Positions 1 through 64,000 of a stretch of DNA of 64,000 nucleotides are shown here, piece after piece. The notes under the pieces are model-generated. The model did no database searches. It was given only the letters and a program-made list of their open reading frames with translations, and had not been told where the DNA came from. Where the stretch lies: the NCBI GenBank assembly GCA_946122785.1, contig CAMGYJ010000005.1, positions 38,492,002-38,556,001 on the forward strand. Reading direction: 5' to 3'. Numbering within the stretch: position 1 is the first letter of the stretch; the number at the start of each line of letters is the position of its first letter. The position numbers and the translations under genes were made by a program. Origin of the DNA: Linum tenue (taxonomy: Eukaryota; Streptophyta; Magnoliopsida; Malpighiales; Linaceae).

Positions 1-1229
1 GCCATCCATGGATTGTTCTCTTAGTCAATATGGATGCCATCCAAGTTGTTTGGTGTATGGTGACCATCCAATTGGTCATCCATGGTACGTAGGTTTGATA
101 GTCCAGTGACATGATGATGTGTCGAATGTGGTTACCAAAAGCAGCAGCTGACTTGCAAATGACGCTTAGAGAGGAGTTATTGGATGTTACGTGGAGCTGA
201 TTTTTGGGAAGAGAGAGAGAAGGCAGTTAGAGGGCGAGGCACAACAAAACTTGCAGCAAGATTCTGGAGGTAGGACAACCAAATCAAATCACAAATAGTC
301 TCGTCAAAATTTATATTTTCTCTTTAGAACAGTAACCGCAGCAGTAGCACCAAGCACCCTCCAACGAGACTTCTCTGTTAGTTGTAGTCAGTAGTTGCGG
401 AGCTCTCAAGGAATCTCCATAGGAGTAGAGGTAACAGTAAGTAGATCCTTGGATGTATGCATCGAATACCCTCGTTCAAATAATGTTTGAAGAGTTGTAA
501 ACCAAGTAACATTATTTTCTGTTTTCTTAAAGTCAGGGTGCATTGATCACACGAAATTCCACCTAAAACAATGACAGACGATAGAGATTGGATGGGATTT
601 GGCGGTGGCAACAGAGAAAACGCATAACAGGGGGTGGGTTTTGCTTGCACAAATTGGAGGAAAATGACGGCTTTCGTCCGTAGACATGTTGGTTATTTTT
701 TTGGATTAGGTTAAATTTGGGTTGAGGTGAAAACTCATCTATTTAGTGTAGTTTAGAGAGTAAAATATAGTTAAATAGGAACCCAACAAATTATAACACA
801 CAAGTCGTGAGAAGATGTAGAGCCTAGGAAATTGAGTACATGGAAGGTTCATTTTTGACAAGTCGACTGGTATATCTGCGGAAGCCAATAGGAAGGAAAA
901 GATACATAAGGGGAGAGAAGCTACCACATCATAACTAGCACATAGAAATAACTTAACGAAGATGGACGGCGAGTGATAAATGATAAAACAAGAATGTAAA
1001 GTTAGTGATCATTAATGCAGTTAAAATTTTCTAGTGGCAAACATGACACAAATTAGTAATCTTAGTGATCAAACATATAAAAAAACTAAATAACTTATGC
1101 TGCAACAAATGAAAGGCTACTTTGCTTGATCATTAGAAACAAGCAAGCTGAACCGGTAATGAAAAATAGTGCATGTTTTCCCTTATGGAATGGCTTGAGT
1201 AGTGAGGATATTGAACGTGTACCCCAAAA
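1..1229. other. Intergenic DNA, no gene seen
   Basis: No convincing coding region: open frames are short and lack recognisable motifs. About 385-517 holds a dispersed repeat that recurs near 32940-33052 inside a long-TIR element (shared pieces include GCGGAGCTCTC, GAATCTCCATA and AACCAAGTAAC in the same order). The left edge may therefore be the remnant of another copy of that element. Confidence 0.6.
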
Positions 1230-1230
1230 T

Positions 1231-2430
1231 AGGACTGGAAAACGGTGCGGTGTGGTCCATATCAGACCATATATACGGTATATGGTTCAGACTGAGAGGC
1301 TAAAGTATAGACCACAGACCAGATCACAGACTATACGGTTCGGTCCAAACCACGCCTGTGAGGTCTGGTTCGCTCTGGTCTGGTCCAGATAGACCACACT
1401 CAACGAAAAATGAATAATTTGTTTAGTCAACCACACAAAAATTGAACCAATAACCAAGAAAAATAATTTTTATCTGCCTTAAAATATTAATCCTAACATG
1501 CATGAATAATTTTGATACCCTAATCTTAGTACATTACAAAGATACAAAGTAAAAGCATCCCAACTTGCACCATAACGTAATAAGTATGAACATAATTTCG
1601 TATAGAGACACGATTATCTCTATTGTCTGGTTAAATGTGGTTGTGAATGAAGGAGGGACGAGATTCACAAAACTAAGGTTGAGACTTGGGTGTCGTTGTG
1701 GGAGTTGGGAGAGTGGTCGAATGGGTTGTTAACACGTATTGACAAGTCGGTTGGGTCCACGGTTTGGTCCGGTAAACCGCGGTCTAGACCAAACCAAACC
1801 AAGAGATCAAAAGATAAAATAATACAAATCAGACCATACTTAACGGTCTACGGTTCAGAACAAACTATGCGGTATGATTTGGACCACGACTTTTCTAACG
1901 GTCTGGTCTATTTTCCCTACCATACCACAAAAAGTATTTTGCTTGTGCATTTTCTTCCGGTATGGTCTGCACCATGCAAACTATCTTGAGCAAAAAATAA
2001 ACAGTTTATTTAGTCAATCACACATAAAATTGAACTAATAATCGAGAGAAATAACGAAAACACAAAGTATGAGCAACCCAACTTGCACAATAACATCGTA
2101 AACATTGACATAATGTCATATGATGACACATTCATCTCTACTCTGTGACAAAGTGTGGTTTATGAATTGAGAAGGGGGCGAGATTTTCAAAATTAGGGTT
2201 GGGACTTGAGTTTCGTTGATGAGTTGATAGATTGATCAATTGAGCTGCTAACACTAATTGAGAAGTGTTGGAATCATGTTTTAATTTGGACTACTAAATC
2301 GCTATCTAAACAATACCAGATCAAGAAATCAATTGTTATAATAAGACCATGGACAAAACTAAAATCACTCTTCACAGCCTACGCTCTGAATCACATTTTT
2401 TCAAACGATTTTGTCTAATTTCCCATCTTA
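1231..2430. repeat. Diverged tandem repeat, period about 520-590 bp
   Basis: Blocks recur in the same order. TTTAGTCAA followed by a CACACA..AATTGAAC segment occurs at 1422 and 2009. An AACTTGCAC..ATAAC segment occurs near 1561 and 2079. GA(C/G)AAGT occurs at 1741 and 2261, and AGATCAA at 1803 and 2328. The first two units also contain short GGTCTGG/GGTCCGG/AGACCA inverted motifs (1240-1395 and 1745-1980), which the third has largely lost. The copies differ by many substitutions and indels, so this is an old duplication, perhaps of a MITE. No coding function is seen. Confidence 0.7.
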
Positions 2431-4621
2431 TATACTAGCTTTTTACCCGCCCATTGGGCGGTGCATTCGTATTGTTGTTTTATTTTTCGTTCTATTGTTT
2501 TTTATAATTTATGTATGTTAAACTACTATACATTGAATTGTTAATCTCACTTACTTGATTTTAGGTATTGTTACACACTTTTATATCTTTTGTTTATTTA
2601 TGAAAATTTGATTTTATTAAATGAGCTCTCAGTAGACTTTCTTTATTTATTTATAAGTTAGTGTCGAACCCACAATTTAGGATATAAACATAAGAGATTA
2701 TCAATGTTTTAGCATACACAATAGTAACAAAGAAGTTTAAAAAATGAAGTAAGCAAATATGTTTCAATCAATAAAAAAATAAGCAAAGGGCTTTTCATTT
2801 CTTCTCCCTTCTCGTATGTTGGTATGATAATACATACTATCGCGCTCTAAATCACACGAACATCGTGCACTATTAGTTACTTGTGCAATTTTAGAAGAAC
2901 GAGAAAACGCATTAGCATCCACATCATCAATCTTATGCTTATTCATTTAATTTATCTTTAAAATGTTCTAGCAAAACCAACCAAAAATAGAACTATTAGT
3001 TGTCACTAATTTATTAAAACAATATTTTTCAGCAAACTAAATTGCATATAAACAAAGTTTATATTTGTAGAGAGCTACATACCCCCTTAAAAAACAATGG
3101 TGTATTTTTTACCTAATAACAACATAGACGAATTGTAAAAACCGCATACTTCAATAAATCTCAACTCATTGTATCTTGTAAAATCTTCATTCATGAACAT
3201 GGTTGATGCATCAATCCAAATAGTTGTTGTCAAGAAAACGATCAGGCCAAAATCAAGTTTTAGTTAGGGATTCAATCAGGCAAAAATTCACGCTAAGGAA
3301 ACAAACAAATGTCATTGCAAACGTGTAGAAATTGAAAGAACGTCGACATAGACAACTTTTTTTATAGAATCGACATAGACAACTTAGAGACTACCACCAC
3401 CATTTTCTTTCTTCTTCGCACCTTTATAAAACCTCACATGTGTCCCCTTCTACTTATAACCTCCTGCTATGTTTTACTTACTGACCAGATCATAATCATA
3501 TAGCTAGTAGCATGTCACTCATGAACATAATAAACAATTCTAACAACTCTGCTTTCCATTTTATCATCCACAAAATTGGGATGCAATAGGCAAGTAAAAT
3601 GATCAATTATTCAACCAAAGGAGAGATACTCTAAGTCCAAGCAATAAACCATTCCAATTGTCTATTACATGTTTACATAAATGTATTCAACATAGAGAAC
3701 CATAAACAACTACCTGAAAAACAAAGAGAAATACATTCATTGATTTGAGCAGGGAAATTTACGATCCAGCCATTGTAATCTGGAAGAAATTAAGAAACAA
3801 ATGGAAAGAAGAGTTTAATATGGTTAGTCAACCACAAATAACCACATATATCTAGGAAAAAGAGACCAGTTGTCAGCTACAGATCAAGAGTGAAGAGGGA
3901 GCAATGAGCAATCATCGACTTCATTCAATTCGTCTTCACAATGATAGGATGCAATTTTTAGTCAATAGTCAAATATATGTTACAGTTGCTCAATTGTTTC
4001 CCATCTAATCATTGTCTTATGTAACTCCACCCTCGTATTCTCTTACAAAGAGTAAAAACTCAATATCCCTTACTATTTCCTTTCCTGTATCTGTTTGAAA
4101 AAAGCAGAGAAAAAAATGCTAGAAATCTCATTTTGAGCAAATAAGAAGAGAAGAGAAGTTTGTTTTTATGGGGCTTGATCCAATTTTTTCATTTTCTTAT
4201 TTTCAATATTGCGCTTTATTTTTATAGAGAGAATTTGTATGAGAAAAGGGATATGAACAAACCAAAATGTTGCATTCCGTGTTATTAACTTAATTTATGT
4301 TTTATTTATAATGATGATAATTTAAAGAGTAAACAAAAAAGTATATAAGCAAGAATTAGAACTTGTCCACTGTGGAAGGGTGAGAGCTAGCCATTCGTTG
4401 ATGTGACACTAATTTAGTTTTAAATTTCTATGATATTAAGTAATGATGGTTTATAATTTTTTGAATTTTTTATAAACTTTAAGAATTCATACAAATATTG
4501 TGACATTTCACATACATTTGAATACTCAGATTTATTATAAATAAATTTATTGTAAATACAAATTGTTTACTGTTACAAAATAGAAAATTTCTATTTGATA
4601 CTTTGATTTTGAAAAGTTTTA

Positions 4622-5704
4622 GGGTATGCCTACTATGACATGCATGTCACCGTGACATGGACTTTTCGGTCGACCTAATCCTGAAGGCGGTCGGCCGAAT
4701 TGACTAATTTGGGCAGCACCAGAAAGCATTGCGGTCGACCTCAACGACCACCTGGTCGACCACACTTAGTTTAAGTTGTTATTTTTGGTCGACCAGAATA
4801 AAACATCGGTCGGCCATTTCGTTGGCTTTAGAAACAACATGGTCGACCGTAAAGGTATATAGGTCGACCACTTGATGACAGTCATTAACAAAATGGTCGA
4901 CCAGATAAGGAAAGAGGTCGACCAGATAGAAGATAAGTGTTCTATCAATGTGTCCAATCATTTGACGTAAAATGAAGATCAAGTGTTGGTTTCGAGGTCG
5001 ACCTAATCCGGTACAAGGTCGACCGAATACAAGAAAGTCAACCTATGCCCCGTGTCTTTTTTGCTTATGTATGTCGATTTGTGTGGTTCTTTTGCTCGTA
5101 TAAATTATGTTTCAAACCATCATAAATAGTCATAAATAATGATAACAATGACTCATCAATTCATAGCATAACAACTAAACAAACTAACAAGAAATACAAT
5201 AAAACAGAAATCATAATTGTTCACACATAAAAAAAAACTAAAACAACAAAATAACAATCAACAATCGTTTTGACCACTTAACAATAAAAACACACAATCT
5301 AAAATCTTCGAGTTCCTACGCATGTCCCCTCTCTCCCTCATCCACATTTTCTTTGTATTTATAGAGATTTAGGACGTGAAAGGGTCGATCCAATTCGTTT
5401 TCTTGTCCAATTATGGAACCTTTCTGCTGTTGGAATCCTTATCCAATACGGATACGGTGTGCATGCGGTCGACCTCTTACTAATGAGGTCGACCTGATAG
5501 TTGCACAAGGGTCGGCCTATGAGGTATTTGGGTCGACCTTTCATTCTGTTATACCACCAAAGAGGTCGACCATTTTATGTAGACGGTCGACCGCTTCTCT
5601 GAACCTCACATAACTAAATTTTTCAATTCGGCCGACCGACTTGAAGATTAGGTCGACCGAAAAGTCCATGTCACGGTGACATGCATGTCACCGTAGCAAA
5701 ATCC
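4622..5704. mobile_element. MULE-like non-autonomous element, 82-bp TIRs
   Basis: The ends are inverted repeats of 82 bp (4622-4703 and 5623-5704), with about 45 bp identical in the middle, including a GTGACATGCATGTCAC palindrome. They are flanked by a perfect 9-bp direct repeat AAAGTTTTA (4613-4621 and 5705-5713). Long TIRs with a 9-bp duplication fit Mutator-like elements. The element has no transposase ORF. It is unusual in carrying about 18 copies of the 8-bp palindrome GGTCGACC or GGTCGGCC, clustered at 4668-5030 and 5467-5660. The short open frames inside are by-products of these repeats. Confidence 0.85.
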
Positions 5705-5713
5705 AAAGTTTTA

Positions 5714-7006
5714 TTATTGCCAAAAGTTGGCATGGAGTCATAGACTCGCACCATATAACCAAATAACTTATTACAATTGCCTTATTAAGCTCATTCTTAT
5801 TAGAGATTCTTCATTTTAACCCAATACCTTGATTTAGATTCTTGTAACTATAAATTTTTTTTGTTTAGATATCTCAACTAACACACTGATATTTATTTAT
5901 TGACTAAATCCTCAAATTTTGATTTGTCTAAAAGATATTCAACTATTAATAAAAATTGTCCAATCCTTATTTGATCAATGTCTAGGTTAGTGATTGATGA
6001 AATGTGATATTTATAGTATATTCTCAACAAAGATTCCTTTAACATTCACATGTGTAATTTTTTAAGGTATATTGTGTCTCGTCTTAAGTTATGAAGTCAA
6101 AGTTCGTCAACTCTCATACTTAAGTCATTTTGAAAACTTTGGTGTATAATCTTAGACAATAACTCTAAATTTGAAAAGAAAATTTATTAGCATACTATTT
6201 ATGACCTGAATTGAGTTTGCTCAACCAAAATCATCTAAATCAAATATTTTAATGTGAACTTAAACCAAATTATAAAATATTGTACATGTGATTACTTTTC
6301 ATTTGAGAAATTTCAGGTAGAACATGAATATATGTTTTCACTTCATCAGGATGAATAGAATTTTTTTTAAGAAATTATTATTATTGCTTGATCAAGTTAT
6401 ATTTTGATAATTATTTTATTATATGAAATAATTATTTATTTTAAAATTATTTTAATTGGTAGACATATATATTATAAAGAAGAAAAAGTTTAATATATAA
6501 ATTCATATATTTCATTTCTCAAATTTGATTGATTGTCAAATGCTTAATTTGTTTCTATGTGTCATTATAATTTATTTAATAGAAAAAGATATTATTATTT
6601 GTGTGTACTTATATAGATTGTTCATCAAAATGTAACATATTATTAATTTTGTTTAAAATGTGTACATAATTTACTTGATAAGATTTAATCATATATTTTT
6701 TGTTTAAACAAACCCGATATATGTCATTCATTGTTTTCAGCTTTATATTTTGTTTAATTGACAAAAAATATTATTATTTATGCTTGTTTTTATTTACATT
6801 TCAATGTAACTTATTATTAAATTTGAGTAAAAGTGAGCATAAATACTAAAAGAAGAGAGAGAGCTTAATAAATAGATCAATAATAAATTTTTTTGTTAGT
6901 AAAAAAATGTCCACCTAGACAACTTGTTATTTCTCCAAGTGCTTATGTGACAAGATATTATTTTTGAATTACCATAATATACAAATATAGATAGATATTG
7001 ATATAG
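5714..7006. other. AT-rich noncoding DNA inside the candidate Helitron
   Basis: Very AT-rich with frequent stops in all frames. I see no gene, RNA or strong repeat apart from the outer Helitron-like 5' end at 7007. Confidence 0.55.
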
Positions 7007-7344
7007 ATTAGCAATTCAAGACCTGCGATGCAGTTTGGGCTTTTGAAAATATGAGTATTTTAAATTCTTAAGAGTTCGGCCCAATGTAGTCTCTGGTGCA
7101 AAGTTGGCCCTGGTTTTCTGGCCGAAGAGTTCAGCTCTCATTTTCTCGAGAGTCGACACACAAACAAGTTTCTGGAGAGAAAAGGAATAGCAAACCAACA
7201 CCTCACTGCGTCCCCAATTCTCCAGAACCATCCACCAACTCGGCGGACTGAAACCACCTCATTCAATTCAATTCAATCCCACCGAAAAAGCTCCTTCCAT
7301 CACTTTCCCGAGATTTCTTCCCCCCACCGCTTCAATTTTCCACC

Positions 7345-7351
7345 TATATAT
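7345..7351 (+). promoter_or_regulatory. Probable TATA box of the HSP70 gene
   Basis: TATATAT lies 139 bp before the ATG, within a pyrimidine-rich stretch, which puts transcription start near 7375-7385. Upstream (7141-7230) are several TTC/GAA-like pentamers, for example near 7143 and 7170, but none forms a clean nTTCnnGAAnnTTCn heat-shock element. Confidence 0.5.
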
Positions 7352-7489
7352 CTCCTCCTCGACCTCCGCCGATCACAACTCACAATCGCTCCTCAGGGAA
7401 ATAAGTAATAACACAAGACATACAACAACAGCACTCAAAGCTTCCCGTCTTAATTTCAGTCACTTGAATAGCAGCTCCTCCGTCCGTCA

Positions 7490-9436
7490 ATGGCGACGAA
7501 AACAGAAGGCAAAGCAATCGGCATCGACCTCGGCACCACCTACAGCTGCGTCGGAGTATGGCAGAACGACAGGGTCGAAATCATCGCCAACGACCAGGGC
7601 AACCGCACCACCCCTTCCTACGTCGCCTTCACCGACACCGAGCGCCTCATCGGCGACGCCGCCAAGAACCAGGTCGCCATGAACCCTCACAACACCGTAT
7701 TCGACGCCAAGCGCCTCATCGGCCGCAAATTCTCCGACCCCTCTGTTCAGGCCGACATGAAGCACTGGCCCTTCAAGGTCATCCCTGGCCCAGGCGACAA
7801 GCCCATGATCGTGGTCCAGCACAAGGGCGAAGAGAAGCAATTCGCCCCTGAAGAGATCTCCTCCATGGTCCTAATCAAGATGAGGGAAATCGCCGAGGCC
7901 TTTTTGGGTCAAAACATCAAAAACGCTGTCGTCACGGTTCCGGCTTACTTCAACGACTCCCAGAGGCAGGCGACGAAGGACGCCGGCTCAATCGCCGGTC
8001 TCAACGTCCTCCGAATCATCAACGAGCCCACCGCCGCCGCAATTGCTTACGGTCTCGACAAGAAAGCGTCGAGTCGCGGCGAGAAGAACGTCCTCATCTT
8101 CGATCTCGGCGGAGGAACTTTCGACGTCTCTCTGCTGACGATCGAGGAAGGGATCTTCGAGGTGAAGGCCACCGCCGGAGACACGCATCTGGGAGGCGAG
8201 GATTTCGACAACCGGCTGGTGAGTCACTTCGTGGCGGAGTTCAAGCGGAAGAACAAGAAGGACATCAGCACCAACGCCAGAGCTCTGAGGCGGCTGAGAA
8301 CCGCCTGCGAGAGGGCGAAGAGGACTCTGTCTTCCACTTCACAGACCACAATCGAAATCGATTCCCTCTACGAAGGGATCGATTTCTACTCCACCATTAC
8401 CAGAGCTAGGTTTGAAGAATTGAACATGGATTTGTTCAGGAGGTGTATGGAGCCCGTGGAGAAGTGCCTCCGCGATGCCAAGATCGACAAGGGGCAGATA
8501 GACGACGTCGTTCTGGTCGGCGGTTCGACGAGGATCCCCAAAGTCCAGCAGCTGCTTCAGGACTTCTTCAACGGGAAGGAGCTCTGCAAGAGTATCAATC
8601 CTGACGAGGCCGTAGCTTACGGAGCAGCGGTTCAGGCGGCGATTCTGACCGGAGAGGGAGACGAGAAGGTTCAGGATTTGCTTCTTCTTGATGTCACCCC
8701 TCTCAGCTTGGGTCTCGAGACCGCCGGCGGCGTGATGACGGTGTTGATCCCGAGGAACACGACGGTTCCGACGAAGAAGGAGCAGGTTTTCTCGACCTAC
8801 TCCGACAATCAGCCCGGGGTTTTGATTCAGGTGTATGAAGGGGAAAGGGCGAGAACGAAGGACAACAACTTGCTAGGGAAATTCGAGCTCTCTGGAATTC
8901 CACCGGCGCCGAGGGGAGTCCCTCAGATCAATGTTGTCTTCGACATCGACGCCAATGGGATCCTGAACGTGTCGGCGGAGGACAAGACGGCGGGGGTGAA
9001 GAACAAGATCACGATCACGAACGACAAGGGGAGGTTGAGCAAGGATGAGATCGAGAGGATGGTTCAGGAGGCAGAGAGGTACAAGGCAGAGGATGAGGAG
9101 GTGAAGAAGAAGGTGGAGGCGAAGAACTCGTTGGAGAATTACGCGTATAACATGAGGAATACGATTAAGGACGAGAAGATTGCCGGGAAGTTGGATTCGG
9201 CGGACAAGGAGAAGATCGAGAAGGCGGTGGAGGAGACGGTGCAGTGGCTTGATGGGAATCAGCTGGCGGAGGTTGAGGAGTTGGAGGACAAGCTGAAGGA
9301 GCTGGAAGCTCTCTGCAATCCGATCATTGCTAAGATGTATCAGGGTGGCGCTGGTGGTGATGTGCCGATGGGCGGCGGCGGCGGTGATGCATCGAGTGGC
9401 GGTGGTGCTGGTCCTAAGATTGAAGAAGTTGATTGA
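7490..9436 (+). CDS. HSP70: Cytosolic/nuclear heat shock protein 70, intronless
   Basis: ATP-dependent chaperone of 648 residues, the usual length for cytosolic HSP70. All three family signatures are visible: IDLGTTYS at residues 12-19, [12 protein letters not shown] around 203-214, and [15 protein letters not shown] at 340-354. The C-terminus is glycine-rich and ends in EEVD, the tetrapeptide that binds TPR co-chaperones in the cytosol. No signal or transit peptide is seen. Most constitutive plant HSC70 genes have one intron near codon 72 (after NTVFD); here the frame is uninterrupted, as in many stress-induced members or in retrocopies. The GC-rich third codon positions contrast with the AT-rich flanks. 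A TATA box sits at 7345. Large antisense open frames over this gene are composition artefacts. Confidence 0.98.
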
Positions 9437-10212
9437 AGTGGGATGGAATGATCTGATTATGGAAGATCGTTGGGAGTGGGTTTTGGGATGTGTAATCGTG
9501 GTTGTAGCTAAATAAATGGCCAATGTATTAAGGGGTTTTCTTTTTTCTTTGGCAGGAAGTAGCAATGTAATAGTTGAGCTTTGTAGATAGGAAGTGTTCT
9601 TGGCAGATCCCTATGAATAAGGTGGTCTTAAGTTTCGTGTATGATGTAATCATGAAGTGTTTAATTCTAAACAGCACTCTTCGTTAATTTACGCAAGTGT
9701 TGAGCAGAAGTGCAGAACATAGCAAGCAGAGTGGTGCTTTGCTGATTGGGCCCAATCCAATAGAACGTCGTGATGGTAATGGGTCTATTGGATGCCTTTA
9801 GTGTTGGCAGCCAGAGAGGATTGTAGGAGGTGTGTTTAGACTTTTGAGTTGTGACCGGCGTGGAAAGGTGTCTATTGTAAATGTTCATCGGGTTATGAGT
9901 TAGTTAGATTACATGTTAGAGTTATAGGATGAATTTGGTCACTAGTCATTCAGATTCGAATATATCGGATTACGGGTTGTTCAGTTGTGTGTTCAATTGG
10001 GTTATTGCCATATTGGTCACTGGGATCTGGATTGCGAAATTCGAGTTTTTGTTCAATTGAATTACGAATAAGGGGTTCATCGAGTGTCGATCAAATAAGT
10101 TACAAGTTAATCGAATTCTAGGTAGTCGGGCTTTAAATCGAGCTTGATAAACACAAGAGTTTCAAGTGGGGTTGCTTTAAATCGAGCTTCCGTGTGTGCG
10201 AGAAAAGAAATC
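9437..10212. other. HSP70 3' region and intergenic DNA
   Basis: Contains the HSP70 3' UTR, with AATAAA-like words near 9510 and 9615, and then noncoding DNA. No further gene is seen before the Copia relic at 10213. Confidence 0.6.
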
Positions 10213-11650
10213 ATGAGCGACAACAACTTAACTCAGGTTTGTATCTCTAAGTTTGATGATGATCCCACCAATTGAGCTTGTTGATGGAGAAAGTACACCG
10301 GTCTAAGGGGCTTTGGACATTTAAGAGGGGAACCTACAAAAGGAGAAGAGTTGCCAAGACCTTAGAACAAGGTCTTGTAGCTAGGGGAATCAATTTAAGG
10401 ATACGAAAGAAAAACCTTTTGTTTAGATCGATTGATGAGAGCATTTTGGAGGCTATCACTCAAAATGGAACAACTAAACATCAATGTGATTCTATGAAAA
10501 CAAGTTATCAAGGAAGTGTTAAGCTACAAAAAGCACACCGACAAGGTCTTAGAAGAAATTGAGATTCTGGAAATAAAGGAGAATTGTGACAAAATACTTC
10601 GGGATAATCATAGTAGTTTGTCCCATTACAGAATCCAAAGACATGAATGAGTTGTCTTGATGCACTATAGAGAATTAAACTCTGTATGTAACTCATGCGT
10701 TCAGAGGAGTGGTGTAAGCGGTCAACATAGATTTGGTTTTCAAGGCAAAGGAGGCAAAATCTTGAATGTTAAAATGGTGGGATGTTTCAGTTGTCACATA
10801 TTGGGAAATTTCGGGAATGAATGTTCTGAATGGTATGCTAAACGAGCACATTACTCCAAGTCTGGATCTACTTTAACGTAAGTCTAATGTTGATATGAAA
10901 ACAGATGTCATGCTAATGTCCTATGTTGAGGGACCTCGTAGACTTCATTGTGCACTTCATTGTGCAGGAGGAAGCACTGTCTCTCACTCAACCAAACAGC
11001 TAACACTACATACTTTCATACTCACAAGTTGTTGGGGGTAGGGGTGGGCATTGGTGTACTTTATAACAAATTTATATTCTTGGAGCGAAATTATAAAAAG
11101 TTGGAGATCAATTTCAATTAAATGTCACTAAACACAAGCAACCCATTAGAAGTCTGCTTTATGTCACAGAATAAGGTCTAGCATAATGTATTTAGCATGT
11201 TTGCTTAGTAAGTATATGGAGGCTCCCACTAGACAACAACACGTGTTTGCTGCCAAAAGAATACTAATGTACCTAAATGACACCATGAGTCATGAAATAT
11301 GGTATAGACGAATGGATAGAGAATTTTGTAGGTTAGTGTTATAAACGCGCTGCTACGGATCGGGAAATCGTTGGAATCGACAAAGCAAGAATACGAAAGC
11401 GAGAATCGAAAACCCGACACACGATTACCAATCGTAGCGGCTGATAGTCCGATTCAAGTCATATCAACAGTTAGGTATATTGGCATTGATTACGCTATGA
11501 TATTGATGACATAAAGAGTACCATTTGTTATATTTTGTTCTTTATTGGCTATACTATCTTTTGGTTCTAAAAGAAGCAATCATCGTCCAACTTTCAACCA
11601 CAAAATTAGAATTTGTGACAACAACATATTGTACGAATTAGTGCGTTTTG
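10213..11650 (+). pseudogene. Degenerate Copia retrotransposon relic (gag and RNase H pieces)
   Basis: Starts with a Copia-like gag opening (MSDNN..., then KFDDD), followed by a LLMEKVHRSKGLW stretch typical of the UBN2 gag region, but stops and frameshifts occur throughout. A decayed zinc knuckle (CFSC..ILGN.GNEC, with the His changed to Asn) lies near 10780-10830. The RT core is missing. RNase H-region remnants follow at about 11190-11310 (YMEAPTRQQHVFAAKRIL) and 11480-11640, separated by an unrelated insert at about 11340-11460. No LTRs were found. Non-functional. Confidence 0.75.
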
Positions 11651-11840
11651 ACTTTGAAGGGCCCTGGAGCAAATGAGAGGGAAGAGGAGTGTAAATACAA
11701 AGAACAAGGGTGTTGTATGATAATAGTCATGTTATTAAGTTGTCCAAAAATATAGTGATTTATGGTAGAATCAAACACATTGATGCTATTAAACTTTCCA
11801 AAAATCATTCGGACTTGTGGAGGGTCATATGAAAGCAGTG

Positions 11841-11958
11841 CCTTTACTGAGCTTGGATTGAGCCTTGAAATTGGAAAGGACTGAGCAGGAGTCTATTGTG
11901 CAGCACCTTACTGCTCAGTCCTTTCCAATTTCAAGGCTCAATCCAAGCTCAGTAAAGG
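11841..11958. repeat. Perfect 48-bp inverted repeat with 22-bp loop
   Basis: The arms 11841-11888 and 11911-11958 are exact reverse complements with a 22-bp spacer. RNA from either strand would fold into a perfect 48-bp hairpin. The perfect arms imply a recent origin or selection and are more typical of a siRNA-producing repeat than of an old MIRNA precursor. No known mature miRNA is recognised in the arms. Confidence 0.9.
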
Positions 11959-12055
11959 GAGAAGAAGAAACAATGGAGCATATTAAGAGAACTAGTGTGG
12001 GCCCCGGCCAGTTGGTCGGAGAAAGGTGATGTATGAAATTTGATAATGTAATAAG

Positions 12056-12358
12056 CAGGGGTGGCTATACGGTCCGGTCCGGTTAAATTGGACCAAATTG
12101 ATCCAGTCCCAGTCTGGTCTTTTCGGGAATATAAGGACCAAAGATTGGATTGGATCCGGTCCGGTCTTGACCCGGTCCGGTCCCAATTTTATCTTGATTT
12201 TAGGTGTTGGGGGTCTCTTATCCGGTTTTTTACCTCAAATCTAAGCCCGAATATGAGATTGCATTGTTTGCTATCCAGTCCCAGTCCGGTCCCGGTCCGG
12301 TTTATACGGTCCGAGTTTGGGTAAAACCAAACAGTCCGGGACCAAATAGCCAGCCCTA
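12056..12358. mobile_element. hAT-like MITE, GGTCCGG-rich
   Basis: The 303-bp element has short inverted ends, CAGGGGTGGCTA and TAGCCAGCCCTA, and near-perfect 8-bp flanks GTAATAAG (12048-12055) and GTAATGAG (12359-12366). The interior is full of GGTCCGGTCC and its complement, so the whole element can fold back. It has no coding capacity. The 8-bp duplication and CAGGG/TAGGG ends suggest hAT. Confidence 0.8.
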
Positions 12359-12366
12359 GTAATGAG

Positions 12367-13286
12367 GTGTATAGTTTATTGTTGTATAGTTTTTTTTTTG
12401 GAAGCTCGTGATAAAAATAGTGAATTTTAGCAGGGAAAAGACATGAATGATGCAATGAATAAAAAATCGGCCTTATGAACCAAAATCAAGTACATGTTAC
12501 CTTGTGAAAAAATATTGTTTCTGGTAATATGATGAGGTGGAGTAAGTTTTATAGAAATTGAATTCCAGAAAATTGAATAAAAAATCGCCTATCCCGTCGG
12601 TTTTCGGGAAATGAGTATCTCACAATCGTTGCTAGCTTTTACTCGGCCCGTTGGTCGATTAATTTGTTTTATAAAACTTTCATCTTGTCGTCATTGTGCT
12701 TTCTGATTTTTGTTAGGCCATGATAAAATCTAAGGAAATCAAGAACGAACAACACGATTTGGGATAGGAACCGCCATTGTCGTATCCCTAAAAAATGGTG
12801 GTAAACACAGACTCACCTGCCAAACTGGTTTGGATTGAGATTTTTATCGGGTATCAGGGAACCATGTGATTATAAATTAGACTTGATCAAAACGGGCCAA
12901 AACTTGAAATTCAGCATGTTTGACTGACCCATGCCAAATTCTAATTATTCTTTACTTTTAAACTTTCTATTTGAAAATAAAAAATAGTGAAAGAAAAGAG
13001 ATGACTGCAATTCGCCATTTGCACATAATTTATTCGGGAATTAAACCATAAAAATTCAAAAAGAACTGAAAATGTTTAGGATCGTTTTAATGTTTAAAAT
13101 AACCAAATAGATCGTTCTGTTTAGTTTTTTCACTAAGATATAAAATAATAGCATAATATATATTATGCCAGAGAAAATAGTTTGTTTTAGAATGACAAAT
13201 CAATGATGTTCATTTGTTTTATTTGATGGCCAAATCCCGTGTATGTCAGACCCATTCTACTCTTTTATTTTACGGTTAGCGGTTAG
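12367..13286. other. Noncoding, AT-rich DNA
   Basis: No supported gene, RNA or element was recognised in this stretch. Confidence 0.5.
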
Positions 13287-13291
13287 CCCAT

Positions 13292-14353
13292 TAGGGCTGG
13301 TAATCGGTCGGTATCCGGTATACCGGATACCGAATAGTCGGTATCCGGTATACCGGATAACATTGTGTACCCACCAAATACCGATACCGAATGTTATCCG
13401 GTATTAATACCGGTATACCGAATACCGGTTAATGCATTGAGATTATTTTTTCGAGCCGGTATACCGACTGAATACCGCTACCGAGTGGGCTGATTTGCAA
13501 TATCAGTCTGAATAGAAACATGAGGGACTGTAATCCATTGGCTTTCGTCTATACCATAAATTGCATGGCCACATATGCAACCTATTTGCCGACGCTTGGT
13601 GACCAAAATCAAATAATAAAACTCCAGAAACTTTATACAACCTGAAAAAGAGAACATGGATCATTAACATGACAAATCATCAATTCTTGGAAAATTTGAA
13701 ATAAATATAGCTTGTAAAGCGAACCTGCAATTCCGTAAACCTTTGCCACAAAAGTTAGGCCACCAGTCGAGCGATTTCCTTCAGCAATCCGCTGAAGCAA
13801 GCTCTTCATTTCTTGTGGCCCCAAAGCACCCATCTTGGCAGATCCTTGACGATGGCGTCGATTTGGTCAAACTTCTCCGAACCGATGCAGGCCGAGAGCA
13901 GCGCGTTTAAGGAGTAAACGGTTCGCGGGCAATTTAGTTCGGGCATTTCGTCGAACAGCTTGCGTGCTTGTTTGAACATGCCCACCCTGCCGTAGATGAC
14001 GATGAGCGGGGGAATAGTAATAGAAGGCGCCGCAGAGGTGGCGGTAGACGGACTGCGGCTGCACTTTACTTATCATGGTAATGGTCTCCGGGGGAAAAAG
14101 GGTTTCAACTTTCAAGGCTTAATAGGCTTTTATGAGACAGAGAAGCAGAACCAAAGGACTTGTGGGGAATAAACTACAGGGTCTTCGGTAAACCTTTTTA
14201 TTCGGTATTCGGTATACCGATTTACCGTCGGTATATGACTGGTCGGTATTCGGTATACCTTTTGGCCAAGAAGTGCAGCCGAATACCGATACCGATTATA
14301 ACCGGTTCGATACCCGGTATACCGAATACCGGTTTACCGAATACCAGCCCCTA
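13292..14353. mobile_element. hAT-like element carrying a PPR gene fragment
   Basis: Ends are TAGGGCTGGTAATCGG at the left and CCGAATACCAGCCCCTA at the right, in inverted orientation. Both subterminal regions (13292-13490 and 14180-14353) are packed with CGGTATACCG and CGGTATTCGG palindromes. An 8-bp direct repeat CCCATTAG flanks it (13287-13294 and 14354-14361), overlapping the left terminus by TAG. The middle 700 bp is different, gene-like sequence (see the PPR fragment), so this resembles a gene-capturing (Pack-type) element. No transposase is seen. Confidence 0.75.
13806..14040 (-). pseudogene. Captured PPR protein gene fragment
   Basis: On the minus strand a 77-codon stretch ending in TGA reads ...PPLIVIYGRVGMFKQARKLF, then DEMPELNC..., then SLNALLSACIGSEKFDQID. 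This is the degenerate 35-residue pentatricopeptide repeat pattern, resembling mitochondrial P-class PPR proteins. Frame is lost outside this stretch and no start, targeting peptide or full repeat array remains. It sits wholly inside the hAT-like element, which favours capture. An alternative is that the element inserted around or recombined with a local gene relic; a BolA gene lies 660 bp beyond the element. Confidence 0.7.
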
Positions 14354-14679
14354 CCCATTAGATACCATGCATTAGTTTATTGTTAAATTTTTTTATTTTT
14401 AGCAATAAAAATGAGTATTGTTTTTGCCTTTTCATATATATTTTATCACCACGGAGAAATAAAAGGGATTAAAGAAAAAAATTGACACTCCTGGACCCGT
14501 TTAAATCGGCATGTGTACGGTAAGTTGGCCCGTTCCACAGAGGAAAGAGAAAAAAATTGACACTCCCTATTCTACCCTTCCTACAAACGCTCCTGGAGCA
14601 GGGAATTTGAAATGGGGGAATGATTTTTTCCTCCCTGCTATTATATGTTTTTAATTTAAAAAGATACAATAAATGTATT

Positions 14680-14768
14680 TAGTGTGATTGGTTAGGATCC
14701 TTGCTTTTCTTTAAAATGGTCATGGTTCGAATCCCAGTACGTGTCTTTTTAATGAATAAAAAAAAGTA
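14680..14768 (+). mobile_element. Possible tRNA-derived SINE fragment
   Basis: GATTGGTTAGGATCC (near 14686-14700) resembles a Pol III A box. GGTTCGAATCC (14724-14734) is a perfect tRNA B box. An A-rich tail (AATGAATAAAAAAAAG) follows. The spacing fits a short tRNA-like SINE head, but no tRNA cloverleaf forms. Upstream, a GAAAAAAATTGACACTCC word is repeated (about 14473-14492 and 14548-14566). Confidence 0.35.
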
Positions 14769-15013
14769 ATTCCCTTCGGTGTATTATATTATATGTAGAA
14801 TTGGGCAACAGGCCCAAATGGTGGGTTTCATTTTTATGGGAAATATCCATTTAAGAGAAGGCCCATTGACCAGGGAGACTTTGAGGCGGATCAGGGCCCA
14901 ATCTAGGCAAACTACAAGCCTTTAATCCATCAAGCGTCAAAGAGCTACGATTCTCTGGAGCTCGCGGCCGAGGAAAGTTCACTGTTTTTCTGCGGCGGCA
15001 AGTTCCAGAGGGG

Positions 15014-15334
15014 ATGGGCTCTAGAGCAGCGACGGCGATCATGTCAAGGGCGCAGAGGATTCAGACGAAGCTGCAGTCTGCCTTGCAAACGACGGTTCTG
15101 GAGATCGAGGACGTCTCGCATCAGCACGCAGGTCATGCCGCCATGAGGGGGAATACCGCCGGGGAGACTCATTTCAATTTGAAGATCGTGTCTCCCAAAT
15201 TCGATGGCCTCAGCCTCGTGAATCGCCACCGCCTCGTCTACGATGCGCTGGCGGAGGAGCTCCAATCCGGGTTGCATGCCCTTTCAATCATGGCCGCCAA
15301 AACGCCGGTGGAGTTATCCGCCACCAAGAAGTGA
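15014..15334 (+). CDS. BolA-like family protein
   Basis: 106-residue BolA domain protein. BolA proteins bind monothiol glutaredoxins and [2Fe-2S] clusters in iron-sulfur maintenance. The sequence shows the full domain: an N-terminal helix (RIQTKLQSALQ), then LEIEDVSHQHAGHAA with the conserved histidines, THFNLKIVSPKFDGLS, and the signature helix NRHRLVYDALAEELQSG followed by HALS. The first ATG was chosen: the frame is open upstream but has no earlier ATG. The N-terminal extension before the domain is only about 12 residues, so a full transit peptide is not obvious; organelle-targeted plant BolA1 proteins are longer. It is a single exon. The neighbours on both sides are transposon-derived or noncoding. 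Confidence 0.93.
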   Translation: MGSRAATAIMSRAQRIQTKLQSALQTTVLEIEDVSHQHAGHAAMRGNTAGETHFNLKIVSPKFDGLSLVNRHRLVYDALAEELQSGLHALSIMAAKTPVELSATKK

Positions 15335-17095
15335 AAAACAGATCGTGGTACTTCCTTCACTTACTTGCGGTTGTCAAATTCGGAAGCTTTATTTTAACTT
15401 GAGCTGTTCTATTATATGGAAGATGTTTTGAATTGCAAAGAACATATCCAAATCAGAGCAACCGCCACCGTTTGTAAAACCCTATCAACTCTGGATTTTC
15501 TTGTATCCTCAGAATAATTCGTATTTGGGTCAGAGTTGGGTTGGTTATGCCCAACCTCTTGGCAATTGGGACTAGCATAGATAGTATCTCATAATGCTTG
15601 ATATATTTCAGGGTAAAAAGCTTAAAGGCTTCAGTAATTCACTCCCTTTTTCAGGTCTCTGTGTGCATGTGTGTTGGGTTCAGCATGGTTGGATTGAAAT
15701 AGCTAAATCTAGAATCTTGGTGCTTAGTTTTTGGTTTGTTCATTCTTTACTGTAAAATTCTTATCTAGGAAAGGACTCAGGAACATACCATTGATTTTTC
15801 TGAGAATCTCTTTGTTTGTTATGTACTGAGAATCTCATGTGTCCATCTGACATTATGAGAATTCTCTATAGGATGCCTTCATTAACTGAAGCAGCAATGA
15901 CCACCAATTCAGCTATGAGTTGACGGTGAACTTCTGAAGGAAGCTCATTTACATATTGATTATCAAAGTTATATGTTTAGAAGTTAGGAGTCCCCTTCTT
16001 TGAGGTAGCAGGTGGGCATTCGTTCGTGTTTTGCACTATGTTGTATGAATGCTATTGAAGGTGATAAAGTTTGGTGATTCACTAGCAGATGCCCTCTTTT
16101 AGCTTAAAAGGTTCCTATACTCGACTCTGAGCATTGTGCAGATGCTATGCTTCTATCTTTGCCGACAGAGTTGGAGGACGCTCGCAACTTACGAAATGAC
16201 TCATGTTGAGTTAAATCATGAGTATTTGTTTGCTGGTTTTCACATAAACTTCAGTTATCATTGTTTTGCTACTCGCGCTCTGTATAGTCTGGTTGGGTTG
16301 GGATACCTTAGCAGAAGTCTCATGGAGGTTCTTATTTGTTAACTGAGAATTTATGTTAGGAACTCTTCATTGGCCTTGGGAAGTCAGTTTTCACCAAAGG
16401 AATCTTAATAGGGGGCATTGGCCATCAATTTTGAACGTTGGAGAACACAAAGGGCAACTGTAGCCACGTTTTGTTCGTAGGATGTGACTAATGATCTCTA
16501 GCTAGTGCTCCTCCAGAAACCAAAGACAGTAGTGGCCTTTTTAGTTATGCCTTCTGGTGCCGTACCCCAATTACTGCATCGTCTTTTCCATCCTGCCAGT
16601 TGCATTCACAAAGCTCTCAGTCACTCCACTAGCAGTAAATCATACGTATCCTTGAACTCTTATCTATTATCACACTTGGCATAGCTCACTTAAGAGTCGC
16701 TACACACCACAGTTTTATCAGGAAGAATTCTTGAAGAGATTGGAGACTAAACTTTATGGACCTCGAATCTGCAGAACGACCAGTAAGCCCAGACTTGGAT
16801 GTGCAGAAGCCTTTCCTCTCCGGCCGGCGCTTAAGCTGCCTACAATGACATGCGGAGTAGCTTGGCCTCCTACTGCTACTTCGCTAGAGATGCCATCATT
16901 GCCATGACCACCTTCGATCCTGCTGGTGACAGAAGAGTCACCTTCGCATTCTTGATCTGAATCTCCTGCACTCTCTTATCATGATTGAGACTATTATTCT
17001 TCCCATTGTTTTGTTGTACATTGGTGATCACGTTGCTTCTGTTCACTTTTTTGGTTGTGCGCTCATTCTTCATCTTGTGCCATCGTGTTCATGAA
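15335..17095. other. Noncoding DNA downstream of the BolA gene
   Basis: No coding region with recognisable features. The base composition is gene-like (less AT-rich than the intergenic deserts) and could include a long BolA 3' UTR or an unspliced downstream transcript, but nothing decides this. Confidence 0.4.
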
Positions 17096-18220
17096 TTACA
17101 TCCCACTTTGGGAATGTGGGTTGTACATCTTTATTAGGGATATTGTTGGGCGGCTTTGGGCTGATTTATCTAATAATCTCTCTCCTTTCCAAATATCCAA
17201 ATCCATATCCGTTACTCGTGAGTGAAAATTTTGCAACCCATCTAAGTACCCACGATTTCTGGATAATCGTGTACCCACGATTTCTGGATAGTCGTGGGTA
17301 ATACTCGCCCTGTACATTTAATATTACTTTACTTAATATTTAACATATAGATCTTGAATATAACACTAACAATTAACAAACCTTATCAATCCCGAAATCA
17401 ACAAAAGTACAATTATTCTTAATACAAAATCAAAGCATCCAATCTTAAAACATACATTAACCGATAAGACAAAATATATACTATACGATACAAAATTACA
17501 AATCATTGATATCTGACTTTGACAGATCTACTAAATAATAAATAACCAATATAATCTTGATAATAGAGAGGAAAGAAGTGAAATAGTGAAGGGAGAATTG
17601 AGGGAAAACTTATAGGACTTGATATGGGTGGCTGCTCAATTACATTTCTACTCTTTTTTTTTTTGGATTACCCTTTTTCTCATTAACAATTTAAAATATT
17701 TTTTATTTATGAAGAAGCACTCTTGATGGAGCGAGTATGCGTATGAGTATGGAACGGGAAGTCTAAAACCATACAGTTCCATCCCTACTAAACTTTTTAG
17801 AGATTTTATCTATAACTAGTCAATATGTGAATTTTCCATATCCACGAACCACGATCACGGATTGCAATCCTGCTATATCAGGACAGGACCAATTCTTCTT
17901 CTCTTCCCTTCATTTTTGTTGGTTTTGTGGCCCTAAGGTTTCCATTACTTCCCACTTGTGCTGGTGTATGTGTATGTGGGCAGGCGTGATCTAAGAATCA
18001 CTGAAACAAGATCAACAGTGGAGGTGGTCTGGCGTCAAATTTCTATTTTGTATATATATTTTTGGTATTCCCTCTTTGCTACGAAGATGATTGATGCATA
18101 ATAACAATAATAATCAGCACATGGGATGACAAAGGTTTGGGTAGGATCGAATCTTTATGAATTTAAATCTAGCTCAGTGGGTGGATTCGTAAAAAAATAC
18201 TTTTAATAAATATTCATTAC
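17096..18220. other. Noncoding DNA with a short tandem repeat
   Basis: GTACCCACGATTTCTGGATA is repeated in near-tandem at about 17246-17292, with ATCGTG/CGTGGG at its edges. The rest is AT-rich with no gene seen. Confidence 0.4.
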
Positions 18221-18395
18221 GGGTCGTTTGCTTCATGGATTTGAAAAATGAGGGGTTTGGTAAAACTTGGGTTTTGGAAAACCATGGATATATGATGGAT
18301 TTGGTAGCATTATGGATTTGAACAAGTCTATTGTTTGCTTGATGGATTTGATTATAGACTTTGTTTGATTAGATTTGTGGATATTAAATACAAAT
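18221..18395. mobile_element. Partial MITE (GGGTCGTTTG family)
   Basis: Begins GGGTCGTTTGCTTCATGGAT and matches the left halves of the elements at 30390 and 36302 (shared GATTTGAAAAAT, AAAACCATGGATATAT and TTGTTTGCTTGATGGATTTG). No matching right terminus is evident, so it is truncated or very diverged. Confidence 0.55.
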
Positions 18396-19074
18396 TACCT
18401 AGTTACCCTTATTTAATTATATTTCTATATTATAATCCAAATTTTTCATTTAAAACTAATCCAAAACCTAGAAAGAAATTTTAAACTCTTTACCACTATG
18501 TGGATTAATAATTCAACTACAAATATAGAAATGTATTACAATTTGGCACTAATTAACAATTCATCTTGGCACTAATTAAAAATTCATCTAATAATCCTTC
18601 ATAAAAAAATAATTCATCTAATAATGTACGCAATATTATGTATCAATTGCAGCCAATTGCTCGCTTTATTGCTACAACTCATCATCTTCTTGCTAACTCA
18701 CCGATGTGGAATCCGACAATCAATCAAATAATAATGTACAAGATGAGCATAAAGTGTTTCTAGGTGAATCTAACAAATCACAAATACATTCATATTTAAA
18801 TAAAATACGATATTACAAAATGAAATGATAAATTCTCATATTTATAAAATACGAAATTATAAAAGTTTACAGTTGCATGACCATTGAATTAAAGTAGGAC
18901 AAATTTGTAATTAAAGAAATAATTAAGGGTAGAAAGATAATTTACCATCATGAATTTTAATCCATCACCCATAAAGTGTGCTATTCTTCTCAAAGGTCGT
19001 GACGATGTGATGCCTTAGATGGTTTGGGTTAAACTAGAGTTTTGCATAAGTTTCAAGTTGACCCTGGAGTACGT
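18396..19074. other. AT-rich noncoding DNA
   Basis: No supported feature. It may include the decayed remainder of the MITE at 18221. Confidence 0.4.
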
Positions 19075-19400
19075 GGCTATTCCCATTCTTCCAAAGCAAC
19101 CCACAAGTTCCTATGAAAATGGTACTCTTGTTCTCTCATGTATTGTAAGCGATCTTTCATGAGTAATAAGCCAGAAGAAAGCTTGAATGCGCTAGCCGTT
19201 GAGTAGCAGGAGTCTAAGATGGCGCCATGGGTGGGTAACTGGCATTTCCTCCTCTGTGTCGGTGAACTTGCATGCATATTTAAGAGAGAATTTACCAGTA
19301 GGTGAGTGGCACCAGAAAATAACGTCATTCTTCGGCTCATGCGAAACAAGATGGAGCACTACCTGAACTAGAATTTCGGAATACATTGTTCAATCTAAAA
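19075..19400 (-). pseudogene. LINE C-terminal fragment (zf-RVT region)
   Basis: On the minus strand two overlapping frames give the typical post-RT region of plant L1-type LINEs: NDVIFWCHSPTGKFSLKYAC, then a frameshift, then QAFFWL-like and YMREQEYHFHRNLWVALEEW pieces. There is no RT core and no 3' tail. A broken relic. Confidence 0.6.
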
Positions 19401-20224
19401 GACTTCATGGTGAAATCAATAGAATTATCATAAAACTACAAATTACATGGTGTACCAATATTTTCTTCTTCTTCCAATAGCTCACTTATATGACAAAGAA
19501 CTCATAGATAACAACAGTTTACAACATAAACAATAAACACGGTCTAAAATCAAAATTATCAGAAGCTGCAAGAAACAAAAGAAGTGTAATCCTAACCACC
19601 AAATGACCCACTCGATTATTTTGCTTGCCAATAATTCCACCATCATCCGTCAAAATTATTATTCAAGAATCACTCCACTACACACATCTTTGGTATCGTT
19701 TGTCCTAATCCTGTTATAATATTTTTTTTTTTCAAAATTAATAATAAACATGGAAAGGATGTATCTGAAAATTAAAGTGATTATTTGGTTGCCACAAAGG
19801 TGGATATATTTTCCTTTCCTCCAAACCTCCACTTTCACCCCCCCCCCCCCCCCTTTTCTATCTACATTTACTAGTTTTTGTAATAATTAACTATTATATG
19901 ACGAAGAAAAATTAACTCAACCAATAACCTGCATCATCAGCTAATGGTAAAAAAAGTATAAAAGAGCAGTCTCTAGTTGATGTTTCAACTTATAGTTGAT
20001 CGTCGTTTTTTCTCTTGTATTATATAGGTTGCCTGAAAATACTTCCGGTTTGTATCTAAATATTCTCCTCTGGGAATATCGATAACAAAAATATCTCTTT
20101 TGGCGATTATTATCTCCCCTTTGGCAAGAACAACTCCATTGGCTGCAGAAGTCCCGACATATATTCTTAACAGAGGGAAATCGAAATACCAGGTATTACC
20201 ATATGTCGACGTTAAAGCGTAAAA
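19401..20224. other. Noncoding DNA with a homopolymer tract
   Basis: AT-rich sequence without a supported gene. It includes a run of 16 C at 19838-19853. Confidence 0.5.
19838..19853. repeat. C16 homopolymer
   Basis: Sixteen consecutive C (G16 on the other strand). Its exact length is prone to sequencing error. Confidence 0.95.
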
Positions 20225-21590
20225 AATTCAATAGAATGATGGGCCTCAAAGACGCACTAGGCTCGTGGATTTACGAAGACAAGGAGCTCATAAACTAGCT
20301 AGGAATTTCTATATTGATTTGTTCACTACGGAAGCAAGTGCTATCCCTCCCATTCCCACACTGTTTGAGAAGATCACGGACGCAGAGACTTCTCTTCTGG
20401 GTAAAAACATTGTGTTTGAGGAGATCAGGTTTGGAGTTAAAGGCATGGCCAGAATGAAGGCTCCTAGAGTTGATGGGTAGCCACCTTTGTTTTATCATAA
20501 ATGTTGGGCAATGGTGGGTGATTCTTTCTCCCAGTTCGTGGCTGAATGTTTCATGTCCCCGACGCTGATAGCAAGCGTCAATGAGACTCTCCTAGTGTTG
20601 ATCCCGAGGAAAGAAAGCCCCGAGCTTATATCTCAATTTTGACCAATCAAGCTAGGCAATGTGGTTTACAAGACCTTGGGAGGTACCTGGGGGGTGCCAG
20701 TTCTACATGGTAAGGTGAATCGTGATACTAATTACATATATATCCTTGACCGCCTTGATAACAAGCTTGCAGGTTGGAGGGTGAAGAACCTAAGCCTTGC
20801 GGGGAGGGTTACTCTTGCTCTTTTGGTTATGATCGCTCTACCTACCTAGGCCATGCAAACTACGTTGTTGACCCAATCCATTTGTGACTAGATTGAATAA
20901 AAGATATGTGGCTCATCCGGGGATCCACGATAGATGCAAGGAAGATGGATTTGGTCCACTAGGAGAGGCTGTGTAAACTGAAGGATGCAAGGGGTTTGGG
21001 TCTCCTGAAAGCCCACGAACTCAACTTGGCGTTCTTTGCCAAGCTTGCAATTGGCAATTTGATAAAAACTCGGATGAGTTGTGGGTACGTGTTTTGCAGG
21101 CAAATTACTTTAAGAAGGTGCATGGCGTGCTCCAAGCAAAAACCATGACGAGGGCCTCCTCTATTTGGCGTGGTTGGCTCATCATGGCTTGAGGGATGAT
21201 GATTAGTATAAAGGATGGCAAAGACACGAGATTGTGGACAGACGGTTGATCACTTGATAATGGAGAGCTCCTGCTAGACTATGCCACCGCCCAACACCCG
21301 CTGATTGACCCCTATCAGCCGGTGGCTGCCTTTGTCCTCCCAAATGGTGAGTCGGACGTTCCCTTTCTTCAAAGTTGTTTACCTCACAAAATGGTTCGGT
21401 AGGTTTTAGGCATTCAACATACGGCCAATGATCTTAGTGAGGAGGTTAAGGTCTGGGGACCAAAGCAAGATGCGCGATTCCGCGTGAAGTCTGCTTACCG
21501 TCTAACTGCAAAACTGAGTTAGGGTCTCTCCCAACCCGTCTGATTTTGAATAAAAGTTGAGTTACTATCTGCATCCATTTATCTATATAA
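20225..21590 (+). pseudogene. LINE reverse-transcriptase relic, internally deleted
   Basis: Plus-strand pieces match plant L1-type ORF2 in order: NFYIDLFTTEAS (about 20307), a linker ending MKAPRVDG (20450-20477), ETLLVLIPRKESPE (about 20585-20630), and NVVYK (20659). The sequence then jumps to WGVPVLHGKVNRDTNYIYI and NKLAGWRVKNLSLAGRVTLA (20690-20820). The jump removes the whole catalytic core, including the FADD-type motif. Stops and frameshifts are frequent. A further C-terminal remnant runs to about 21540. The endonuclease half is absent. Non-functional. Confidence 0.8.
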
Positions 21591-22066
21591 AAAAAACCAT
21601 GAATACACCAAAGAAACAGCAAATGAGAGCCTAAATGATTGCGGGCGCACTAATCAAGCTTTGGCCAGCGATAGACAAAGTCGAAAACCTTTGGACCACA
21701 TTGCATAAAATGGCTTTTGGAATCTTAGGAATGATGCGGGCTGCCTCCAAACCGTGTCAATTGGAAGACAGTTGAATGTTGATCAAGACCGGTCATGTGA
21801 AATCTTAAAGTTGCTCACATTCCCACTATCCAGCTCAATTCATTACAATATCTAACAAAAACATGTTAGAATATGCAAGGAAAAGTGAGTTCCACTCAAA
21901 CTCACAGTAGTACGATCGGCATCATCTATGGTGTAGTGCAAAGAAAACATGGCCCAATTCCCCCCTTATCATAAATTTATAATGCCGGAAAAGAGAATGG
22001 AGCAGGCCAGAAAGTTGATGGGCTCGTTTACCTAATGCATCAATAGCAGTGAGCTCTTCTGCCCTC
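21591..22066. other. Upstream region of the secreted-protein gene
   Basis: No coding features. The proximal part (about 21900-22066) is the likely promoter of the gene at 22144. Confidence 0.45.
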
Positions 22067-22074
22067 TATAAATA
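22067..22074 (+). promoter_or_regulatory. TATA box
   Basis: TATAAATA in the CTCTATAAATAG context lies 77 bp before the ATG at 22144, which predicts transcription start near 22100. This is a textbook strong plant core promoter. Confidence 0.75.
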
Positions 22075-22143
22075 GCCTCCCTTCATCATCCCAAGTAGCA
22101 AAAAACACCAAGCAAAACAACCCACAAAACAGCACTCATAATC

Positions 22144-22664
22144 ATGGCAGCCATCTACTTCACTTTGCTTATGATCCTAGGGTTTCTTGCCATTCCAGCT
22201 GAACCCAGAACTTTCCCAGGTAATTATACCTAATTTAGTATTATATAACATCACTGAGCATCATTATGACCATGATTGAGTTTGTGAGTTTCTCCATTTA
22301 TTTACTTAGCTTGTTTGTCTCTATTACTAATGATTCAGGTGACCAAAGGGCTGTAGTGATAATCTACGAGAGGAGCTCTTCATCGTCAAGCCTGCAGCTT
22401 GACTTGTCGGCCATAATCTCCGCCATCAGCCACCATGAAGAGAATAATATTGATGAAGTGGAGGCCCCAATCCCCAGGCCTTCGCCTCCATCTCCGACGC
22501 CGGCATCCCCCATTTCTGAGTTTACGTCCATGGCGCCGGCCGAAGGATGTGATGACACTAACGGTGACGGCTGCCTATCGATGGTAACGGCCGGCAAAGT
22601 GCCACCTAAGAAACCGGCGCCGCCGGCCCCCAAGCCAGCCACCCCTACCCAACCCATTATGTAA
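22144..22664 (+). CDS. Small secreted proline-rich protein, function unknown
   Basis: Two exons, 22144-22219 and 22339-22664, joined in phase 1 with a GT..AG intron of 119 bp, give 133 residues. The first 22 or so residues are a clear signal peptide (MAAIYFTLLMILGFLAIPAE), so the product enters the secretory pathway. The mature part has a short VVIIYERSSSSSS segment, an acidic stretch, a proline-rich region (PRPSPPSPTPASP), one Cys pair about nine residues apart (GCDDTNGDGC), and a second Pro/Lys/Ala-rich tail. The size and layout suit a signalling-peptide precursor or a small arabinogalactan/extensin-like protein. The acidic Cys-x(8)-Cys segment loosely recalls phytosulfokine precursors, but their YIYTQ core is absent. 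The start is fixed by the TATA box and signal peptide. I do not recognise the family. Confidence 0.75.
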
Positions 22665-23766
22665 TCAACCTAGCTAGCTAGCTCCCATGCATGCATTGCA
22701 TGCGCTTGCTTTAGCTGATAATTAGCTTTATCTATCTATGCTTTCTCTTTTTCGTGCATGTATGTTTCGTGTTTAATTTGTGTGTAGTAGTAGTAGTCAG
22801 TTGGGAAGATTTTCAGCTGTACGGATGTAACCAATTAGTAGTTAATCAGTCTCCTAAGCCATGGGACTACACATGGCAACTTTCATTAGTACTAAAGCTA
22901 GCTAGCGTGCCTTTGTAATGGCTATCCATAATCCTAATGTCTCTATATATTTCTGTGTACGTACGATATGTTCGTGTCCTTGAAAGTTCTTAGCACCAAT
23001 CATGGTTAGAGCGTCAGTTTGTTATTGGTGGACTCGTCTACCTTTTTTCTTAATCTTTAATGTTCTTAATTATGCTAAATAAATCAAGAATTAAAAATAT
23101 AAAAAAGAAAGATGAACTCACTAATAAGAAACTGACATGTGGATGGTTGGAGTTTCTACGTCCAACCAAGGTTGGTGCTAAGAATTTTCCGCAAGGAATC
23201 TCCGTTTGATTGTTTGTGACATGTATATATGCCATGTATCAATTTGGGAAATTATTTGTCGATGCTATACGAATTAAAGCTTTCTCAATAAGCTATTCAC
23301 TATTAAACACAGAAGAAATCGAGATAAGAAGAAATCGAGATGCCAATGAAAAAGAGGAAAGAAGAAGATGGTGGTTTATGCATTAGGGTTAGGCTAGGCA
23401 TATTGCAATATAACACCTCTCAAGGAGGGCCATGAATGTCAAGTTTGGATGTGACCCAACACAGGTTTAGTGAAAACATCTGCCATTTGATCATGGACAT
23501 AATTTTTTTTTTTTTTTTTAAACCGATCATGTACATAAATTTTTAGTGAACATATCTGTCACAAAACAAAATTCGCGATTTTTATGTCATTAAAATATTA
23601 GTATGTACAAGTGAAATGTTAGAAATGAAATTCAGATCATTACATCACTTTATAGTTAATATATATAAAGTTAATTAAAGTACCGATTACTGTTGCCTAA
23701 ATAATTGTATTTTGATATCCAAATTTAATTAAATTATAATTTAAATACTATAATATATATTTTACA
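22665..23766. other. Intergenic DNA after the secreted-protein gene
   Basis: The first 350 bp is probably 3' UTR with GCTAGCTAGC and TGCATGCATT runs. A short inverted pair (TTCTTAGCACCAA near 22988 and TTGGTGCTAAGAA near 23172) is present. The rest is AT-rich with a T13 run near 23505. No gene. Confidence 0.5.
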
Positions 23767-24261
23767 TTTTTTTTATTGCAAATAAAAAAAATTTCATTAC
23801 GCTCTAGCTAGCTTAGCCAAATAGCCGAGCTGCCTCTCAAACTCCTCTGTACATATATTTGGGGTATCCCTGTTGCACCATGTAAATCTATAACTCTACT
23901 ATAAGCTAAAAGCTATATATAAACACTACTACTGGTTATTCGACTGGTCAAATTCTTGGTGGAGGGCAGGTTCAGTTTGCACACGAAATGAAACTTCTTC
24001 TTCCACCCTCCATACAACCTGCAACAACGTTCACGCCAAACATAGCTAATGACTGTACTCCAAATCAATCGACAAACACATATCATAGAACTCTTTTTGT
24101 TCCATCTCTGCACACACCAATGCACATAGCTATCCCAATCCCCCACAGTTGGCGGCGCATAGACTTTCAGACTTTTCCTCATAACATAGACAGAAAAAAG
24201 AGCATTCAATTATAGCAGGTGCTCTCTAGTTTCATCACCTTGTTACGAGATCGAGCCATCG

Positions 24262-24682
24262 TGACATTTCATTAATTACTGGGCTTGCGTATCTTTTCTT
24301 ATTAGTTCGTATTTGGATATTATTGGGTCTTATTTATTATTGTCTTAATTAATGTTTTCCTTGTTCAAGTTGGTTTAGGTTATTGTTAGTCGTGTTCTTA
24401 GCGGAGTAGGAGTTATATTCTAGATAGGAAAAGGTAGAGGCTTCTATGCCTATAAATATGTACTTGTTTCGTTCGTTTAATGTCATGAGAAGATTGGAAC
24501 CCAATTTATGTTTGTTGCTTTGATTATTTCTTTCGTTCAGTTTAGTAGTTTCGTAGCTATTTTGGTTGTTCTCGCCATTAAGGAGATCCTCTACTCGAGA
24601 GCATCGAGCAACGTATCCAAAAGTCCGGAGAAGTAAAGATCCAGAACGTAGAATTCCGCCCCTACGGCGCATCTACGTAACA
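24262..24682 (+). repeat. 5' LTR of the non-autonomous element
   Basis: TG...CA termini. A TATAAATA box lies at 24451-24458, giving a plausible U3/R boundary near 24480. It matches the 3' LTR except that CTCGAG is CTAGAG there and a GG is missing before the TTGTTCTC word. Confidence 0.92.
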
Positions 24683-24684
24683 GT

Positions 24685-24697
24685 TGGTATCAGAGCC
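24685..24697 (+). promoter_or_regulatory. Primer binding site (tRNA-iMet type)
   Basis: TGGTATCAGAGCC is complementary to the 3' end of plant initiator methionine tRNA and starts 2 nt after the 5' LTR. Confidence 0.9.
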
Positions 24698-24720
24698 CGG
24701 TTCTCCGGCATCGTAAAACC

Positions 24721-25863
24721 ATGATGATTGAAGGTATTCGAGCAAGAGAATTGGTCGCTACTTGGAATCAATATGTGGAGAGATTTTGCCTTGATCGTAT
24801 CGACTCTATGAGGTTGCCAGAGGAGGCGCTAACCGTAGCTCTGAAATCGTCGCATACATCATATCCGCCGCCGCCGTATACATACTCGTATGCTTCTCAA
24901 ACCCAAGAGTACGGGCATCATCACAAGCAACCTTACGAGGCGAATTGGGGACAACCACCAGGTTGGAGCTACCACTACAATGTGGAGATTTGGGCCGCAC
25001 ACGAGCTCGCCGCGTTCGGTACGGGACACCACGAGCAGCCCAACGCGAGGTCATCATCGGACAGGTCGTGGCGTGAGGAGTGCTCACCTCAGAACGTGGG
25101 AAGTTCATCACCAATCGCCGGGAACGGATCGATGCGGCAAGGTCACGAGAGTTTTCAAGTGGAAGAGGACAAGCCGCTGCAGATCATTGATATCGCCGCC
25201 ACCAAGCAGTCGCCTTCGGAGGAGACATCATTAAGCTGGGAACAACGATTGGCAGAGCTCTTGGCCAAATACGAGGTGTTGAAGCCAGTTGAATTCGATG
25301 TCATCAAACCAATCGCCTCCGATTCGCCACACGGGGAACGCCTTGCCTTCCCAAATTTCGCGGAGAGGGGAATAGAGTCACAAGCGTTGAACGACGAAGA
25401 CACCACGATGGTTGTGCGGTTCGCTTGTGGCCGCGGCGTCGTAGCGTCCCCGTCAATTCCTCCTTCATCCACCGCCAAAGAAAAGAACGAGGTATTAAAG
25501 GAGGATTGCAGTCTTGGATCGGAACAAGGTGAGCTTCCCACGGGTCAAGAGAGTCATCGAATTGGCAAGGAGGGCTTGGCGGCGAGGTTCTATCCTAGCG
25601 GAGTCACTGATTCATGTGGCATCGCAATTGGAGGGAAGAGGAAGAAGCGAGACGATGCCGTTGCCGGAACCACCATCAAGTCACTGTCGCAGACTGATTC
25701 GGTGGGGACCAGTGAAGACGGAGTCTCTGCTGCCGTCAATGAAGCATCGCCTTCCGGCGCCGCTGTCCATCGTGACATTTCATTAATTACTGGGCTTGCG
25801 TATCTTTTCTTATTAGTTCGTATTTGGATATTATTGGGTCTTATTTATTATTGTCTTAATTAA
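24721..25863 (+). CDS. Uncharacterised protein of the non-autonomous LTR element
   Basis: An intact 380-codon frame begins 23 nt after the primer site, where gag normally starts. Codons 1-350 lie in the interior and the last 30 run into the 3' LTR. The N-terminal 40 residues look helical (ARELVATWNQYVERF, MRLPEEAL). Residues 45-85 are rich in Pro, Tyr, His and Gln (SYPPPPYTYSYASQ). A WEQRLAELLAKYEVL helix lies around 173-187, and a basic GKRKKR patch near 308. There is no CCHC knuckle, no DTG protease and no polymerase motif. The frame shows no damage over 1.05 kb and is much more GC-rich than the LTRs. It could be a diverged gag, a domesticated accessory protein or a captured host coding segment; I cannot tell which. 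Confidence 0.65.
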   Translation: MMIEGIRARELVATWNQYVERFCLDRIDSMRLPEEALTVALKSSHTSYPPPPYTYSYASQTQEYGHHHKQPYEANWGQPPGWSYHYNVEIWAAHELAAFGTGHHEQPNARSSSDRSWREECSPQNVGSSSPIAGNGSMRQGHESFQVEEDKPLQIIDIAATKQSPSEETSLSWEQRLAELLAKYEVLKPVEFDVIKPIASDSPHGERLAFPNFAERGIESQALNDEDTTMVVRFACGRGVVASPSIPPSSTAKEKNEVLKEDCSLGSEQGELPTGQESHRIGKEGLAARFYPSGVTDSCGIAIGGKRKKRDDAVAGTTIKSLSQTDSVGTSEDGVSAAVNEASPSGAAVHRDISLITGLAYLFLLVRIWILLGLIYYCLN

Positions 25864-26195
25864 TGTTTTCCTTGTTCAAGTTGGTTTAGGTTATTGTTAG
25901 TCGTGTTCTTAGCGGAGTAGGAGTTATATTCTAGATAGGAAAAGGTAGAGGCTTCTATGCCTATAAATATGTACTTGTTTCGTTCGTTTAATGTCATGAG
26001 AAGATTGGAACCCAATTTATGTTTGTTGCTTTGATTATTTCTTTCGTTCAGTTTAGTAGTTTCGTAGCTATTTTGGGGTTGTTCTCGCCATTAAGGAGAT
26101 CCTCTACTAGAGAGCATCGAGCAACGTATCCAAAAGTCCGGAGAAGTAAAGATCCAGAACGTAGAATTCCGCCCCTACGGCGCATCTACGTAACA
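25773..26195 (+). repeat. 3' LTR of the non-autonomous element
   Basis: Near-identical to the 5' LTR, with the TATAAATA box at 25962. The sequence just upstream (GCGCCGCTGTCCATCG) is not a polypurine tract; the nearest purine-rich stretch is at about 25630-25652. Confidence 0.92.
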
Positions 26196-26383
26196 CACCT
26201 CCAGGGAAAAATACTCACTTACCCCAGGTTTCTTTCCCCCATGAGATAAGCTTATCTAGTGTGATAATCTTGTTGCACAAAGCTAACCAGACTAGCACAC
26301 CATGTCTAGGAATAATTTCTGAATTCCATATCAGTCTCCACCAATCCACTTCTGGAGCCTTAATCCGAATGGTATCCCAGATT

Positions 26384-27375
26384 CTGGTATATATTTTACA
26401 TTTTGATACCCCGAATTTAATTTTAATATAAAATCATTGAATAATTATGTTTTGGTACTTAATTTTATGAGTTTTCGTACCTATAATTTTTTAAATTTAC
26501 ATATTGGTCGAATATTTAGATTTTACTTGAATCCATGAATCCAATCCACCATAACATAAAAGTATAAATTTAGTTTGTACCATGCAAGATGTTGTATCAC
26601 TCAAATATAGGAGAAGATTCGACATTTTGGTCTTCCATGGGATTTTTACTTCAAAAAATATGTATGTTATACATTTGAAATAATATTTACCATTTTTTAT
26701 ATGAATATTCTATTCGGTGACGTGACAACATATTTAGTAAAATATAATACGAGACATTAAGATATTGATCTGTATGAAGTTTTTGTATGACATTTTAATA
26801 GAACAATGTTTAAAAAAATCAGCAGTAATAAAAATAATAATTTAAAAGTTAATATAAGTATAAAAATGACCAAACCTTTCCATCATTTATTTCATCTTCT
26901 TTTCATTTTTCGCTCGTCTTCCATAACATTTTCTTTATTTCTTTTTTTGTCTTCTATATCTAACCCTAATTAGTATACTATTTTTATGTATTCTAATACA
27001 AGTATGAATTGGTACATACATGACTCACCAACAGTCTAGAGAATTTATAATTAAACCATGAACCACTCACTTTTTCAGCTCAATGTCGAGTCCAATTAAA
27101 AATAAAGATATATGATTATTACTTATTAGAAAGTCGTCATTTTCTACTATGGGATTTGAAGGCGTGAAATTTTAAGTGACTTCCAGTTTGTATTCATTTT
27201 GCTTCTCTTTAGAGTTTTTCTTTTTCACCCGGACTAGAATTTTCAAGAATTATACATGAAATGTTTGGCTGGGTATCTACACATTTCAAATAAATAGTTT
27301 CCATTTTTCTATAATAAAGTAAATATTTATCATCTTAAATACATCATCATAAAAGGAATTAAGACTCAACTATGC
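26384..27375. other. AT-rich noncoding DNA
   Basis: No gene, RNA or repeat is supported. Confidence 0.5.
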
Positions 27376-28580
27376 AAATTACAGCTCGATACCAAAACTT
27401 AATAGATCTTTAGATTTATAACCTAAATTTATTTTTTTGGCATATAAGTCCTCAAAATTAGGGGTGTTCAAACGGTTTGGTTACCATGGTAACCGTTTTA
27501 ACCGGTACTATTTGGATAATTTGGTTTGGTTAATTTGGATAATTGGTTTGGTTTGGTTAAAGTTTTTAGCTTGTTTGGTTTAGGTGGTTTGTTTTGGTTT
27601 CAGACACTCCTAACCAGTCAAACCAAATTAACCAGTTAAGTAATTAGTCATATATCTAACATATATTATATACACATACTTAATACTTTGCATAACCACT
27701 CAAGAGCTAACGTTCATCCCTTTTAGACTCATAAAATATAAAGCTCAATATTGCTCATATAGTGTATATTTGTATATGTAAAATGTAAACCACAACATAT
27801 GAACGCCTAATTTAGATAAATTTCATACATTATGATGGATGAAAACTTGAAAGGAAGGTCATTTCCAGCCTATGATAATTGCTAAGAGACTAAGTCAATT
27901 TACACAAACACAACAATTCATTAACCCATACCATTGTCATAAATTTTTGTTAGGTGAATACTTTTATACTAATCGTAAGATAATTGTCTTAGTTGCATGT
28001 ATTTTTATTAAGGATCAACTATAACTATGTGTTGGTTCTTATGTTTTATTCATTATATAAATTGTGAATTGTTGCATTAACCGAAAAATTTTCATCGTCA
28101 ATGATAATGTGATTTTATATTGGTTAATCTGGTTAACCAATTAACCAAACCGATTAAACTTTAGTTTGGTTAATTTGGTTGTTGTATTAGTTTGGACGGT
28201 TTGGTTATGATATTGTATTCCATGGTTAATGGAATTTAGCCTTATTTGGTTTGGTTATAACCATGGTAACCATTTGAACACCCTTACTCAAAATATTGAT
28301 GGACCATTTCATTTTAGTACCTAAATTTTTTGTGTATTACATTTTGGTACCTAATCTTTTAAAGTCCTACATATAAGTCTAATTTTTGAATGTGTAATTA
28401 AAACACACTCGAATAAATGGGTATCCATACCCAACTCAAACACATTTAGATTATGGAAGTAAATATTCATACCCTACCCAAACCCACCTACATACTTGCA
28501 AACCCATATATACGTCACCCATTCACTTCCCATAATCAATGGGTCTACTTGGGTTTAGGTAAATATCATTTATTAGCCAA
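27376..28580 (-). mobile_element. Truncated copy of the 35610 MITE family, split by another MITE
   Basis: Read in reverse, this matches the element at 35610-36163 over most of its length: AAATTACAG, TACCTAAATTTATTTTTTT, GCATATAAGTCCTCAAAAT, then after the insert ATATTGATGG, TTACATTTTGGTACCTAA and AATGGGTCTACTTGGGTTT. The outer right-hand part of the family is missing. It is interrupted at CTCAAAAT by the hAT-like MITE 27459-28286. Confidence 0.8.
27459..28286. mobile_element. hAT-like MITE with perfect 8-bp duplication
   Basis: 828 bp with ends TAGGGGTGTTCAAACGG and CCATTTGAACACCCTTA, inverted. It is flanked by CTCAAAAT at 27451-27458 and 28287-28294. The related element at 35610 carries the same site once and uninterrupted, which confirms the insertion and its duplication. 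The subterminal regions are rich in TTTGGTTACCATGGTAACC-like palindromes. No ORF. Confidence 0.92.
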
Positions 28581-28757
28581 AAATTTCAAACAAATTTAAA
28601 TTGGATGTTGACCGTCATATATCTTTTCTCAGTCAATATCATATTGTCAAGTCAATATTACTAACAAAACTACTAATAAAAAATGAATTTTAGTCCAATA
28701 ATACTAACAAAACACCATAGCAGGTCACATAATACATGCCCATAGGCTATCTCCGTC

Positions 28758-28786
28758 CCGCGACAAGACGCGGTATCGCCATCTAG
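28758..28786 (+). mobile_element. Helitron-like 3' terminus
   Basis: Hairpin CCGCG..CGCGG (28758-28773, 6-nt loop), nine nt, then CTAG followed by T. This is the plant Helitron 3' end pattern. The matching TC 5' end was not identified, so the extent of the element is unknown. Confidence 0.6.
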
Positions 28787-28888
28787 TTTATAATATATAG
28801 CTAAGCATTGGGTCATATTTGTCATTTCAGAAAGACTGAACGTTTTGGATTAAAGATTGGGACAAAAGGGGATCAGTTAGCGTGACTA

Positions 28889-29743
28889 CCTCTAAAGGGG
28901 TAGTGATTTTTGACACCCCCTTTATGATTGGCCAATTTTATTTCCAATCATTGGCAAGTATTAATTAAACTGATTTTTTTATTTTTTTTAATCTTGTAAT
29001 TTGGGGTCTCTCACCACATTGGAAAAGAGAAAGAATCTGGGGAAAAACGAAATCACCCCCATTAATTACATAATTAATTTCTCTCACTGGTACATTAATT
29101 ACACGTACCACTCCACTGGTACACGTACCACTCCACTGGTACACGTACCACTCCACTGGTGCGAGCAATCCACAAGGTAGGTTAGAGTGAGAACAATACC
29201 AGTGCAATGATATTTTTCATAACAATGATAAACAATAATAGGGAAAAAATAGGAACTTTCCATTAGTAGCCAAAAACTGTGTTCCAAAATGGGTTGCAAA
29301 ATTAGGGAAATGCCAACAACAATGCCAAAAGCAATAAATTATCCTTCGAATGTGAATAAACATAAAGTCTTCACAATTTTTTAAGCCTAAACAGGACATA
29401 TGGTTACACGTACCACTCCACTGGTACACGTACCACTCCACTGGTACACGTACCACTCCACTGGTACATGTACCAGTGGAGTGGTACGTGTACCAGTGGA
29501 GTGGTACGTGTAATTAATGTACCAGTGAGAGAAATTAATTATGTAATTAATGGGGGTGATTTCGTTTTTCCCCAGATCCTTCCCCATTCATAATTACCAA
29601 CGTTTTTCTCCTTCCCCATTCATAATTATTATCACAATTAAGGCTTTCCCAATTTACAAGATTACAATAAATAAAGTAAAAAGCTTAAATGGAAAAGTGA
29701 CCAATCAAGAGGAGGGTGTCAAAAACCACTACCCCTTTAGGGG
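28889..29743. mobile_element. Fold-back element with long inverted arms
   Basis: 855 bp. Ends CCTCTAAAGGGGTAGTG and CACTACCCCTTTAGGGG are inverted repeats that continue through TTTTTGACACCC. An inner pair of arms of about 105 bp (29036-29142 and 29470-29577) appears identical in inverted orientation. The arms contain a 20-bp unit (CACGTACCACTCCACTGGTA) in three tandem copies at 29103-29160 and again at 29405-29465, where it meets its own inverted copy in a 32-bp perfect palindrome (about 29451-29482). The flanks TTAGCGTGACTA and TTAGCATAGTA may be an imperfect 11-12-bp duplication. There is no coding capacity; the short frames are repeat by-products. Confidence 0.85.
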
Positions 29744-30389
29744 TTAGCATAGTATCCGGGACAAAAGAAGACATTTGACCTAATTTTTCCACTAGTCATA
29801 TGTGATGCACATCTAGTACTAGTTAAGCATATATCAATTGAGAGGATTGTATAAAGGAAAGCAGGGAGGGAGCAATGGACCACATTTCCACAACCGCAGG
29901 AGTTTGCCTTTAACTAATTGGTCTAGCTAGTGGATGTCTTGGATTCATATTAATCATGAGTTGCAAAGGATTAACTTATAACGACGGAACAGCAGCCCTA
30001 AGGCTAATGATTGAAGGAAAAGCAATTAAACAACAACAGAGCAACGTTGGACAATGAAAGCACTATTAGGAATAACGTTGTTTAATGGTTAGTATGCATA
30101 AATCATAATCAAAGGGGAAAGTGGAGGAATAAATTCCTAGTGGAAGTAAAGGAAGCAAGATGGATTTGGTCAAGATTAGAAAACAAAATGCTGATAGATA
30201 TGATCACTTCCAGTATTCTATTATGCCTACTGTTTTTTTAGGGGAATATGCGTACTATTCATCTTCGCTTTTACACAATGTTTGATACCCATCATACTCA
30301 CATGATATTTTGCCAGAATACCACCATCTCATTAAAAGGCTTAACCAAATTAAAGATCTAGTACCAAAAAAAGTCTAATAAGACTGTTA
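29744..30389. other. Noncoding DNA
   Basis: No supported feature other than a weak hairpin plus CTAGT near 29790-29815 (see rejected items). Confidence 0.45.
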
Positions 30390-30818
30390 GTTCGCTTGAT
30401 TTGAAAAATAAAGTTTTGGTATAACTTGGATTTTGAAAAACCATGGATATATAAGAGTTTTGGGTTCTTTATGAATTTGATAAAGACCATTGTTTGTTTG
30501 ATGGATTTCATGATGAAATTTGTTAATTAAATTTGTATGTATGAAGTGTAATCTACAATTTATTGCCCTCATTGATATAAGAAGAGAAAGAAAATATGAG
30601 AGGTATGTTGGTAAAAAATGATGGACTTCAAAGTCTGTGATCAATTCTCATCTAAAGATGTGGGATTTTCAAGCTCATCGGGTCCACGGATTTGGACCCT
30701 CAAGGTTCATTGGTTCCACGGATTTGTTCCTTCTAAATACTTGAAGTAAACAATAAATTTTGGACAAAGTCCATCATGGATCCAAATCCATCACCAAATC
30801 AATCAAGCAAACAACCCC
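30390..30818. mobile_element. MITE of the GGGTCGTTTG family
   Basis: 429 bp with inverted ends GTTCGCTTGATTTG and CAATCAAGCAAACAACCCC, flanked by TTA at 30387-30389 and 30819-30821. It shares internal blocks with the elements at 18221 and 36302. A TTA duplication would suit PIF/Harbinger (Tourist-like), but the family is not certain. No ORF. Confidence 0.7.
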
Positions 30819-30821
30819 TTA

Positions 30822-31231
30822 GAGTTGGGAAATAGCGTGATCTAGTTTAGAATGAATATATGCCTATGAAAGAGTTGATAGCCTATATCGTTCTAATTAA
30901 ATAACAAAGACATAAAGTTAGAGCAATCTGATTTTCATCATAATGTCATAAAACGTTAACATTGGAGACACATGGTCTCTATTATGGTGAACCACAGATT
31001 CATCATAATAGAGGGTCAGTTATATGAACCACATATAGGAGGGTCAATTATATGAACCACAGATTCACGACTTGGAATCAAGATATTTTTCAAAACAAGA
31101 TGATAGCCCATTTTAACTGAATATAACCCAATTTTGGTGAAATACCAGATTCGTGCATCTTTCTGTGGTAAACATGAAATGTTCATCTTGCATATAAGAT
31201 CTACAAATTTCTCCTTATCTTAGTGACGACA
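30822..31231. other. Noncoding DNA with a short duplicated word
   Basis: GAGGGTCA(G/A)TTATATGAACCAC is repeated at about 31011 and 31048. No gene. Confidence 0.45.
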
Positions 31232-31410
31232 TGTCATTCCCATTGTCAAATAAATTTATGTTTACCACTAAACACAATTTAGTACAACTAAACCACCAAA
31301 TATGAATTAAAAATACATCGTTAGTCACTCCCATAAGCATCCATCTAACGTCGTTATACGACTACGCTGACGTGGAGATGTTTACACCTAAAATATTTGT
31401 GGCCTGAATT

Positions 31411-31803
31411 CAATGTCGTAATAATGAGTCTCGACATTTAATTCGATGCATGATATAAAATGGCATCGTTGAGAGACAAGCAAAGTCGTGGAGGGGTTAA
31501 ACGGCACCGCGACTAAGATCCAACAACATTGCGGTAGTTGAAACGACATTGTTTAGTAGAAAACAATGTCGTGAGCCATGGTTCGGCTTTGCAATATTGG
31601 TATAAATTCAATGTCGTAATAATGCGTCTCGACATTTAATTCGATGTCGCATGATATAAAACGGCTTTGTTGAGAGACAAGCAACGTCGTGGAGAGGTTA
31701 AACGACATCGCGAGTAAGATCCAACAACGTTGCGATACTTTAAACGACATTGTTTAGTAGAAAACAATGTCGTGAGCCATGGTTCGGCTTTGCGATATTG
31801 GTG
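31411..31803. repeat. Two tandem copies of a 198-bp unit
   Basis: CAATGTCGTAATAATG begins each copy (31411 and 31609). Both run through TCGACATTTAATTCGATG, GAGAGACAAGCAA, GTAAGATCCAACAAC-type words and a perfect hairpin to GAGCCATGGTTCGGCTTTGC. About 90% identical by eye. Confidence 0.9.
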
Positions 31804-32434
31804 TTGGGATTGGAAAAGGAGTGCTCTCTATTCCTTACCGAAGAAGGAGAGGATTCACCCAAGCTAGATTGCATGGGTGCGTGACCAATACCGTTATGGA
31901 ATTAGAAACAGTGTTGTTTAGTAAAATAAAACAACGCCAAGAAGTCAAACCCAAACGACAACGATGTACTATGAAACGACGTTGTTTATTATAAAGCAAC
32001 ATCGTGAGCTGTTGGGCACTTATGTACGTTGGCAGGATGGGTGTTTAGTTATCCAAACTTGGCCATGTATGTGTCTCGCCAATTTGATGAATTTTAGGCC
32101 AAATTAATAATTATTTAAGTAATGGATTATGGCACTTATTGAAAGTGTAGCAAGATTAAAAGGACGACCGTGTTTAGTAAAAACAATGTCATGGATTAGG
32201 AAAGCGATGTCATTTTGTCCAAAACAACATCGCGAGTTTGGTGAAATTGATGACTGGGTTGGAGGGTCGAGTGATTCAACATCACCTTGAAGTTGCGAGG
32301 TTGACGCAAAAATCAAACAGTGTCGTAGAATAAAAAATGACACTATTTAAGGAAAAGCTACATCTAGTATGGGTGTGTAGTTGTGAATTTGACAAGGCCG
32401 TAGAACGACGTTGTTTAGTAGAGAACAACGTCGT
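31543..32434. repeat. Array of dispersed short hairpins
   Basis: A 30-bp stem-loop, ACGACATTGTTT-AGTAGA-AAACAATGTCGT, is perfect at 31543-31572 and 31744-31773. ACGACGTTGTT..AACAACGTCGT is perfect at 32405-32434. Imperfect versions lie at 31976-32005, 32164-32192, 32204-32233 and 32319-32344. The stems keep pairing while their sequence varies (CATTG/CAATG versus CGTTG/CAACG). Confidence 0.85.
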
Positions 32435-33714
32435 AAGTTGTGAGCCACCATTGAGAGTAGAAAGTGGCATTGATATTGTGAGTTCAGCGGCGTCGCAAGG
32501 CTGGAAGCTCAGCGCTGTTGTGTGGTTTTGCTACACCGTCGTTTTATGGACAAGGATGTCGAATGTCTGGCTTTAGGAGCCAGGGTGGAGTATCGAACCG
32601 TGGTGAATAGCTACAATGTTGGCTTCGCGTCGTTTTGATTAAGTCTTTACAGAGAAGTTTCACACTCGTGGGAATTACGCGCCAAGGTGGAGGTTACCAG
32701 CACAGTTGAAGACTACAACTTCGTGAAGAAGGATGGAGCACGCGGGAGACAAAGGCGAGGTGGTTTCACAGCATGAAGACTACGAAAGTGATTTTGATAA
32801 AAGCACCAGAGCAAGGAGAGAGATAGGGGAGAACCAAAAATCAACACAGATCAACTCTGTCAAAATTTTACATTTTATGTGTAACTCCTCCGCGGAGCTC
32901 TCCTTCCAGAAAGGATGTCCATAATTGGTATAAGTATTCGTAGTCGCGGAGCTCTCCACAGGAATCTCCATAAGAGTAGCGGTAACGTAGATTCCCAAAA
33001 CTCAAACACGCTCGTTCGAACATTGTTTGGAGAGGTGTGAACCAAGTAACGGTCGTGTTGGTTAGAATTCAGTGGTGCATCAGTTCAATTAAATCAACAC
33101 CGTCATTTGGCATGTCGGCGGTGGTATTTGGTTTCCACAATGAAACAATCAAATCAACACCGTCTGAAACCAATTCGGTACCGACGGTGGATATTTGATT
33201 TCGTGGGAAACAGGAGATAACTATACTGACTACTCCTCCTACAGCCTTCTTCACTCCAGCTCCTAGCACAACCGCCTCTGTAGCTCTGTCGCTCTTGCCT
33301 CCTACATGATCATTGCGATCGTTGGTCAAGTCAACTAGGATATCCAACAATGGGAAGGATTGTGATTTCCGTTGGCGAACAGACCATGGCGGTCCGCTTT
33401 GCGCGCCTTATTACAACCACCTCAGTCTTCTTTCCTACTCCACAATAAGTCGACGCATGAGTCATGACTACGGCAACAAGCAGTTGTAACTTGTAAGGAG
33501 GGGCGGAGGGCTCTTCATCGTCATGGATAAAATTGCAAAGAATAAAGAGAAGAGCTAGTTGCGGTGTTGATGCGACAGATTTAGTAAGAAATTAATTTGT
33601 CCCAAAAACTGTGAAATCAACATGGTTATCTCCATGTCAGCATTGTCATATGACGGTGTTAGATGAAAACTCATGGGAGTGACTAACGGTGTACTTTTAA
33701 TATAAGTTTGGCGG

Positions 33715-34398
33715 TAGGGGTGGGCATTGGGTGGGTCGGGTGGATTTTGACCATAAAATGCACCCACCCGCGCTTAAACGGATTGATAATTTTTAACCCA
33801 CCACCCACCCACATTTAGTCTCAGGTTGGGTTGGGCGGATGGTGGATGATTCGGATGGGTTTGTGGGTTCACCCACATCACAATGTATATATAATATAAA
33901 GGAGTCAACTTGACATGATAATATGTGAAGAGAGTTATCGGGGGAAACAAGATGAAATAGGGTGAAAAATGTTGAATTAGTTCTTAAATTGGATAGAAAT
34001 TCTATTATGAAAGAGTTTTCTACAGATTGAGATGATTATCAGGTGCAAGGAACAAAGGAAAGAGCAGTGATCTAGGCACAAAAATTAGAGAAAAAATAAA
34101 GGGAAGAAGAGGGGATCGCTATTTGGAAGGTTGGCTTTGAGGTTCAAACTCCATGAGCCGTCCTAGTTTATGTCTAGCGTCTCCACTCTCCCTTCTCTAG
34201 CGCCGACGACTTTGATCTTTTTGCTGTTGGGTTGAGCGGGTCACCCGCGCACCCACCCACAACCCACCCACCACCCAACGGATGGCTCCCAGCGCAACCC
34301 GTCACCCACCCATAAACCCACCCACTTAACGAAATTCGGGTCAAATGCGGGTGGGTCGGCCCAAACCCGCGGATGATCCGCCCGCATGCCCAGCCCTA
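33715..34398. mobile_element. hAT-like MITE nested in the long-TIR element
   Basis: 684 bp with ends TAGGGGTGGGCAT and ATGCCCAGCCCTA. Imperfect 8-bp flanks TTTGGCGG and ATTGGCGA share TTGGCG. It interrupts the right TIR of 31232-34467. The subterminal regions are (GGTGGG)-rich and fold on their complements. Confidence 0.88.
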
Positions 34399-34564
34399 AT
34401 TGGCGATTTAGTTGTATTAATATTGTGTTTAGTGGTAAACATAAATTTCTTTGACAAGTTCAGTGACCAACGATAAATTTTACCCGTCGAAGGAGAAACA
34501 AGGGAAGAACTCTAATTCGAGAATTCCTATGAATTGATTTAAATTCGAGTTTAAGTTGTTTAGA

Positions 34565-34758
34565 TAGAGGTGGACAACGGGACTGGACTGGGTACTCCTC
34601 CCGTTTGAAACGGGTACCCAGTCTCATTTGGAAAGAAAACTCCATCCCATACACCAAACCAGTAAAAAAAATTAACAGTTATTTGGATACCCGTAATCCT
34701 GAAAAAATGGGACGGCTACGGGTATATCCAAATACCCTTTCTCCAATGCCCACTCCTA
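34565..34758. mobile_element. Short hAT-like MITE
   Basis: 194 bp with ends TAGAGGTGGACAACGGG and TGCCCACTCCTA. The flanks TGTTTAGA (34557-34564) and GGTTTAGA (34759-34766) match at 7 of 8 positions. Internal GGGTACCC-type palindromes are present. No ORF. Confidence 0.7.
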
Positions 34759-34766
34759 GGTTTAGA

Positions 34767-35604
34767 GCGTGTTGGTGGTCTTTAATAACACGAATTGGGC
34801 TATCTAAGTCCAAACTCTAGCCCTTAACTTGTAGTGTTGGACTTGCCAACTTATCAGACCATCTGGGCTCTAGTTTATTTCCAAGGGGAGAAGAAAGTGA
34901 CGAGCCCAATCGCAAAAGGTTATCTAGCTAAAGCCCGGTCCAAATCAACCTTCATCTCCCAACGGTTGGCAAAAACTACCGAGAGGAAAACGTCGAGGAA
35001 GTCAAAAAGTATCTGAAGCTACTGTATCATTCATCGGCGGGGCAGCCGACCACTTAATTGCTTGCCGGCTAACTTGCCAACCAATTCGCCGCTCGATCAA
35101 ATTCTATTAGTCAAACCCTCCCATCCTTATCTATCTAACTCTTAACAGAACTAGCAACCTAGCAAGAAATTACTCCTCCTAATGTATTACTATTTATGTA
35201 CCAGTACCACAATCCACATGCACTTTAGTTACAAAGTCAAAAGTTCGGTCTGACTTCCTGCTTCTTAGCCACGCAGTTAGCTGGTTGACGAGATCAATCT
35301 GGTTACAGGTGTTGTTTTGTATGGGTTGTTGAAGGTGGCTAACAATTTGTTGTCACATCCTTGCATCAAAAGTAATTAACTAGGCATTAGGTTTTTCCCA
35401 GTTACGTCAGGTGATGGAATAGAGCGTAAAGCAGTCTTAAGACTTGGCTAGCTGTTTATTTGCCAGTATTATTAACTAGTAGTGTTGAAACCATGCTAAA
35501 CTCAACTCTGGTGCTGCCACCATCTAAAAAAATCCGGCTCTATAAGGTCAAGTATCTAACTTGATCTGATCTGATCAAATCCAATTTTCCTTTGGTCCTA
35601 TATG
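34767..35604. other. Noncoding DNA
   Basis: No gene or repeat is supported. Confidence 0.45.
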
Positions 35605-35609
35605 GCCAG

Positions 35610-36163
35610 TAGGGATGGCAATTTACCCACCCATGGGTAATTTTGCCCAAACCCAAGTAGACCCATTTATTATGGGTAGGGTTTGGGTGATGTGTGTATG
35701 GGTTTGGGTTTGTATATGGGTTTGGGTTAGATATGAATATTATCTAAATGGGTATGGGTTGGATATGGATATCCATTTACTTGAGGGTGTTTTAACTACA
35801 CATGCAAAAATTGGACTTATTTGTAAAACTTGAAAATTTTAGGTACCAAAATGTAAGACCAAAAAAATTTAGGTACCAAAACGTAATTTTCCATCGATAT
35901 TTTGAGGACTTATATGCAAAAAAAATTAAATTTAGGTACTAAATATGCATATCTATTAAGTTTAGGTACCAAACTGTAATTTGTATTTGGGCATGGGTAC
36001 AAACCCAAATCCATTTGTTATAAACCCAACCCAACCCAAAGTAAATGGGTATGGGTACAAACCCATCAAACTCTACCCATATCCATCTATTTGGATTTCA
36101 TACCCAATCCAATTGGGTTGGATAGTAAAATACCCATGGGTATGGGCAAAATTGACATCCCTA
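35610..36163. mobile_element. hAT-like MITE, TACCCATGGGTA-rich
   Basis: 554 bp with ends TAGGGATGGCAATTTACCC and TTTTGACATCCCTA-type inverted repeats. GCCAG precedes it (35605-35609) and follows it (36164-36168). Many ACCCATGGGT and CCCAAACCC motifs are present, plus an internal TTTAGGTACCAAAA block repeated three times. It is the best-preserved copy of the family that also appears at 27376-28580. Confidence 0.8.
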
Positions 36164-36301
36164 GCCAGTACAGGTAGGACCGAGTCAGGCTGAACCGAGC
36201 AAGTGGATCAACTCCCATCAATAAATATACTATACTACTATACTGGTTTTTTATGTTATATTTTGGTATCCTAACTTTTATTTTTTACAATTTAGTAACG
36301 A

Positions 36302-36655
36302 GGGTCGTTTGTTTGTTGGATTTGAAAAATGAGGGTTTTGGCTCAAAAAAATCTTTGGATTTATGAGGGATTTGTACCATCATGGATTTGAAGAGTCTAT
36401 TGTTTGCATGATAGATTTGATGATATAATTATGATGGATTTGCTATAAATATAACTAGCCATCAAGGATTTACAAATCCCACCCCAATATGTGGGATTTA
36501 CAAGTCCGTGGGTTCCACGGATTTGGATCCAGAAAAGAGAACAAATCCGTGGACCCCACGGATTTAACACCTCACAACAAACAATGGACTTGGCTAAAAT
36601 CCCTTGGGATTCGAGTCCCAATTCCATGACCCAAATCCATCAAGCAAACGACCCC
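36302..36655. mobile_element. MITE of the GGGTCGTTTG family, best-preserved ends
   Basis: 354 bp with inverted ends GGGTCGTTTGTTTGTTGGAT and ATCCATCAAGCAAACGACCC. The interior includes complementary GTCCGTGGGTTCCACGGATT-like palindromes. Related copies lie at 18221 and 30390. Confidence 0.75.
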
Positions 36656-37602
36656 AATTATTAGTTATTACAACAAGGTCATTGCATTTTTGTGGTAAAA
36701 TTATATTTTAGTACCTTTATGTTTTTTTTACTTAAGTATCTAAACTCTTACAATTTTACAAACAAATTTGATGTGTTGGTATGAAAACCCCGCCCCGAGG
36801 GGAAGGTTCTTTATCTTTATTTGATTTCATTTTATCAAATTTTTCGAATTCGAAGCGATTGTCCATACCATACTCATCCCACAATTTGATATGAATTACT
36901 CGTGAATCGTTGGTTTAGATTCTGGAAGAAAGACATGTATAGGGAATATTAGTTATTAATTAGTTCTATATGAACTAAAAAATGTATCAAATACACTATA
37001 TTATTCCTTATTGAAATTTTAGTTTTCATATCACTAAATGTTGCTAACAGTTAGCTAGCAGCCAGCCGATCGATAATGTCATATTAATTGGATGGCAAGT
37101 TGGTTCCAGCTATATTTATTCATGTAGATGTAGGTTGCCTCATGAACTAGACAATCAAATATTCAATGCATTATGCATGCACTATTATAGATAGATGGAA
37201 CAAGCTAATAACCCCAAAAAGGTCAAACTTTAATATAATAATGAAGTACATTATTTATTGTGGTAAACTGTTAAAACTATTATAATGTCTTACCTTCCAT
37301 CAATCTACAATTACAAAATAAAACACCATTAATAAAGATAAAATAATAATAAAAATTGTAACACATCCTCTAGTTCTGCCACAGAACTGGAATATATAGT
37401 AATGTTACGTTCTCTTCTGTGATATATATCCCCCTCCCCAAATTAATCTCTGTTTAGCAGTTTGTTAAAATCATTAATTTTTGTAAGGATATATATAGGT
37501 AATAAATATTAAAAATATCTATAAAATCAATTAATCAAATTGAGTTTTTTTTTGGCACTCTAAATAAAAAAAACTTATGATAATTGTTTTTATCAGATTA
37601 AT
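36656..37602. other. AT-rich DNA downstream of the AP2 gene
   Basis: The part next to 37603 is presumably the AP2 gene 3' UTR on the minus strand. Nothing else is recognised. Confidence 0.45.
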
Positions 37603-40600
37603 CTACCCATCAAGCTCGCAGTGGAAAATAGGTGAAGCGAATGAATTGAGGTCTCCGAAGAGGAGTTCGTCGCCTTCGATGCCGCCGGAATCCTGGCAGT
37701 CGAAGTACGTCTGGATGTCCTCCGGGAAGCTCCGCCGCGGGATTCGGTGATCGGATTCAGACACATCCCTCGGCGGCGTCGAATATTGGCAGTCGTCGGC
37801 GGTGGAATTCGTTGAACTTCTCTCCAGCATTTCCTTGAACTTGGACGATTGCAGCAGAAGCCCTAAAGCCGACGACGAAGATGACGCCGATGATGACGAC
37901 GACGACGACGACCCGCCGTTGCCCCACGCGGGCGGCGTGATGGTTCCCGGGGAGCTATCGGGTGTGGCGGGCAGCTGGTTGTTATGGTGGTCGTCAGTGA
38001 TAACGCTTTGGAGCGGCGAATGGACGGTTACAGCGTCGTCGCCGTTAGGGTTCCGTTGGGAGGCGCCGGCGGAAGGTGTTTGGCTGTTTGGGCGCAGCGA
38101 TTTGATGTAACGGCTCAGGTCGAAGTTTGTGACGGCGTTCAGCCCCCTGTACTCTATGGCTGCCATGTCATACGCTGTGGCCGCTTCTTCTTGAGTGGCT
38201 GCGACGTAAATAAAGGTGACGAAATGATAGTTATATATATCGATATATACTATTTCGTAAACAATTATTCATGTTACTAATCCAATGTCAATATTATAGT
38301 TATTGCGTAGTTAAAAGTGGCATTTCTAATAAGAAGAAAGAATATAGGAGTAATGAATTTGAGCATGAATATATTGGTGGGAGTGGAATTGTTGAATGGT
38401 TGCCGTCAAAGGGTTGTCCATTTAAAAGGAGCAATTAAAAACCCAAATGAAAACAAAACGGGGGAAGTATATTGCTTGAGTGGAAGTCTGAAATGTGAAT
38501 TAAATGCTGACGAAGCAAGCAGTTGGGGTTTGGTGATCTGAATTCCAACTAACTCGATTTGATTGCTATATTTTTACTACTACTTCCACTTCTTTGTACG
38601 TTTCATGACGTTTGTAAGTTTGACAAACAAAGCCCTAGGTAGGAGGAGGAGTACGTCGGCATACAAGGTTGAAGCAGGGAAATGTGCAACTTATGTCAAA
38701 CCCTCATCCTGACGATACTGATATAGGTTTTCATCCCTTAATCATCGAATGTCTAAACACAATATATAAAAATGTAAAATATAATATTGACGTACCATAA
38801 GTTCCAAGGTAGAGATACTTGTTGCCGAAAACTCGACCAATCCGAGCTTCCCATCTCCCATTATGGTGGTGTCTGCACAATTTTTAGGGTATCATTCAAA
38901 TTTCTATATCGACCATACGAAAGCCCCACTCCAAGCTTGTGTACCAAAATATATAGCCAATAACTTCACATTTCCTAAGAGTGTGAACAAAGTAGAAAAG
39001 AAGAAACAACAGGGAAAATTTACTTTTGTTAAAAAAAAATACCAAAGAACTTCATAACTTGTATCACCAATTAAACATATTTTAAAATACCAGAATACCG
39101 TAATTTATTTTAGAATATCCTACGGTAGTAATGACCGTTTACATTAATGCCATTTTCCTATGCTCATTCAATTTTCACCAATTTTCAACAACTTCTTCCT
39201 CCACCTGTGCCATATTTTCTTACTCTTCCTCATTAATTTGGAGACTTGGAGAGTGACCATTCGATCTTGACTATTATCCAAGGGAGGTGGGGAGAAGCCA
39301 AAAATATATATGGTTGGTTGGTTAGAAGAAGAAATTTAGTAAGTAGAGTTGACGTGTCATACTCTCCCAAATCTACAATATATATTCCACTGTTGGGATT
39401 AATGGTATGCCACCCTTTTTGGCCTTTCATCTGATTTTGGTAGCTTTAATTGATCCCCGTTATCTTTTGCACAAATAAATGATCATGCAAATCTCTGAAA
39501 AGCAAACCTTAACATATACTGTGGACTATTTACTTATTATTTTTGTTACCTTGCCACGCCTCTGTACTTGGAGACGCCGCGGGAGAAGCCGCTACTTTTT
39601 CTGCAAATTCGGTTCCATAATTAATTAATGTGTAATATTGTCTATAGAAGTGTTTTACAAAAATATTATCAAGAATGTATACCTTCTCAGAGAACTGATG
39701 TATTCTTCTTTGGACAATCCCTCCATATCTCTGAACTCATTCTCGTAGGTCGCCAACTGTCATATCATATACGACTTGTAATTATTTACTATTTAACTAA
39801 TTAAGACAATAATCCTTATATCTATAATTAATTATATTATGTAAGCTAAAAATATAATTTCACCGGGCAGATGGTAATTAGTATTACAGGGAAATTAAGG
39901 ATGGTGTCTTGTCCCCAGTACTTCAATGCTGCCAAGTCATAGGCATGTGCCGCAGCTTCTTCATCGTCGTACGCCCCTATACCCATACGTACCAAAATAA
40001 TAATACACGTATTTTTATCAGGAAAAAACTAAATACCAGAGACTAAAGAGAGATAATAAATGAATAAATAAATAAAAGAAATGAACGAAAATGAGAGGTA
40101 CGTACCTAAATACACTGTGTACAAAATTATATGTATTTGTATTCCATTAAATTCCATTTCCCCCGGCGCGAGATGAGAACCAGAACCGGAAAAAGGGAAA
40201 CAAATAGAAAAACGAAACACAAAAAATAACAAATTCATCAGTCAACAACAACCGAAAGTAATCAAAAGACGGACGTCGGCGGCCAAAGACAGTAAAAAAG
40301 TAAAAAAAAAAATGGAGGAGGGTTCCTTCCCATTGGTTTTTGGTGGTAATTTTTTCAACATTTAATTATTGATTAATATAAATTAACGTACCTTGCCTGC
40401 CCTTTTTGTTCTGTGACTCGTTCCAGCAGTTCTTGTCCCACAAATGGGCTTCGTACCGTCCAGTCCACCGGTGCCTGCGAATCAAACCACCGCCGGCGCC
40501 ATCCCATTAACATCTACTAATTACTGAATTCACTAATTTATTAGATATAAAAATGACCGGATGATGATAATTATCAATTAAATCACCTGGTGACGCCCCT

Positions 40601-40765
40601 GTAAATCGAACTGCGCTTGGGAGGGGAATCTCTTGGCACGCTCTTTCTCGTCCTCTTTCCCGCCGCCGCCGCCTTCTCCTTCTTCTCCTTCTTAATAATA
40701 GTACCTCCCGCTCCTTTTCCGGCTGTAACTGCTGTACAAGTGTTTTTCTTTGAGATTTTCGCCAT
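37603..40765 (-). CDS. WRI4-like: AP2-type transcription factor, WRINKLED-like (WRI3/WRI4 group)
   Basis: Eight exons on the minus strand: 40765-40587, 40474-40392, 40114-40106, 39976-39888, 39756-39683, 39600-39550, 38872-38796 and 38198-37603. All splice sites are GT..AG and the phases agree, giving 385 residues. After a basic N-terminus (GKRTRKS) come two AP2 DNA-binding domains: R1 about residues 54-120 ([20 protein letters not shown]) and R2 about 157-222 ([19 protein letters not shown]). The C-terminus has a poly-Ser run and an acidic end ([12 protein letters not shown]), plausibly for activation. Exon 3 is a 9-bp microexon coding Val-Tyr-Leu in R1, a hallmark of the WRI branch. WRI proteins control fatty-acid, cutin or wax genes in the nucleus. 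My placement in the WRI3/WRI4 group rests on the short N-terminus and gene context. Confidence 0.95.
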
Positions 40766-40820
40766 TAATTAGGGTGATCAGAAGGAGAAGTTTTAGGTGA
40801 GTAAGTGAGTGTCAGAGAGA

Positions 40821-40863
40821 GGAAGAAGAAGAAGAAGAAGGAGGAGGAGGAGGAGGAGGAAGG
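40821..40863 (-). repeat. (CTT)n/(CTC)n microsatellite in the AP2 leader
   Basis: GAA and GGA triplets on the plus strand read as CTC/CTT repeats in the transcribed strand, 55-100 bp upstream of the ATG. Pyrimidine-rich leaders of this kind are common in plant regulatory genes. Confidence 0.8.
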
Positions 40864-40951
40864 AAAAGGGGTTGTGGTGGTTAGTATAATTTGCTAGCCT
40901 CTCTCTCTCTCTCTGTGGGTCTGTTGGTGGTTCGCCCCGGTGGAGTAGGGA

Positions 40952-40958
40952 ATATATA
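40952..40958 (-). promoter_or_regulatory. Possible TATA box of the AP2 gene
   Basis: On the minus strand a CATATATATTCC motif lies about 190 bp before the ATG, followed by CT repeats. It would predict a leader of about 155 nt. Confidence 0.45.
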
Positions 40959-40965
40959 TGAAGGT

Positions 40966-42868
40966 TAGTTTAAAAAGAGTTGAATGACAAGTTAAAAAAA
41001 AAAAAAGAGGAAGAGGAGAGCCGGCTGGGTCGCTCGCTCGCTCGCTGACTGTGGAATTCAATTCTCCCCCATTAAATTCAAGGCAAGTTTAATTTAATGA
41101 TTTTTTTTCCGGAAATTAATTTAATGGAAAATGGAAGGGGGTAAAAATACTAAAAAAAAATTATTGGTTTGTGACGTCGTCGTTTGTTATATTGGCCGTC
41201 TTCTAACCCGTCGTCCTTTTGCATTCTGTTCTCTTCTTCTTGCCCTTCTCTTCATGTGTGGGTGTATCTAACTAGCTCCTTTCGTCTTGCATATTTGGGG
41301 CACGATCTTAATTAATTACACTATTTTAATTTCTTTTTTTTTTTCTTCCTTAAGTGCACTTTACATTATCTTAATGCACAGTGATTATGAATTTATGATG
41401 ATGATGTTGTTGGTTTGTCGTTACAATAAGTTTATAATCATCAACCGTTTATTATTGTTGTGAAACGGCACATGATGGACTTAAAAAAAAGTGTAATATT
41501 CGAGACTATGTATAACATTTCTATTTTCTAACACAATAGAGTAGTATTTTTTGGGATGAGGAAGAGGTTTTGCAGGGCCGCCATATGGCGATGTGTATAT
41601 ACAACGAGCTAGGGTGGATAATGGCCTACCAAAGCAAGGACACGGGGATGAATCATCTTCCATATACACACAAAACACATTAGAGAAAAATCAATCTATT
41701 GAAGCAAACAATATATACCTAGACTAGAGGTCCAAGATGCGTTTCACAGTTTGGATCAACATCCTTCCTTACAGTTTTTATTGATTTGGAGTTTTGGAAT
41801 TCGATATTTTGTGTGCTTATTCTTCTCGTCCAATTCGTGTGATTGTGAGGAGATCATTTATTTTGCCTGACGAAACGCTTGAAGTTACTAGACAAAAGAG
41901 ATATAACAAACCTCTGAATTAGAAGCCGGGAAGCCTTTGTGTGGTGGCCGGATTCTCACTCACTAGTGTTCAACGATGATCAACATCCATTATGGGAGTG
42001 GTTTGGTTGGCATCGACTGTCAGACCGTTGGTTCTTAGGTACGGTGCCTCTGACTTTTGATTTCTTTTATTGAAACAAACGTCTCTTGCTACTCGTCCTT
42101 TATACGTGGTGAGATTAATTGTCAATCACTCATTATCAAGGATGACATCCACTACACATGGTGAAGAGTGGTTGTACTGGCGGGCACTGGCCATCTTGTT
42201 ATAGTTGTCAGGTTGGTGTCGAATACACGGCCATGGAGACTAGAATCGAGATAGTATGGCACTGGTCACGTTGTTATGATTGTCGGGTTGGTGTCAAATA
42301 GACTATAATACAGATTAAAATTGAGATAGTATAATTTTAACATCGCTTACCTTGTCATAGGACTTCAATTATGGTCAAATGAAACCATGGCGAACATGGA
42401 ATGATCAAGCGGGCGTCAACCATGACATGATGGCATGGCAATGTCTTGGCCTAAATGCTGTTATTGCTAATGTCTTGGCCTAAATCTGAAGTACTCTGCA
42501 ATCAATGGCTACCTTGCAAGTTGTAAAGGTTCATTCAGCAGGCCACGTCGTTAACCTAAAAAACTGAATCAAATTACACAGGTCACTTGTTTGTCAATTG
42601 TCAGGGTCCAAGAGATTCCGATGGTTCTCCACATACAAAACAAACAAGTACAAAGGAAGCTAATTATTAAGTTGTTCAGATGGAATGATGGATAAGTAGT
42701 TATGCCGAAAAATAAGAACTTTTACATTCAAACAGACAGGCCGCGTATATATCTTCAGAGTTCTATACATGTCGCTCCATCCTAGTAGAGTACGTTACAT
42801 TCTGCAACCTGAAGATGAACAAGAAGGAAGCATTCACCAGAAATCGGAGAGGACACACCTCTCTCCAT
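40966..42868. other. Spacer between the AP2 and SelK-like genes
   Basis: Holds AP2 upstream DNA (with a GCTC microsatellite near 41031-41045) and the SelK-like 3' UTR. A 75-bp tandem duplication lies at 42183-42332. No gene is supported between. Confidence 0.5.
42183..42332. repeat. 75-bp diverged tandem duplication
   Basis: GGCACTGG begins both units (42183 and 42258). Shared words are TTGTTAT, GTTGGTGTC and GAGATAGTAT. Confidence 0.8.
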
Positions 42869-44842
42869 CTAGCCGCAGCACGAGCCACAAGCAGGCAAGG
42901 AACCTGCAAGTTAGTACCAGAGGTTCTCGTTAAATAATATACTACATAGTTAAAGAACTTGGAATGATCCAAGTAGGAAATACGGGTGGCGAGCTTACTG
43001 TGATCACCACCACGAACGTCCCTCAGTCCTCGAACGTTGTCAAGTCCTCCTCTAGGCGGTCCACCCGGCCCACCACCATATGGTCCACTTCCAGGACCTC
43101 CAGGTCCTCCGCCGTCCCATTTCTTGCTACCACCAGATCCTTTTCGGTAAGCATCTGATTTTTCCATCTGGAGAAAGAACAAATTTAAGTGCCATATTAT
43201 TACCATAACACCTGAGAAGCCCACCTCCAACGGTGATTCCTGGTCTCATGGAGATGATTCCACATATGGCAATGAGGAAATGAAAATTCTTACTGAAAAC
43301 ATGGTAGCGAAGAACACAGAAATCAAGTTGATGATAGCCCAAAAGAAGTCTGTGAATGTCTTCAGTCGCCATAAGGATTTCTTGGATTTCACAACGCCTG
43401 AAATAAAAAGAACCAAAGCTGTTGGATATATCTTACTAATGATAGAAGAAATGAAGGTGCAAAAGCCACACACTGAAGTTCACCCGATCATCTTACTCCT
43501 ATGAGTTTTATGAAACTAAACCTAACCAAAGAACAGACGGCTAGAAATTGGATAGTTGAGGCCAGAAAGCTCTCTATAAAAACTTCATACACGGCTACAT
43601 CGAAGACAGAAAACTGTGACAGTCTCGACTACTGCAAGGAAGAACTCATAAATGGAAACAGAGTCGATTGTTAGCAAATAGACCAACTTCCAATCCTTTT
43701 AAAAGGATCAGCAATTATCTAACTTATCTACTTCCATCAAGGTGCAGCGTTACTGAACCAGAAACTCAGCATCCATGCTCAACTTTTCAACTGCTACTTG
43801 TTAGTGATCAAATACAGCTTCGGAAACAAAACAAGCCAGAATCAGCTTCTTTTTCATGTACTTCCCCTTTGATACATACTAGACACGAAGTAAATCTGAA
43901 GATGATCAACATGGAAAGTAACATATCTAAATCGACCACTGTTTATAGCCTTCTTTCAACCATTTATTAAAGGGGAAGTACATGAAAAAGAAACATGCCG
44001 ATTTGAATAACGCCTTGTAACATCACAAGTTCGTGAACGAACAACAAACAACATGGACAGATAAAGAAGTCAGCTTGCTGAGACAAGAGTGACTGCACCT
44101 ATTAGGAAATAAGACAACTAATCAGGAAATCTTATCAATTCTCCACATGAAAAAACACTTTCTGCTCGAGCCATGGGCTCTTCTAACCAGTAACCACCAT
44201 AGTTACAAAATACCAATTAGGAAAATTTTGCAAGATCACCCTTGTTTTCTTTTGAGAGAGAACCCATCCAACCTCCTACCGACCGGAACTTCGGGAATGA
44301 AACCAGCATATTCTCCGTTAGGACTCATCAGACAACTAAAATGAATCCGACCAACAAACTAGACCTAGCAGATAACCCAACAATGAGGAGACTTACGCAG
44401 AACCCGGACGATATAAGAAGGACAAGGAAAAGGCCACTCAGATCAAGCTCAATCCTTTGTTCAAGATACAGCAGTTCTATAGGGTTCAGATCGATACCAA
44501 TTCAGAATTTTCCCAATATTTTTCAAACATCCTCAAACTTTGCTCGACAATCATTAATTTCAAACTACTTTCATTCTTTCAAAGCCAATTTCCTCATCCA
44601 CATACAAGAAATTCAATGTTGGAAGAACGAAATCACAAGGCAGAATGTATTTGAGGTCTTCGACCGATGATCTGGTAAATTTGAGATATGTAATCCCTAA
44701 GTTGGAGATACCGGAAAGGAGACATTAACGATCAAAACTCGCTTCACAGGGAACCGCATCAGCGAAACCTAATGAGGCGATAATCTGATAAAAAGAGAAC
44801 AAGAAGAGAGAGCGACGACCTACCTCGTTCGACGTACGCCAT
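42869..44842 (-). CDS. Selenoprotein K-like glycine-rich ER membrane protein (Cys form)
   Basis: Four exons on the minus strand: 44842-44824, 43397-43294, 43167-42999 and 42903-42869. GT..AG junctions and compatible phases give 108 residues. The protein starts MAYVERG, has a short basic stretch (VVKSKKSLWRLK), one transmembrane helix about residues 23-41 (TDFFWAIINLISVFFATMF), then a Gly/Pro-rich cytosolic tail with SKKWDGGG and PRGGLDN, ending SSLPACGSCCG. This is the layout of the SelK/SelS-like family, which assists ER-associated degradation and ER stress responses in animals. Animal SelK has selenocysteine near the C-terminus; here only cysteines are present and no SECIS element is needed. 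Intron 1 is 1426 bp and holds a 24-bp inverted repeat. The family is well supported; the plant role is inferred. Confidence 0.9.
43847..43992. repeat. 24-bp perfect inverted repeat in SelK-like intron 1
   Basis: Arms 43847-43870 and 43969-43992 are exact complements (TTCTTTTTCATGTACTTCCC core) with a 98-bp loop. It may be a small fold-back insertion. Confidence 0.85.
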
Positions 44843-44949
44843 TGCTGCCAATTTCCAGAGTCGTCGAGAAAAGGTTCTGGGCTGGTGGTTACGGTATTTA
44901 AAGGGGTAACTTTGCCGGTTCCTCTCGGTCCGACCGCACTAATGCCCAC

Positions 44950-46710
44950 CCTACACAGCCATCAGTTCCACGTGTCTCCTGGCAATTGGTTAATATGCAA
45001 CTTAATGACGAAATCGTGATGGATTACTCAGTACTTGATCCTTCAACCTTAAAAGTCCATGCATTGTTTGGGTGATTATTAATTTTGGGTTTTATTAATC
45101 AATCAGAGTGCTCCAAAATATAGAGCAATTTCTCAACCTAACTTTTATCCTCCATTTTCAGTTCTTTTAAGAAGAGTTTGTGTTTCAGTTTCACTACCAA
45201 AAAAAAGTTGTAGCCTGGTAATTATTTCATAATATTCTTAATGTTTATAACTTTTTCTAAGTTCTTTTACATGATAACCATAACCGCTTTGAACTCGAAT
45301 TATATAGAAATTGTATATTGAATAAAGTCAATGTTTGATTTGGATCTTTTAAGTGCTTTTTGTTTAAAAACGCGAAGTGGAATCAAACACTTCTATAAAT
45401 CTTTTAAGTGCTTTTTGTTTGAAAATTTTGAAATTTTTTTTATTACTGAATGTCGTTTGTTACATCTCGCTGGAAGTTTTACAACAAGTATAAAGAACTA
45501 ACCCAACAACTATCTAAGCAAAACTAGAGCCAAAGCGAACACCAAGTAACACCTTAAATCGATAATAGAAGTGACCAAAATAAGGCAATATCATCATTTA
45601 ATGACTCAGTATGTTGCAAAAAGTAAGTATAAGTAACTATAAGGTCATATTTTACAGGGCTTTCGACAATTTCTCTATTAGATTCACCACTAATGTTCAA
45701 GTTTTCAAGTGGGGTTGAGGTGCTCTAGTGTTGTATTTAGGATAATGCATATTTTTTATTCAAATCTTTTTCAGATTCTTTTATATTATCAAAATCTATT
45801 AAAATTCTATTAATTATTAAAATCTTTCATAATGCATCAAAATATTATCCATTTTTACGTTATCGTTAATAATTGTGTAACTCTTTTCTTAGTTAAAATA
45901 CTAGAATTTTGGAATGTTGATCTTCATATGTCTCTTCCATGTCAGTATCACATTGTCAAGTCAATATTTCTAACAAAATTGCTAACTGGAAGTTAAAATT
46001 TGGCTAATTCTTAATATTTCGATAAGTTTGGATAATATAAAAAAAATCTAAAAAAAAGTTTGGATAAAAAATAGATATTACCCTACTAACTAAAGTGCAT
46101 AACATAGTAAAGATAGATTCAGTAAATGCAAGGATAAAATGTTGTTGTCTATAGTAGCTTCACCTAGAGTAGCCAAGTTCAGTTAATAACTGATAATGTA
46201 TCGAGTTAAGATCAATTGGTTTGGATTTATCCTGCTTCAATCTCTTAGGACATACTCCTATCGGCAAGGTCTCGTCATGCAATAAGGGCAACGAATCTAA
46301 CTTTTGTTTGAGGTCCCGTGAGGGTTTTGTGCCTTCTTCATTTCCCAATTATTTACATAATCTTTGTTGGTGTTGGTGTTGGATGGGGAGGGGGAGGGTT
46401 GGGTGGTGGGGGTTTGGAGGTTCGGCGGTGAAAACAGGGACGGGGAGAAACAGAGGAAGAGGTTTGGTGTGGTAGGGAATTATAGAAATTAAATTTTATT
46501 TTTATTTTCTAATAGTTGTGAAATGATATGGAAATTTTAAATAATTGAATTTTAATTTTTTTTTTTATCTATTTTAATGACCATGTCACACATTTAACGT
46601 CAACTATGAGAGTTAACGGCCACATCAGGACAAGTTAACGGAGTTGGACGGAGAGTGACCAAATTTGGAACTGTTGAACTAATTTCAGTAACCACGAATG
46701 AAATTAAATA
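44950..46710. other. Intergenic DNA upstream of the SelK-like gene
   Basis: No supported gene. A TCTTTTAAGTGCTTTTTGTTT-type word is directly repeated at about 45347 and 45401. A GTGACCAAATTTGGAAC stretch near 46655 resembles sequence just beyond the far end of the LINE (about 49490). Confidence 0.5.
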
Positions 46711-49490
46711 TTTTTTTTATGTGAAATCAAAAATTGCATTAAGTACAGGCCACTTGCAGAGGAAAACCTGCAGCGCCTCTCAAACAGTTACAACGCAAGG
46801 AACAAAGTTACAAACCACTCCTATCTCCTATCTATAGTTTACTCAATGCTATCTAATTCTAACTGGAGGGCAGGATCCGTACAAACTCGGTAAGCAACTT
46901 CCTCATGTATCAACTTCACCAACATAGCAGGGTCTTTGATACCTCTTGTCCCATACAGCCGAGAACATCTTTCACGCCATATATGACTCACAGCAGCACT
47001 CCACAGTACTCGGCAAATACTCGCTTTAGTAGTCTTCTTCTGCCATTCCCTTGCACACCAAGCAACCGTTGCATCCCAGCCACCTACTGCTGGTGGAGAC
47101 AGATTCTTCAAACAGAGCTTCAAAACAGCACAAGAGTAAGAACAATAAACAAGTAAATGATCTTTGTTCTCAACCCCCCTGGACACAATAGACAGCATCC
47201 AGATACAGTTTTCCCCCAGGCCAGGAGTTTATCCTGAGTTACCAATCGTCCATGGATAGCAAGCCACAGAATCAATCCATGCTTAGGAATGACTTCCTTT
47301 GGCCAGACTAATCTCCACCATTGCACTTCTGGTTTTTTCTCTCTGATATCATTCCACACCCTGGACAAAGAGAATCGCTTCATTTGCTCTCCTTGCCATA
47401 GAGTGGCGTTTCCAATCCCAGAAATGAAAGGATGAGCTACCTCTCTACATTTCAGCACCCGTTTCCAAATCCATGTCCCAACAGAAACAATTGAGATATC
47501 CCATATGCTTCTACCCTTCAGCCTATACCTTGAAATCCATGCAACCCATATAGACCCTCCTAGAGTAAGGATCTCCCATAAATGCCTCAATACACACGCC
47601 TTATTCCATACTCCAAAGTTTCTAATACCAAGGCCACCCTCTTTCTTTGGGATAGTAAACTTGTCCCAAGCCATAACTGCTTTTTTACGACTACCATCCT
47701 CAACAGAATCCCATAGAAACTCGTTACACAACCTACCCACCTCCTTGATAACAAACTGAGGCCGCAGGAATATGTTGAGCCAATATTGGAGGGTACTGGA
47801 GATGACAGAGGTGATAAGTTGTATTTTCCCAGCATAGCTTAGCAGTTTGGACCTCCAACTTCTCAGCTTTTGTGTTATCTTATCCACCAACACCTTACAA
47901 TCTTGCCTAGTGAGTTTTCCTGTTATAAGTGGGACTCCTAAGTACCTCACAGGAAGTGTACCCAAAGGGAATTCAGTAAAACCAGATATAGCAAGCATTT
48001 CATCATGTGGAATACCAGCACAGAAAAGTTGACACTTGGCTGGGTTGCATCTTAAACCAGACAGCTTATAAAAACTATCCATTAACCTTCTAATGCCTGC
48101 AACCCCTCTAATTGACCCATTAGTAAACATCATCAAATCATCCGCAAAACATAAATGGGAAATCATAAGAGGTTTACAACGAGGATGGTAAGGAATCTGA
48201 TTATCCACCATAGCTTTCTTAGCCAAACAATCCAATGCTTCCATTGCTATTGTAAACAGGTAGGGGGATAATGGATCCCCCTGCCTTAATCCTTTACCAG
48301 CCTTTATATTACCACACAACCCTCCATTAACTGCAACTCTAATAGTAGGTATTGTAACACAAGCAAAGATCAATGTAATAAATCTCTCTGGAAACCCCAT
48401 TGCCTTCATTATACTAAACAGAAACTTCCAGTTTACTGAATCAAATGCCTTCGTTATATCTATTTTCACCACACATCTAGGAGTTATATTCTTTCTATGA
48501 TAATTTCTAACCAATTCTGACACCAGTAGAATATTATCACTTATAGACCTCCCCTTGATAAAAGCAGATTGAGATCTACTTATCACACTGGGAAGAACTA
48601 GGGCAAGTCTATTAGCTAACAGTTTTGAAATACCCTTATACAAGGTATTACAACAAGCTATGGGCCTATAATCCTTCATCTTTTCAGAGCTGGGAATTTT
48701 AGCTACCAGAGTAAAAATGGTACTATTCACAGTAGATGGCATAAAACCAGTAGAAAAGAAAGATAGAACTACCTCTTCAACTTCAGTGCCAATAAGAGAC
48801 CAATGAGCTTTATAAAATTCTGCAGGGAATCCATCTGGCCCTGGGGCTTTATCCCTGGCAAGTGAAAGAAAGGTTTGCTTTATCTCTGCTCTTGTAATAC
48901 CTCTCAACAACTCATTCTGCTCATCCTCAGAAAGTCTGTGCTGAATTAAACCACGATAGTAAGACTCATCTTTGACCTCCACATTAGAATCCTCAGCTCC
49001 AATCAGTTGCTCAAACTCCACTGCAATCTTACCAATACTCTGCACATCAGTTTTAATTTCACCTCTGTCATTCTGCATAGGAGTAATCTGCTGTCTCTGA
49101 GCTTTGATTTTTACAGTTTTATGAAAATAAGCAGTGTTCGAGTCCCCCTCCTATATAGCTTGAGTTCTAGCCTTCTGCCTGTAAAACTGCTCTTCTGCCC
49201 TTCTCAACTCAAGGTACTCCATACACACCTGTTTTTCCTTGGCCACTGACTCTGCATTAGGATTTAGAAGAACTTCATTCTGAGCAGCCTCCAGTTCCAC
49301 TGCTGCACCCTTCACTCTGGCAGAAATATCTGAATAAACAGTTCTGTTTAATTGTTTCAGGGCCTGCCTAACACAATGGAGTTTACCATAGAAAACATTC
49401 GAAGGGTACCCCTCCACCTTCCTTTGCCAAGCTTGCTCGACTAGATGCATATAATTTGGATGACCCTGCCAAAAAGTGAAGTATTTATAG
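46711..49490 (-). pseudogene. L1-type LINE, 5'-truncated, ORF2 nearly intact
   Basis: Minus-strand ORF2 starts mid-protein at about 49490 (FWQGHPNY..), so the endonuclease is missing. The linker ends at an in-frame TAG (49151-49153) before EGDSNTAYFHKT. The reverse-transcriptase domain then runs open to about 47120, with GPDGFPAEFYKAHW, ITKAFDSVNWKF, GLRQGDPLSPYLF and the catalytic FADD (48137-48148). A frameshift near 47120-47190 separates the zf-RVT C-terminus (WRERCSRLYG, ending at 46839). The 3' UTR ends in an A-rich tail (T8 at 46711-46718 on the plus strand). No target duplication was recognised. With one stop and one frameshift it is fairly young but dead. Confidence 0.9.
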
Positions 49491-50233
49491 TGACCAAACG
49501 TGAACAATTTTAGTAAATCTAATAACCAAACTTGCAATTTGCCAAAAACATTTCTCACAATACAACACTTACAACAACAAAAATTCACAATACACAAAAT
49601 TTGGACTATCTCATTGCACTATTGAGCGAAGAGGATTGGTGAAGATAATAGTCAATGACAGAGCCAAGGAATATCAAAGTAGGTCTCGTGACCGACATTG
49701 GCTTGAGAGAAAATAAGTACATATAGATACAATAATTAAGTGTTGGTGAATGTTTTTTTTTACCTAAGCCTCGTTAATATTGAACAATATTTCTACCACT
49801 AAATAATAATAAAATGTAAATTTAGTACACATTAGTATGTATAATATATTATAGTTTCTACATAAATAAAATTAGAACAAAATATATCTTCATCCTTCAG
49901 GCTTTAGGTCTCAAATTCTTAATTTATTATCATCTATCACCAAAACTCATCTTGTTGAAACTCGATAGCTTTTTATTATTCAAATAATAAATTCTCTGAA
50001 AATAATATCTTATGTTTCAAACCTCAACTACATTATTTATGTCTATTATGTATATATAATGTGAAAATAGACTAGATGTTATCTAAAACTTGTTGTGATC
50101 TACTCCAAACTTGTGTAATTTGTTACCCGTTGGTATTTTAAGAATAAAATTCTAAATTATCATTCTATTTTGGAACCTCGTTCTTTTTCTCTTTTAAAAA
50201 ATCAGTTGGACTACAAAGTATAGAACCTGTATT
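49491..50233. other. AT-rich intergenic DNA
   Basis: No gene or RNA is supported. Confidence 0.5.
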
Positions 50234-50490
50234 TAGGGCTGCTAATAAACCAAGTTGCTCAGGAGCCGCTTGACGTTTGATTCGAGAAAAGCTCGTTTAA
50301 TTCTCGAAAACCTCTCTATTCGTTTATTAACGAGCCGAGCTTGAACTAAGTCTTGTTTAGCTCGTGAGTCAGCTCGACTAGGTGGCTTGTTGAGCTCAAC
50401 TTGTGAACTATCTCGTATTCTCATTTGACCTGATGAGATGTCTCAATATTGTGACAGGAGAGCCAACTCGACCACCGATCTATATGTTAT
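50234..50490. mobile_element. Left part of an hAT-like MITE, target of the Copia insertion
   Basis: Starts TAGGGCTGCTAATAAACCAA and contains many AGCTCG/CGAGCT words typical of another hAT-like MITE family. The Copia element inserted at 50490. Similar CGAGC/GCTCG text resumes at about 58100-58250, but a clear right terminus was not found there. Confidence 0.5.
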
Positions 50491-51047
50491 TGTTGGAAAT
50501 GTGTATGAATAGCTTTGAAAGCTATAGAGTCTCAAGAGGAAAAACTACCACATTGGTAGTTTTACTTGGTGAAATGTGTATAAAGATAGGAGCCTCTCTC
50601 CTAAGGGCATGCCCCTTGGGGTGACCCACTTTTGTGGGAGAGGGAGGACCTAACGGACCACCACACACACGTGAGACTATATACATATTTTTGGAGAAAT
50701 TCCGAACGTAATTAATTATTAATCGGTTATTCGATTAAAAAGGAATATTCGAAGGATAATCCCGCAGGATTTATCTTAACCGGTTATTCGATTAAATAGC
50801 CGCCTCCCCAGCCCCTCTAAACACACCACAACGAGCATAAACACAATAGAGAGAGTGTTTAGAGAGCTCCAGTGTTCGCACAAAACCGCGAGTACACAGA
50901 GGAGCTGTTCTATCCCGGAGACAACCGGTTGATAGTCTGTCGTGCGCATCGAGGGCAGTGCCGCGAACGTCTTAAAGAGAGCGACCTAGTCCGCGAATCA
51001 GCTCCAGATTCGGTAACCTCGTTCTTGTTGTTGTTCCGTTCCTAACA
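50491..51047 (+). repeat. 5' LTR of the Copia element, TATA region deleted
   Basis: 557 bp, TGTTGGAAATG...CCTAACA. Compared with the 3' LTR it lacks roughly 95 bp between TTATCTTAACCG and TAGCCGCCTCCCC, including the CTATAAATAG box, so its promoter is probably weak or dead. Confidence 0.93.
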
Positions 51048-51068
51048 ATTTTAAGACGTTCGGCTGCT

Positions 51069-51732
51069 ATGTCGACTGAACAGAACAACATGGCCGGATC
51101 TGGTGTTGTCGATATCAATCGACCATTTCGCTTCGTTGGAGTCAACTTCCGTCGCAGGAGACAAAAGATGGAGTTCTACCTGACGACCAAGAAGTTGGCA
51201 CACTGCCTCACCAGCATGCCTGTCGAGCTGCCGGAAGAAGCGACCGATGAGGAGAGGGCTACTTCTGCTAAGGAAAGGGAGCATGACTTCATATGCAAGA
51301 ACTACATCCTCAACGGCCTGGCAGACGATCTCCACGACTACTATGCGGACAGCAAGAACACCGCAATGATGATATGGGATGCGCTCCAAAAGAAGTACGA
51401 CACGGAGGAGGCTGGAGCTAAGAAGTATGCTGTCAGCCGCTACCTGCGCTACCAGATGGTGGATGACAAGTCTGTCGAAGTTCAGTCCAACGAACTTCAG
51501 AAAATAGCTCATGAGATCGTCTCTGAAGGTATGCCTCTGGACGATCAATTTCAAGTTGCTTGCATGGAAAGATTTTAAGAATATGCTTAGACATAAAACC
51601 AAAGAATTTTCACTGGAAAGTTTGATTACTCGCCTAAGGATTGAGGAAGAGTCCCGCAAGCAGGATATGAAAGAAGAGGTGATGGTCGTCACTGCTAAAC
51701 GACCCACCCCTAGAGCTCTTAAACCTAACTAG
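51069..51732 (+). pseudogene. Copia gag, frameshifted
   Basis: The ATG lies 22 nt after the LTR. The UBN2-type gag reads clearly to about 51560 (KMEFYLTTKKLAHCL, NYILNGLADDL, YDTEEAGAKKYAV). A small deletion and frameshift then occur and the frame continues ([27 protein letters not shown]) to a stop near 51732. The knuckle-bearing tail is in the next frame (see pol). Confidence 0.9.
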
Positions 51733-51804
51733 AAAGGATTTAAGAGTAAGAACCAGCAGGTCCGCCCCCACCATAATGGTGCCTCTTGAGGTAACCAAAG
51801 GGTC

Positions 51805-54800
51805 ATGGCCCAAACCTCTAAGAATGACCCACCGTTTATCTGCTATAACTGCGGAAAACCGGGTCATATGGCAAAAAAGTGCAAGAACAAGCAAAACCCC
51901 GCCGCTGCAGCCAGGGTTAACTTGACAGAAGAGGATTTGATAGCCATGATCACAGATATGATCGCTGAAGTTAACCTCACCGGTGACTCAGAAGGATGGT
52001 GGTTGGATACAGGTGCATCGAAGCATGTATGCAACAATCGTGCTATGTTTAAAACATACACAGAAGCACCTGCTGACAAGAAAGTGTTGTTGGGGACTAC
52101 TCACACCACTATGGTTGCTGGTTCTGGTGAAGTGGAGCTGAAATTCACCTCTGGGAAGAAGATGGTGCTCAAGGATGTGTTGCACACTCCAGAGATAAGG
52201 AAGAATCTTGTTTCGGGATATCTTCTTAATAAGGCTGGGTTTAATCAATCTATTGGGGCAGACTTGTATACCCTTACTAAGAATGAGAGTTTTGTGGGAA
52301 AGGGATATGCATGTAATGGGATGTTCAAGTTGAATGTCAAAATTAATAAGATGAATTCTTCGGTTTACATAGTGTGTGATTTGAATGTTTGGCATGCTCG
52401 TATTTGTCATGTGAACACACGAATTGTGAAGAATTTAAGCAAGCTAGGACATATCCCTAAACTCTCAATGAATGAATTTGATAAATGTGATTTCTGTAGC
52501 CAAGCTAAAATAACGAAAACGCCCCATAAATCTGTGAGTAGAGAATCAGAACCCTTAGATCTGATTCATTCTGATATTTGTGAACTAGATGATACGTTAA
52601 CTAGGTCTGGCAAGAAATACTTTATCACTTTCATAGATGATTGCTCTGATTATTGCTTTGTTTATTTGATGAAAAACAAAAGTGAAGCCCTTGACATGTT
52701 CAAGATATTTGTGGTTGAATTTGAAAATCAGTGCAATCGAAAGATTAAAAGACTTAGGAGTGATAGAGGATCAGAGTATGACTCTAATCCCTTCAAGGAA
52801 TTCTATAGCTCACATGGTATCATTCATGAAACCATGACACCATATTCACCATAAATGAATGGTAAAGCTGAGTGAAAAAATAGGACGTTTACAGAATTAG
52901 TTGTGGCTATTATGCTCAATTCAGGAGCTTCTTCTTCTTGTGGGGTGATATTTTGTTGACGGTTTGCTATGTGCTAAATCGTCTTCCAAAAACAAATAGA
53001 AAAGAATCACCCTATGAGATCTTGAAGAATAAGCCACCTAATCTGTCCTATTTAAGAACGTGGGGCTGTTTGACCTACGTAAGAATTTCGGATCCTAAGA
53101 GGATTAAGTTGGCTAGTCGAGCATATGAATGTATCTTCGTTGGCTATGCGGCCAATAGTAAGGCATATAGATTCTATGATTTGAATGCTCGTACTATAAT
53201 AGAATCCATTGATGTTGATTTCTTTGAGACACGATTTCCATTTAAAACGAGAAATAGTGGGGGTAATGTACTACCCGCTATTAGAGATAACGGAACTAGT
53301 GGGGGTGTTGGATCTGAGGATGAACTCAGAAGAAGTAAAAGAGCTAGAATCTCTAAAGATTTTGGTGATGATTTTACTACAGTATACACCTCGAGGATCC
53401 ACAAAGTTTGCAGGAAGCATTAACTTCCATAGATGCAGACTTTTGGAATGAGGCCGTTATAGATGAAATGGAATCGTTAGAGGCTAATAAGACTTGGCAT
53501 CTAACAGACTTACCTCCTGGCTGCAAAGTCTTAGGTAATAAATGGGTTCTAAAAACGAAACGGAAACTTGATGGTGCAATCGAAAGGTTCCGAGCTCGCC
53601 TAGTAGTTAAGGGCTACAGGCAGAGAGAGAATATAGATTTCTTCGATACCTATTCACCAGTATCTAGAATAACATCCATTCGTGACATGATTGCTCTTGC
53701 TGTCTTGAACAATCTCGCGGTACACCAAATGGATGTTAAGACTGCTTTTTTGAATGGTGATCTAGATGAAGAAATCTATATGGAACAACCAGAAGGGTTT
53801 GTTATCCCCGAACATGCCTCGAAAGTCTGTAAGTTAGACAAATCATTATATGGTTTGAAACAGGCTCCAAAACAGTGGCATGAGAAGTTTGACACTCTCG
53901 TTCTCTCACATGACTTTAAGGTGAATGAAAGTGACAAGTGTATTTACTGCAAGTCAGAGAATAACACTTGTACTATCATATGTTTGTATGTAGATGACAT
54001 GTTGATATTTGGTACAAATATTCACATGGTCAATGAAGCGAAAGCCATGTTAAAAGAGAGCTTTGAGGTGAAAGATCTGGGAGAAGCAAGTTTATGCTTG
54101 GAATCCAGATAACTAGAACAGCAAATGGTTATTCTCTAGATCAATCTAGCTACATAGAGAAGATCTTGAAGAAATATAACTATTTCGACTGTAAACCTGC
54201 GTGTACTCCGTATGATGCTAGTGTAAAGCTATATAAGAACACTGGAGACAGTGTAAGACAATCAGAATATGCTAGCATCATTGGCAGTCTCCGTTATTCT
54301 GCGGATTACACTCGACCAGACATTGCATATGTCATGGGATTGCTTGACAGGTTTAACAGCTGTCCTAGTAGAGAGCATTGGAATTAGGGCTGGTAAACGG
54401 TACCGCGGTTAACGGTTTAACCGGTAACCGGAGTTACCGGTTAAACCGTTAACCGTATTTATCGGTAATCGGACGTGAAAATGGAAGAAACGGTATACCG
54501 ACATATCTTCGGTAATTTACCATCGGCCATTCGGTAATCCGATACCGAATATGAGAAGCCAGGCCAAAGGCGTCGGCCCCCAACACCCCAACCCAGCAGG
54601 CCTAATTACTAAATACTAATTACTCTTTTGCATCACTCTCTCCTCTCCTCTCGACTCTCCCCTGCCTGCCGCACAACGAATCACGCAGCCCAATCCCTCC
54701 TCCGCCACTCGAATCCAAACGCGGCCGGCCGCCTTGTCGAAACCAGCATAATTTTTTTCCTCTTCTTCGCCGGCGAACGCTCGAGCTATAGGACACAACC

Positions 54801-56755
54801 CAACAGCCCAGTACGACCCGTCTGATTTTTCGTCCTTTTCATCGGGCTCTGTTTCCGTCAACCCCTGCCAGCCCCGTTTGCGTCGACCCCCGTCGCCGCC
54901 GGAGCTTAATTGCTCGACCCCAGCCCAGCAGTTCGTACTCTCCGTCGATTGATTTGCAGGTAATGAAGTTTGATTTGTTAATTGCTGCACTGTTTGTGTG
55001 TCTGAGTTAATTATTATAGGCTTATAACCGAGCAGAGGAGAGTGTTGGATACTTTCTTCAAACATGACAGATGTTTCAACTTCGAGTTTCCAATTGAAGA
55101 CACGACGACGTTCCACTGCAGGATTCCTTTTCATATCACGCCACCGTTTTCTCTTCAAGCTTCACCTCCTCAAAACGACGATGCGGAAACCTTATCTCTT
55201 CAATGGGTCGTCCCTTTCCTTCATCGCTTCCAGACATCCTCATTCAAGCTCATCTGAGAAATGCTCCCAAAAAGCATATCAACTTTCTCGATGCTCCAAG
55301 AACAGCTAGCGCCTTGAGCTTCTCAAAAGTCATCCTACCACAATGGATCTATCGGCGCATCTTATTTAAACACTCATTCCTGTCTGGAGACTTCACCGTT
55401 TAACAACCAGTCAAGCGCATGCAAGGATTGTAGAAGGGTTCCTCAATCGATCCATTTTTCAGTCTTCTCATCTACAAGTGAAGGGGTCTTCTAAGTAGAT
55501 AGAAGTGTGAAGTCGGGTGTTTTGGTTCAAGTGTTCTTGGGATTCCTTTATTTCCCATGTTTTCTTTCTTTTCATCCTTCATCCTTGCTCTGATTCCTTA
55601 GAAGATAGCTTTCTGTAATTCCCATCAAAAGCAGTCATAATGACTGCAGATTAGCTTTTCCTTTTTAATCTACAAGTATCCTCTTTCCATTTCTCATCTG
55701 TTGATCCAATTCAAAACCCTATATGGCTATATCAATCCTCTAATTCTCATAGAGCAGGCGTGTGAGTGTTGCAGGCTTGCAACCAAGCAGAGGAGTAAAG
55801 TCATGTGTTGTTATATATTTATATTTTGTTTTGCTTAATCGATTAACCTCACAACATCAAAATTTATTTATTAATCTGTTCTATTGTGGTTTGCTTTTGG
55901 ATTTTGCAGCTATGCTGGCTGTGTATGTTATTGCCGAGAGCAAAGGAGATGTTTTGTTCTTAAATAGGTAGTAGCTATTAGCTAGCAAGTCCAGCAGGCA
56001 GAACGGGTATCCGGCTAATAACCGATACCGCATGAATTCGGTATTCGGTTTACCGAGTTAAGTTCGATATCGGCAAACGGTGGAGTTGTGATGATGTCCG
56101 GTATACCGGTAACCGGTCAAACGGTAACCGGTTTAACCGATTACCGACCGTTTACCAGCCCTAATTGGAATGCTATAGAGAGGGCCATGAGATACCTCAA
56201 GAGAACAGCAAACCTTGATATACACTATCAAATGTTTCCTGTTGTACTAAAAGGGTATAGTGATGCGGATTGGAATACCCTATCAGATGACTCCAAGGCA
56301 ACCAGCGGATATGTTTTTAACATCGCTGGTGGAGCTGTGTCTTGGAAGTCAAAGAAACAACAATCCTAGATCAATCAACTATGGAATCAGAGATGATAGC
56401 ACTAGCAACGGCTAGTGAAGAAGCAAGTTGGTTGAGAGGATTGTTGTCAGAGATTACCCTATGGGAAAGGCCGGTCCCTCCGGTATTGATACATTGTGAT
56501 AGTACCGCAGCTATCGCCAAAGTTGAGAACTGGTTCTATAACGGAAAGAAACGACAGATTCGTCGTAAGCACAATACTGTAAGAGAACTCCTAACGATAG
56601 GAGCAGTGAGGGTGGATCATATAAGATCCGAACAGAATCTAGCTGATCCATTGACGAAAGGATTACCTAGAGAGAAAGTCCAGAATACCGCCAAGGGTAT
56701 GGGTCTTATGCCTACCGAACCACGGACTACAAGTGATGGTAACCCGACCCAATAG
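51805..56755 (+). pseudogene. Copia pol relic: knuckle, protease, integrase, RT, RNase H
   Basis: 51805-52854 holds the CCHC knuckle (CYNCGKPGHMAKKC), the protease active site WWLDTGAS, the GAG-pre-integrase HxxxC region, and the integrase core (HSDIC, then SDRGSEYDS). Stops interrupt at 52852 and about 52873. 52938-53423 is the integrase C-terminus (SYLRTWGCLTYV). A frameshift leads to RT at 53408-54112 (HQMDVKTAFLNGDL, SLYGLKQAPKQWHEKF, and the YVDDM catalytic motif). Another leads to 54094-54384. After the hAT insert, RNase H resumes at 56172 and, after a further shift, ends at 56755 (ESEMIALATASEEASWL, DPLTKGLP). Non-functional. Confidence 0.92.
54385..56163. mobile_element. hAT-like element nested in Copia pol
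   Basis: 1779 bp with perfect 16-bp inverted ends TAGGGCTGGTAAACGG/CCGTTTACCAGCCCTA and a perfect 8-bp duplication ATTGGAAT (54377-54384 and 56164-56171). The subterminal 150 bp at each side is full of CGGTTAACCG/CGGTATACCG palindromes. The interior is gene-like, with CT-rich leader sequence (54630-54960) and two splice-acceptor-like sites, each followed by a near-identical 22-bp block (AACC(G/A)AGCAGAGGAG core, 55019-55040 and 55774-55795). No transposase domain was recognised, so it is a deletion derivative or carries foreign sequence. Confidence 0.9.
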
Positions 56756-57235
56756 ACTGGAGATCCCAAGAAATGGGTTCAATGGGTAATAACAAGTCAT
56801 GAGTAGTATGCGAAAAGTTCATGCATAGTGAAGCATGAATCCCAAAGCAATGTAGGTTGAGTTAATAACTCTTAATGAGATCTATACCCTATGTGGGGTG
56901 GAGTACTTTACTTTGGGGGTACTCCTGATAGACTCACCTGTGTGAATGTGGGAGTGGGGCCGCTCCCTATGGAACTTTGGAGGCACAAATTTGCTAGAGC
57001 GTTCACTAAACCAGGATAACGTGCATGGCCATAAACGCACGGGCTAAGAAGAGAACACAACTCAATGAAAAGATCCGGTGTGCTACACTGTCTGAGATAG
57101 GGTTCAAGACTACGAGTCACCCTTATGAAATCGGAAGTGTAACCACTACGCTAAAGTTCAAATCTTCGCGATACCTTAGCTTATGCCCGATCTTATGGAA
57201 CTGTTGATGCTCATAGATAGTTTCAAAACTATTCA

Positions 57236-57245
57236 AGTGGGGGAT
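57236..57245 (+). promoter_or_regulatory. Polypurine tract of the Copia element
   Basis: AGTGGGGGAT directly precedes the 3' LTR, the usual plus-strand primer of plant Copia elements. Confidence 0.8.
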
Positions 57246-57947
57246 TTTTGGAAATGTGTATGAATAGCTTTGAAAGCTATAGAGTCTCAAGAGGAAAAAC
57301 TACCACATTGGTAGTTTTACTTGGTGAAATGTGTATAAAGATAGGAGCCTCTCTCCTAAGGGCATGCCCCTTGGGGTGACCCACTTTTGTGGGAGAGGGA
57401 GGACCTACCGGTCGGTCGGTCGGTCGGTTGGTTGGTTGGTTGGATGGATCACTTGAGACTATATACATATTCTTTGGAGAAATTCCGAACGAAATTAATT
57501 ATCTAATAATTAATTATTAATCGGTTATTCTGAGGAATATTCTAAGAATAATCGATTAAAAAGGAATATTCGAAGGATAATCCCGCAGGATTTATCTTAA
57601 CCGACGGTTTTAATTAAGGAAGTAATTATCTTCCTTAATTAATCCGACTTATTCCCCAAGAAAGAGGGTATATTCCTAGGGGTTCGGCTCCTATAAATAG
57701 CCGCCTCCCCAGCCCCTCTAAACACACCACAACGAGCATAAACACAATAGAGAGAGTGTTCAGAGAGCTCCGGTTTTCGCACAAAACCGCGAGTACACAG
57801 AGGAGCTGTTTTATCCTGGAGACGACCGGTTGATAGTCTGTCGTGCGCATCGAGGGCAGTGCCACAACATCTTAAAGAGAGCGACCTAGTCCGCGACTCA
57901 GCTCCAGATTCGGTAACCTCGTTCTTGTTGTTGTTCCGTTCCTAACA
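57246..57947 (+). repeat. 3' LTR of the Copia element
   Basis: 702 bp. It keeps a TATA box (CTATAAATAG, about 57691-57700) in the segment missing from the 5' LTR. A GGTC/GGTT tetranucleotide microsatellite (about 57410-57442) has expanded where the 5' LTR has a CACACAC run. The first bases are TTTTTGG instead of TGTTGG, a point change at the terminus. Confidence 0.93.
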
Positions 57948-58269
57948 GTTATGGGTTGGGCTGTTGATTACTCATATGTTTAATAAATTGTATATCTCAC
58001 CTCATATGTTTTTTTAAAACTTTGAGTATACGAGCAAGATGACATGAGATAAGTTAATCACATGTTTTATATATTACATATATATATGTAAGGGTATTTA
58101 ATTCATAAACTCACTTAGAATTGAGATTGAGCCGAACTCTCGATTCGACTAAGCTCAACTCATTGATATATTAGCCAAGTTCAAACTCAACTCGCTTATT
58201 AATAAACCAAACCTAAACAAGGCAAAACTCTGCTCGACTCTGCTCATTAAATATCAAGGTCAAATCAAC

Positions 58270-59712
58270 GGGTTAATTGCACCGTATAGCATATAAGTAT
58301 CCTTTTCGTTGCACAAGAACCACTTAACATTTTTTTGTTGCAACTAAACCATAAAACTTAAACTTTAGTTGCATCATTACATTTTCAGTCCGTAAATTTA
58401 ACAGTGGGTACCAAATTTTAATTTTCCATTCCACGTTGGCATTCCAACTCAATCTATTTGCTCTGTCTAACTATTTTTTTACTATTAAATTCACCTTCTC
58501 CGCCAATTTTCCTCTCTCTACTACTCTGTTTTTTTCTTTTGTCCTTCAACCTGCAATATGGGTCCTTCATCCCAGTTCACTGGCTACCTCTTTCATATAT
58601 ATGGATAGGATTTTCAACCTTTTTCCGGCGACCTCTGCCACGCAACTCCTCGAGGAACAAGCTTAGTTTTGGCCACACATTTGACAATCTCAAGCTCGCT
58701 ATCTTCTTCAAGACATGACTGATGGACGCAACTTGCCGTTTTCTACCTTCCCCTCGCCGATAACGGCCACGAGATCTAGATGCACGAAAATGAGCGATGG
58801 GTGCCATCGCTAGTGATAGAAAAGCTTATGACGTTCTCAAACTTGGGATCGCCGATGTCAAGTATAAAAGTTACACCTCCCAAATCCCAAGTGAAGACAT
58901 GCTCTGATTTCCCCCTCTACCTTTGTTCTTGGCAAAAATCAACTTCTGGATATCATTCTTTTGCTTGTCATGATTTTATAGGGTGATTTTCATGAGTATT
59001 CAAACAAGGCAGCCACAATTCGCGGATTAATTAGATTCTTATCTTCTAGTTTCTATAATTTTTTAAATCCAATCTCCCTATTATTCTGTTCATGATCTTC
59101 CAGTTCTGGATTTTAGTTTTATTGCAAGTTAGATATGAGAATCAAGGAATTTATTCAACCTTCTAATTTCTCTCTTCCTGCACCCTTGTTTTGCAGATCT
59201 CCAAGATTATGGTTTCTCTCTTCATGTTATGAATTTCTTTACTATAAATAGTTAGGCTCTGTTTTTGTTTCATTTTTGCTCTCTATTTTTCTGTGTTGAC
59301 AATTGGGTCTCCGCCAACGCTCCTCAAAAAGTTATTCGGCGACAGTGAAGCAAGAATCGAAAGAAGAAGCGATCATAAAGTGGGTTGGAGCCTGGAGGGA
59401 GTCGATGGCGCATCTGAACCAAAGCCTAGAGTTGGACGAACAAGGACAAATGCGGTGCGTTGTGCAACGAGGAGAGGGAAATTCAACAATTCCAAATGAG
59501 ACACCTGAATCTTTGTGGCCCATCAAAAGCTGAGCTGGAACGCCAACATGGCGAGAAAAAGTACAATTTGATACTCACAGTTAAGTTTAAGGACGGAAAA
59601 TATAACGAAGCAACTAAAAGCTTACTTATGTGGTTTAGTTGCAACTAAAACCGGTTAAATGGTCATCATACAACAAAAGTAATACTTATATGGTACGCGG
59701 TGGAATTAACCC
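58270..59712. mobile_element. MULE-like element with gene-like interior
   Basis: 1443 bp, flanked by a perfect 10-bp duplication TCAAATCAAC (58260-58269 and 59713-59722). Inverted ends begin GGGTTAATTGCACCG and GGGTTAATTCCACCG and continue through CATATAAGTAT, TTCGTTG/TTTGTTG and TTGCAACTAAACCA over about 100 bp. The interior 58560-59530 is less AT-rich and contains open stretches such as KWVGAWRESMAHLNQSLELD (about 59382-59441), possibly captured exons (Pack-MULE). No transposase is seen and the source gene is not recognised. Confidence 0.88.
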
Positions 59713-59722
59713 TCAAATCAAC

Positions 59723-60053
59723 TAATAAAAATTAGACATATTTAATATTTTCACATCTCGATATCAAACGCGGCCTTAAGAAAACTCGTTGAAGCCGCAA
59801 CGGCCAGTAATCCACTTTACCCAAAAGCTAGCCTCCATCTGTACTGTACTCGAGGAGGCGGGCCGTAGCGCGTGATTCTGAGGCCGAGGAATCCGATTTC
59901 ATCGGCAAATGATCAGAGTCCAAGCCAGTCTGTTCGGAATCTTCAGCGCACGACTAAAAATCAGCAACTTTCTCCAATTCCCTTCTTGAGCTGGGGGCGA
60001 CCTCATATTCCCATCCACCTTCGCTCCTCCTACTCCTCCGTCACCAACCAAAA
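59723..60053 (+). promoter_or_regulatory. Upstream region and 5' UTR of the transporter gene
   Basis: A short intergenic stretch between the MULE-like duplication and the ATG at 60054, so the transposon edge lies only about 330 bp from the start codon. No clear TATA box was found. Confidence 0.45.
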
Positions 60054-62409
60054 ATGGAGGAACCCCACATCGAGAGGATGGCGGCTCCACCGGTGAGGAA
60101 GAGATCGCTGATTATGCAGCCGATACATTGGTTCAGAATGTTAGGTGAGGAACTCCATTGGAGTCTCGTGATGGGGGTTATCGTGGTTTATGGGATTAGT
60201 CAGGGTTTTGGAGTTGGGCTCGTCCGAGTTAGTACACAGTACTACATGAAGGATGATCAAAAGCTACAACCCTCTGAAGCTCAGCTCTTTTTTGGCCTCC
60301 TTCAGCTGCCATGGATTGTGAAGCCTTTGTGGGGTCTCCTCACTGATACTCTCCCTGTTCTTGGCTACCGCAGGCGCCCCTATTTCATTTTCGCAGGTCA
60401 AAACCCATGTTTCCCCCAATTCAATTATGTACTTTTCGTCTTCTTTAGCTGCCAAATTGAACTGTTAACAACGTTGAGTATGTAAAGAAGGCTTGTTGAG
60501 AAGGGTTGATTGAAAATTGAAATTCAATTTCAGGTTGTCTTACTGCTATATCAATGCTGGCGGTGTCACTGCAGCCAAACTTGTCGCTTGGATATGCCAT
60601 GCTTTTTCTGATGTCAGGAAGTACTGGGATGGCGATTTCGGATGTTACTATTGATGCCTGTGTAACGCAGAACAGTGTAACTCACCCAGCTCTTGCTGGT
60701 GATATGCAAAGCTTGTGTGGGCTCTCTGCCTCTATCGGGTCTCTGGTCGGCTTCTCACTCAGTGGCTTCCTGGTTCACCTGGTTGGACCTACGGTCAGTT
60801 TCTTACGAACATTGTGGGTTTACTGTCTAGGTTGATTGCCAAATTTAGCAACTTTACGGCTAAAGAATTTTAGTTACTCAACAAGATCCATGCTATTGCT
60901 TATTGTGCTATTCGAGACTTGTTTGGCTTGTGTGTGTGCATAAGCTTTTGGGTTGTGCTTAACATAATGCCATTAACAATCACAATTAGGAAGGTGCAAG
61001 TGACACCTTTAAGTTTGATTAAGTGGCATAATTTAAAGTATGACCTTAACGTTCCCTTAGTCCAGAGGTAAAGCCACCGAATGTTGCATTCAAGGTACTT
61101 GGGCAGATTAGAAAGAATTGTATGCTGTTTTGCTTGTCACTCAAGCACTAATGTGCTTCAAGTGATGCTTTCTCTTTTATAGCTTCTATAGAAACCATCT
61201 TTATGCTTTAAAATGTTCTAATTGCACCTTAAGTTGTTTGGAATTAGATTGTTTGCGCTTGATGAAGGAAGTGTAACTATAAACTTCTTGTTTCTCAACT
61301 GACATGCTCTTCCTGACAGGGTGTGTTTGGGTTTCTGAGTTTTCCAGCAGGCCTAGTCGTTTTGGTTGGGATGTTGTTACGCGAAGGCAATTTACAGCGA
61401 TCTGTTCACAGAGGGGTAATATTGTTATGTCTGTTTCATTCCCTTCTGTGGCTCCTAAAATGTATTATTGCACTATTGTACACTTACTGAAGAAGCCATT
61501 ACTCAGGTACATGAGAAGTTCGTGGATGCTGGTAAAGCAATGTGGAGAACACTAAAATGTCGAGAAGTGTGGAGACCATGCTTATTTATGTTCTTGTCCA
61601 TCTGTGTTAGCTTACATGTCCATGAAGGAATGTTTTACTGGTATACTGATGCAGAGGGAGGTCCATCTTTCTCACAGGTACCTTCATATTTTATCAATTA
61701 CGTTGTAATCTGCTTCCAGTTTATCAATTTACCAACTTCTCAATCAAATACACTCATAGTATGTCTAAGTCTTCATATATGGTGCACAGCAGGGTAAACT
61801 TATCCTCTTTTATACTTCCTGCAGGAAATTGTTGGATCTATATTCTCATTTGGTGCAATTGGCTCTCTCTCAGGGGTCCTAATCTACCAAAATTTTCTGA
61901 AGAACCATCCCCTTCGCGACATAGTTTTTTGGTCTCAGCTATTATTCAGTCTATCTGGGTTGCTCGACTTGATGTTGGTTCTTCGTATTAACTTGAAAAT
62001 TGGTTTCCCTGATTATTTCTTTGTTGTAATCGACGAAGCTGTTTCTCGTATGATTGGGAGGGTCAAGTGGATGCCTCTTCTTGTACTTAGTTCCAAGCTT
62101 TGCCCTCCTGGTATAGAGGGCACCTTCTTTGCTCTTCTCATGTCAATTGATCATATCGGTCTTCTCTTCTCTACATGGCTAGGAGGTCTACTCTTGCATA
62201 TGTTGAATGTCACCAGGACACAGTTTGACAACCTTTGGTTTGCCCTTTTGATCCGAAGCATGATGAGGCTGCTCCCTGTTGCTCTATTATTCCTTATCCC
62301 GAGGGCTGATCCCAATTTGTCAGTTCTTCCGGCAGAGATGTTGAAGATGAAAAAGGGTGATGATGACCAGAAGAATACTGAGATGGCTTCCCTTATTGAT
62401 GGCAGTTGA
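60054..62409 (+). CDS. Folate-biopterin transporter family protein (BT1/MFS)
   Basis: Five exons: 60054-60396, 60534-60793, 61320-61415, 61507-61677 and 61825-62409. GT..AG introns and matching phases give 484 residues, close to the usual 490-500 for this family. It is a multi-pass membrane protein of the BT1 family within the major facilitator superfamily; relatives carry folates or pterins across plastid or plasma membranes. Family motifs: [77 protein letters not shown], and later [15 protein letters not shown] and [10 protein letters not shown]. There is no obvious plastid transit peptide. Exon 3 is short and its end (NLQRSVHRG) is the least certain part. The 3' end converges on the protease gene at 63068. 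Confidence 0.93.
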
Positions 62410-63067
62410 AGTAGGGAAGAATAATGACTCATTTGCTTAGAGATCACAGTTAATGCAGGTCCCTTTACAATGACAGGGACCCCCAGACATTAAAGCTGGA
62501 ACCCTCTGGTATGACCCAAAACACCTTTTCTCGGCATCTTCCAGTGTGATACATGATCAATCGACTTGGGGAATGACATGGTTTTATCATATATTCTGTA
62601 TTCCAAATTGTTGTTGCCATAGTAGGGAGAATGTCCAGTATAGAGTTCAATTGCATTAGTCAATATAGAATCTGCGAATCCTGCACAATTCCTTGGAACC
62701 TGATTTTTTGGTTCCTGTTGTAAGTTGTATAACTTTTGGATTCCAGATCACTACTGCTCTTGTACTGAGCGATATATATACACTTGACTCCAGTAGAAAC
62801 ATGGAAGTTACTATTTTGTCTTCCAGATTTACCACTGCTCTTGTACTGAGCTATCACATATTGACCGCTTACATGGAAGGCATGAAACAGACCGGGCGAG
62901 AGAGGGGAAAGAAGCAACTTGCTTAATGAATTTCTCTGCCAATTGAAGCAAACTAATTGGCATTGTATTTTAGAAGAAGAAATAAATGCATATTCACAAA
63001 CCCACACCCCACCTCTTGACATATCACGTAACCAATAAATATTCTAAAGCATTTTCTCTCCCTCGCA
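62410..63067. other. Convergent 3' region between transporter and protease genes
   Basis: Contains both 3' UTRs. A segment is duplicated with divergence: TTCCAGAT..ACTGCTCTTGTACTGAG occurs at about 62739 and 62821. No further gene. Confidence 0.5.
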
Positions 63068-64000
63068 TCAGCTGAAACTGCAAGCTTCTGCTGCAAATCC
63101 CACCATTGACTCTTTTGTATCATAAACAACCCTCTGGTTTCTCTGCTGATAGTTCCCCACTATCCCAATCTCATATTCATAGGCAAGACTTGCCATCGCA
63201 AGGCACACCTGAGATGCATCCGCCTTGACAAAGTAGAAAACCCCTGTTAAGTCAACCTCCAGCTTCACATTCCCTTCAAAGTTCATGCTAATGGTAGGGA
63301 CATCAATCTCCTGATACCCTGTCAGGTTGAAGCAAGTGTCCAGGATCGAAAAGCCAGGAGCAGTTGGAACACCAGAGAATTGCCTCAGAAACTCTGCCTT
63401 CACAGCACTGTAAACTGAAGGAGGAAGCCTTGTTATGACTGTTCCAGAATCAATCAGAATCCCAGATCCGAATCCGGAACCCTGGAGATCCTTTCCGCCT
63501 ATGGACAACCCAGTAAGGTTGAGGAAGTAGAAAGTTGGGAGCTGGGGATTATTGACCATTCTGGTATAAGAAATTGGGGTGAAGTTGCTGTAAACTGAAG
63601 TATTGGGACCAAATGCTAATGAGCCAGTAGCATCAGGTGCTGTTGTTGGCAAGCAGTAGGAGAAAACACCACTGTAAATGGATTCAGATTGAGAGACCAA
63701 CGAAAGCTGGCTCCTTCCCATCCCCATTAATCCTGAAGCTCCTCCAAACAAGCCCTTATTGTTCCTTCCACAACCAAACACGAAATTACTGACTGGTTCA
63801 GTTTGACCTCCTAATTTCAGCTGTTCAGTGGCTAGATCGCCTCCCGTGTAGGAGCCATCCCCATAGCTAACGTAATAGTTGCAGGTTTGCTGGTTTCTGC
63901 CACATGCGCCCGAGTTGCCAGTTGCAAACTGAAGGGAGTCGCAAGCTGATGAATTGCAGGGGATTCTGCGGAAAGAAGGAGAGATGGAAGGGTTGAATAG
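63068..64000 (-). CDS. Pepsin-like aspartyl protease (nepenthesin-like), partial
   Basis: The C-terminal 310 residues are present; the gene continues past the right edge, so the start, any signal peptide and the first DTGS active site are outside. Visible hallmarks: YYVSYGDGSYTGGDLATE (the flap region), a cysteine-rich nepenthesin-type insert (CNSSACDSL..CGRNQQTC), VFGCGRNNKGLFGGASGLMG, the second catalytic motif DSGTVITRLPP, and the ending VVYDTKESMVGFAAEAC. Plant A1B-family proteases of this type are mostly secreted or vacuolar and act in defence or development. No intron is seen in the visible part. It is transcribed toward the transporter gene. Confidence 0.95.
   Translation of the reverse strand, partial: LFNPSISPSFRRIPCNSSACDSLQFATGNSGACGRNQQTCNYYVSYGDGSYTGGDLATEQLKLGGQTEPVSNFVFGCGRNNKGLFGGASGLMGMGRSQLSLVSQSESIYSGVFSYCLPTTAPDATGSLAFGPNTSVYSNFTPISYTRMVNNPQLPTFYFLNLTGLSIGGKDLQGSGFGSGILIDSGTVITRLPPSVYSAVKAEFLRQFSGVPTAPGFSILDTCFNLTGYQEIDVPTISMNFEGNVKLEVDLTGVFYFVKADASQVCLAMASLAYEYEIGIVGNYQQRNQRVVYDTKESMVGFAAEACSFS

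Follow-up and report, generated by a model that had tools for sequence, protein, structure and literature searches.

A short element in the genome of Linum tenue raises the question of what an LTR (long terminal repeat) retroelement encodes when its only long open reading frame (ORF) matches no retroelement domain. From the letters of a 64,000-nucleotide stretch (the window), a first-pass annotation had described the locus as a young, non-autonomous LTR element with a single ORF and had suggested that it may still be mobile. The first part of this description is supported, and no gag, protease or polymerase match was found. We consider it probable that the element, young and truncated, belongs to a non-autonomous Ty3/gypsy-related family of L. 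tenue, whose members carry a mosaic, domain-less ORF.

Boundaries, Age, and Insertion Site of the Element

The locus is a young LTR insertion, and the whole element spans 24241–26195 (1,955 bp; Table 1). Its start had been placed at 24262, where no target-site duplication (TSD) is found. Among the 113 starts tested between 24150 and 24262, the CACCT TSD and inverted termini matching at 7/7 nucleotides (TGTTACG/CGTAACA) coincide at 24241 only, and the other 112 give neither a 5-bp TSD nor an inverted terminal match of at least 4 nt; the 5′ LTR is therefore 442 bp long. The near identity of the LTRs was borne out: a single substitution and an indel of 2 bp separate the two copies of the direct repeat at 24256–24682 and 25767–26195 (427/429 bp). 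The same applies to the reported primer site, the 12-nt TGGTATCAGAGC at 24685, which occurs exactly only once within the window and which we take to be the site for tRNA-iMet. Thus, two LTRs with inverted ends, a TSD, and a primer site adjoining the 5′ LTR are present, as in LTR retrotransposons. At the substitution rates used for LTR dating, 1.3e-8 and 7e-9, the one LTR substitution corresponds to an insertion age of roughly 90–170 kyr, with wide error.

The copy was inserted into decayed LINE zf-RVT sequence. The piece right of the element alone matches Pfam zf-RVT at profile positions 11–56 (E = 7.6e-9), and when the flanks are joined with one CACCT, the match, which lies in a minus-strand LINE-type frame, grows to positions 11–75 (E = 1.7e-10). 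The piece left of the element alone has no zf-RVT match in Pfam; another family appears there at E 0.025, below the cut-off.

Other genes and elements were noted elsewhere in the window. A Copia element with Pol_BBD, rve, and RVT_2 matches and diverged terminal repeats occupies 50489–57950, and it is interrupted at approximately 54385–56163 by an insert that has the inverted ends TAGGGCTGGTAAACGGT and is flanked by a duplication of 8 bp, ATTGGAAT, as a hAT-type element would be. On the minus strand, an open frame of 652 codons at 47123–49078 is of the LINE reverse-transcriptase type and matches RVT_1 and zf-RVT. An HSP70 gene on the plus strand (7490–9433) has an uninterrupted frame of 648 codons, the product of which is identical at 647/648 residues to a Linum tenue protein and at 646/648 to one of L. 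trigynum, with a 7-residue gap in each alignment. Searches for RNA families and for tRNAs found none in the window.

Table 1. Annotated features of the element, in window coordinates.
Feature	Position	Strand	Basis
Target-site duplication, left copy, CACCT	24236..24240	.	Terminal-repeat and TSD comparison
5′ LTR, full length, 442 bp, TGTTACG...CGTAACA	24241..24682	+	Ends common to 10 other two-LTR copies (423–445 bp)
TATA-like motif TATAAATA inside LTR, putative promoter element	24451..24458	+	Motif match only
Family-conserved leader and first 33 ORF codons, 137 nt	24683..24819	+	87–91% to other copies; 128 nt in L018
Primer-binding site TGGTATCAGAGC, 12 nt	24685..24696	+	Exact match
Interior part of ORF, 348 codons, no domain match	24721..25764	+	Translation and profile searches
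Central block, 696 nt	24877..25572	+	No DNA match at E <= 1e-4 in 12 other interiors
Block 91% identical to L029 interior 654–837	25573..25756	+	Pairwise comparison
ORF read-through into 3′ LTR, 32 codons and stop, deletion product	25765..25863	+	ORF translation
Deletion junction, interior joined to position 16 of 3′ LTR	25766..25767	.	Comparison with L029
3′ LTR without first 15 nt	25767..26195	+	Repeat comparison with 5′ LTR
Target-site duplication, right copy, CACCT	26196..26200	.	Terminal-repeat and TSD comparison

A Deletion at the 3′ End

The 3′ LTR lacks 15 nt, no purine tract adjoins it, and the ORF stops inside it, and therefore the terms "undamaged" and "intact" used in the first-pass annotation are wrong. 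No purine run of 9 nt or longer is found next to the 3′ LTR; the nearest interior one (25630–25647), considered as a stand-in polypurine tract, was rejected since it ends 119 nt upstream of the LTR. In all of the other two-LTR copies (10/10; see below), GAGGGA or AAGGGA stands directly 5′ of the 3′ LTR, and the lack of the tract usual in LTR retrotransposons is owing to the deletion. The extent of the loss is seen by comparison with a related copy, L029, which matches interior positions 891–1074 of the window copy at 91% and then continues for 1,023 nt: about 1.0 kb of interior including the ORF C-terminus, the polypurine tract, and 15 nt of U3 are missing. The junction has a 2-nt CC microhomology, provided that the lost sequence resembled that of L029.

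In standard LTR replication, priming takes place at the polypurine tract, and a single U3 is the source of the U3 at either end. From this and from the complete 5′ U3, it follows that the parent RNA had a full U3 and a polypurine tract. The loss, directly visible in the window copy, thus most likely arose in that copy, either after insertion or in second-strand synthesis. As the tract, the first 15 nt of U3 at the 3′ end, and some 1 kb of the interior are gone, continued mobility is not supported; the copy would be expected to give no insertable progeny unless by recombination, and further movement of this truncated family member is unlikely.

The Window ORF

As had been noted, a single frame runs through the interior of about 1.09 kb: between the LTRs (1,084 bp), one frame is open throughout, with 360 codons and no stops. 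The ORF itself begins at the gag position, 38 nt past the 5′ LTR, and covers 24721–25863, or 380 codons, of which 348 are interior and 32 belong to the 3′ LTR with its stop. Over the ORF span, the other five frames have 9–15 stops, and in Markov simulations (2,000 for each order), at least 348 consecutive open codons were obtained in any frame in 0% (order 1) and 0.2% (order 2). On the simulations and the stop counts, a chance ORF was rejected. Furthermore, a period-3 composition is found in the ORF frame (p = 1.3e-6).

The absence of a recognisable motif holds for Pfam, PHROGs, NCBIfam, PDB, and a motif scan. The product has no Pfam match at the cut-off (one at E 0.14), none in PHROGs or NCBIfam, and no zinc-knuckle, protease, or YxDD motif. 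Pfam matches at E 0.025–0.14, seen for the window ORF and three other copies, lie below the cut-off and were taken as chance, as was one PDB match at E 0.84. A profile match to an ordinary gag had been named beforehand as the result that would speak against an unfamiliar protein, and none was found. The search for related proteins proposed at the same time also gave no relative among the candidates scored: against a collection of 5.8 billion proteins, nothing at E <= 10 appeared among 7,230 candidates of 209–665 aa, nor, in a second search, among 7,993 candidates of about 501–1594 aa. These searches reach relatives that share exact 5-residue words, the second one scoring the candidates that share most words; the collection includes Linum tenue proteins, and annotation pipelines may omit transposon proteins. 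A structure prediction, likewise proposed, was run with AlphaFold from the single sequence and was uninformative (pLDDT 32.5). For viral contigs, seven pattern matches were obtained, none of which was confirmed, and a second search gave none; in prokaryote genomes, one 29-nt LTR pattern had no match.

Copies and Ends of the Family

The window LTR was searched against the Linum tenue genome, as had been suggested along with a count of copies. With 40 of 395 candidates scored, at least 44 places were found, two of them being the window's own, and ten other copies have two full LTRs (L009–L017 and L029). In addition to eight loci (L001–L008), 29 stretches were fetched, corresponding to 28 places since L025 and L037 are the same. 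Eleven copies drawn from the scored candidates, L009–L018 and L029, were used for comparison. The ten two-LTR copies all have matching 5-bp TSDs (10/10) and TGTTACG/CGTAACA ends (10/10), and their LTR pairs differ by 0, 0, 0, 1, 1, 1, 2, 2, 3, and 13 substitutions. The eleventh, L018, is in a tandem arrangement without a clean TSD pair; positions 1–4523 of its stretch contain LTRs and interiors of the family in tandem, and the LTR pieces at 3315–3574 and 3779–4038 point the opposite way. Thirteen lone LTRs have matching flanks (L019–L024, L026–L028, L030, L031, L034, and L036). At two further places, ORFs that look Copia-like by eye are present: in L025/L037, they lie further upstream of a 3′ LTR that follows the last 480 nt of a family interior, and in L035, they follow a family 5′ end.

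The ends of the interiors are common to the family. The first 137 nt are shared by the window and all of the comparison copies (11/11; 128 nt in L018) at 87–91%, and the last 82-odd nt by 10/11, the tail of L016 having diverged without a match. Interior lengths of the comparison copies range from 1,485 to 3,144 nt. The best explanation of these features is that, in a complete-looking member, LTRs each about 445 bp long enclose a primer site, a leader of short length, an ORF of about 460–670 codons, and a polypurine tract.

Mosaic Middles

The window ORF belongs to a family with a mosaic middle, which the first-pass annotation had not foreseen. While the first 33 or so codons are kept, the ORF middles differ between most copies. 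Two pairs are closely related for much of their length, L010 and L012 with 95% identity from one end of the interior to the other, and L014 and L018 with 99% over 1,414 nt. The remaining copies are patchworks, some more so than others. In the case of L029, the best matches are, in order, L012 (97%), L015 (92%), L017 (89%), nothing, the window (91%), nothing, L013 (73%), nothing, L012 (77%), and L009 (91%). The share of an interior that is matched by others is 100% in L010, L012, and L018, 79% in L014, 76% in L011, and 57% in L029, and it falls to 44% in L009, 33% in L013, 27% in L017, 24% in L016, and 20% in L015. At the protein level, the ORF products of L009 and L010 have 36% in common over 437 aa. 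Within the family ORF of L015 (1055–1954), there is a complete zf-RVT domain of LINE type (E 5.3e-23), a sign of foreign pieces entering family interiors.

In the window copy, other interiors cover 35% of the interior, namely positions 1–194 and 891–1074. Residues 51–290 of its ORF match the other copies with a best E of 0.19, no better than 20 shuffles (0.034–2.7), and it is thus from both ends of what remains of the interior that family membership is judged.

A Probable Link to Ty3/gypsy

A relative with a gag gene was found at L032 and L033. Its LTR is 85% like that of the window, and it has the last 40 interior nt of the family, at 85–92% to ten comparison copies. An ORF of 703 aa is present in both, and that of L032 matches Retrotrans_gag (E = 1.3e-15) and Ty3_capsid (E 2.3e-8). 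Apart from these 40 nt, the interior of L032 has no match to the other interiors, and its gag therefore does not share the 33-aa N-terminus of the family. The two LTR copies of L032 are only partly alike, 87% over 170 nt, and L032 may therefore be a chimera. L032 and L033, on two contigs, are 99.6% identical over 9.3 kb and are probably one insertion duplicated by a recent segmental duplication.

The last 40 nt of the family may correspond to the C-terminal end of a gypsy pol gene. No pol or other retroelement enzyme was found in the family copies scanned, and no autonomous partner was found among the copies examined. No Gag domain was detected with Pfam in the ORFs of nine other copies (L009, L010, L012–L016, L018, and L029), of which L014 and L015 were scanned in part and from which L011 and L017 were left out. 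The LTR, tail, and gag of L032 probably tie the family to Ty3/gypsy and would make trans-mobilisation by a gypsy partner the natural mechanism.

Frame Keeping and Selection

The ORF is open to a TGA located 61 nt before the 3′ LTR in 6/11 comparison copies, with lengths to this shared stop of 461 (L009), 588 (L010), 579 (L012), 668 (L013), 517 (L018), and 587 aa (L029), and the six end with FFYIDPG. The ORF of L011 (474 aa) has an earlier stop and a different C-terminus, and that of L016 (577 aa) meets no stop within the interior. Together with the window ORF, these eight copies give nine open ORFs of 348–668 codons, selected for being open, and over the same spans each other frame has 9–42 stops, the range for the six copies with the shared stop being 10–42. 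The frame is broken in the remaining three comparison copies (L014, L015, and L017). Indels between L010 and L012 (21 and 6 nt) and in the first 1,028 nt between L018 and L011 (3 nt) are all multiples of 3.

For L011/L018, dN/dS is 0.56 over the first 330 codons, with p = 0.035, uncorrected and one of four tests. The other values are 0.80 for L010/L012 (p = 0.56), 1.55 where L018 and L014 have their 3′ part in common (p = 0.74 with 12 changes), and, in the block shared by the window copy and L029, 5.5 (p = 0.075), with one silent and 15 replacing changes in 61 codons. This block (window 25573–25756, L029 interior 654–837), with 15/16 differences replacing, is unlike the other pairs; it gives a hint of diversification or relaxed constraint, 61 codons being too few to judge. 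Between L010 and L012, only 2.7 nonsense changes are expected under neutrality, and the probability of none is 0.07. Disrupted frames with dN/dS near 1 had been named in advance as evidence against a functional ORF, and this was half seen, as 3/11 frames are broken and one of four stretches is below 1 at p < 0.05; against it stand the stop distance from the LTR shared by 6/11 frames and the three indels in multiples of 3. We conclude that the frame is kept, with selection on the amino-acid sequence unproven.

Motifs with tryptophan and basic residues, such as NWKYRKKR, recur in 7/8 other ORFs scanned and are absent from the truncated window ORF; the motif was chosen by eye after reading the sequences, with no chance control. 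Because of these motifs, our best guess is that the family product is a putative RNA-binding accessory protein of the element. Tentatively, and with considerable doubt, the ORF may encode a real protein with fixed ends and a middle reshuffled during reverse transcription, selected for being translated and not for a fixed sequence.

Origin of the Mosaic ORF

How could one family acquire so many unlike middles in one frame? Most likely, a gypsy partner would supply the Gag and Pol that package and reverse-transcribe RNA made from the 5′ LTR, and the ORF middles would be shuffled through template switching when RNAs of different members are packaged together. Such an event would have placed the window copy at its insertion site in the LINE zf-RVT sequence. 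The loss of the 3′ interior, the polypurine tract, and the first 15 nt of the 3′ LTR, which the sequence shows, would have come afterwards or during second-strand synthesis. One paper is reportedly devoted to template switching among LTR elements of the Triticeae. The middles may also have come from outside, if the family captures host transcripts or transposons by template switching and the ORF is a passenger. There are documented cases in which TRIM and LTR elements made such captures (PMC4717578), and both the low coverage of several interiors by other copies (20–44% in L009, L013, and L015–L017, and in the window) and the complete LINE zf-RVT stretch inside L015 are in line with it. Still, the interiors of L010, L012, and L018 are fully matched within the family and those of L014, L011, and L029 for more than half, L009 and L010 retain their protein similarity, and the window ORF has no match at E <= 10 among the candidates even though L. 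tenue proteins are in the collection. Moreover, unlike middles share the frame, the stop position (6/11), and recurring motifs, which counts against capture since captured fragments are unlikely to be in frame so often. We regard this origin of the middles as unlikely.

Two other explanations do without a family protein of its own. The gag position of the ORF, 38 nt past the LTR, the gypsy gag of the related L032, and the internal deletion at the 3′ end of the window copy would fit a deletion derivative of an autonomous gypsy element, in which the ORF is a fast-evolving N-terminal part of gag. This is quite improbable: six copies have a complete ORF of differing size (461–668 aa) with its own stop and no capsid domain, and the L032 gag lacks the family N-terminus. 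Still less credible, to a degree that we would be surprised to see it hold, is a chance open frame in GC-rich non-coding filler of a LARD or TRIM without a protein. The three broken frames and the single stretch with dN/dS below 1 at p < 0.05 among four would agree with it; it is opposed by nine open frames of 348–668 codons beside other frames with 9–42 stops each, by the stop position common to 6/11, and by the period-3 composition of the window ORF. The shuffled family ORF of a gypsy-dependent element remains the preferred reading.

Relation to Known Elements

Several classes of elements come close to this family. The terminal-repeat retrotransposon with GAG domain (TR-GAG) is similar in its two LTRs, TSD, single ORF in the gag position, and presumed autonomous partner (PMC6022998; PMC8704663). 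It differs in the Gag domain, which neither the window ORF nor the ORFs of the nine other copies scanned possess; the description does apply to L032, the relative with a similar LTR. Like TRIMs and LARDs, the family is non-autonomous and without enzyme domains. By the Inpactor rule, elements with no domain are TRIMs below 2,000 bases and otherwise LARDs (PMC6022998), so that the 1,955-bp window copy would be classed among the TRIMs and the ten related copies with two LTRs, each of more than 2,000 bases, among the LARDs. TRIMs are described in another source as shorter than 1,000 bp and without coding capacity (PMC4717578), unlike the window copy with its 1,955 bp and interior frame of 348 codons. 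Nor does the copy have the large non-coding interior of a LARD, as its 1,084 nt are open throughout, and 6/11 comparison copies differ from both classes in an ORF of 461–668 codons with a common stop position.

The additional ORFs (aORFs) of some plant LTR elements likewise have no known function and are kept in many copies of a family. These aORFs accompany gag-pol and mostly lie between pol and the 3′ LTR (PMC7264820; PMC11963269), whereas no gene other than the ORF was seen in the present family, in which copies exchange parts of the ORF middle. Recent LTR elements whose interiors could not be identified are also numerous in flax, and in 32 of these the two LTRs are identical; section 13 of that survey describes neither an ORF family nor mosaic interiors (PMC3544724). 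Among the titles and abstract openings covered, no non-autonomous LTR family of Linum with a mosaic ORF was found.

Implications

Taken by itself, the window copy is a broken insertion of an ordinary kind. Sorting of non-autonomous LTR elements usually goes by their missing parts, and annotation by domains and length would split this family into TRIM and LARD bins; here, a long ORF is kept in 6/11 copies. If confirmed, the family would be a natural system for studying how parasitic retroelements keep a protein, and it would allow one to ask whether the protein helps a gypsy partner to package the element and at what rate new coding sequence is built when RNAs that are packaged together recombine.
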